From Salvelinus alpinus (taxonomy: Eukaryota > Chordata > Actinopteri > Salmoniformes > Salmonidae): a stretch of 64,000 nucleotides of DNA. The stretch is taken from the NCBI RefSeq assembly GCF_045679555.1, contig NC_092120.1, forward strand, positions 11,893,805-11,957,804, given 5' to 3'. Positions 1 to 64,000 of this stretch are shown here, piece by piece (positions within the stretch are counted from its first letter, which is position 1; each line of letters opens with the position of its first letter). The notes below the pieces were generated by a model. That model was not told the origin of the DNA. It was given only the letters and a program-made list of their open reading frames with translations, and ran no database searches. The position numbers were made by a program, and so were the translations under genes.

Positions 1-1365
1 CATTTCATTGTAAAAGGCAATTACTTTATATGAACATGTATTGCAATGTGCAACATGTTTTTCTAGATTAAACACTGATTAAGTTTGGTGAAAGGGTGGT
101 TGTGTGATTTTGTGTGTTTTACAAGGTTCCCAATCCTGGTGCATTGATACCAGGCCAACAGATCTTTATGGAGGTCACCACGAGGAGAACGTGTAAGCCA
201 GGTTACATGAGTAGGAAAAACCATGACATGTCATCATGTTAGGTTGAGGATTAATACGGTTACTGGGGTGGATGGGGGAGGAGGGGCTGGTTGGTTGGAA
301 TAAGATGTTAGACAGAGAAATCTTGTGGTATTCTGCCTCAGCCATCAAACGAGCGGCATTGATTCATCCATTACATCAGGTAACATGGTGTTAGGTTCTA
401 ATTATCAGAGTAAGAACTCGACGGACACTATGAAAGATAAAACCAAGTTTATTCATCCCAAAGGGTCAAACAGCTGTACAGACAAAAGACATATTCACAC
501 AAGCACTGATATTTAATCCTTTCTCCTATGCTGAGTCTCCTACACATCTGAACAGCCAATGCACCTCTGTTGCTAGACAGAACCTTAGTGATACCTGTTC
601 TTCCTCACTTCATCTGACCTGACCTCTGCCCCAAAGTGCTCACTCCTCCCCAACTCACGGCTGTCATGTTGTCTCGTACCAGACGGTGTCTTTCCTCCTC
701 CCATAGGATCCCTGATGGCTAACAATAACATATTGACATGATGTAAACATTATAAATGACCCTCTCTCCCTCAGTGAAAGGAATAAATATATTTCATGAT
801 TTCATAAGTCAAGAAATCAGAACCCAACAATGGCATTTGAAATGAAACCTTCCCATTATGTAGATTGTGTTTCAGAAAGGGTTTCAAATCCCATGTCTGA
901 TTCAATTTCGGGTATTAGCTTGAGTTTAAATGGAATGAGGCACTAAATCCCTAAATGTCTAAACTGTTGAGGGGCACAGCAGTACCTCTGTCTAAGACCC
1001 TTCCTTCAACAAAACCCCCTCCTCCCCAAACTCATCCAACCCATTGTTATAAAACCCTTCTGCCGGTCATTATGCAGATCTATGCCAATATATTTATTTC
1101 CCTTAATCCTGTAACTCACCGAACGAACCAATCAGCAGGGAGAGATCAGAAATTAGCAAACATCTTTGTGGATTAGCATGCAAATGTATGCGCGGTAGTT
1201 AGTCCCTGGATGACCATCGCCTCCTGACTAGCGCTGATGGAGATGATGATGGCAATGAGAGCTGGCACAGATGTTTCGAACAGACAGGGTCACCATGCCA
1301 ACGGAATTATGTTCACACGACAGGAGAGCTCACACAAATGTATGTGTGCACATACACTCAAGTTG
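1..1365. other. non-coding sequence left of the first CA repeat
   Basis: Presumed CSPG5 intron or upstream sequence. No exon of the extracellular part of CSPG5 is recognisable here, and the small open frames have no family character. Confidence 0.45.
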
Positions 1366-1405
1366 AGACACACACACACACACATGCAGGTACGCATACA
1401 CACGG

Positions 1406-1566
<161 letters not shown>

Positions 1567-2003
1567 AACACACACACGCTTTGCTTTTACCATGAGCCCA
1601 ATAGAACCTCTCCCAACTCAAGGCCCTAATCATGACATAATGACCCACTGTTCTCCTCCCCCTGCAGACACACAGTTTCTCATCAGTGTGCAGCTACACA
1701 GTTCAACTGTTCAGTGATCTTGACGCTGACCTCTTGACTCTGACAGTTTCCTGTGGCAGGTCAGCAGTAGGTAATCTCCCAGCAGGCCTAATGGCCAGAG
1801 ATGAGGTGTGTGATTGAGATGGCAGATGCCCGATCTTTGCAGAGATTGGTCTTATCCTTTATACTGGTTTATAATCATTGGAGCCACGGTCCATATAATC
1901 CTCATTTACAATCATTGGAGTAACAGTCCATAGAGTTGGAAAGCCAAGAGCAATATCGCAAATCACTCCCATAAAACTTAACTAGGATATTACAGCAATG
2001 TGG

Positions 2004-2186
2004 CGGCAGGTAGTCTAGTGGTTAAGAGCGTTGGGCCAGTAAACGAAAGATCGCTGGTTCGAAATCCCTGAGCCGATTAGTTGAAGTCTTTTAATGTGCC
2101 CTTGAGCAAGGCACTTAACCCTAATTGCTTCTGTAAGTCACTCTGCATAAGAGCATCTGATAAATTACTCAAATGTAAATGGTTAT
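2004..2186 (+). mobile_element. tRNA-derived SINE (HpaI-like)
   Basis: The A-box-like ggtagtctagtggttaagag and B-box-like ggttcgaaatcc form a tRNA-derived head. The body has gagcaaggcacttaaccc and the end aagagcatctgataaattac followed by tcaaatgtaaatg, typical of salmonid SINEs. The promoter boxes are slightly degenerate. Confidence 0.8.
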
Positions 2187-2990
2187 CACTGCACTTTTAG
2201 AAGACAAGGTCTTTGGTAGGCTTAAAGAGATCATAGTAAACCATAAACAAACAGTAAACAATGCACTAAGTACATTGATTTTGATGTCTGTGAGAAGTCC
2301 ATATTAGATGACACTGTCCCACGAGACTGTTGGACTGAGTCAGTGAAGATCTGTGTTACACTGAGGGACAGTCCAAGTTCTGTCTGAGGTTGGGCTAAGA
2401 GGCAATATGGGTCAGTGGAGCTCTGGCACAAGTGTCTGTGTGTGTCTGTGTGTAATGGTGAACTGAGGCTGATTCATACACCAGCCCAATTGAATCACAG
2501 TGGGATGAATGCAAAGGGCTCTGCCCTCTGTTATAACACACTCCAACAAGTAGTTGGTTGTGTCTGCCCTCCACATCTCTCTCTGGGGTTTACCGACAAA
2601 GCCATGTCCTGCTGTGTGTGTGTGTACTGTAAGCGTTTGCATTCTACACGTGTGTGCACATGTGTGCGTTGGTTGGGATATGAAGTGGTTCTAATTTGAA
2701 TGTTTGATCTACCTAACGTTGTCAATAGTTTACCTCTCTCTACTGTCCTAACTGACATGGCCTGAGAGCGCTAACATTTTTTATAGTTACCCCCAAAGCT
2801 GGAGGACTGAGGACAACACTCTGTAAAATGGAGTGTAGGAGGGAAAGAGAGAGAGATGGATGGAGATAGACATGGCAGAGAAAGAGAGAAAAAGAGAGTA
2901 GGAGGGACTGAGAGAGAAAATGAGTCAGAGCTCGTCCTGCCTGCCAGTATGGAAACAGATCAGGACGAGCCAGGTTGAATTAACTGTGAG

Positions 2991-2993
<3 letters not shown>

Positions 2994-3026
<33 letters not shown>
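2994..3026 (+). repeat. short TG microsatellite
   Basis: About 15 TG units after gagcatg, followed by shorter TG-rich patches to 3076. Confidence 0.9.
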
Positions 3027-3028
<2 letters not shown>

Positions 3029-3195
3029 CAGTCATAGCTGTGTTTGTGTTTTAGTGTGTATGTGTGTGTGTGTGTCCTGCAGCTTGATTTAATTAAAAAG
3101 AGGTATTACCACTAGGAGTCCTATGTAGTCATGGCGATTTAACATTTTGGGTCGCATTATGACAAGCATACACACAAATAAACATGCATGCGCAT

Positions 3196-4029
<834 letters not shown>

Positions 4030-4237
4030 CAGTTAAATGGAACATGGGGCAGATGTACTACAGTTATTTCAAATTAGGGTTCATGGCATTGTTATCACAC
4101 TATGGGGAGGACAGTATTTGGTAACACTTTACTTGACATCTAGCGTCCAAACCTGTTATGACACGGTCATAACCTGTAATAATAAGGTCATAACACTGTC
4201 ATGATCCATATATTTACACCTGCTGTGACATTCACTT

Positions 4238-5890
4238 TATATACAAAAGTATGTGGACACCCCTTCAAATTAGTGGATTCGGCTATTTCAGCCACACCCG
4301 TTGCTGACAGGTGTATAAAATCGAGCACACGGCCATGCAATCTCCATAGACAAACATTTGCAGTAGAATGGCCTTAATGAAGAGCTCAGTGACTTTCAAC
4401 GTGGCACCGTCGTAGGATGCCACCTTTCCAACAAGACAGTTTGTCAAATTTCTGCCCTGCTAGAGCTGCCCCGGTCAATTGTAAGTACTGTCATTGTGAA
4501 GTGAAAACGTCTAGGAGCAACAACGGCTCAGACGCGAAGTGGTAGGCCACACAAGCTCACAGAACGGGACAGTCGAGTGCTGAAGCGCGTAGCGCGTAAA
4601 AATTGTCTGTCCTCGGTTGCAACACTCACTACCAAGTTCCAAACTGCTTCTGGAAGCAATGTCAGCGCAAGAACTGTCCGTTGGGAGCTTCATGAAATGG
4701 GTTTCAATGCCGAGCAGCCGCACACAAGCATAAGATCACCATGCGCAATGCCAAGCGTCGGCTGGAGTGGTGTAAAGCTCGCCGCTATTGGACTCTGGAG
4801 CAGTGGAAACGCGTTCTCTGGAGTGATGAATCACGCTTCACCATCTGGCAGTCCAACGGATTAATCTGGGTTTGGTGGATGCCAGGAGAATGCTACCTGC
4901 CCCAATGCATAGTGCCAACTATAGAGTTTGGTGGAGGAAGAATAATGGTCTGGGGCTGTTTTTCATGATTCGGCCTAGACCCCTTAGTTCCAGTGAAGGG
5001 AAATCTTAACACGACAGCATACAGTGACATTCTAGACTTTTCTGTGCTTCCAAATTTGTGGCAACAGTTTGGGGAAGGCCCTTTCCTGTTTCAACTTGAC
5101 AATGCCCCAGTTCACAAAGCAACGTCCATACAGAAATGGTTAGTCGAGGCCTCCCGAGTGGCGCAGCGGTCTTAGGCACTGACCAGAGTGCTTGAGGTGT
5201 CACTGCAGACCCAGGTTCAATCCCAGGTTGTGTCACAACCGGCTGTGACTGGGAGTCCCATAGGGTGGTGCACAATTGCCCGGGTTAGGGAAGGGTTTGG
5301 CGGGGGGGCTTTCTTGGCACATCGTGCTCTAGTGACTCCTTGTGGTGGGCTGGGTGCCTGCAGGCAGATTTTGGTCGTCATTTGAACTGTGTTTCCTCTG
5401 ACACATTGGTGCAGCTGGCTTACAGGTTAACCGGCAGGTGTTAAGAAGTACGTTTTGGCGAGTCATGTTTCGGAGGACACATGACTCGAACTTTGCCTCT
5501 CCCGAGTCCGTTGGGGAGTTGCAGCGATGAGACAAGATCGAAAATGGGGGTAACATATATATATTTTTAAATAGCAATTGGTTTGTCAAGATTGATGTGG
5601 AAGAACTTGAATGGCCTGCACAGAGCCTTGACCCCATCGAACACCTTTGGGATGAATTGTAACACCGACTGCAAGCCAGGTCTAATCGCCCAACATCAGT
5701 GCCCGACTTCACTAATGCTTTTGTAGCTGAATGGAAGTCCCCACTGTTCCAACATCTAGTGGAAAGCCTTCCCAGAAGAGTGGAGGCTGTTATAGCAGCA
5801 AAGGGGGATCAACTCCATATTAATGCCCATGATTTAGGAATGAGATGTTCGACGAGCAGGTGTCCACATACTTTTGGTAATGTAATGTAT
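4238..5890 (+). mobile_element. Tc1-like element, decayed, split by a SINE
   Basis: Inverted ends are caaaagtatgtggacacc at left and ggtgtccacatacttttg at right, the hallmark of a common salmonid Tc1 family. Transposase remnants on the + strand lie in several frames. These include a DNA-binding domain stretch (4577 on), [10 protein letters not shown], a [12 protein letters not shown] block and a DNAPVHKA block. Stops and frame changes break the gene. A SINE interrupts it at about 5142-5578. Confidence 0.88.
5142..5578 (+). mobile_element. tRNA-derived SINE inside Tc1 copy
   Basis: The tRNA-like head gaggcctcccgagtggcgca is followed by a B-box-like ggttcaatcccagg and a long non-tRNA body ending in a T/A-rich tail. 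The Tc1 sequence resumes at ttggtttgtcaag, so the SINE landed inside the Tc1 copy. It has the same family head as the copy at 58829. Confidence 0.8.
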
Positions 5891-6060
5891 ATTATGACAC
5901 CTGCTAAAGAGTGTCAAAACCCACATTTATTCAAATGTATTTTTTTCCTGCGAAGAAGTTTCCTTTTGTTTGAAAGTTGGTTTCTTAAATCTATTGTTGT
6001 TGTTGTAGTAATGATTTCTTTACAGTCATGTTTTTTTCATTGTATCTTAAAGAACTTGTA

Positions 6061-6325
6061 GAAAATACACTTTATGACACCGTCAAGAGAAATTATGACC
6101 ATCCTGCGTCACTTTACTTGGACTAAAGAAATGCACTTTTTGACACTGTCATGAAGCTTAATGACTATACTGTGTCACTTTACTTGGACTAAAGAAATAC
6201 ACTTTTTGACACTGTCATGAAGCTTAATGACTATACTGTGTCACTTTACTTGGACTAAAGAAATACACTTTTTGACACTGTCATGAAGCTTAATGACCAT
6301 CCTGCGTCACTTTACTTGGTCTAAG
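6061..6325 (+). repeat. 66-bp tandem repeat, four units
   Basis: Units start at about 6061, 6128, 6194 and 6260, each with a cactttttgacactgtcatg block and ending tttacttggacta. The last three are almost identical. The array lies inside the inverted-end element at 4119-6774 and echoes its terminal motif ctttacttg. Confidence 0.85.
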
Positions 6326-6774
6326 CATTATAACCATCAGAATCATGTTGCCAGATAGGCCTATCACGTACATGCCCTTATGTCAGTCATCAGTTAAAAA
6401 GAGGGTGTCTTGTCCTGCTCCTGAAATCTGCTCCTGCATTCATCCCAGTCATCAGCGACAGAGCATTGGTGTAGGTGCATGTCTGACATCAATGTGTGCG
6501 CAATTACAATGATAATTTAATATGGCCAATTTCTGAAAATATTATAAAACATAAAAATACTGTTGACAAGTCGGTTATGGTGTAATGGAGTGAGGTTTGA
6601 CACTCTTATGTAGGTGTCATAACCAGCCATAAAATAACGCAATATATGTCACAACAGGTCTAAATATATTTGTCATGACAGTGTTATGACCATATTATGA
6701 CAGGCTATAACAAGTTATGTCAGCTGTTATGACATGGTTATGTTATGACGCTAGGTGTCAAGTAAAGCGTTACC

Positions 6775-8177
<1,403 letters not shown>

Positions 8178-8689
8178 TGGAATTACATATCAGTGCTGCA
8201 TCTGCTTCTTGTGTGACTCAACTGGATCGCCATGGCAACCAACCATCCTCCTTACCCTCTCCTTAAATGTACTCTCTCTCTCTCTCTCTCTCTTTCCTAT
8301 ATAAACTACCTCTTTGTACCAACATACAGTACCCTGGCACGGAGGGTACCCTGGTACCCTGGCATGGAGCCAACGCCCCTCGGTTGGCACGTTCGGCTCA
8401 GACAGAAAGGAAGAAGGATGCAGGAAGTGGTGCTGAAAGGAATCGAGCCCCCCATCACCCGCTTACTGGGCTGAATTGAAACTGTGAATCTGAAAGGCCA
8501 TACTCACACCTCCATTCATTCTACACATTTACATTCATCTGTGTGAGTCTGTAGGTCACTTGGCCTGTGTTTGGGGAACAGGGGAAGGGAGAGGTGCATT
8601 TCTGTTGCATTTCGTATTTCAAATTCTTCCAAGTGAATGTGTGTCCGTCCGTAAGTGGTGATTTCCCCCTAAAATCCACATCCAGACGT

Positions 8690-8790
8690 TCAACCTGGAA
8701 CCTAAAGGGTTCTACCTGGAACCAAAAAGGGTTCTTCAAAGGGTTCTCCTGTGGGAACAACCAAAGAACCCTTTTAGGTTCTAGATACAG
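8690..8790. repeat. gaacc/ggttct palindromic repeat
   Basis: Alternating ggaacc and gggttct motifs (for example ctggaaccaaaaagggttct and aagaacccttttaggttct) form imperfect hairpins. Similar short repeats are widespread in salmonid DNA. Confidence 0.6.
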
Positions 8791-9005
8791 TACCAGCAGG
8801 AATATACATAGTATCTGGTTACTATTGTTTCATTCAAGTTATAAGCAGTGAGAGACTCGTCATTACCATTTCCCCTTGTTAACAAGTGTGATCGACCCAG
8901 TTTATAGAGTCTATGTCTTCTTATGCAACATGCCATACAACTCATTCTCGTAGTGGTTACAAGCATGTGAAGCAGCACATTTGGTTAGTAAGGTTCCAGT
9001 CTTGT

Positions 9006-9325
<320 letters not shown>

Positions 9326-9538
9326 GAAAACAGCCTCTGGCTCTTTGTTTTTTTTCTATTTTCTTTTCTGACAGAATGATCACATTATCCCTTCAAATAG
9401 AGCCATGTTGAAGGCCTGCTGGTAACACTTAAGGCATCTGAGAGTCTGTTTTAGACTAGGAGTTGAAATTTCACTTCCATAAATGATATACACTGCTGCA
9501 TATGTGGGATGTTGAAGAGCATTTTTTAGACCCCACAC

Positions 9539-9841
9539 TCAGGGCTGGATTTAATCTGTATTGTGGAAGATCTGCGATATAGCTCGATTTAAATTGAAAG
9601 ACAATGTTCCCGCATAGATTTTTATATTGTGTTCTATGATTGTACGTTCGTTTATGTGTACCTCTGTCTTGTTGCTTTTGTCGCATTGCTTTGCTTTATC
9701 TTGGCCAGGTCGCAGTTGTAAATGAGAACTTGTTCTCAACTGGCCTACCTGGTTAAATAAAGGTCAAATTAAAAAATGTAAAATCTGAGATTGTCCACGA
9801 TACATTCATGATATTGAATCCGGATTGAATCCAGCCCTGAA
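9539..9841. mobile_element. MITE-like element with inverted ends
   Basis: Left end cagggctggatttaatctg and right end ggattgaatccagccctg are inverted copies about 300 bp apart. The interior carries a retroposon-like tail (actggcctacctggttaaat followed by aaaggtc), so it probably contains an older SINE/LINE tail insertion. It has no coding capacity. Confidence 0.75.
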
Positions 9842-10012
9842 AGCTTTCAGACTCACATAATGAAGCACTTGGGATAATTATAAACAGAAATTCTTGATTT
9901 TCTTAAACAGAGCAAATGTATGTAAATGTAAATGTGTGCCAACCATTCAAGCTTGAACTATGAATGACACAGTGGTACTGCCCTCACCCTAATCTAAATC
10001 ATTTAGAGCCTG

Positions 10013-10135
10013 CACACACACACAGACAGAGACACACACAGACAGAGATACACACAGACAGAGACACACACAGACAGAGACACACACAGACACACACAGA
10101 CACAGACACACACAGACAGAGATACACACAGACAA
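10013..10135 (+). repeat. cacagacaga-type repeat
   Basis: Degenerate tandem motifs of acacacagacagagac with variable spacing, ending 310 bp before the CSPG5 transmembrane exon. Confidence 0.85.
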
Positions 10136-10447
10136 TTTTGTTGAAGTGTTACATTTGGTAAATAAACCCTCTTCCATTTCTCACCCGCCTTCTTTTCTCT
10201 CCATCCTTGATTTATTTCCCTTTACCCTCCTCTCATGGCCTCTCTCCACTCTTACCTTATCTGGCCATTTCATCTGTCACCCATCTATCTTTCCCTGGCT
10301 GCTCTTCTCTTTTCTCTCCGTATTCCATTACACATGCCTCATTGTTTCCACTACTACTACTTCCCCTCTTCGTCTTCGTCTTCCTGTTCTTCCTCTTTCT
10401 TCTACTTTTTGTTTTTCTCTCCTCTCCATCCCTCCTCCTCCATGCAG

Positions 10448-19040
<8,593 letters not shown>

Positions 19041-19725
19041 AAGCCTGGGTCGGGATGAGAGCTCCAGTCCTGCTCTCTATCCCAGCCACCACGCCTACAA
19101 CTGCTACCACCAGCCAACCACCGTCTATAACACGGCAACACTGCCACCAAGCGGCCCACGCCGCTGAAGAAAAAAAACACACCACCCCAGCTGAAACTCC
19201 CCCTGACCTGCCACCGCCTATAGCGACCCCTTACGCCCAATCACGCCCCCCTGCCTCGCTGCCCTGCCCCTTCGTTGCTGTCACTCTGCTCCCCCTTACC
19301 CCCTGCCCGCACGCACATATACACACTAGAACACACAAACCGACACACCAGAACACACAAACACACACATATATGTACATACACACACTCACATATACAC
19401 TCATATTCCCCTGCCTGCATTGGTGTATTTTGTAAAAAGAAAAAAATCATATGGAGTTTAAAAAAAGAAGTTAAACATTGTAAAAAATATAAAAGTTACT
19501 GAGAGGTTTCAATGTTTGTCTGACTAATTAAGTGAGTATGTATAAATATATGAAAAAAATGCTTGGATTGATATAAAAGAAACAACACATTGTGTCTTCG
19601 TTTTCATTGATGTGATTTCTAATCCTTTGATGTACTTGTTTTATTTTGTACTTTTTTGGGAATACAGACTTCAAAACAGAACAAAATCTGAGTTGTTGAA
19701 ATAAACCTTTTTAACATGACACCTT
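19041..19725 (+). other. cspg5: CSPG5 3' untranslated region
   Basis: After the TAG the sequence is C-rich, then holds a CA-rich patch (about 19310-19410), then becomes AT-rich with runs of A and T, ending at an AATAAA at 19700. Nothing in it suggests another coding exon. The end point is inferred from the signal position. Confidence 0.7.
19700..19705 (+). promoter_or_regulatory. cspg5: poly(A) signal of CSPG5
   Basis: Canonical AATAAA 660 bp after the stop codon. It is followed within 30 bp by a T/GT-rich stretch (cctttgtccctgtgttttcc), the usual arrangement for vertebrate cleavage. Confidence 0.7.
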
Positions 19726-19810
19726 TGTCCCTGTGTTTTCCTGAACAATACTGTGCCTTTCCCTCTCAAACACTTGCATGGCTTATTACATCTTGGTAGC
19801 TCCTTAGATT

Positions 19811-19929
<119 letters not shown>

Positions 19930-21104
19930 TTCTCAGTCTGCGGGACCTTTGGTTGGGTGGATTGGGGATGGAGGACCCCTTTCCCATCAATAGGGACAGA
20001 GAACTATTCAAACCACTACAGAGGAAAAGTTTGGCTATGGGAATGAACAGCAGGCAAGCAGCTACAACAGCACTTAACACATTCTCTCTATCTCTCCCTC
20101 AGTCTCTGTAATGTAAGAGAACACATAGCACCCATGGTTCAAATGAGAAGACCTATTGGCTTTGCACCTTTCTCAGACAAAATGTTAACGCTTTGCACAA
20201 ACACAAACACACACATACTGAAGAGGGTGTAAAGCTGAAACGTTTGTGTGTCCTTGGGATGGACAGAGAATATAAAATCAATCAACCTGCATGAGCTATA
20301 GCTCAGCAACTTGCTCCTCAATTGTGCCTGGGTTCGAGCCTTGGTGGACCAGAGACAATCAGGAGAAAGTGGTACTTGTTAAGTAACAGCTTGACGTCCG
20401 TTACATTAGGGATTGTTATTTGGCATTTTAGCAGACCGAAGAACTCTCCAATGAATCTGTTATGTTTCTACCCTCATCTCTTTCATTTCTGCTTTATCTC
20501 CAAATCAACACCAATGACACTTGAGGAGTCAACCAGAAAGCCTCCCTTCCCTGGGGGCCACTCTGGGTTTGACTGTTTGTGTGTGTTTCTGTGTGCATGT
20601 GTGTGTGGGTGTGTGTGTATGCATGCGTGCGTGTATGTGTGTTCAGGCTTGTCTCTGGGAAGAGAGAGCACAGTGTCCATCACACCACAGGACAAGAGGT
20701 GATGGTGTGGTTGAGAGAGCTGGGCACTGAGATAGATGTCTATCTCTATTCCTCTAAAACCCGCTCGCCCTTTCTAAATATATTTTTATACAGCCCTCCA
20801 CCCCCCTCCCTCTTTCCCTTTTGTTCTCTTTTGTTATTTTTATATCTCTTTTTCTGGCATCAACCTCTCCCCCTCTCTGTCTGGCTTATTCCCCTCTCTC
20901 TCCAGAAAATGTTTCACATCGTTCCCCCAGTCCTCTCTCTCCTCTATCTCTCTCTCCTCTCTCCTATCGCTCCTCTCCTCCCTGTTGCTGGAGGGTCTTT
21001 ACAAATGCAGCCTCAGACAGAGGGGGCACCGTTGCCATGGAAACCAATTCTGTCGCTTTGGTCCAAGCTTGAGAGGACCAACTCAATGACCTCACCATTC
21101 CTTT

Positions 21105-21263
<159 letters not shown>

Positions 21264-22647
21264 CTACACACACGACTACACACACGATTAGAACAGCCAG
21301 ACTGTGTCGCGTTGTACTGAGACTCAGAAGATGATGTATAATAGATATATAAAATCAAGAATGCATTATTCAGATTTAATGTTTATCTAGGAAAACATGA
21401 ATTGTTGACGTTAAATACACTGATTCCACATAACCCCCTTACAATACTCCCTCTCTCTCTCTCTAGCTGACATTAACACCACTTTGTGTTCTTATAGCAT
21501 TTTTACAACGTTCTGACGATGAATGCACTCCTGCTCACCTTTACCAAATCATTTATCTGGAGAGGAGAGAGGAAGGGCACACTTCAGGTAGGGAGAGAGG
21601 GGGAAGGGGGGAAGAGAGGGCACAAAGAGGACGTGTCAAGATTTTTCTCTGCCTCCCTAAGCCTGCTGGGATGTTGGATTCATCCGCACACTGCCATTGG
21701 CTGAGGATGTGGTGGAACGATGGTGTGTGAATTCCACAGGGAGCCTCAGGATTGGCCAACGCAAACACATATACACACAGACAAACATACATGCCCGCAC
21801 GCACAGTCACGAGCGCACACATACACACACGAAGCACACAAAATTGCACAGAGTCAAAGTATACACAAACACACAGACTTGCAGAAAAGCTCATAGAGCA
21901 GCTGGGAAGCAAGTGTTAAAACTAAAAGGCAGGGTGTGGGTGGGTGAGTTATGTCTGATTGAACCATTTTGGCATTACTCTGGTTTATTAATGAGGATGT
22001 CTGGAATGCAGACGATCATCAGAGAAGCCTTTCTGATGGAAAGGTGCCCATACGTTACCACACTGAGGTCAAATCCTACTCTCACTTTCCCCAACGAAAG
22101 GAGAGTGGGAAAAAAGATACATTTATTCACACCACAGAGTTTGGCCTTTCTCTGATGTGTTATCCTGTGTAGATCAATGTATGGCTGCAATGGAGGTTGT
22201 GGGTAGAAGGAAAGGTTATATGTAAAGAGCTGGATGGTACAGGTAACTGGCAAAATACAAGAAACACTTGAGTAAATGGGGGATGCAAAGTAAATTGAAA
22301 GCAGGTGCTTCCACACAGGTGTCGTTCCTGAGTTAATTAAGAAATCCACATCCCATCATGCTTAGCGTTATGTTTATAACCCAATATGGGAGATTCTGGA
22401 GCGGCGTCTGAGACTGCGTTTTCCACCACCATCAATAAAACACCAACTTATGGAATTTCTTGTGGAAGAATGCTGTCGCATCCCTCCAATAGAGTTCCAG
22501 ACATTTGTGGAATCTATACCAAGGTGCATTGAATCTGTTCTGGTTTGTGGTGGCTCAACGCCCTATTAAGGCACTTTATGTTGGTGTTTCAATTCTGTAG
22601 GAAACCGTTTTAGTTAGAAGTAACCACACAGATGTGTGTCTATGAGG

Positions 22648-22812
<165 letters not shown>

Positions 22813-22819
22813 CTTACAG

Positions 22820-23068
22820 GGCGAGGTGGCCATCGAGATGGAGCTCTACCGTCCCATAAATGCCAAGCCAAGGCCCCCCTGCAGTCCCCTGATCCACTAT
22901 GACGTGTACCTCTACAAGGTACCCAAAGCCCTGTCCAAAGCACCTGTTGTCAACCGGATAGGGGCCAGGCCCAGGGGGAAGGTACTGAGGTGGGAGGATG
23001 ACATGTACACCCTTCACACCCCTGTCCTATGTACAGCTCCCTTAGTACACAGTCCTTACCGACCATAG
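22820..23068 (+). CDS. cspg5: candidate alternative terminal exon of CSPG5
   Basis: An acceptor ttcttacag follows a TG microsatellite. From 22820 an open frame in phase 0 matches the phase of the upstream CSPG5 exons and runs 82 codons to a TAG at 23066-23068. It starts GEVAIEMELYRPINAKPRPP. The composition is coding-like, unlike the surrounding AT-rich DNA. Two internal GT donors (tacaag|gtaccc at 22918 and gggaag|gtactg at 22981) mean it could instead be a shorter internal exon. A good AATAAA at 25235 followed by GT-rich sequence could end such a transcript. I do not recognise the peptide with certainty. The link to CSPG5 rests on position, strand and phase. Confidence 0.5.
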   Translation, partial: GEVAIEMELYRPINAKPRPPCSPLIHYDVYLYKVPKALSKAPVVNRIGARPRGKVLRWEDDMYTLHTPVLCTAPLVHSPYRP

Positions 23069-23690
23069 ACGCCAAGGGTTATAGGGCACGACCACGGACA
23101 CCCAAGGTGTGCACTCCCTAAGCTCTGGGTCAAACATCGCCACACCTCTATCTATCACTGTACACGAGTATACTGACGTACAGTATACATACTGAAACAG
23201 AGTGTTGCAATGTACTGGAACTGGATACTGAAAGACTGTACTGACAAACAATGAAATATATTCATATGGACAGAGTCATACTGAACTTTTTATCCATCGT
23301 CAGTGGGTTTTTGGCGAGTTGCAAAACATAAAAGGTGGATTCTTCCATAACTGTGCAGCTGAAATATTAATCAAAAATCTTGGTCTGTATTTCAATAGTC
23401 AAAAATGGCTTTCTCTTCTTTTCTCTTCTCCTTCATCTATTACACTGATCTGGGAGAGTAAGATATTTCAGACCATTAAGGTTACTGGTCGCCGTGATTT
23501 CAAACTACCTCACATCATCTGGTGTATACTGTAGTTAGTTACATAACAGTGGCTGTAAATGCACTACAAACTTGAATACTGGCAAATGAATGTGACACAA
23601 CTCAAGTGTAAAGTCTCAGACACATTGAGGATACTAGATTTTAAAACAAACAGTCGCTCGAGCAGCTACCATTGGATATACTGAACACAT

Positions 23691-25168
23691 ACAGTGCATT
23701 CAGAAAGTATTCAGACCCCTTTACTTTTTCCACATTTTGCTATGTTGCAGCCTTATTCAAAAACAGATAAAAGTTTTTTTCCCTCATCAATCTGCACACA
23801 ATACCCCATAATGACGAAGCGAAAACAGGTTTTTAGAAATGTTTGCAAATTTCTTACAAATAAAAAAACAGAAATACCTTATTTACATACATATTCAGAC
23901 CCTTTGCTATGAGACTCAGGTGCATCCTGATCCATTGATCATCCAAAAACCAAGCCATGAGGTCAAAGGAATTGTCCATAGAGCTCCGAGACAGGATTGT
24001 GTAGAGGCACAGATCTGGGGAAGGGGACCAAAAAATGTCTGCAGCATTAAAGGTCCCCAAGAACACTGTGGCCTCCATCATTCTTAAATGGAAGACGTTT
24101 GGAACCACCAAGACTCTTCCTAGAGCTGGCCGCCCGGCCAATCTGAGCAATCGGGCGAGAAGGACCTTGGTCAGGGAGGTGACCAAGAACCCGATGGTCA
24201 CTCTGACAGAGCTCCAGAGTTCCTCTGTGGAGATGGGAGAACTTTCCAGAAGTACAACCATCTCTGCAGCACTCCACCAATCAGGCCTTTATGGTAGAGT
24301 GGCCAGACGGAAGCCACTCCTCAGTAAAAGGCACATGACAACTCGCTTGGAGTTTGCCAAAAGTCACCTAAAGGACTCTCAGACCATGAGAAACAAGATT
24401 CTCTAGTCTGATGAAACCAAGATTGAACTATTTGGCCTGAATGCCAAGCGTCATGTGTGGAGGAAACCTGGCACCATCCCTACGGTGAAGCATGGTGGTG
24501 GCAGCATCATGCTGTGGGGAAGTTTTTCAGTGTCAGGGACTGTGAGAATAGTCAGGAGCGAGGGAAAGATGAACAGAGCAAAGTACAGAGAGCTTCTTGA
24601 TGAAAACCTGCTCCAGAGTGCTCAGGACCTCAGACTGAGGGCGATGGTTTACCTTCCAACAGGACAACGACCCTAAGCATACAGCCAAGACAACGCAGGA
24701 GTGGTTTTGGGACAAGTCTCTGAATGTCCTTGAGTGGCCCAGCCAGAGCCTTGACTTGAACCCGATTGAACATCTCTGGAGAGACCTGAAAATAGCTGTG
24801 AAGTGACACTCCCCATCCAACCTGACAGCGCTTGAGAGGATCTGCAGAGAAGAATGGGAGAAACTCCCCAAATACAGGTGTGACAAGCTTGTAGCATCAT
24901 ACACAAGAAGATTCGAGGCTGTAATCACTGCTAAAAGGTGCTTGAACAAAGTACTGAGTAAAGGGTCTGAATACTTATGTAAATGTATTTTTCCGTTTTT
25001 TTTGTATGTCCAAAAATGTATAAAAAACTGTTTTTGCTTTGTCATTATGATGTATTGTGTGTAGATTGATGAGGAACATTTAAAAATATATATATTTTAG
25101 AATAAGTCTGTAACGTAACAAAATGTGGAAAAAGTAAAGGGGTCTGAATAATTTTCGAATGCACTGTA
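23691..25168 (+). mobile_element. Tc1-like element, decayed
   Basis: Inverted ends are cagtgcattcagaaagtatt and, at right, a diverged aattttcgaatgcactg, each flanked by TA. The + strand transposase begins in the region of 24035 (MSAALKVPKNTVASIILKWK). It has a stop at 24404-24406, where the family has a tryptophan before [10 protein letters not shown], and further breaks after 24660. The DLNPIEHLW block survives near 24756. The copy is dead. If the exon at 22820 is a terminal exon, this element lies in its 3' UTR. Confidence 0.9.
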
Positions 25169-25234
25169 ATAACTGTGAAGTTATTCTCAATAATGATATT
25201 TTTATGATATAAAACAAAATAATTGTTTCTATAC

Positions 25235-25240
25235 AATAAA
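25235..25240 (+). promoter_or_regulatory. possible distal poly(A) signal
   Basis: AATAAA followed about 25 bp later by a GT-rich stretch (tgtgtcttgtgtgtttctgt). It lies downstream of the candidate alternative CSPG5 exon and of the Tc1 copy at 23691-25168. The assignment to CSPG5 is inference. Confidence 0.35.
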
Positions 25241-25433
25241 GTAAAATCATTTCTCTGTTAACATGAACTGTGTCTTGTGTGTTTCTGTGAGGCTAGCTAA
25301 AAATTACTTTTCTATTCATAACCACAGGACCACAGAACGAAGACATACGGTATGGGAAGCACATGGAGCAGGGGATCACAGTTTCCCTGCTTCTTTCAGT
25401 TCATACAGTCTGTACTTGTGTCAGTGGCCTAAT

Positions 25434-25985
25434 TGTCACGAATCCCGCTTCCTGAGTCTGTTTTTGCCTGTGTTCTGTCCTGGAGTGTTTTTCCGGTGTC
25501 CTGGAACGCACCCTGTCTGGTTGCCGGGCGACGTAGCTAGTTGGGAGATCTCTGATTACCCGCACCTGTATCCCATCAGCTATCTGCACACCTGGTCCTG
25601 ATCATCACCCCTCCACTTCATAAGCTCTGACCTGACATCCATTCCCTGCCGGATCGTTAGCCATGAACAGTATGTTGTGCCAGCGTATCAGCCTCCAGTT
25701 TGATAGAGTTTGTTGTTTTGTACGTCTTGCTTGCCTTGAACTTACCTCCGTTTTTTCTGTCTACAGTCATTCACCCGGAACACGCATCCCATCCCTACCT
25801 GGTCGTCGGTGACTTCAGTTACTTCCTTGGATCTGCTTACTCAATTCCATCAACTCACCTCCGCTGCCCGCTCCGCTACTTGGATTTTTCTATCACTACA
25901 TTTACACTTGTAAATAAATACTCACCTTCGTCTTACTCTCCTTGTCCTGGTCTGCTTCTGGGTTCTACTTTAGAGAAGCGTGACA
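25434..25985 (+). repeat. 5' LTR
   Basis: 552 bp, from tgtcacgaatcccgcttcct to gagaagcgtgaca. It differs from the 3' LTR by about two substitutions (gtgtcc/gtgccc, gcccgc/gcctgc) and a 5-bp length difference in a gttttgttg run. Confidence 0.95.
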
Positions 25986-26002
25986 GAACGATCCGGCCAA
26001 GG

Positions 26003-26990
26003 ATGAACCCAGCGGACCTGGACTCCGTTTGCCATGCCATTACCCAGCAGGAGAAGATATTGGGACAACACAACACGGCGCTACAGGAGATAGCGTTTTC
26101 AGTCCGGAACTTCTCTGCTAGCTTGACGAGTATCCAGGATCAGCTCAGTTTGCCGGCGGGTCATCCACCACCTGTTTCACCCCTGCCGCTTCTGGAGCGG
26201 TTTCCTTCCGTGAGCCCAAGGTTCCGACGCCTGATAAGTACGAAGGGGATTTGGGAAGATGCCGTTAATTTCTTATGCAGTGTGGTTTAGTTTTTGATCT
26301 GCAGCCATACTCTTACGCCACAGAGAAGGCTAGGATAGCTTTTGTTATTGAACTGCTGCGTGGTAGAGCTCTGGAATGGGCTTCAGCCGTTTGGGAACGA
26401 CAGGACACCTGCATGGCGTCATACCAGGAGTTCACGGCAGAGATGAGAAAGCTTTTGACCATCCAGTCCGAGGTAAGGACGCAGCTAAACGTTTGTTCTC
26501 TCTTCGCCAAGGAGCTCGCAGTGTGGCAGACTTTGTGATCTAATTCAGGACATTGGCTGTGGAGAGTGGTTGGAATGAGGAGTCACTACAAGCGGCTTTT
26601 TACCAGGGGTTGTCGGAGCAACTCAAGGACGAGCTGATCTCCTATCCAGAGCCTAGTGACCTAGACAGTTTGGTCACATTATCTATTCGGGTGGATAATA
26701 GAGTCCGAGAGAGAAGGAGGGAGAAGCAGTGGGGCCCGTCCAATCAATCAGCAACTCGGTTACCATTCGGGTCAGGAAGTGGACCAGAACGTGTTGATCA
26801 TTATTCCCCACACGGGATTAGTGGAGGTGTCTTGCCACCAGATCCTGAACCCATGCAAGTGGGGCGACACGGGTTAACTAAGGAGGAGCGCCAACGTAGA
26901 CGTGAGACCAACAGCTGCCTCTACTGTGGTAGCTCGGGACATTACATCTCCGCTTGTCCTCAGCGCCCGTTAAACTGCCCGGCTCGCTAG
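26003..26990 (+). pseudogene. gag of the chromovirus element, frame-broken
   Basis: It starts at the ATG giving MNPADLDSVCHAITQQEKIL. The frame changes near 26245-26275 and again near 26500-26550, leaving three pieces in three frames. The middle piece has the retrotransposon capsid pattern around [14 protein letters not shown]. The last piece ends with a CCHC zinc knuckle ([14 protein letters not shown]) and a stop at 26988-26990. The pol frame overlaps this end in the -1 frame, as expected for gag-pol frameshift elements. Confidence 0.88.
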
Positions 26991-29900
26991 TTTTGGGAGG
27001 ACTTTTAGCGAGCCAGTTTCAACCTCCCAAGAACCCTGTCAGACCCCGTTTTCCTGCGACCCTCATGAATAAGAATCAGAGTTTAGCGATGAACACTTTT
27101 ATCGATTCAGGTGCCGATGGCAGCTTTATTGATGCCGACTTGGTGGAACAGCTGGGGCTTTCCAAGGAGCAATTGCCGGAAGCCATTGAAGCAACCACTC
27201 TGAACGGCAGTAGTCTGGCACGGATCACTATGAGGACTGAACCGGTTAAAATGTTGTCGGGGAATCATTCAGAGGTTATCTCTTTCTTCATTCTGCCTTC
27301 GCCCCATGTTCCTCTGGTTCTTGGTTACCCCTGGCTGAGAGAACACAATCCCTCGTTTGATTGGGTGACGGGTAAGGTAACTAGTTGGAGCATTGAGTGT
27401 CATGCTAACTGCCTTAGGACTGCCTGTTCTCATGCTGTTCCCAGTCAGGTCAGTGAGTCTGCTCCCCCTGATTTGTCCCTGGTTCCAGAAACATATCACG
27501 AATTGGGTGAAGTATTCAGTAAGCAGAAGGCTCTGTCACTTCCTCCCCACCGACCTTATGACTGTGCGATTAATCTGTTCCCTGGAGCTGCCTTTCCCAA
27601 GGGACGGTTATACAGTATCTCTCGACCTGAGCGTGAAGCCTTGGAGACCTACATCAAGGAGTCTCTAGCTGCAGGTCTAATTCGCCCCTCGTCATCACCC
27701 CTGGGAGCAGGATTCTTTTTTGTGAGCAAGAAGGATGGCTCTCTTCGACCGTGTATTGATTATCGGGGGTTGAATGATATTACGGTCAAAAACAAGTATC
27801 CCCTGCCCTTGATGAGCTCTGCTTTCGACTCTTTACAGGGTGCTACGGTGTTTACGAAGCTTGACCTACGCAATGCTTATCATTTGGTTCGGATCAGAGA
27901 GGGGGACGAGTGGTTGACTGGGTTCAATACACCTATGGGACATTTCGAGTACCAGGTGATGCCGTTTGGACTGACCAACGCTCCTGCTGTGTTCCAAAGT
28001 ATGGTGAATGACGTGCTGAGAGATATGATTGGTATTTTTGTGTTCGTTTACCTGGATGATATCCTCATCTTCTAGCCACGTCCAGCATGTCAAGCAGGTC
28101 CTGCAGCGGTTATTGGAGAACTGCCTGTTCGTGAAGGCTGAAAAGTGTGATTTTCACGCCCACACTATGTCCTTCCTCGGGTACATCATCTCCAGGGGAG
28201 AGATCAAGATGGACCAAGAGAAGGTTCGGGCGGTTCGGGATTGGGCCCAGCCCGGTACGAGATTTCAGCTCCAGAGATTCCTGGGGTTTGCGAACTTCTA
28301 TCGGAGGTTTATCCGTGATTACAGCCGGGTGGCCGCCCCTTTAACTGCTTTGACGTCTTGCACCAGAAATTTCTGTTGGACTCCTGAGGCAGACCGAGCA
28401 TTTCTGGACTTGAAGAGCCGATTCACCAACGCCCCGATTCTCTCTCAACCTGACACTTCCCGTCAGTTTGTTGTTGAGGTGGACGCGTCTAATGTGGGGG
28501 TGGGCGCCATCCTGTTCCAGCGTAGCTCCACTGATGGTAAACTCCATCCCTGCGCCTTCTACTCTTGTCGTCTTTCACCAGCAGAGAGAAACTACGATGT
28601 GGGTAACCGGGAGCTTCTCGCTGTGAAGCTTGCCTTGGAGGAGTGGCGCCACTGGTTGGAGGGAGCGGAGCAACCGTTTGTGGTCTGGACTGACCACAAG
28701 AATCTGGCTTACGTGCAATCGGCTAAACGTCTCAACTCCCGTCAGGCCAGGTGGGCTTTGTTTTTTGGATGCTTCAATTTTTCCCTGACGTTCCGACCTG
28801 GGTCGAAGAACGGCAAGGCGGACGCCTTGTCCCGGATGTTCTCCAAGACGGAGGAGAGTGGGGCCAAGACTGAGACGATTCTTCCCCAGAACTTTGTCGT
28901 GGGAGCCGTTACATGGAGGATTGAGGAGGATGTGATGGCGGCCCTTCGGACGCAGCCCGGCCCCGGTAACGGTCCACCCGGTCGGTTGTTCGTGCCTGAG
29001 TCGGTCCGTTCTGCTGTCCTTCAGTGGTCCCACGCCAGCAAGATAGCTTGTCACCCTGGCGTTGCTCGGACTATGGCGCTACTGCGCAGACGATTTCGGT
29101 GGCCTGCCATGGGAGAAGATACCCGGAGGTTTGTTGCCGCTTGTCCTGTTTGTGCGCAGAATAAGAGTACCAATCGGCCCAGCTCTGGGCTTCTTCACCC
29201 CCTACCTATTCCCCGGCGACCTTGGTCGCATCTGGCCCTGGACTTTGTAACGGGGTTGCCCTCTGTTGGGAACACGGTCATTCTGACCATTGTGGACAGA
29301 TTCAGCAAGTTTGCTCACTTTGTCCCCATCTCCAAGCTTCCATCTGCCACTGAGACGTCCGAGATCTTTGTTAGGGAGGTTTTCAGGGTCCACGGGTTGC
29401 CCAGTGACATTGTTTCTGACCGTGGTCCTCAGTTTACCTCTGCTGTCTGGAGATCCTTCTGTTTGGCCATTGGAGCTACAGTCAGTCTCACATCTGGATT
29501 TCACCCCCAATCTAATGGTCAGGCGGAGAGAGCCAACCAGAAGATGGAGTCCACGCTGCGCTGCCTTGTCTCCTCTGATCCCACCTCTTGGTCCTCTCAG
29601 TTACCCTGGGTCGAGTATGCCCATAATACTCTCCCTTCATCTGCCACTGGGATGTCTCCCTTCCAGTGCCTGTACGGTTACCAACCTCCCTTGTTTCCTT
29701 CTCAGGAGAGGGATCTCTCGGTTCCCTCTGTCCAGGCCCACATTCGTCGTTGCCACCGGACCTGGCATCGGGCCAGGAAGGCCCTCCTTAGAGTTTCTGA
29801 CCGGTATCAGATCCAGGCGAATCGTCGCCGTATTCCTGCCCCCGCTTATACCGTCGGAGATAAGGTTTGGTTGGCTACACGGGATCTTCCTCTACGGACT

Positions 29901-30320
29901 GAGTCGAGGAAACTGTCACAGAGGTTCATTGGTCCGTTTGTGGTGGAGAGAATCATTAATCCTGTTGTGGTCCGACTCAAGTTGCCTGCAACGCTTAGAG
30001 TACACCCCACCTTTCATGTCTCCTGCCTCAAGCCGGTTCTCCTCAGTCCTCTGTTGCCCCCTCCTCCTCCTCGGATGATCGGAGGTGGTCCTGCCTACAC
30101 GGTGCGCCGCATCATGGACTCCAGACGGCGGGGTCGAGGGTTCCAGTATCTCGTGGATTGGGAAGGATATGGCCCAGAGGAGAGGAGTTGGATTCCTCGG
30201 CGTCAGATCCTTGATGCTGACCTGCTTCGTGACTTCTACCGCCTCCACCCTGGCGCTCCGGGTAGTCCGCCCGGTGGCGTTCGTCGGAGGGGGGGTACTG
30301 TCACGAATCCCGCTTCCTGA
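26954..30320 (+). pseudogene. pol of the chromovirus element, one frame break
   Basis: Domains in order: aspartic protease with active site [10 protein letters not shown] (near 27100); reverse transcriptase with the catalytic YLDD near 28049; RNase H ([15 protein letters not shown], then [12 protein letters not shown] and WTDHKN); integrase with its HHCC zinc region (ending CPVCAQNK) and catalytic core ([30 protein letters not shown]); and a C-terminal chromodomain ([18 protein letters not shown]). The first part stops at 28073-28075, just after the YLDD box. The remainder continues in another frame to 30320, so a small deletion or insertion near 28070-28080 separates them. Everything downstream is open. 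Confidence 0.93.
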
Positions 30321-30855
30321 GTCTGTTTTTGCCTGTGTTCTGTCCTGGAGTGTTTTTCCGGTGCCCTGGAACGCACCCTGTCTGGTTGCCGGGCGACGTA
30401 GCTAGTTGGGAGATCTCTGATTACCCGCACCTGTATCCCATCAGCTATCTGCACACCTGGTCCTGATCATCACCCCTCCACTTCATAAGCTCTGACCTGA
30501 CATCCATTCCCTGCCGGATCGTTAGCCATGAACAGTATGTTGTGCCAGCGTATCAGCCTCCAGTTTGATAGAGTTTGTTTTGTTGTTTTGTACGTCTTGC
30601 TTGCCTTGAACTTACCTCCGTTTTTTCTGTCTACAGTCATTCACCCGGAACACGCATCCCATCCCTACCTGGTCGTCGGTGACTTCAGTTACTTCCTTGG
30701 ATCTGCTTACTCAATTCCATCAACTCACCTCCGCTGCCTGCTCCGCTACTTGGATTTTTCTATCACTACATTTACACTTGTAAATAAATACTCACCTTCG
30801 TCTTACTCTCCTTGTCCTGGTCTGCTTCTGGGTTCTACTTTAGAGAAGCGTGACA
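30299..30855 (+). repeat. 3' LTR
   Basis: 557 bp, the partner of the 5' LTR. The pol reading frame runs about 20 bp into it before its stop at 30318-30320. Confidence 0.95.
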
Positions 30856-30921
30856 CTAATGTATATGGCACTTTCCTTCAAAGCCATGGATTGTGGGTTT
30901 GGGTCAATCTGGGTGGTTAGT

Positions 30922-30993
30922 AGCAGAGTGGCGCACTGGAAGCACACTGGGCCCATAACCCAGAGGTCAATGGATCAAAACTTTCCTCAGTTG
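30922..30993 (+). tRNA. degenerate initiator tRNA-Met-like sequence (pseudogene)
   Basis: The stretch agcagagtggcgca-like head, anticodon loop gggcccataaccc (CAT anticodon), then agaggtcaatggatcaaaac matches the layout of the eukaryotic initiator tRNA-Met. The acceptor-stem 3' side and the T stem carry mismatches, so it is unlikely to fold properly. An A run follows at 31000-31010, suggesting a retroposed copy. Confidence 0.65.
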
Positions 30994-31849
30994 TCTTTAA
31001 AAAAAAAAAGGACATACATTTAATGGGCGGATCTTCCATGCTGACGTTCCCACAAGCTTCTTACATTTGTGAGTTCAAATGATAGGTTTCGTATACGATC
31101 AAGATTCACAGAACTCAGCCTCCCCTGGCTCAGAGGGGTATACTACAAAGCTCAGCTCAATATTCAGCTCAATATTCTGACATAACTTTATATTTTTTAG
31201 AAAAAGAAGCTTGAAATGGCATGATGTAGTTGACTCCACAACCAAAAACACATATCTAAGTTTACATTTCTTAATGAACCAGAAAATCTGTGGTTATTTC
31301 TGGTTGTTTATCTTTAGTTAGCTGGCTAACTCATTGATGCTGCTTTGTAATGTACACCTCAGGTGAACCCCCCCCCTGCCAAACACACAACCAGACATTG
31401 ATTGATTGGAGACAGCTTGTGTCAATTACTGAACATTTCTTAGAATTTTCTACATGCAGCGACATATGTGGCAATATGTGTAGAATTGCAGAAAATTAGC
31501 TTTAAAACAGCAACATTTTCTCTCAGCCTCATGGAAAAATTTTAGAATAGCATGCAATTATTTATAAAACTGCACGCCACTGAAGATAATCTTCATCAGT
31601 TTTTAGATATTTTTTTATTTCAATTTTAGTGATTTTTTTTGCATTCATGTAATCTAAAGAAGCACATAAAGCACATACAAGCTTCATAATTCATAAAGGT
31701 CATTACTGACTGATATTATCTCATAGAACAAAACGTATAAGATCTCCTAAACCTATGTTAACCTCAGACCTTATTTTCAGCGTTTATCCCAAAACCCCAT
31801 TATTTCTGCATTAATTTCCCCCATAGGAATGGCTGAACGAACCAGAGGT

Positions 31850-32030
31850 ATGGCTTGTTAGTGGTTGTTAGAATAACAAGCACCATGAGCGCTTTTTCCC
31901 CCCACACCCATTACAGTGTTTTAGGTGCCAAACTTATGGTCATATTGTAGCAGTGTGTAGGAGGGAGATTCCTAGATGTGAGAAGTGTGCAGGAGGGCAT
32001 GAGACAAAGGAATGTGTAGTTGCAGCCTGG
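31850..32030 (+). pseudogene. LINE ORF1 remnant with double zinc knuckle
   Basis: Translation from about 31917 gives CFRCQTYGHIVAVC followed by CEKCAGGHETKEC, two adjacent CCHC knuckles of the type found in ORF1/gag-like proteins of L1-like fish LINEs. There is no usable start. The ORF1 seems to resume at about 34170 after another LINE. Confidence 0.7.
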
Positions 32031-32345
32031 TCTCATAGACTAGACATAACATAGTAAAGGAAAATATGTAAAACTCAAATTAGTATGATATGTTACGTTT
32101 GGTATGGTTTCATAAGACAGATAGTTACTTAAGGAAAAAACTAAAGTAGGGTGGTTGGTAGGGGAGGATGGGTAGGTGTGTCTAGCAACCAAAGGTTGCG
32201 AGTTCAAATCTCATCATGGACAACTTAGCATTTTAGCAACTTTTCAACTCCTTACTACTTTTTAGCTACTTTGCAACTACTTGTTAGCATGTTAGCTAAC
32301 CCTCCCCTAACCCTAACCCTTTTAGTTACCCTTCCCTTAACCCAG
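32030..32345 (+). repeat. dispersed salmonid repeat
   Basis: Starts ctggtctcatagactagaca and includes ggttgcgagttcaaatctca, which resembles a tRNA-type B box, followed by strings of ttagcaactttt and ccctaaccct motifs. The family cannot be named from sequence alone. Confidence 0.5.
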
Positions 32346-32507
32346 GGGTGGGCAACTCCAGTCCTCAGGTCCCTGATTGATCTTTACCAGTACAGAGGGA
32401 GGGATCCTTAGAAGAGTGGTGTGAGTTGTTGATCTGTACCAGTACAGAGGGATAGGCCAACAAGTATGTGTTAATTGTAGGGGTGCCCATGGGGCTGGGG
32501 ATCAGGA

Positions 32508-34168
32508 TGTCTTGGTCCCAGACAGACTAAATAACTTCTTTGCTCGCTTTGAGGACAATACAGTCCCACTGACACGGCCCGCTACCAAAACCTGCGGACT
32601 CTTCTTCACTGCAGCTGACGTGAGTAAAACATTTAAACGTGTTAACCCTCGCCAAGCTGCAGGCCCAGACGGCATCCCCAGCCGCGTCCTCAGAGCATGC
32701 GCAGACCAGCTGGCTGGTGTGTTTACGGACATATTCAATCAATCCTTATCTCAGTCTGCTGTTCCCACATGCTTCAAGAGGGCCACCATTGTTCCTGTTC
32801 CCAAGAAAGCTAAGGTAACTGAGCTAAACGACTACCACCCCGTAGCACTCACTTCCGTCATCATGAAGTGCTTTGAGAGACTAGTCAAGGACCATATCAC
32901 CTCCACCCTACCTGACACCCTAGACCCACTACAATTTGCTTACCGCTTACCGCCCCAATAGGTCCACAGACAACGCAATCGCAACCACACTGCACACTGC
33001 CCTGCTCTGGACAAGAGGAATACCTATGTGAGAATGCTGTTCATCGACTACAGCTCAGCATTTAACACCATAGTACCCTCCAAACTCGTCATCAAGCTCG
33101 AGACCATGGGTCTCGACCCCGCCCTGCGCAACTGGGTACTCGACTTCCTGTACCCAGTTGCTGATCCTCAACACTGGGGCCCCACAAGGGTGCATTCTGA
33201 GCCCTCTCCTGTACTCCCTGTTCACCCACGACTGCATGGCCATGCATGCCTCCAACTCAATCATCAAGTTTGCAGACGACACTACAGTGGTAGGCTTGAT
33301 TACCAACAATGACGAGACGGCCTACAGGGAGGAGGTGAGGGCCCTCGGAGTGTGGTGTCAGGAAAATAACCTCTAACTCAACGTCAACAAAACAAAGGAG
33401 ATGATCGTGGACTTCAGGAAACAGCAGAGGGAGCACCCCCCTATCCACATCGACGGGACAGTAGTGGAGAGGGTAGAAAGTTTTAAGTTCCTCGGCGTAC
33501 ACATCACGGACAAACTGAATTGGTCCACCCACACAGACAGCGTGGTGAAGAAGGCACAACAGCGCCTCTTCAACCTCAGGAGGCTGAAGAGCTGAACAGC
33601 TTGTTACCAAAAGCACTCACAAACTTTTACAGATGCACAATCGAGAGCATCCTGTCGGGCTGTATCACCGCCTGGTACGGCAACTGCTCCGCCCACAACC
33701 GTAAGGCTCTCCAGAGGGTAGTGCAGTCTGCACAACGCATCACCGGGGGCAAACTACCTGCCCTCCAGGACACCTACACCACCCGATGTCACAGGAAGGC
33801 CATAAAGATCATCAAGGACAACAACCACCCGAGCCACTGCCTGTTCACCCCGCTATCATCCAGAAGGCGAGGTCAGTACAGGTGCATCAAAGCAGGGACC
33901 GAGAGACTGAAAAACAGCTTCTATCTCAAGGCCATCAGACTGTTAAACAGCCACCACTAACATTGAGTGGCTGCTGCCATACATGTACAAAATGTATCAC
34001 TACATTTTTTTAACATATTCTTTATCCCAGGTAGCTGTTGTGAAATTGTTAGGTTAGATTACTCGTTGGTTATTACTGCATTGTCGGAACTAGAAGCACA
34101 AGCATTTCGCTACACTCGCATTAACATCTTCTAACCATGTGTATGTGACAAATAAAATTTGATTTGAT
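32508..34168 (+). mobile_element. L2/Rex1-like LINE, reverse transcriptase region, 5'-truncated
   Basis: Reverse transcriptase blocks on the + strand in order: [84 protein letters not shown] and [11 protein letters not shown]. The FADD catalytic box is intact. Frame changes occur near 32960, 33150 and 33590 and there is a stop at 33374-33376. The 3' end is acaaataaaatttgatttga, with the short terminal repeats usual in this clade. A related piece lies in SCAP intron 4 on the opposite strand. Confidence 0.85.
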
Positions 34169-34169
34169 C

Positions 34170-34830
34170 AGAAATGTCCCGTGCGAGAGAGGCAGGTTGA
34201 GGTTTCCAGTAGTGCAGAAGTTGTCATATGCTGAGGCAGTGAAGAAAGTAGAGGAATATGGGTCAAGGGGAAGGGATCCTGAGAGGAGTGGTGTGAGTTG
34301 TTGATCTCTACCAGTACAGAGGGAGGGATCCTGAGAGGAGTGGTGTGAGTTGTTGATCTTTACCAGTGCAGAGGGAGGGATCCTGAGAGGAGTGGTGTGA
34401 GTTGTTGATCTTTACCAGTACAGAGGGATAGGCCAACAAGTGATATATGTTTCAGTAAGATTGGATGTTTTGCATTTACAGCAATGGTTATCAACTGTAT
34501 TGCAGGTATGGAAAGTAAATCGCAGAAAATTGAGGTTGTGGTGGCAGCTGCAGTGAGGTATTTGGGTGTGCGAGACTTGACATCAGAAGAGTTACAGGGT
34601 GTGTCCCATCCTTTGGTTGTTGGCCTGAGGTAGGACTAAATATATTTAAATAGTGGAGTAGGGAGATTTTGGGGGGGAGTGTAGTTTTAGATGGTAGGTG
34701 GTTTATTTTTTCAAGCAAAGTATAAGGAAGTTGTACTCCAGTCTAGAAGGTGGCGGTAATGCAACATTTATTGGATGCCAACCGCCGTTAAACCTCATCG
34801 AAGAAGAAGTCGAAACGCTTTTCACATACT
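34170..34830 (+). pseudogene. LINE ORF1 remnant, second part
   Basis: Conceptual pieces VVQKLSYAEAVKKVEEYGS (about 34215) and EVVVAAAVRYLGVRDLTSEE (about 34533) resemble the C-terminal part of ORF1 in the same old LINE as 31850-32030. The 3' end reads ggtggcggtaatgcaacatt and aacctcatcgaagaagaagt. It contains a 57-bp tandem repeat (34264-34437). Confidence 0.55.
34264..34437 (+). repeat. 57-bp tandem repeat with a distant fourth copy
   Basis: Three units with gagtggtgtgagttgttgat followed by ctttaccagt and acagagggag. A fourth similar unit stands at 32395-32460, on the other side of the LINE at 32508-34168, which shows the LINE landed inside or beside this array. Confidence 0.8.
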
Positions 34831-35261
34831 CAGATTGTCCCTCTCTTCGTGCAGTAGAAACTACGGTCGTGTATCATGCTACTTTTTCACAACAAACATT
34901 CGGAAAAAGAAATAGCTATGAATAGGGAATTGTTTTAAACATATTCAATTATAGTAGTTATTATTGACGAAAAGGTAATTTGAGCTGTTATGATTTGTCC
35001 TGGATAACGCAAAAAAACCGTGTCAACAATCTAGCCAACTTCATAGCCTCCCTCGACAGTCTGCACTACTACTGCAGCTAGCTAAATGTACTTTCCTGGG
35101 AGTGTTAAGCTTTCATATATAAAGACATTGGTTAAGATATCTAGCTAGCTATTAATAAAGTAATTTATATCAATCGATGTTAGTATTTATCTAGCTAACT
35201 AGCAACTCACCAGAAGACATCCCAAAGATTCGTATGAGATAAGTCTTCATCCCTTCTCAAG
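34830..35261 (+). promoter_or_regulatory. elp6: ELP6 promoter / 5' UTR region
   Basis: This is the short interval between the 3' end of a LINE remnant and the ELP6 start codon. It is AT-rich with repeated ctagcta motifs and has no clear TATA box. The transcription start cannot be fixed from sequence. It is labelled promoter only by position. Confidence 0.3.
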
Positions 35262-37600
35262 ATGTATGCAGAGCTCAACAGTATTCTCAATACTAGTCCC
35301 GACAGCTTCAAGCCGGTAACCCTAACCTCACCTCTAACCGTAACCAATTTAAACCCCTATGCCTAATCCTAACCTTTGTGGATTTATGTGTGTTTTTTGC
35401 AGGGAGAGTTTATTTTAGTGTCTGACAAACATACAGACGCGTCCTTCCTCATTCACCATTTCCTCTCATTTTATTTACGAGGTGAGGATTTATGTGAGTG
35501 GACTGATGTCTAGTTGACTGTCTGTAACACCGTGCCCTCTTGATGTTGACTGTAGTGTTAGGTGAAAAACAATGAAAGACAGTAATAGAGGGAACATATG
35601 GGGCCAAGTTGTGTACTATGATGCACTCTCATAAGTGGTCAAAAACGTGCTCAGAATTGTTTTGTGTGATTTACAGCGGGCTGTAAGGTGTGTTTCCTGG
35701 GTCTTGTGCAGTCCTTCAGTCACTACAGTGCAATCAGTCAACGGTTGGTGAGTATACTTATCTTCCAAAACGCTGGGTTAAACTTTCTCCCAGCCACTCT
35801 TATACATACTGTGCAAGTAAATGTGTCTTTACAGTTGTGTATGATTTGCTGTTGCTTGGTGGAGATGTATTAACTACATTTTGTATGGGTTCTTTCACTG
35901 TGTTCCATGTTAATCAGGGTGTGAGTTTGACCCAGGCAAGGGAGAAAGGGCAGCTGGTGTTCTTAGAGGGACTAAAGGAATCCTTGGGGGTACTGCTTCA
36001 GGGGGAGGCCAGCAAAGGAACCCGGACAATGGACTTCCTCAGGTACCACCTGTCTGTAGTGTTGACTTCGATTAAGCCTACTCCTGGACTAAAAAGCATG
36101 TTCATTCAGTGCAGAAGCTCCATTGAAAGTGCTTTTTGGTCCTACAATATCATAGACTTTATCTGGTTCTGGGAATCCAACCTGTATTGTTTGACACACT
36201 CATACACCTTTTTTCTGATGTAATCAATGCAGTTAATGATAGTATGAATCTGAAAATCTCTTCCTGCTTCATTTATCTCCCCCTCTATGTCCCCTTTCTT
36301 TCTTTGTCTCTCATCCCTCGCCCCCTCAATCTTTTTCCCTGTCCCCTTCCACCTCTCCACAGAGATCCCAGTTCTGGCCTGCGGGGTCTATATGACTTTG
36401 TGCGGGACAATGTAAGGGGGGCAGTGGGTGGAGGTGAGGAGTGGGGTACCCCTGTGCTCCTGGTGGATGACCTCAGTGTGGTCCTGAGTCTGGGGGTCAG
36501 TGTTGGGGCAGCGCTGGACTTCAGTCATTACTGCAGAGCCACTGTCTGCTCCGAGCTGCAGGTCAGATAATACAGTATTTTACATTTACATTTTAGTCAT
36601 TTAGCGGACGCTCTTATCCAGAGCAACTTAGTTAGTGAATTTATCTTAAGATAGCTAGGTGGGACAACCACATTACACAGTCATAGTAAGTACATTTTTC
36701 CTCAAAGTAGAAAGGGTGGGGCGCTGTGGGATGATTTAAGATACTCTTTGAAGAGGTAGGGTTTTAGATGTTTTCGGAAGATGGGAAGGGTCTCTGCTGT
36801 CCTAGATCTAGGGGGAAGCTGGTTCCACCATTGGGGTACCAGGACAGAGAAAAGCTTGGACTGGGCTGAGTGGGAGTTGCTCTCCCAAAGGGGTGAGAGG
36901 GCCAAGAGACCAGAGGAGGCAGAACGGAGTGCTCGGGTTGGGGTGTAGGGTTTGAGCATAGCCTGAAAGTAGAGATGGGCAGTTCCTCTTGCTGCTCCGT
37001 AGGCAAGTACCATGATTTTGTAGTGGATGCGAGCTTCGGCTGGAAGCTAGTGGAGTGTGCGGATGAGCGGTGTGACATGGGAGGCGCACGCTATCACAAG
37101 CTCGCTGTCTCTCCATTGTCTGACTCTGTTCAAATAATCACACACATTCCTCTATCTACTATCCCTTTTCTTTTTGATCTGCAGGGCAGCATGGTGATGT
37201 TGGTGCGATGTGAGGCAGAAGATGAAGAGGAGGAGAGTGATGATGAAGGCTCAGAGCAGCTCCTGAGGGGCCTTATACACCAGTGCAGCCTCACACTCCA
37301 AGTACAGGGTCTTCCCACCGGCTACTGCAGGGACATCCACGGACAAGTCAGATGGATTACATTATTTGTGTGTGTGTGAGAGAGTGGGAAAAAAAGAGAG
37401 AAAGAGATTGCGTGTTATATGCAGTAGAAAACTGTTAAACGCATTAAGCTGAACTGTACTGTGTGCGTGTGTTTCAGGTGGAAGTGTGCTGGCGAGGACA
37501 ATGTGACAGGCAGCAGACCCAGAAGAAACTCTTCCAGTACAAGGTCCATGACAAGGGGGCTTCCTTTTTCGCCAGGGGGATGTCCAGTGCAGTCCTTTAA
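35262..37600 (+). CDS. elp6: ELP6, Elongator complex subunit 6 (complete)
   Basis: Subunit of the Elp4-Elp5-Elp6 RecA-like ring of Elongator, which supports wobble-uridine modification of tRNAs (mcm5U/ncm5U). Seven exons: 35262-35315, 35403-35481, 35677-35747, 35918-36042, 36363-36561, 37185-37346 and 37478-37600. They join in frame (phases 0,1,0,2,0,0) into 270 residues, close to the human protein of about 266. The start MYAELNSILNTSPDSFKP is the only ATG in frame with the first donor. Recognisable stretches are GEFILVSDKHTDASFLIHHF, a VLLVDDLSVVLSLG strand of the RecA-like fold, an acidic loop EDEEEESDDEG, and a C-terminus VHDKGASFFARGMSSAVL. Elp6 proteins are known to lack a functional Walker A loop, and none is seen here. 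All splice sites are GT-AG. It lies between CSPG5 and SCAP, as in mammals. Confidence 0.95.
36576..37110. repeat. dispersed repeat in ELP6 intron 5
   Basis: It begins tttacattttagtcatttag and cggacgctcttatccagagc, a very common fish repeat head, then continues with a low-complexity purine-rich body without a working frame. Open frames seen on the minus strand (for example at 36702-37013) belong to this repeat and not to a host gene. Confidence 0.7.
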
Positions 37601-38180
37601 GCCCTCAATGGATCCCTTCTACCTCCCTTCCCAGTGTTGATCCCCATTTCATCACCTCTCAGTCGCATGGCTCTATGGGCTCAAACATTGAGAATGATAG
37701 AGGCCTCTAGTGGCCAAAAGGCTATATTAGCATGTGCAGCTATTAGGCCTCCACCATTTTAAAGTAGTCAACCTCATAGAACTTCCAACTTCATTGGCTG
37801 ATGAAGGTGACTCCTGGTGACTCTGTTGGAATCATGTCCAACTGGGTCATCAGAAGGGATCAGTCAATTGTGAAGAAGAAAATGGACTACTTCAAAATGG
37901 AGATGCCTCAATGGAGCTGCCTATGCTGTCATATATGTAATGGCACAGCTACAAAGATGGCCATGATCATGAAACAGGTCGCGATCAGTTTTGAACTGGA
38001 GATGTGGTATTGAATTGAACATTGGATTTCCGCTTTAAAACCAACCCAGCACATGCATTACAAAGCTGACATAGGAAGCCTGGGTGAATAGGTAATTTCT
38101 CAAGCGACATGGGAACTGACTTGACTAGGTTGCACTTGTGTTATACAAAACAAAAACAATAAACGGCACATTTAAGACCA
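37601..38180 (+). other. elp6: ELP6 3' UTR with poly(A) signal
   Basis: The UTR follows the TAA at 37598-37600. The first good signal is AATAAA at 38158-38163, followed by a gtgtaagagttttttgg stretch. The open frame at 37801-38013 inside it shows no family resemblance and is treated as chance. Confidence 0.65.
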
Positions 38181-38329
38181 GTGTAAGAGTTTTTTGGGGC
38201 GTTGTTGGTCATGAAGGTAAAATACTGTGTGGTTTACAGTAGTAAAACACGTTTTCAATAATATCCAGGGCGTGTCGCTATATCCTCATGCTTTCCTGTC
38301 TTGGATGAAGTAAAGGGTGAGAGGTCGAC

Positions 38330-39260
38330 AATTCACGCTGCTGCTGAAAATACACAGTGGTGACATGGTTCTGTTGATGCAGTCAGTTTTTCCAGTTAAG
38401 TTACTATAATAAGGAGGTTAAGACCGTACACGAATAGCTCCTGGATAGCAGGACCAGCACTCTCGACGAAGACACGATAAAGTTATTCAGCCAGGCAAGT
38501 CAAGTGTAACGTAGTAGCTAGCTAGTTAACGTTGGTGTGTGTTAACTTCGGTAGCTAATTGACTCGATTAGCTAGCAAAGCGGCCCATAATAATCTTTAA
38601 GCTAGCTAACGAAGTTAGACGGGTAGAACCTAGATTGACGATATATTTTTTCGACCTAGGGTAGAACTTCTCTGGGTTTGGCGGGGGGATGAACACTGAA
38701 CGCGGGACTCGCGATTAGGTGTTTTTTGGTAGTAGCAGCTAACGTTATAGCCAGCGAAGTTCGCTTAACTGTTAACTATTGACAGACGAAGTCACTGGCA
38801 TTACTCGGAAAATCGCTAGTTAATGTGATTATCTAATTGCTAGTTGCCTGTCATATTAACAGCGTAAGGTCAACAACCCTGCCTTGCTGTCATGGATACG
38901 TTGCTGCTGTTGGTTGGCATCAGATAGCAATGTGTTAGCAATCATTTACCATATCTGCTAACAGTAGAAACTAGCTAACCTTAACACCATCCGTTAGCTA
39001 ACGACGTTACGCTTGATTCAAGCGTTGAAGCTGATTTTACGTTCCATTTAGCAGAATTATTGATTAACATCGTTTTTGGTCGTTTCAGTTGTATATGATA
39101 ATACGAAGGAAGTAAATATCGGCTAGGTAGTGGCATTCAAATTAAGTTGCCCTGCAGTCGCTAACGTTAGCTAGCTAAGTAGCACCTATTAAAGCTAACG
39201 CTACTGGTGACTCGTTTGACAGCGCGCCCTCGGGAGGCCTGTAAAGTTTGTTCTCATGGC
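38330..39260 (+). promoter_or_regulatory. scap: possible SCAP promoter and first non-coding exon region
   Basis: Unlike its surroundings, this unique stretch is comparatively rich in CG dinucleotides and in gctagctaacgtta-type motifs, a look I associate with fish gene starts. It lies about 200 bp after the ELP6 poly(A) signal and about 10 kb before the SCAP start codon. The SCAP ATG exon begins at an acceptor (ttccctag at 49331-49338), so at least one upstream non-coding exon must exist. Its exact position is not determined; a CAGE or RNA-seq track would settle it. Confidence 0.3.
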
Positions 39261-39799
39261 AGAAAACTAACACCATTTATTCACCCAACTAATTAATTAC
39301 CATTAATCTAAGCATCGGGAAAACTTTCACACAATTGATTTGAATGAGATCACGTGTAGGGATATTTATTGTGTTGCATCACCCTTACCTACTGTGTGCA
39401 CAGACGAGGGTGACAGTGTTTCTGAATTATGTTTTAGCAGTAGTACTAACTGTAATTGATACCAAATTGTGAAATTAAAATGTAGTTAACTTTTTTTCTG
39501 TCTGGGGAATTTATATTTTTACAGAGCTGCGCCACACCAGTTGGTTAACGTTGACCAAATGCAATTTTATTGGTCAACAGCTATACATTAACTGTGTAAT
39601 TGGACCTTTGTCACTAAAATTGCTTTGACATTTGAAAACGGTCTGTTTTGTAGGCCTGGCCCAAACTTGTGTACTCTGTCACCTCTGGCTGCATCGCAAA
39701 TGGCCCAAAAAATACTGTTGAGGTGCCAACTTGTTAAGCACATTTGTATTCCTGAACTTATTTAGGCTTGCCATAACAGTGGTTGAGTATGTATTGACT

Positions 39800-40328
39800 C
39801 AAGACATTTCAGCTTCTTTTAAATACATTTGTAAAAATGTAAAAAACATAATTCCACTTCAACTTTGTGCACACATTTGTTTACATTCCTGTTAGTGAGC
39901 ATTTTTTTCTTTGCCAAGATAATCCACCAACCTGACTGGTGTGGCATATCAATAAGATGATTAAACAGCATGATCATTACACAGGTGCACATTGTGCTGG
40001 GGACAAAAGGGCACTCTAAAATGTGCAAGTTTTGTCACACAACACAATGCCAAAGATGTCTCAAGTTTTGAGGGAGCGTGTAATTGGCATCCTGACTGCA
40101 GGAATGTCTACCAGAGCTGTTGCCAGAGAATTTAATGTTAATTTCTCTGCCGTAAGCGCGAGAAGTTATATTTTAGAGAATTTGGCGGTACGTCCAAACG
40201 GCCTCAACCGTAGATGGCGTCGTGTGGGCGAGCGGTTTGCTGATGTCAACGTTGTGAACAGAGTGCCCCATGGTGGCGATGGGGTTATGGTATGGGCAGG
40301 CATAAGTTACGGACAACAAACACAAACA
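39800..40328 (+). mobile_element. Tc1-like remnant (same family as 51867-53091)
   Basis: Shares cctgttagtgagcatttt and tggtgtggcatatcaa with the copy at 51867. Transposase traces start MSQVLRERVIGILTAGMSTR at about 40056. It is cut off at a 37-bp block that also occurs in the element at 43434. Confidence 0.75.
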
Positions 40329-40365
40329 CTCAGTTCCTATGCTTCCTGGCTGATGTTTTGGTCAC

Positions 40366-41127
<762 letters not shown>

Positions 41128-41775
41128 CAGTCGTGGCCAAAAGTTTTGAGAATGACACAAATATACATTTTCACAAAGTTTGCTGCTTCAGTGTCTTTAG
41201 ATATTTTTGTCAGATGTTACTATGGAATACTGAAGTATAATTACAAGTATTTCATAAGTGTCAAAGGATTTTATTGACAATTACATGAAGTTGATGCAAA
41301 GAGTCAATATTTGTAGTGTTGACCCTTCTTTTTCAAGACCTCTGCAATCCGCCCTGGCATGCTGTCAATTAACTTCTGGGCCACATCCTGACTGATGGCT
41401 GCCCATTCTTGCATAGTCAATGCTTGGAGTTTGTCAGAATTTGTGGGGTTTTGTTTGTCAACCCGCCTCTTGAGGATTGACCACAAGTTCTCAATGGGAT
41501 TAAGGTCTGGGGAGTTTCCTGTCCATGGACCCAAAATATCGATGTTTTGTTCCCCGAGCCACTTAGTTATCACTTTTGCCTTAAGGCAAGGTGGTCCATC
41601 ATGCTGGAAAAGGCATTGTTCGTCACCAAACTGTTCCTGGATGGTTGGGAGAAGTTGCTCTCGGAGGATGTGTTGGTACTAGAGGTCGACCGATTATGAT
41701 TTTTCGATACCGATTATTGGAGGACAAAAAAAGCAGATGCCGATTTAAAAAAAATATATAAATATGATGTATTTA

Positions 41776-43379
<1,604 letters not shown>

Positions 43380-43433
43380 TATGTATGATATGTGTATGAT
43401 AAATACATAATATATATAAAAATTGTATTTATA

Positions 43434-45014
43434 CACTGCTCAAAAAAATAAAGGGAACACTTAAACAACACAATGTAACTCCAAGTCAATCACACTTCTG
43501 TGAAATCAAACTGTCCACTTAGGAAGCAACACTGATTGACAATAAATTTCACATGCTGTTGTGCAAATGGAATAGACAAAAGGTGGAAATTATAGGCAAT
43601 TAGCAAGACACCCCCAATAAAGGAGTGGTTCTGCAGGTGGTGACCACAGACCACTTCTCAGTTCCTATGCTTCCTGGCTGATGTTTTGGTCACTTTTGAA
43701 TGCTGGCGGTGCTTTCACTCTAGTGGTAGCATGAGACGGAGTCTACAACCCACACAAGTGGCTCAGGTAGTGCAGCTCATCCAGGATGGCACATCAATGC
43801 GAGCTGTGGCAAGAAGGTTTGCTGTGTCTGTCAGCGTAGTGTCCAGAGCATGGAGGCGCTACCAGGAGACAGGCCAGTACATCAGGAGACGTGGAGGAGG
43901 CCGTAGGAGGGCAACAACCCAGCAGCAGGACCGCTACCTCCGCCTTTGTGCAAGGAGGAGCAGGAGGAGCACTGCCAGAGCCCTGCAAAATGACCTCCAG
44001 CAGGCCACAAATGTGCATGTGTCTGCTCAAACGGTCAGAAACAGACTCCATGAGGGTGGTATGAGGGCCCGACGTCCACAGGTGGGGGTTGTGCTTACAG
44101 TCCAACACCGTGCAGGACGTTTGGCATTTGCCAGAGAACACCAAGATTGGCAAATTCGCCACTGGCGCCCTGTGCTCTTCACAGATGAAAGCAGGTTCAC
44201 ACTGAGCACATGTGACAGACGTGACAGAGTCTGGAGACGCCGTGGAGAACGTACTGCTGCCTGCAACATCCTCCAGCATGACCGTTTTGGCGGTGGGTCA
44301 GTCATGGTGTGGGGTGGCATTTCTTTGGGGGGCCGCACAGCCCTCCATGTGCTCGCCAGAGGTAGCCTGACTGCCATTAGGTACCGAGATGAGATCCTCA
44401 GACCCCTTGTGAGACCATATGCTGGTGCGGTTGACCCTGGGTTCCTCCTAATGCAAGACAATGCTAGACCTCATGTGGCTGGAGTGTGTCAGCAGTTCTT
44501 GCAAGAGGAAGGCATTGATGCTATGGACTGGCCCGCCCGTTCCCCAGACCTGAATCCAATTGAGCACATCTGGGACATCATGTCTCGCTCCATCCACCAA
44601 CGCCACGCTGCACCACAGACTGTCCAGGAGTTGGCGGATGCTTTAGTCCAGATCTGGGAGGAGATCCCTCAGGAGACCACCCGCCACCTCATCAGGAGCA
44701 TGCCCAGGCGTTGTAGGGAGGTCATACAGGCACGTGGAGGCCACACACACTACTGAGCCTCATTTTGACTTGTTTTAAGGACATTACATCAAAGTTGGAT
44801 CAGCCTGTAGTGTGGTTTTCCACTTTAATTTTGAGTGTGACTCCAAATCCAGACCTCCATGGGTTGATAAATTTGATTTCCATTGATAATTTTTGTGTGA
44901 TTTTGTTGTCAGCACATTCAACTATGTAAAGAAAAAAGTATTTAATAAGAATATTTCATTCATTCAGATCTAGGATGTGTTATTTTAGTGTTCCCTTTAT
45001 TTTTTTGAGCAGTG
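43434..45014 (+). mobile_element. Tc1-like element, complete, perfect 28-bp inverted ends
   Basis: 1581 bp, flanked by TA on both sides. Left end cactgctcaaaaaaataaag and its exact reverse complement at the right (ctttatttttttgagcagtg) extend to 28 identical bases. It carries an uninterrupted transposase on the + strand. Nothing visible disables it. Confidence 0.95.
43731..44756 (+). CDS. Tc1/mariner transposase, uninterrupted
   Basis: Cut-and-paste transposase of the element at 43434-45014. The start at 43731 ([20 protein letters not shown]) gives 341 residues, the usual Tc1 length. An upstream in-frame ATG at 43686 adds 15 residues unlike the family. The N-terminus has two helix-turn-helix units ([30 protein letters not shown] followed by [10 protein letters not shown]) separated by a basic [10 protein letters not shown] hook. 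The DDE catalytic residues are all present: [20 protein letters not shown] and [22 protein letters not shown] is the conserved glycine-rich block. It ends RGGHTHY. No stop or frameshift. Confidence 0.93.
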
Positions 45015-45877
45015 TATATATATATATCATACACACACACACATTTTGTAATAATGACAATTGCAACAATACTGAATGAACAATGAACACTTTTATTGTA
45101 AGTTAATATAATACATAAATAAAATCAATTTAGTCCCAAATAACATGAGAACATATGTTAAAACGAACCACCAGCTTTCATGGGTTCCCAGTTAAAAAGT
45201 GTTAGGTTGTAGTGCAGAAAGCAGAGCTTGTCTGCATGGTCCCCTGTCAGTCTGCTCCTCTGCGAAACACAGACCTTATTTGAAGTAGATCAAGACATTC
45301 TTTATGGAAGACATGAACGGTAAAATAACGAAGGAACCCCTTTCAAGTTCAGCCGCAAGTTATTACAGGAATTATAACGCGTCGACTATTTCTCTCTAAA
45401 CCATATACCTTTGACTAATCCGGAAACTATCATCTCGAAAACAAAACGTTTATTCCGTTCCGTATTTTATCTAACGGGTGGCATCCATGAGTCTAAATAT
45501 TCCTGTTACATTGCACAACCTTCAATGTTATGTCATAATTACGTAAAATTCTGGCAAATTAGTTCGCAAAGAGCCAGGCGGCCCAAACTGTTGCATATAC
45601 CCTGACTCTGCGCGCAATGAACGCAAGAGAAATGACACAATTTCACCTGGTTAATATTGCCTGCTAATTTCTTTAACTAAATATGCAGGTTTAAAAATAT
45701 ATACTTGTGTATTGATTTTAAGAAAGGCATTGAAGTTTATGGTTAAGTACACATTGGAGCAATGACAGTCATTGATTGATTGTTTTTTCTAAGATAAGTT
45801 TAATGCTAGCTAGCAACTTACCTCAGCTTACTGCATTCGCGTAACAGGCAGGCTCCTCGCGGAGTGCAATGTAATCA

Positions 45878-46035
45878 GGTGTTAGAGCATTGGACTAGTT
45901 AACTGTAAGGTTGCAAGATTGGATCCCCCGAGCTGACAAGGTTAAAAATCTGTCAGAACGTTCCTAGGCCGTCATTGAAAATAAGAATGTGTTCTTAACT
46001 GATTGCCTAGTTAAATAAAGATTAAATAAAGGTGT
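45878..46035 (+). mobile_element. HpaI-type SINE in the hAT-like element
   Basis: tRNA-like head gagcattggactagttaact, box B region ggttgcaagattggatcccc, then aggccgtcattgaaaataag and the tail ttgcctagttaaataaag. It is shortened in the middle relative to the usual family. Confidence 0.85.
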
Positions 46036-47083
46036 AAAAATAAAAATACATTCGGCAAATCGGCGCCCAAAAATACCGATTTCCGATTGTTATGAAAACT
46101 TGAAATCGGCCCTAATTAATCGGCCATTCCGATTAATTGGTCGACCTCTAGTTGGTACCATTCTTTATTCATGGCTGTGTTCTTAGGCAAAATTGTGAGT
46201 GAGCCCACTCCTTGGCTGAGGAGCAACCCCACACATGAATGGTCTCAGGATGCTTTACTGTTGGCATGACATAGGACTGATGGTAGCGCTCACCTTGTCT
46301 TCTCCGGACAAGCTTTATTCCGGATGCCCCAAACAATCGGAAAGGGGATTCATCAGAGAAAATGACTCTACCCCAGTCCTCAGCAGTCCAATCCCTGTAC
46401 ATTTTGCAGAAGTACAGTCTGTCCCTGACGTTTTTCCTGGAGAGAAGTGGCTTCTTTGCTGCCCTTCTTGACACCAGGCCATCCTCCAAAAGTCTTTGCC
46501 GCACTGTGTGTGCAGATGCACTCACACCTGCCTGCTGCCATTCCTGAGCAAGCGCTGTACTGGTGGTGCCCCGATCCCGCAGCTGAATCAACTTTAGGAG
46601 ACGGTCCTGGCGCTTGCTGGACTTTCTTGGGTGCCCTGAAGCCTTCTTCACAACAATTGAACCGTTTTCCTTGAAGTTCTTGATGATCCGATAAATGGTT
46701 GATTTAGGTGCAATCTTACTGGCAGCAATATCCTTGCCTGTGAAGCCCTTTTTGTGCAAAGCAATGATGACGGCACGTGTTTCCTTGCAGGTAACCATGG
46801 TTGACAGAGGAAAAACAATGATTCCAAGCACCACCCTCCTTTTGAAGCTTCCTGTCTGTTATTCAAACTCAATCAGCATGACAGAGTGATCTGCAGCTAT
46901 GTCCTCGTCAACACTCACACCTGTGTTAACGAGAGAATCACTGACATGATGTCAGCTGGTCCTTTTGTGGCAGGGCTGAAATGCAGTGGAAATGTTTTTT
47001 TGGAATTAAATTAATTTGCATGGCAAAGAGGGACTTTGCTATTAATCTGATCACTCTTCATAACATTCTGGAGTATATGCAAA

Positions 47084-49338
47084 AAAAAATGTTGCTTATA
47101 TGATGGTGGTTGAAATAAAATCACCTGCTGGCCTAAAGTCAATTATAGACTTATTGACATTTTGTACACTTTCACATTTTCAGACACACTTCTCCCATTC
47201 ATTCATATGTTTCATGCATGTTTATACCACACAGATCCACACATTCACGTTGTATACAGTTTTCTTTAATAAAAGCAGATATTTTATTCAACTCAGTATG
47301 TGAATGTTAAGGAGTTTAGTTTTTTTGCGCAGTACACTACGTAGTACACTACATAGGCCCACTGATTTTCCATTTAAATATTCATTGTGTCTCATCACTA
47401 AAGCCTTTATGACGGGTCGCTCAACGTTTACATTGTAGTTTTTGGACCGGGTTTTTGCCATTTTCATTGATTATAATAGTGGTTACTGATTGACTGGGCC
47501 AGTTTGCTCCCTGTGTGTTTGTAAATTGGTGTCTGTAAATGTGTTGTGTCGCAATAAAGCCCGCAGCCATTAGTCCCAGCTGACATTGACTCAAGAATGG
47601 TCTGTACAGTTATGGGGCATTAGAGTTGAGGAGCAAGTACTCAGTTCACTATGGGAGAAGGGAGCTGAAATACAATCTTGCTGCTTCTCAATGCAGCCTA
47701 AAATCTCAGCATTTCTGGTGCTACTTGCCAGGAGTCTTAGCTTTTTTACGTTGGGTTTTAAGACCCTTTACACAGGTGTGGATCATGGGAATGGACTGTA
47801 TAGGATCCAGTGATGCCTTCAAACTGGGGATTTTAGGAAGCATCGTTAGGAGGTAAGCATTTATTTGGTTTATTTCAGCCACACTCTTCTTCAGAGCAGC
47901 ATATCTACAGTACACACAGGCTACTATGTAAAGACGAGGTTTATGGTTTTGGGAGACATTTTTGTCCCTGACTTTCTCGCACATGTGCTTTTGGAACATA
48001 ATGACATGCTCTGTTTTGTCAGAAGCTGTATTGTTTTCTGTATGAGTGGTTAAGCAAGTAGGCCTACTGAAGGTAAACTGCTGCCCCCTCCCTGAGCTGG
48101 GCTACTGGAATCCATAGTGGCACATGTCTCAAGACTTGGCATCATAAAGTCTCTGTGGTATTGCTGGCTGGGTCCAGTCGTTTTTTTTGTCTTAAAATGC
48201 CTCATAGTCTGATGTATACACTGACTCACTATCATGTGCAGACTGACTTGACTGCCTGCCTGATGTGTGTAGAGTGTTACCTGTTAAGTCTGCCTCACCC
48301 GTGTAGCTGCAGGATGGAGAGACTAGGGGAAAAGAGGTAGAGAGGGTGGGGGCGTAGACCTGTGAGCGTTGTCGTGGCGTTTCCTATCCCGGATTAACTC
48401 ACTGACGGAGATGTTGTTGAGCACCTGCCAACTCAGGCCTCGCTTTCCTGCACCACAACACCAGGGAAGGACTGAGGAGATGGACGCACAGGGCATAATG
48501 GGGACCTACAGGCTAGATATCAGGTCAATATGTAGAACAAAGTAAAAATGGGGTGAGTCAAGGCACTCTAGGTCTCTTTGAATAAATTGAACCCTCGGTT
48601 TACACTCTACCCATTGTGTTGGTATGTGTGTTGTGCTGCCTGCTGTGTTTACTGTATATAGAGTATTTATAGTGGAAGATCAAGCCGCTCCAGAGGTAGG
48701 CTAATTTCCCCAGAGGAATGTTTCCAGAGTTCTCAGGGAGTAGAGCTGAGCCAGTCAGTCACACTTTGGCTGTGGTGCCTGAAATAGGGCTCTGTTGTTT
48801 TAAGTCAAGGATCTCTGTGAAACCTTTTAAAATCCGGTGCTTTTGGGGGACAAAGGCCAAACAGGCACGAGAGAGCGTGAGAGGCAGCCAAGCTTCCCCC
48901 TGAACAGGTACTGGGACAGAAAGGCACTTTTTCTGATATCTATGGTGTTTCTGATGGGACAGGGAGTTAGAGGGCTTCTCTTTGGTTTCTGCAGTGTGTG
49001 GCCATACAGGGGTTTGAGGTGTTTTGTGTAATAAATTGGTAATAAGGCAGACCCGTCCAAAGCAACATGAACACAGGCTACGTTCAGCAGCAACTGATTA
49101 TGTGGTGAGTGTCCTCCAGGGTTGAGGCCAATTCAAATTCAGGAAGTAAAATTAAATTCCAATTCAATAATTGAAAAAAAATACCTATGTTCATTGCTTT
49201 AATTCAAAGCTCTTTCCATTTATTCATTTTAAATTCAAATCACTTCCTGAATTGACTGCATTCAATTTGAATTGACCCCAACCCAGGTATCATCTGAGTT
49301 TGTATTAACCCACACATCTCGTCTCTGTGGTTCCCTAG
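47084..49338. other. largely unique non-coding sequence before the SCAP start exon
   Basis: AT-rich and without a recognisable coding frame. A short dispersed repeat (aattcaggaagtaaaattaa and inverted partner cacttcctgaattgactgca) sits at 49137-49275. A non-coding SCAP exon could lie here, but none can be fixed. Confidence 0.5.
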
Positions 49339-49423
49339 GTCCCTGGATGCCCCGCGGCGCTCCGTCCTTGCCCACCCGCGCACGGCGCCCCCTGATGGCC
49401 GGCAGCTGACCCCGCCCCACAGG
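49339..49423 (+). other. scap: SCAP 5' UTR part of the start-codon exon
   Basis: The exon begins after the acceptor ttccctag. The 85 bp before the ATG have no upstream in-frame extension of the family sequence. The chosen ATG gives [11 protein letters not shown], the conserved SCAP N-terminus. Another ATG at 49346 is out of frame with the protein. Confidence 0.65.
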
Positions 49424-50956
49424 ATGACGGTGAGAGAGCGGCTGCGGGAGAAGATCTCCGCGGCGTTCTACCGCCACGGGCTGCTGTGCGCCTCCTATCC
49501 GGTGCCCATCATCCTCTTCACCTCCGCCAGTATCCTCGCCTGCTGGTACGTCTGAGGAAGGGATGGGCGTTCTGGGGATGGGCGTTCTGGGGATGGGCAT
49601 CTTCAAGAGTTCTTGTACTGCTTTCTCTGAACACATTCATTGTTGGTTTAAGGCAAGTTGTGAAACAATTGTATCTACTTTTTTATCAACATGGGCAGAG
49701 GTGAGATGGTAGGTCAGGAGAAGAGAAGTGGATGGATGAAAATAAAAAAAGAGGTAAACAACAGAGCTGGGAGAAAAAGGAGCAGACCCTGCAAAACCCA
49801 GTCAACTAAATGAAACGGCCATAGCCATACACATAAATCAGCACTCGCGAACAGAACACACACTTTTCCACCTCAGAGTTCCACATTAGAGGTCAACCCC
49901 GTAACAGATGAGAAGTCAGGACAGGATGGAACGAATACGTTACAGCGTGGAACCATGGAGGCAGCAGTGCAGTGCCAAAAGCACGGCTGGCTGACGGCTG
50001 CACTGAGTGCAGGGAATTAAGGGGGTGGGAGCAGAGTTAAAAAGAGAGACACAGCAGAGGCTGTGAGAAAGTGACCCCTGGAGAATAGGCCTATATGTGT
50101 GTTCCTGGCCCTCCATCTGCCTCCCAGGAGGTGGGGGCTCCTGCTGCAAAACAAAAGCCCTTTGTGGCATTACAGTGACCTTAGAGAGGGAGAGCGAGCG
50201 AGTGGGAGAGAGGGTGTAGTGTCCTCAAAGAGAAATGTGTATCCCGTGGCCCCAGGCCTGACAGGCTGCCAAAGAACCAGGATGAAAGAGTGTTAAAGAA
50301 CTAAGATATTGAGCAACACTGTCAGTCACGTCACTATTAAAAAAAACACAAGCATTTCGCTACACCCGCAAAAACATCTGCTTAATATGTGACCAATAAG
50401 ATTTTATTTGTTGTACTATACTTTGGAACTATGCAAACTGCAGGTCAGGATACTGAGTCAGTGTTTAGTATATAGAACACCCAGAAACGTTTCAGTGTGT
50501 TAGTCCTCACATGAAAATCAATTTCCCAATGACCTGTTGGAATCTTTAGTTAATTATTCAAGAGGTTTGAAATGCTTTTGCTCGTCTTTGGAGGTGGGCT
50601 ACAACTTCTCAGCAATAGAGCAAGGCCTATACCCTTCTCAGTGGGGTAGTCTGCTCTCGAGGGGTAATACAATTACACAATTGTAGATTTCCACTCATAA
50701 GGTCCGGATATTTATAGAACTAGGTGGCACAGAGATTTAAACTGGCTATGGTTGTGGCATCATCCAAATTTGTACCTACCTTCATCCCTTTGCTACAGTA
50801 TTGCCAGGCTGTCATCATCATTTCCGGTCGTGGTAAAATGAACCCAATGACCTGACAGAGGCAGACAAATGCAGCACTGTCACTCTGGCTGTTTGTCTTA
50901 GCCTCGTAGCTGTCCATGAATTTTGGAGGCGCCCTTGAACTTAATGGACTTGTTGG

Positions 50957-51019
<63 letters not shown>

Positions 51020-54000
51020 CATTGAGTTTCTCATGAGTTTGTTTGCAGGACAAATGGGCCCTAGAAAGTGGGCCTTTCTAGAAGAATGATTGAGTGAAGA
51101 TGATGACAAACTGAGATAAAAGGTTGTAGTTACCTACTCATGCATTAGGGTGGAATTAGTGGGCATTAGTTAGACTCATGTTTTACAAACACACCTTCAT
51201 GAGTGGATATGGTATTGGCATACATATTAAGCACTAAACCCCTTCAATCCTTTTCTCATTAAGTGTATGTGTGTGTGTTCGTTCCTGTGTCTGTGTGTGG
51301 GTGTGCAATTCGGCACGTGAGAGTGTATCGGTCTACTAAATCCTGCAAATCTGTGTGTTTCATAAGAGCAAACCCCTGTAACTGCCAGTTAGACTTACAG
51401 GTTATGTCGTTGTTTTGTGTTTGAATTGTGTAACTGACAGTTAGACTTGCAGGTTATGTCGTTGTTTTGTGTTTGAATTGTTTACGTGTCCGCTGTGCGG
51501 GGAAATGATAAGAGAAGCGGAACTACGTAGCTAATAACTGTTGTAACGGGGATCCTTATTGTAGCAACACACTTTTGGAGGGAAGGCAATCCCGCGCTGT
51601 GTTAGCTAAGTTTTTATGTCATCGGGTGTAGTTCATAAAGTTTGAAGCGTATATGTTAGGATGGTAACGTTATAATAATTAAGGATGAAGCGTGAATTCA
51701 TGCCAGGAATAATAAGTGTGAAGCTTGATTATTATAACGTTACCATCCCAGGGAAACAGGGTGTCGGTCTCTAGTTAATGCCCAATCTGCCAACAAAGGA
51801 CAGGGGAGGCAGTGGCACCGACTTCACACACTCAGGGATGCTTATATACACATACATGTGTTATTATACTGAACAACAATATAAATGCAACATGTAAAGT
51901 GTTGGTTTCATGCGCTAAAATAAAAGATCGCAGAATTTCTGTCAAATTTTGTGCACAAATTTGTTTATATCCCTGTTAGTGAGCATTTCACCTTTGCCAA
52001 GATAATCCATCCACCTAACAGGTGTGGCATATCAAGAAGCTAATTAGACAGCATGATCATTACACCTTGTGCTGGGGACAATAAAAATCCACTCTAAAAT
52101 GTGCAGTTTTTTCACACAACACAATACCACAGATGTTTCGAGTGAGTGTGCAGTTAGCCCACATTCGGCTTCTTCACCTGTGGGATCGTCTGAGATCAGC
52201 CACCCGGACAGCTGATGAAACTGTGGGTTTGCACAACCGAAGAACTTCTACACAAACTGTCAGAAACCGTCTCAGGGAAGCTCATATGCGTGCTCGTCGT
52301 CCTCACCAGGGTCTTGACCTAACTGCAGTTCGGCATCGCAACCAACTTCCGTGGGCAAATGCTCACCTTCGATAGCCACTGACACACTAGAGAAGTGTGC
52401 TTTTCACGGATGAATCCCGGTTTCAACTGTACCAGCAGATGGCATCGTGTGGGTGAGCGGTTTGCTATTGTGAAAAGAATTCCCCAATGGTGGGGTTATG
52501 ATATAGGCAGGCATAAGCTACGGTCAACAAATACAATCGCATTTTATCGATGGTGATTTGAATGCACAGAGATACCGTGACGAGATCCTGAGGCCCATTG
52601 TCGTGCCCATTCATCCGCCGCAATCATCTAATTTTTCATTATGATAATGCACAGCCCCATGTCGCAAGGATCTGTACACAATTCCTGAAAGCTGAAAATG
52701 TCCCAGTACTTCCATGGCCTGCATACTCTCCAGACATGTCACCCATTGAGCATGTTTGGGATGCTCTGGAACGATGTGTACGGCAGCTTGTACCAGTTCC
52801 CGCCAATATCCAGTAACTTCGCAATAGCCTGATCAACTCTATGCTAAAGATGTCGTGCTACATGAGGCAAGTAATGGTCACACCAAATACTACTGGTTTT
52901 CTGATCCACGCCCCTACCGTTTCTTCTCAGGTATCTGTGATCAACTGATGCATATATGTATTCCCAGTCATGTGAAATCCATAGATTTAGGGCCTGAATT
53001 TATTTCAATTGACTGATTTCCTTATATGAACTGTAATTCAGTCAAATCTTTGAAATTGTTCCATATTGCATTTTTATGTTTTTGTTCGGTGTACATTTAA
53101 CTGTAAGGCAATGATCATTTTGGTAGAGGGTGTATATTTTAGTGCTGTGATAAGAATTCGCAATACTCAGGCCTGTAACTAATATTCAGACCCCGCTGTC
53201 ACTTATTCTCCAATCCCACGTTCTCCCATGTCATCGCTCTCTCCCCCCTCTCTCAGTTACCCCCTGCTGCGGCTGCCTCTGCCGGGGACCGGGCCGGTGG
53301 AGTTCACCACACGGGTCCGAGATTACACCGTCCCTTCCCATGAGCCCCAGGGAGACCTCGGCGAGCGGCCTGACTGGGTAAGACTGATGGTTAAAGTACC
53401 CACATGGCTTGACTGTTTACACAGTACATTTGTAACATCAGGATCTTTAAAAATTTAACTAACACCACTAAGTACCATTTGGTACCAGGTAGTTACCAAT
53501 TGCATTGAATTCTTTGAAATACCAACTGAAAAAGGGACTGTAAAATAACTAACTCATGTTTTTCAAAACCCTCTATGGCTCTGTTCCTCCAGTATCGGGG
53601 TCCTCCGGTGGCCTACATCCAGCCGGTCCTGGTGAAGGCAGCCGTGTCTCCCTGGGACAGTACGCTGGTCCCTGTGGACGTGTTCCGCTCCCCACTGGGC
53701 CGCGTGTTCAGCCTGCTGGAGGAGATCCGCAACCATGTACACGACGACGGGTATGGGAAACTAGACACGCACATCCAATGTCTCTCTCCACCTTTAGCTT
53801 GCTCTATCTTAAAATGCACCTTGACTTGACCGGACTTACCTCTCGTCTCTTTGCAGTTCTGGGGTCAGGAGCTTGGAGGCGCTCTGCCTGCAGGTGACGG
53901 ACCTGTTGCCGGGGTTACGGCGTATGCAGAGAGTGCTGCCGGAGCACGGTTGTCTGCTGGTCTCCCCTGGCAACTACTGGCAGAACCAGCGGGAGCTGTT

Positions 54001-56779
54001 TGACTCTGACCCCGACCTGCTGAAGACCGTCCACCAGCACGAACCCAAAGGACTGCACACCTCTGCCACACTGAGAGGTAGAGAGGGGAGGCAGGGAAGG
54101 GAGGGGTGAGGTAAATGGAGGGCAGAGCAGAGGAAGTATCCTTTTGTATCCCTTTGGCTAATGCTCATTGAGCCCCAACCAGAGCGTGTGAGCAGAGCCG
54201 CTCATCGCTAATGGAGCGGTGCTTGGGCTCCATGTCCTTTCCTCTAAAAACACGCCCCAAATTTGCTCCATTTATTAAAATCACAATTTAACCAACACCC
54301 ATCTATTTTTGTGACTACCTGGACCTGACTTGACCTGGACTTGACATATGCGCCGAATACAACAGGTGTAGACCTTACAGTGAAATGCTTACTTACAAGC
54401 CCTTAACCAACAATGCAGTTTTAAGAAAAATAAGTGTTCAAATATTTGCTAGTGAAAAATAACAAATAATTAAAGAGCAACAATAAAATAACAGTAGCGA
54501 GGCTATATTTAACCTTTTATTTAACTAGGCAAGTCAGTTAAGAACAAATTCTTATTTACATTGACGGCCTATATACAGGGGGTACAGGTACAGAGTCAAT
54601 GTGCGGGGGCACAGGTTAGTTGAGGTAATTGGGGTAATATCTACATGTAGGCAGAGGTAAAGTAACTATGCATAGATAAACAGAGTAACAGCAGGGTGGG
54701 GGTTTCAATGCAAATAGTCCGGATAGCCTTTTGACCTGGGGGTAGCAGCTGTTAAGAAGCCTTTTGGACCTAGACTTGGCACTCTGGTACCGTTTGCGGT
54801 GCGGTAGCTGAGAGAACAGTCTATGACTAAGGTGACTGGAGTCTTTCGCAATTTTTAGGGCCTTCCTCTCACACCGCCTGGTATAGAGGTCCTGAATGGC
54901 AGGACGCTTGGCCCCAGTGATGTACTGGGCCGTATGCACTACCCTCTGTAGTGCCTTGCAGTCGGAGGCCGAGCAGTTGCCATACCAGGCGGTGATGCAA
55001 CCAGTCAGGATTCTCTCGATGGTGCAGCTGTAGAACATTTTTGAGGATCTGAGGACCCATGCCAAATCTTTTCAGTCTCCGAGGGGGAATAGGGGTTGTT
55101 TGTCCTCTTCATGACTGTCTTGGTGTGTTTGGATAATGATACTCATTGGTGATGTGGACACCAAGGAACTTGAAGCTCTCAACCTGCTCCACTAGAGCCC
55201 CGTCGATGAGAATGGGGCTCTATCATCTTTGTCTTGATCACGTTGAGGGAGAGGTTGTTATCCTGGCACCACACTGCCAGGTCTCTGACCTCCTCCCTAT
55301 AGGCTGTCTCATCGTTGTCGTCGGCAAACTTAATGAGGGTGTTGGAGTCGTGCTTGGCCATGCAGTCATGGGTGAACAGGGAGTACAGGAGGGGACTGAG
55401 CACGCACCCCTGAGGGGCCCTCGTATTGAGGATCAGCATGGATCAGTTGTGTTGTTACCTACCCTTACCACCTGGGGGTGGTCCGTCAGGAAGTCCAGGA
55501 TCCAGTTGCAGAGGGAGATGTTTAGTCCCAGGGTCCTTAGCTTAGTGATGAGCTTTGAGGGCACTATGGTGTACCAATTGTTTTTTAAAGTATTGAAACC
55601 AAACCATATGGATTTGAATGAAAGGTATTTGAATAAACATGTAAATGTAAGAAGCGAACATAATTTCAAATAGCTACATGTCATATTAAACAGCATATAA
55701 ACACTCTAAATAGGTCAGGAGCCAGACAGGGAGCCTAACAAGGAACAAAAATGAATTATTTAGGCTATTATTTCAATTATTTCAAGGCTATAGCTTATAA
55801 AGAAATACATTGTGAAGCGTTTGTGAATGCGACACCAGGCTGGTAGGGACATAAAGCGCTCAGCATTTAAATAACATTTAGTTGTATTAAATCATTATAG
55901 TCTGTTAATTGTACATTTAGGCTGTGACTTACTTAGAATTAAATACAAATTAAATGAAAAATGCCTTATTAGTCTGTCTACAGTGCCTTTTAATAAATGT
56001 TTTGAATACACGCCAGTCTGTGTCTTCATGCGATGGTGCCTGGAGAGCGGGCCAGCAGCGGAGAATATCCTCTCCACGCTTGCAGAGCAAGCTGCTAAAC
56101 ACCCTTTTGGCCAAAAATGTTCTATAGGTAGGCCTAAAGGTTTTTAGGCAAAATAATCAAAACGGAAAGCTCCTTGAAAGTGGGAATGTAACATTGCCAG
56201 GCCTATTGGGCCAAAATATTTATGGCCTATTTTATAGATCTCTTTTAAGAGATCAGATTTTTTTGTTTATAAATACTTTGCTGCAATGACACACTTTAGT
56301 TATCTACAAACCTCGTTCCTTTCTTTTAGCATGTACATGTAGTAAGTATACTATCATGCTTTCTGGATACGCGTCTTTTCAGATTCCACAATGATTCTGT
56401 AGTTGTAGACACTACATCACCACACTCCCTCTTTTGCTCTCGGTCCTCATCTTTGTAAGTCACCTTGATTTTGCACCTGTGTGTTCTATCAGTTTCTTTA
56501 TAAAAATATTTTGTGAACTCCATAGCTGTAGCTAAAGCATGGGGCTATAGCAGCACACAAGTAGTCTACAAATGCATGCTGGGCTGGACATGCCCTGAGC
56601 TCCTGAAGTGAGCGCTACTTTTTTGGAGCGAAATTAGAGAGGGCAAGATGGCCGACGCTCCAGCCTTTTGGAAATCTCGCTCTGTGCTCCAGTCAAATTG
56701 GGCATGCTCCTCACTGCTCACGTACACTGGCCCCAACTAGTGTCAGGCAGACTGGTAATGCTGATATTGTTCCATGCTA

Positions 56780-56848
<69 letters not shown>

Positions 56849-57540
56849 GACCTGCTGTTTGGCGTCCCGGTGAAACACACAGGGGTGAGTCTGTATAGCA
56901 GGAAGAGAGTGGTCACCTACACCATCACCATGGTCCTGGGCAGCTACGACGCCAGGTTCCTGTCTAGCCTGCGGGCACGTCTCCGCCAGCTGCACCCCTC
57001 GATGAACTGCAGCCTGCGCGAGGACCACATGGTGCACGTGCACTTCAAGGAGGAGATAGGCATGGCCGAGCTCATCCCCCTGGTCACCACCTACATCATA
57101 CTGTTCGCCTACATCTACTTCTCCACACGTAAGTCTCTGACTGGAGTCTGGGCGCCACAGGGGCATCTCAATAGTCTAGATGTTCATTTCATCTGCACTG
57201 ATCTGAAAGAGTTGGCTTAGTTTCAATTAGTTTAAGATGCTTCCTTCTTTCCATCCCTTCTTCTTTGAAGTAATGTGTCCCCTTACTAAGACAGGTGGGG
57301 GAAATTAGTTTCAAATGAAATGCTGAAGTCGCCTTTCTTGCTTTGGGGGCCCCTCGTTTTCTCTAGGATATTGTGCCCAGTCAAGGCCACAGAGCCAAGA
57401 CCCAGATTAGTGTGTATGTGTGTGTTTGACCGAGTCCTAGCCAAGGCTGTTCCTGTCTAGTCCAGGGATAATCCCCTATACAGGAACACTGTAGTCCACC
57501 ATAATAATCTACCATGATAAGACTCGCCAACAATATGCTG

Positions 57541-57608
<68 letters not shown>

Positions 57609-60600
57609 CCCGCCATCTGAGCCCTAGACTCTTTTTTCTCCAGTTTGCCAGTGTACGGTTTCCGCCTGGGGACAAAAATGACAGAGGCAGATGGCTTTGT
57701 CTGCTGACTATCTGGCATCTAAATATCTCAGTTCTTACCTCATTTAAACTAAGAGCTGCATAAACTCTCATGCTCAGAGACATTCTTCTTTGTAGTGTGT
57801 GTGGCCTCTGTCTATGCTAACTCTTTCCTTCCAGTGTGTGTAGACTCTGTCTATGCTAACTCTACTTTTTCCTCTCTCCAGGTAAAATTGACATGGTGAA
57901 GTCAAAATGGGGCTTGGCGCTGGCTGCCGTGGTAACAGTGCTCAGCTCTCTGCTTATGTCTGTGGGGCTCTGCACCCTGTTCGGCCTGACGCCCACACTC
58001 AATGGAGGGTAAGAAACACACGCACACATACACACATATACATACACACACACACACACACACTAAAATCCCCTGACCATCTCCTGATCATTGAGCTGTA
58101 TGGATGACTGTGGGACTGCAGATGTTAATGTACAGTGAGTGACAGGGGACTGTGTTACCAAGGGCAACAGATGTGGACTTAAAGGGCAGGAGGGATTCTT
58201 AAGAGGGCGGGGATAGATATTGATGTGGCGTACTGGGCCAACATCTACATACCCACTGTTGTGCATATTGACACAATGGCCACATAACAGGTGTGTTTAG
58301 TCTTTATCTTCTGTTTTGTCTTTCTTCATCCGTACTCTTGTCTACTAAATATCCCGTTTTCTATTTTTAACCTGTTTTTTATTTGTACGACAAACATAAT
58401 GACAACAATCAAATTGAAAAACCTGACCTCTCTCCCACCCTAACATCCAAACTTGCATCTATCACCTGATCCACAAATAAGTAATCTGAGAGCACTGGTT
58501 ACTCAAATGAGATTATGAAGTATTATTCACAACAGCCTTGTAATCATGTTGTCTCTCTCTCTGTCAGTGAGATCTTCCCCTATCTGGTGGTGGTGATAGG
58601 GCTGGAGAACGTCCTGGTTCTCACCAAGTCTGTGGTGTCCACCCCTGTTGACCTGGAGGTCAAACTACGCATCGCTCAGGGTAAGAGTGTGTGTGGGTTG
58701 GTTCTTCTATCATTGTGGGGACCTAAAATCCCCATAAGTCCCCACGAGGATAGTAAAACAAGGAACATTCTCTTTCCCATGGCCCCATGAGGACAAAGGA
58801 TATTTTATGGTTAGAATTAGGGTAAGGGTGCCTCCTGAGTGGCGCAGCGGTTTAAGGCACTACATCGTGCTTGAGGCGTCGCTACAGACCAGGGTTCGAT
58901 CCCGGGCTGTTTCGCAGCCGGCTGCAACCGGGAGAACCCTGAGGCGGCACATAATTGGCCCAGCGTCGTCCGGGTTAGGGGAGGGTTTGGCCGGCCGGGA
59001 TGTCCTTGTCCCATTGCGCTCTAGCGACTCCTTGTGGCGGACTTCGGTTTCCTCCGTCATATTGATGCGGCTGGCTTCTGGGTTAAGCGAGCAGTGTGTC
59101 AAGAAGCAGTGCGGATTGGCGGGGTTGTGTTTCGGAGGACGAATGGCTCTCGACCTTCGCCTCTCCCGAGACCGTATGGGAGTTGCAGTGACGGGACAAG
59201 ACTGTAACTACCAGTTGGATATCACAAAATCGGGGATAAAAAGGGGTAAAAATGACCAGAATGAATATATATATATGATAATAACAATTAGGGTAAGGGG
59301 TTAGGGTTACAGGTTAGGGTTATGGTAAGTGTTAGGTTTAGGGTTAGGGAAAATAAGATTTGGAATGGAAATTAATTTTAGGTCCCCACGAGGATAGAAG
59401 AACAAAACGTGTGTGTGTGTGAAATCCAAGCATTTGTTAATGTGGTATTGTGTTGACCCTCTCCAGGCCTTAGTAATGAGAGCTGGTCTATCATGAAGAA
59501 CATGGCCACAGAGCTGTGCATCATCCTCATAGGATATTTCACCCTGGTGCCTGCTATCCAGGTAACACACACACACACCGATCTATCACACACTGGTGTA
59601 TGAACCCAGGTAGACGCACACTTTCATTCACATAGACAGAGTAGAGCATACTGCCACACAACATGCACACACCCACTTCTACTGTGTATGTTATGAGCGG
59701 CCTGTTTATTTCTGTGTTTCCAGGAGTTCTGTCTGTTTGCTGTGGTGGGGCTGGTGTCTGACTTCTTCCTTCAGATGTTTTTCTTCACCACAGTTCTTTC
59801 CATTGACATCCGACGCATGGAGGTGAACACACACACACTGTCAACAGTGCTTTCCTTAGTAATTTACAGCATGGAGGTGAACACACACACACTGTCAACA
59901 GTGCTTTCCTTAGTAATTTACAGCATGGAGGTGAACACACACACACTGTCAACAGTGCTTTCCTTAGTAATTTACAGCATGGAGGTGAGGTCATAGACAC
60001 ACACATTTGCCATGTGAAGGTGAGGTCTCTTGAGACATGAGTCATTTCTTCAGTCTACAGTGCTCTTTAAAATATTGACAGTCTCTCTTTATGCACCTTG
60101 TTCCCCTGTTACAGTCATATACACATGTATACTCTAACACTAATCCATACACATGTACTCACATACTTGTACTCTCATACGTGTTGCACACTCCCACATG
60201 CCCGCGCACCCTAAAACTGTCCTCTCACACACAGTTGGCCGATCTGAACCGGCGTCTTCCGGCCGAGGCGGGGATGCCCCTTCCCAAACCGGGCCCCCTG
60301 CGCCCTCGGGAGGCGCCTCCTCCCCCACGGCCCTCGCCCCACACCATCACCCTGCAGACGCCCGCCTTCAGGAACCTGCGTCTGCCCAAGAGGCTCCGTG
60401 TGGTCTACTTCCTGGCCCGCACGCGTCTGGCCCAGCGCTTCATCATGGTGAGACTGGCTGGAGGCACTTCCTGAAAAGACCGTTTAAGTTAGGGTTGCAC
60501 GATTATTTTGGAAAATGCACAGGCTTTTCAGAAATTAGGTTTGGAAGACTACTGATTTCCTGCTTATTCCCGTCTGATTCCGGGAATCTTCCAACTGGAT

Positions 60601-61629
60601 TTTCCGGAATTTTGCTACCCTAGTTTCACTTAGTCCAGTGTTAACAAATGCTTGTGTGAAAGGAGGGTGAGTTAGCACTGGGATAAGAACATGCAGTGTG
60701 AAAAAGCCTTGAGGGTCTGTCTCATGGCCTTTTCACAGAGTCAGCCTGCTGGGCTGTCGTGTCTGCGTGTGCTACGGTCTGTCTCGCCTGTCAGTATTTG
60801 TCGTTCTCTGTATGACTGTCTGAACATTTACAGTACTTCCTTGAAGTAGTCCACTGTATGCGTTGACATGTCCCTCTATCCCTGTATTGTTGTAGGTGGG
60901 TACAGTGATCTGGATTGGCATCCTGGCCTACACGGACCCCGCTGGCCTCCGTACCTACCTGGCAGCCCAGGTGTCTGAACAGAGCCCCCTGGGGGAGGGC
61001 GGGGCCGGGGGTCTGCCCCCCCACCTGGGAGTAGCCCCGGTCTTCCCTGGACCAGGAGGGGACCATGCCAGCACCCTCAGTGTCCTCCCTGCCCCCGCTG
61101 AACCCACCCCGCTTCCAGAGAACCAGTCCCAGGGCCACCACGGGGCCCCCAGGGAAGGAGTACCCCACCAGGCCCCACCCCTGGTGCCCCAGATCAGCTG
61201 GGGGGCGGAGGATGAGGAGGGCTGGAGAAAGCTGTCTTTCAGACACTGGCCCTCGCTCTTCAGCTACTATAATATTACTCTGGCAAAGAGGTAGGTCAGG
61301 GGAGTTGGAATGAGTTACTGGGTGTGTGTGTGTTTATCGCATGTGTGTGTTTACTGGATGTGTGTGAGCTTATGTGCATAGTGTGTGTGTCACTGTTGAC
61401 CCTACTTACCATGCTTTTGGGTTAGGTCGAATTCATTGTTTAATGTTAGGAAATGTCATTTTGTTACCTTTCTGTCCAACAGATACATCAGCATCCTGCC
61501 TGTCATCCCCATCACGCTTCACCTGAGCCCCCGGGAGGCCATCGAGACGCGTCACCCCCAGGACACACGCCACCCCCCGCTGCCCAGTCTCAAAACTAAC
61601 GACCTGCCCGCAGACCTCACGCTCTACAA
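49424..61629 (+). CDS. scap: SCAP, SREBP cleavage-activating protein, N-terminal membrane half
   Basis: ER polytopic sterol sensor that escorts SREBPs to the Golgi. Coding exons: 49424-49545, 53257-53377, 53593-53750, 53857-54077, 56850-57128, 57882-58008, 58568-58680, 59467-59561, 59724-59822, 60235-60447, 60896-61290 and 61483-61629. Phases are continuous and all introns are GT-AG. It begins [20 protein letters not shown], with a first membrane helix ([14 protein letters not shown]), a large lumenal loop, then the sterol-sensing domain from about exon 5 ([20 protein letters not shown]) to exon 9 ([21 protein letters not shown]). The YIYFS tyrosine and the aspartate of SIDIRR, positions where human sterol-resistance mutations are known, are intact. 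MELADL, the COPII/Sec24 sorting signal, spans the exon 9/10 junction. Exon 11 encodes a proline-rich lumenal loop. The WD-repeat SREBP-binding half is beyond 64000. Exon 9 has a tandemly copied donor (see findings). Confidence 0.95.
50339..50411 (+). mobile_element. LINE 3'-end fragment
   Basis: Reads caagcatttcgctacacccg then aaacatctgcttaatatgtg and ends ataagattttatttg. It matches the 3' tail of the LINE at 32508-34168, so it is a severely 5'-truncated copy in SCAP intron 1 of the coding region. Confidence 0.75.
50961..51014 (+). repeat. TG microsatellite
   Basis: About 27 TG units. Confidence 0.95.
51867..53091 (+). mobile_element. Tc1-like element, internally deleted and decayed
   Basis: Left end tactgaacaacaatataaat and right end ttatgtttttgttcggtg are imperfect inverted copies flanked by TA. 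At 1225 bp it is shorter than the usual 1.6 kb. Transposase pieces on the + strand: [20 protein letters not shown] (within 52133-52375) and [15 protein letters not shown] followed by [15 protein letters not shown] (52598-52816), in different frames. Confidence 0.88.
54346..55572 (-). mobile_element. L2/Rex1-like LINE fragment in SCAP intron 4
   Basis: On the minus strand, reverse-transcriptase C-terminal blocks [35 protein letters not shown] and a tail with [19 protein letters not shown]. The 3' end (leftmost here) carries a piece of the usual tail. Several frame breaks. Related to the copy at 32508-34168. Confidence 0.85.
55700..56560 (-). pseudogene. hAT transposase remnants
   Basis: On the minus strand, 56326-56523 encodes a BED-finger-like piece ([15 protein letters not shown], then a cysteine and [14 protein letters not shown]). 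Further along, 55895-56077 encodes [19 protein letters not shown], the conserved start of the hAT C-terminal dimerisation region. The catalytic middle is absent. The GC-rich flanks near 54180-54240 and 56585-56710 (gagcgct/ctccagc motifs) may be its ends. Confidence 0.65.
56782..56846 (+). repeat. GT microsatellite forming the SCAP exon 5 acceptor
   Basis: About 32 GT units run straight into ttag, the acceptor of the exon starting at 56850. There is no separate pyrimidine tract. Confidence 0.95.
57542..57737 (-). repeat. dispersed repeat ending in CA microsatellite (copy 2, inverted)
   Basis: Reverse-complement partner of 9006-9323. The unique part 57607-57737 looks essentially identical, and the CA run 57542-57606 corresponds to the TG run of copy 1. 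It lies in SCAP intron 5. Confidence 0.85.
58020..58064 (+). repeat. CA-rich repeat
   Basis: Short CA runs interrupted by ta and cg, just after the SCAP exon 6 donor. Confidence 0.85.
58829..59285 (+). mobile_element. tRNA-derived SINE with clear target duplication
   Basis: Head tgcctcctgagtggcgcagc, box B ggttcgatcccgggctg, then a body with cgtcgtccgggttagggg and a tail of gggataaaaaggggtaaaaa. The 14-bp direct repeat aattagggtaaggg flanks it (58815-58828 and 59286-59299). It has the same head as the SINE at 5142. It lies in SCAP intron 7. Confidence 0.9.
59286..59350 (+). repeat. degenerate ttaggg-rich stretch
   Basis: Several ttagggtt and gttaggg motifs in irregular spacing. They belong to an interstitial fish repeat that also includes the taggtccccacgaggata block on both sides of the SINE, rather than to a telomere. 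Confidence 0.6.
59817..59996 (+). repeat. scap: 54-bp tandem array copying the SCAP exon 9 donor
   Basis: The string atggaggtga occurs at 59817, 59871, 59925 and 59979, exactly 54 bp apart. The intervening DNA is nearly identical (CA run, then tcaacagtgctttcctta and a ttacagc block). Copy 1 contains the normal exon 9 end ATGGAG|gtgaac. Copy 4 ends ATGGAG|gtgagg, which is closer to the donor consensus. The reading frame stays open through all copies. Confidence 0.92.
60489..60622. repeat. MITE-like palindromic repeat
   Basis: Begins tagggttgcacgattatttt and ends ttccggaattttgctaccct, with ends that pair imperfectly. A related unit lies at 62017-62148. Confidence 0.55.
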
Positions 61630-61645
61630 GTCAGTACTGACATAC

Positions 61646-61646
61646 T

Positions 61647-61674
<28 letters not shown>
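61646..61674 (+). repeat. short CA microsatellite
   Basis: About 14 CA units just after the SCAP exon 12 donor. Confidence 0.9.
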
Positions 61675-61679
<5 letters not shown>

Positions 61680-61754
61680 CAACTTCTATATCCAACGCCT
61701 TCAAACTACAGATTGACTAATATTCCCCCTACCACAATCCATGCACTTCATGTT

Positions 61755-61854
<100 letters not shown>

Positions 61855-62016
61855 ATGCACAGTGCACACCACTTCAAAGTCCATGCTAATGCTCTTGTGC
61901 AGGCGAAAGATTAATGTTATAGTGAACGATTATGGCTTCAAGGCCAAGAGATTCAGTGATAATCCACACAGTCCAAACCCACATTTCATACAGTATAGGC
62001 TTACATTTGTCCCACA

Positions 62017-62148
62017 TAGGGTTGCAAAACTCCGGAAACTTTCAATAAATTCCCTGGTTTTCCTCAAATCCTGGTTGGAGGATTCCTGGAATCAGGAAGG
62101 AATAAGCAGGAAATCCGGAAGCGTCCAACCAGGATTTGCAACGCTAGT
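62017..62148. repeat. MITE-like palindromic repeat, second copy
   Basis: Begins tagggttgcaaaactccgga and ends aaccaggatttgcaacgcta, with inverted ends and inner ttcctgg/ccaggaa pairing. Lies in the SCAP intron after exon 12. Confidence 0.65.
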
Positions 62149-63204
62149 CCCACACCTCTCTCTTCTTCCTCTCCTTCTAACCTTGCAAACGAAACAAGGC
62201 CAAACAGTCTGTCACTGTGTCAATGGTTATCTCAAAAAAGGTAGGAAGAAATATATATATTTTTTCCTCTTATCTCTATAGTTGAGTTGACTGGATATTG
62301 GGCGAGGTTGGTTTTGCATCGGTGCCCCCACCCACCCGGGGCACAGGGCCATGCAAAATGAACTCCCTCACTGACTCACAGACTTTGGTCCTGTCTACCG
62401 GCTCATCTGATTGGCTGTCAGGTTACTCGTAAGATGTCCGTGGGTTGATGATGTCATGGTGGAGTGGGTGATGGTTGGTGTGGTTTTTGGACTGAGTGAA
62501 ACGGTCTCTCAACTGTGTTTTCCCTAGTAGGGGGCAAAGGTTCCTCAAAGTAACAGGCAGTACGGCCAACGTCAATGTTTCTATTAGAACAAACAGAATT
62601 ATGCAGGGGGGTGCTGTGCTGTTTGAGAAGTAAGGGTGGTAATATTGTTTTCAAAGACCACCAGTGTTTTTCCTGCAGTATACTACATCCTTGACCAATA
62701 GCATGTTAAAATGGATCCAACTTTGGAACTGTGTCCACTGTGATGTGTAACGCCAGGGAGGCTTTTCATTGGAAGTGGGCGGTTTGAATCATATTCATCA
62801 GGTCATGGTCATCTGTGAAACCCAGATCCGTGTTCACGGTTCATATCTGAGATAAAGCTCACAGAGGTGAAGGTCATCTCTGGAACACAGGCCAGGCACA
62901 GATGGAGATTGATCTATTAGAATCGTTGGGTCAGGTCAAGGAGGAGGGGCCTGGATGGTTCTCCCAGAATAAAGTAGGATCTGTCGTCTAAAGTAGAATC
63001 TATGGCTGTCCAATCAAGGACAGCTTCCTTTGGAAGGTGGACTCAGTGTTATTTTCAGAGAATCTCCCTAAGCCTGTTTACAATAGTCATAAACAAATAA
63101 ACTGGTTGCCAATCAATGTTAGACACTATTTTATTATGTTAGGCCTGTGGTGGTGATGGAGTTACGTTAGTATGATCATTTTCTAACATCATTTCAAGCC
63201 TCAA
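62149..63204. other. SCAP intron, no recognised feature
   Basis: No SCAP exon follows the donor at 61630 before the window ends. This stretch shows no clear coding frame, no tRNA and no inverted-end element that I can support. Confidence 0.6.
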
Positions 63205-64000
63205 ATGGAAAGGCTGCTTTCTGTTGTGTGAATGGAAAGGCTGCGTTCTGTTGTAGTGTGAATGGAAAGGCTGCTTTCTGTGGTAGTGTGAATGGAAAGG
63301 CTGCGTTCTGTTGTAGTGTGAATGGAAAGGCTGCGTTCTGTTGTAGTGTGAATGGAAAGGCTGCTTTCTGTGGTAGTGTGAATGGAAAGGCTGCTTTCTG
63401 TTGTAGTGTGAATGGAAAGGCTGCGTTCTGTTGTAGTGTGAATGGAAAGGCTGCGTTCTGTTGTAGTGTGAATGGAAAGGCTGCTTTCTGTTGTAGTGTG
63501 AATGGAAAGGCTGCTTTCTGTTGTAGTGTGAATGGAAAGGCTGCGTTCTGTTGTAGTGTGAATGGAAAGGCTGCTTTCTGTTGTAGTGTGAATGGAAAGG
63601 CTGCTTTCTGTTGTAGTGTGAATGGAAAGGCTGCTTTCTGTTGTAGTGTGAATGGAAAGGCTGCGTTCTGTTGTAGTGTGAATGGAAAGGCTGCGTTCTG
63701 TTGTAGTGTGAATGGAAAGGCTGCGTTCTGTTGTAGTGTGAATGGAAAGGCTGCGTTCTGTTGTAGTGTGAATGGAAAGGCTGCGTTCTGTTGTAGTGTG
63801 AATGGAAAGGCTGCTTTCTGTTGTAGTGTGAATGGAAAGGCTGCTTTCTGTTGTAGTGTGAATGGAAAGGCTGCGTTCTGTTGTAGTGTGAATGGAAAGG
63901 CTGCTTTCTGTTGTAGTGTGAATGGAAAGGCTGCTTTCTGTTGTAGTGTGAATGGAAAGGCTGCTTTCTGTTGTAGTGTGAATGGAAAGGCTGCTTTCTG
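63205..64000 (+). repeat. 30-bp minisatellite running off the window
   Basis: About 26 units with the core gtgtgaatggaaaggctgc followed by gttctgttgta. They are almost perfectly regular at 30 bp and vary mainly at one site (gcgttctg versus gctttctg). The first units are slightly shorter. The array continues beyond 64000, so its length is unknown. Confidence 0.97.

Follow-up and report, generated by a model that had tools for sequence, protein, structure and literature searches.

The 64,000-nucleotide stretch of Salvelinus alpinus DNA analysed here (the window) carries, on its forward (+) strand, the greater part of one SCAP gene. Our coding model of this copy, which lies on contig C35, has 20 exons from an MTVRERL start, encodes 1259 amino acids without a stop and is full-length, including the C-terminal part; coding exons 1 to 12 lie within the window, from 49424 to 61629, and the remainder beyond its end. 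Exons are numbered here according to this model, while P0018, a protein labelled Oncorhynchus that is 97.9% identical to the C35 product over 1261 columns, begins 51 residues further upstream, with one additional upstream exon. The 137 amino acids encoded jointly by exons 8 to 10 belong to the SCAP sterol-sensing domain, as they matched six distinct solved SCAP chains with E values of 1.5e-58 to 1.1e-56, 7lkf_A being the best, and the other ten structure matches were to NPC1 or NPC1L1 at E values of 1e-4 or weaker. Exon 9 (59724..59822, +) ends in SIDIRRME at a donor, GAG/gtgaac (donor 1), and exon 10 (60235..60447, +) starts with LADL, so that the junction ME/LADL completes the motif MELADL after the sterol-sensing domain. 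The initial annotation of this DNA had named the gene as SCAP and placed the normal junction between 59822 and 60235; the structure matches and the intact 20-exon model agree with the first, and the model with the second.

The end of exon 9 lies in a tandem array with a period of 54 bp (59815..59988, +; Tandem Repeats Finder: 3.2 copies, 100% matches, score 348), a head-to-tail minisatellite of perfect identity that is beyond chance. Its unit takes in the final 8 bases of exon 9 and runs on into the start of intron 9, and it includes ATGGAG/GTGA, so that an AG/GT segment of the kind known from intron gain by tandem duplication is present in 3.2 copies. The sequence ATGGAG/gtga occurs at 59817, 59871, 59925 and 59979, with donors after 59822, 59876, 59930 and 59984, which delimit three extra segments of 54 nt. 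The first (59823..59876, +) and the second (59877..59930, +) end in donors 2 and 3, both GAG/gtgaac, and the third (59931..59984, +) ends in donor 4, GAG/gtgagg, the last array copy diverging from the others straight after gtga. Read in the frame of exon 9, the sequence stays open from 59697 through all the array copies and meets its first stop just past donor 4, where an in-frame TAG (59994..59996, +) closes the reading MEVRS. The four sites, their spacing, the open frame and the regeneration of MELADL from each donor had all been pointed out before, and coordinates and arithmetic alike proved correct; the rebuilding of the motif is automatic, because every copy ends in ATGGAG and these bases were copied along with the donor. 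Control of this region by an RNA hairpin was rejected, since the predicted fold of 59800-60040 is not more stable than those of its shuffles (z 0.93; at least as stable in 167 of 200).

The donors of the array are of unequal predicted strength. Scored with a donor matrix, donor 4 reaches 6.34 bits versus 2.36 bits for donors 1 to 3, and its predicted pairing with the U1 5' end is -10.2 versus -7.0 kcal/mol, in keeping with the earlier remark that donor 4 is nearer to consensus than donor 1. A fifth donor, AAG/gtgagg (60017..60025, +), whose exon side ends at 60019 and which was absent from the four listed initially, has the top score by the same matrix (7.21 bits) among the GT sites covered by a scan of 59724 to 60230; a cut between 60019 and 60020 would take in the TAG stop, ending the protein in SMEVRS. 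In a library study of tandem donors spaced 2-77 nt apart, the first of two equal donors was preferred and the stronger of two unequal donors dominated (PMC6783452). Donors 2 and 3, being identical to donor 1, should lose under the first-wins rule and be minor, so that the forms with 18 and 36 extra residues should be the least likely, and the contest would be among donor 1, donor 4 (54 extra residues) and the stop-containing form from 60019, the latter two donors, 162 and 197 nt beyond donor 1, lying outside the spacings tested in that study. Context may override such rules, since SRSF1 is able to move choice toward the intron-proximal donor, according to PMC5585400. The ladder of 0, 18, 36 or 54 residues put forward in the initial annotation is thus sound in its donors, open frame and arithmetic, and unlikely as a simple ladder, given three identical donors followed by the stronger donor 4 and the still stronger donor 60019.

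A second SCAP gene was found on contig C4 when the genome (2.37 Gb, 928 contigs) was searched. This ohnologue is intact, with 20 exons and 1263 residues, and its protein is 99.2% and 100% identical, in two blocks, to P0046, the label of which begins Oncorhynchus ki. A look at the duplicate locus had been suggested at the outset, and there exon 9 has one donor, GAG/gtgaac, and the array is absent. As C4 has donor 1 alone, this donor is common to both copies and the identical array copies are derived; a device common to both SCAP copies was rejected on the same ground. At the exon-9 donor region, C35 has 193 nt that lack a C4 counterpart, the fifth donor among them; part of the 31 nt that remain beyond the identical copies may have been lost from C4. 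The two genes differ by a dN of 0.0107 and a dS of 0.068, and the resulting dN/dS of 0.157 indicates that C35 is not free of selection. When replacements were polarised with pike and Dallia protein outgroups, 19 of 25 fell on C35 and 6 of 25 on C4 (binomial P 0.015; 30 differences in total, with 5 ambiguous ones excluded), a split compatible with relaxed constraint on C35. For an array as old as the separation of the ohnologues, about 5.5 substitutions are expected over the three extra copies, against 0 observed (P 0.004), which implies an age of less than about 54% of the ohnologue split, unless the copies have been homogenised.

The same gene copy contains a second array of period 54, about 2.8 kb past the window end (C35:11960647-11961087; L013:3647-4087; 8.2 copies, 97%), which straddles the exon-16 acceptor (gtggttag/CTGTGGGA). 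It holds eight acceptors exactly 54 nt apart. The normal protein comes from the last only, and the seven upstream acceptors lead to a TAG through the reading LWDAVEGSLRC(S/T)NVLCG. C4 has one acceptor at exon 16, where two 9-base near-repeats, GCACTAATG and GCAGTAATG, are spaced at exactly 54 bp; through slippage or unequal exchange, these would account for both the period and the place of the exon-16 array. They are a likely cause and strengthen a mutational reading of this array. That the two units of 54 bp go back to one source was rejected, since the exon-9 and exon-16 units have no similarity beyond that of shuffles (236 of 500 reach their score), and the period they have in common is an odd, unexplained coincidence. 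Among Tandem Repeats Finder rows of period at least 10 within the gene, some of which describe one array twice, those spanning a junction number 2 of 9 in C35 and 0 of 11 in C4.

Other repeats are found in the introns of these genes. SCAP intron 12 contains a 30-bp minisatellite that extends from 63204 to 64000 in the window and on to L013:1361, with 45 copies in C35, and a 15-copy array of the same unit lies at L012:4416-4872 in C4. In intron 7, upstream of exon 8, the sequence at about 58835-59215 in the window resembles a salmonid tRNA-derived SINE, and in intron 1 that at about 52150-52950 has the look of a degraded transposon of the Tc1/mariner type.

Neither the spanning of a junction by the exon-9 array nor its open frame needs selection, since junction-containing placements of a 54-nt segment make up 1,634 of 20,298 (8%) over the C35 gene body, a junction being counted when at least 6 nt inside the segment, and since the frame stays open in 1,079 of 1,634 (66%) simulated donor-spanning duplications of 54 nt at all donors of C35 and C4; the figure of 1,634 belongs to two separate sets that happen to be equal in size. 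When donor-spanning segments of 30 to 90 nt in both copies were each duplicated once, with sizes not divisible by three scored as failures, an in-frame, stop-free extension resulted in 24,554 of 113,570 cases (22%). As to the source of the unit, a dispersed element was rejected, because searches of the genome with the unit, and with the region as a whole, led, among the best candidates scored, only to this locus and, for the flanks, to the C4 copy. A short-word search of the unit core against the gene region was dominated by CA repeats and gave no source among the matches listed. At exon 9 of C4, the 20 bases around the donor share no repeat of at least 7 bases with the 192 that follow, a result that slightly weakens the mutational reading for this array.

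We consider it probable, from all the above, that the exon-9 array is a recent duplication of minisatellite type across a splice junction, near-neutral or mildly harmful, and not a selected switch. A 54-bp segment straddling the exon-9 donor would have multiplied in tandem, recently and in one SCAP ohnologue, with the array growing by minisatellite-type slippage or unequal exchange. The donor would have been copied since the duplicated stretch happens to straddle the end of exon 9, and MELADL would be rebuilt by way of the last exon codons copied with it. Donor 1 would then compete chiefly with donors 4 and 60019, donors 2 and 3 being little used, and messages spliced from 60019 would carry a premature stop and be expected to undergo nonsense-mediated decay. 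The complete identity of the copies, set against the ohnologue dS of 0.068, supports a recent origin, and the exon-16 array, together with the near-repeats 54 bp apart in C4, supports a mutational cause. Several points count against this reading. It is an odd coincidence that one gene copy should contain two junction-spanning arrays of period 54; the unit length is divisible by 3 and leaves the frame open throughout, as an isoform device would need; the dN/dS between the ohnologues shows that C35 has not escaped selection; and C4 offers no 7-base seed at exon 9.

Alternatively, the extra sequence might act mainly as a poison extension, in that the stronger donor behind the stop, at 60019, would cut the output of C35 SCAP through nonsense-mediated decay and so be a step toward ohnologue loss. 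This donor outscores all other GT sites scanned, lies in sequence that C4 lacks and would add MEVRS and a stop; the exon-16 array contributes seven further acceptors that give a stop, and C35 has taken more of the replacements (19 versus 6). Against it, the 20 coding exons of C35 are intact and bear the mark of selection noted above, and the strength of the donor is a matrix prediction, not a measurement. On balance we judge this reading unlikely.

A ladder of isoforms, as the initial annotation proposed, seems to us decidedly improbable. Here, SCAP with 18, 36 or 54 extra residues before MELADL would alter the access of COPII to the motif, and with it sterol control. Besides the four donors, the open frame and the repeated MELADL, what speaks for such a device is the position of the motif. 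Displacement experiments with MELADL are reportedly described by Sun et al. 2007. According to PMC9233655, the motif occupies the C-terminal end of a helix that leaves the membrane, and it binds COPII; a sterol-driven change in loop 6 stops this binding (PMC12773782), so that exposure of the motif is under sterol control. A shift of MELADL by 54 residues, if made, would plausibly disturb that control. The insert had been described as fairly hydrophobic, and it is mildly so, with a top 19-residue Kyte-Doolittle mean of 1.05 among every third window, well below the 2.04 of the preceding helix; a new transmembrane segment in the insert is not supported by values near 1 in the windows so sampled.

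Homologous proteins give this device little encouragement. The insert motif occurs in 0 of the 219 homologues among the matches listed from three protein searches, which covered lengths of about 700 to 2230, 80 to 254 and 235 to 747 residues; the genomic frame counted from its first internal ATG has 73 residues and falls outside these ranges. The first gave 892 matches, and among the 120 listed MELADL is present in 118, the normal junction string is exact in 108 and another 10 have TTIL instead of TTVL; the other two, P0104 and P0115, have other sequence at the junction. P0104, a predicted protein of Hemibagrus guttatus, contains RRMEVRIVNMLADL, in which MELADL is interrupted by an insert at the junction of exons 9 and 10; this may be a gene-model error. 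The search at 80 to 254 residues gave, from 1,013 candidates, no match with an E value of up to 10, and that at 235 to 747 residues gave 100 matches, covering 23 to 36% of the scored stretch, 99 of them new proteins; MELADL is present in 78 of these 99, and the other 21 break off or continue differently after RRME. The homologue database is clustered at 90% identity, with P0018 representing 136 sequences, and an isoform could hide in such a cluster; as repeats also break short-read assemblies, the absence of the insert is weak evidence. In literature on salmonid SCAP splice variants, splice-site-carrying repeats, competing donors and MELADL, nothing on the exon-9 array appeared among the matches listed. 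Together with the ohnologue that lacks the array, the frequency of open frames in simulated duplications, the expectation from PMC6783452 that identical donors 2 and 3 lose to donor 1, and the stop ahead of 60019, these counts leave the earlier suggestion of length variants with altered ER exit without support. A broader version, in which a length-variable donor minisatellite shifts MELADL in 18-residue steps so that SREBP leaves the ER differently in fish with different array lengths and, with the exon-16 array, two arrays tune one gene copy by splicing, is in our view highly improbable.

An assembly artefact, in which the exon-9 array is falsely expanded or its copy number false, might be suspected from the perfect identity of the copies and is very unlikely, given that the 537-nt region has a 100% match at one place only, inside a 25-Mb contig, that elsewhere it matches the C4 copy alone, as two pieces (88% and 99%), and that the last copy is distinct after gtga, making at least one junction distinct.

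The exon-9 array resembles several known systems in part. Tandem duplication of AG/GT segments has been described, in PMC2891723, for Drosophila cases in which a size that is a multiple of three permits in-frame alternative splicing, and, in PMC4974935, for the potato RdRp gene, where the duplication crosses an intron-exon boundary; the likeness to intron gain by this route lies in the AG/GT segment doubled in tandem, and the potato duplication is like the SCAP exon-16 array in crossing a boundary. The exon-9 array differs in that its unit crosses a donor, is present in about four copies and would yield a new intron only hypothetically. An intron of 54 nt would be short for a vertebrate. Fission yeast has 24-bp tandem AGGT arrays with introns across several copies (SPOG_01682 and SOCG_00815, cited in PMC4974935), and these too are multi-copy AGGT arrays inside genes; the yeast segment is exonic, with splicing supported by ESTs, whereas that of SCAP is mostly intronic and known from genomic sequence. 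With the tandem 5' splice sites of PMC6783452 the exon-9 array has in common several donors facing one acceptor, although that study compared two sites, and SCAP has five candidate donors, three of them identical, arising from the repeat and its flank. Coding minisatellites and VNTRs likewise consist of perfect tandem copies such as these of 54 bp; the SCAP array starts in an exon and is mainly intronic, and would be coding only if a downstream donor were used. The exon-9 array seems to behave as a minisatellite whose unit chances to overlap a splice donor, distinct from the precedents in its donor-crossing unit, about four copies and open frame.

The two SCAP genes of this fish form a natural experiment, in which near-identical copies have either a single donor or five candidate donors beside a well-studied sorting signal, and the pair would test the choice among tandem donors in a native gene. 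Should longer proteins be made, they would test in vivo whether it matters how far MELADL lies from the membrane; otherwise the locus would be an example of a tolerated minisatellite that crosses a splice junction.
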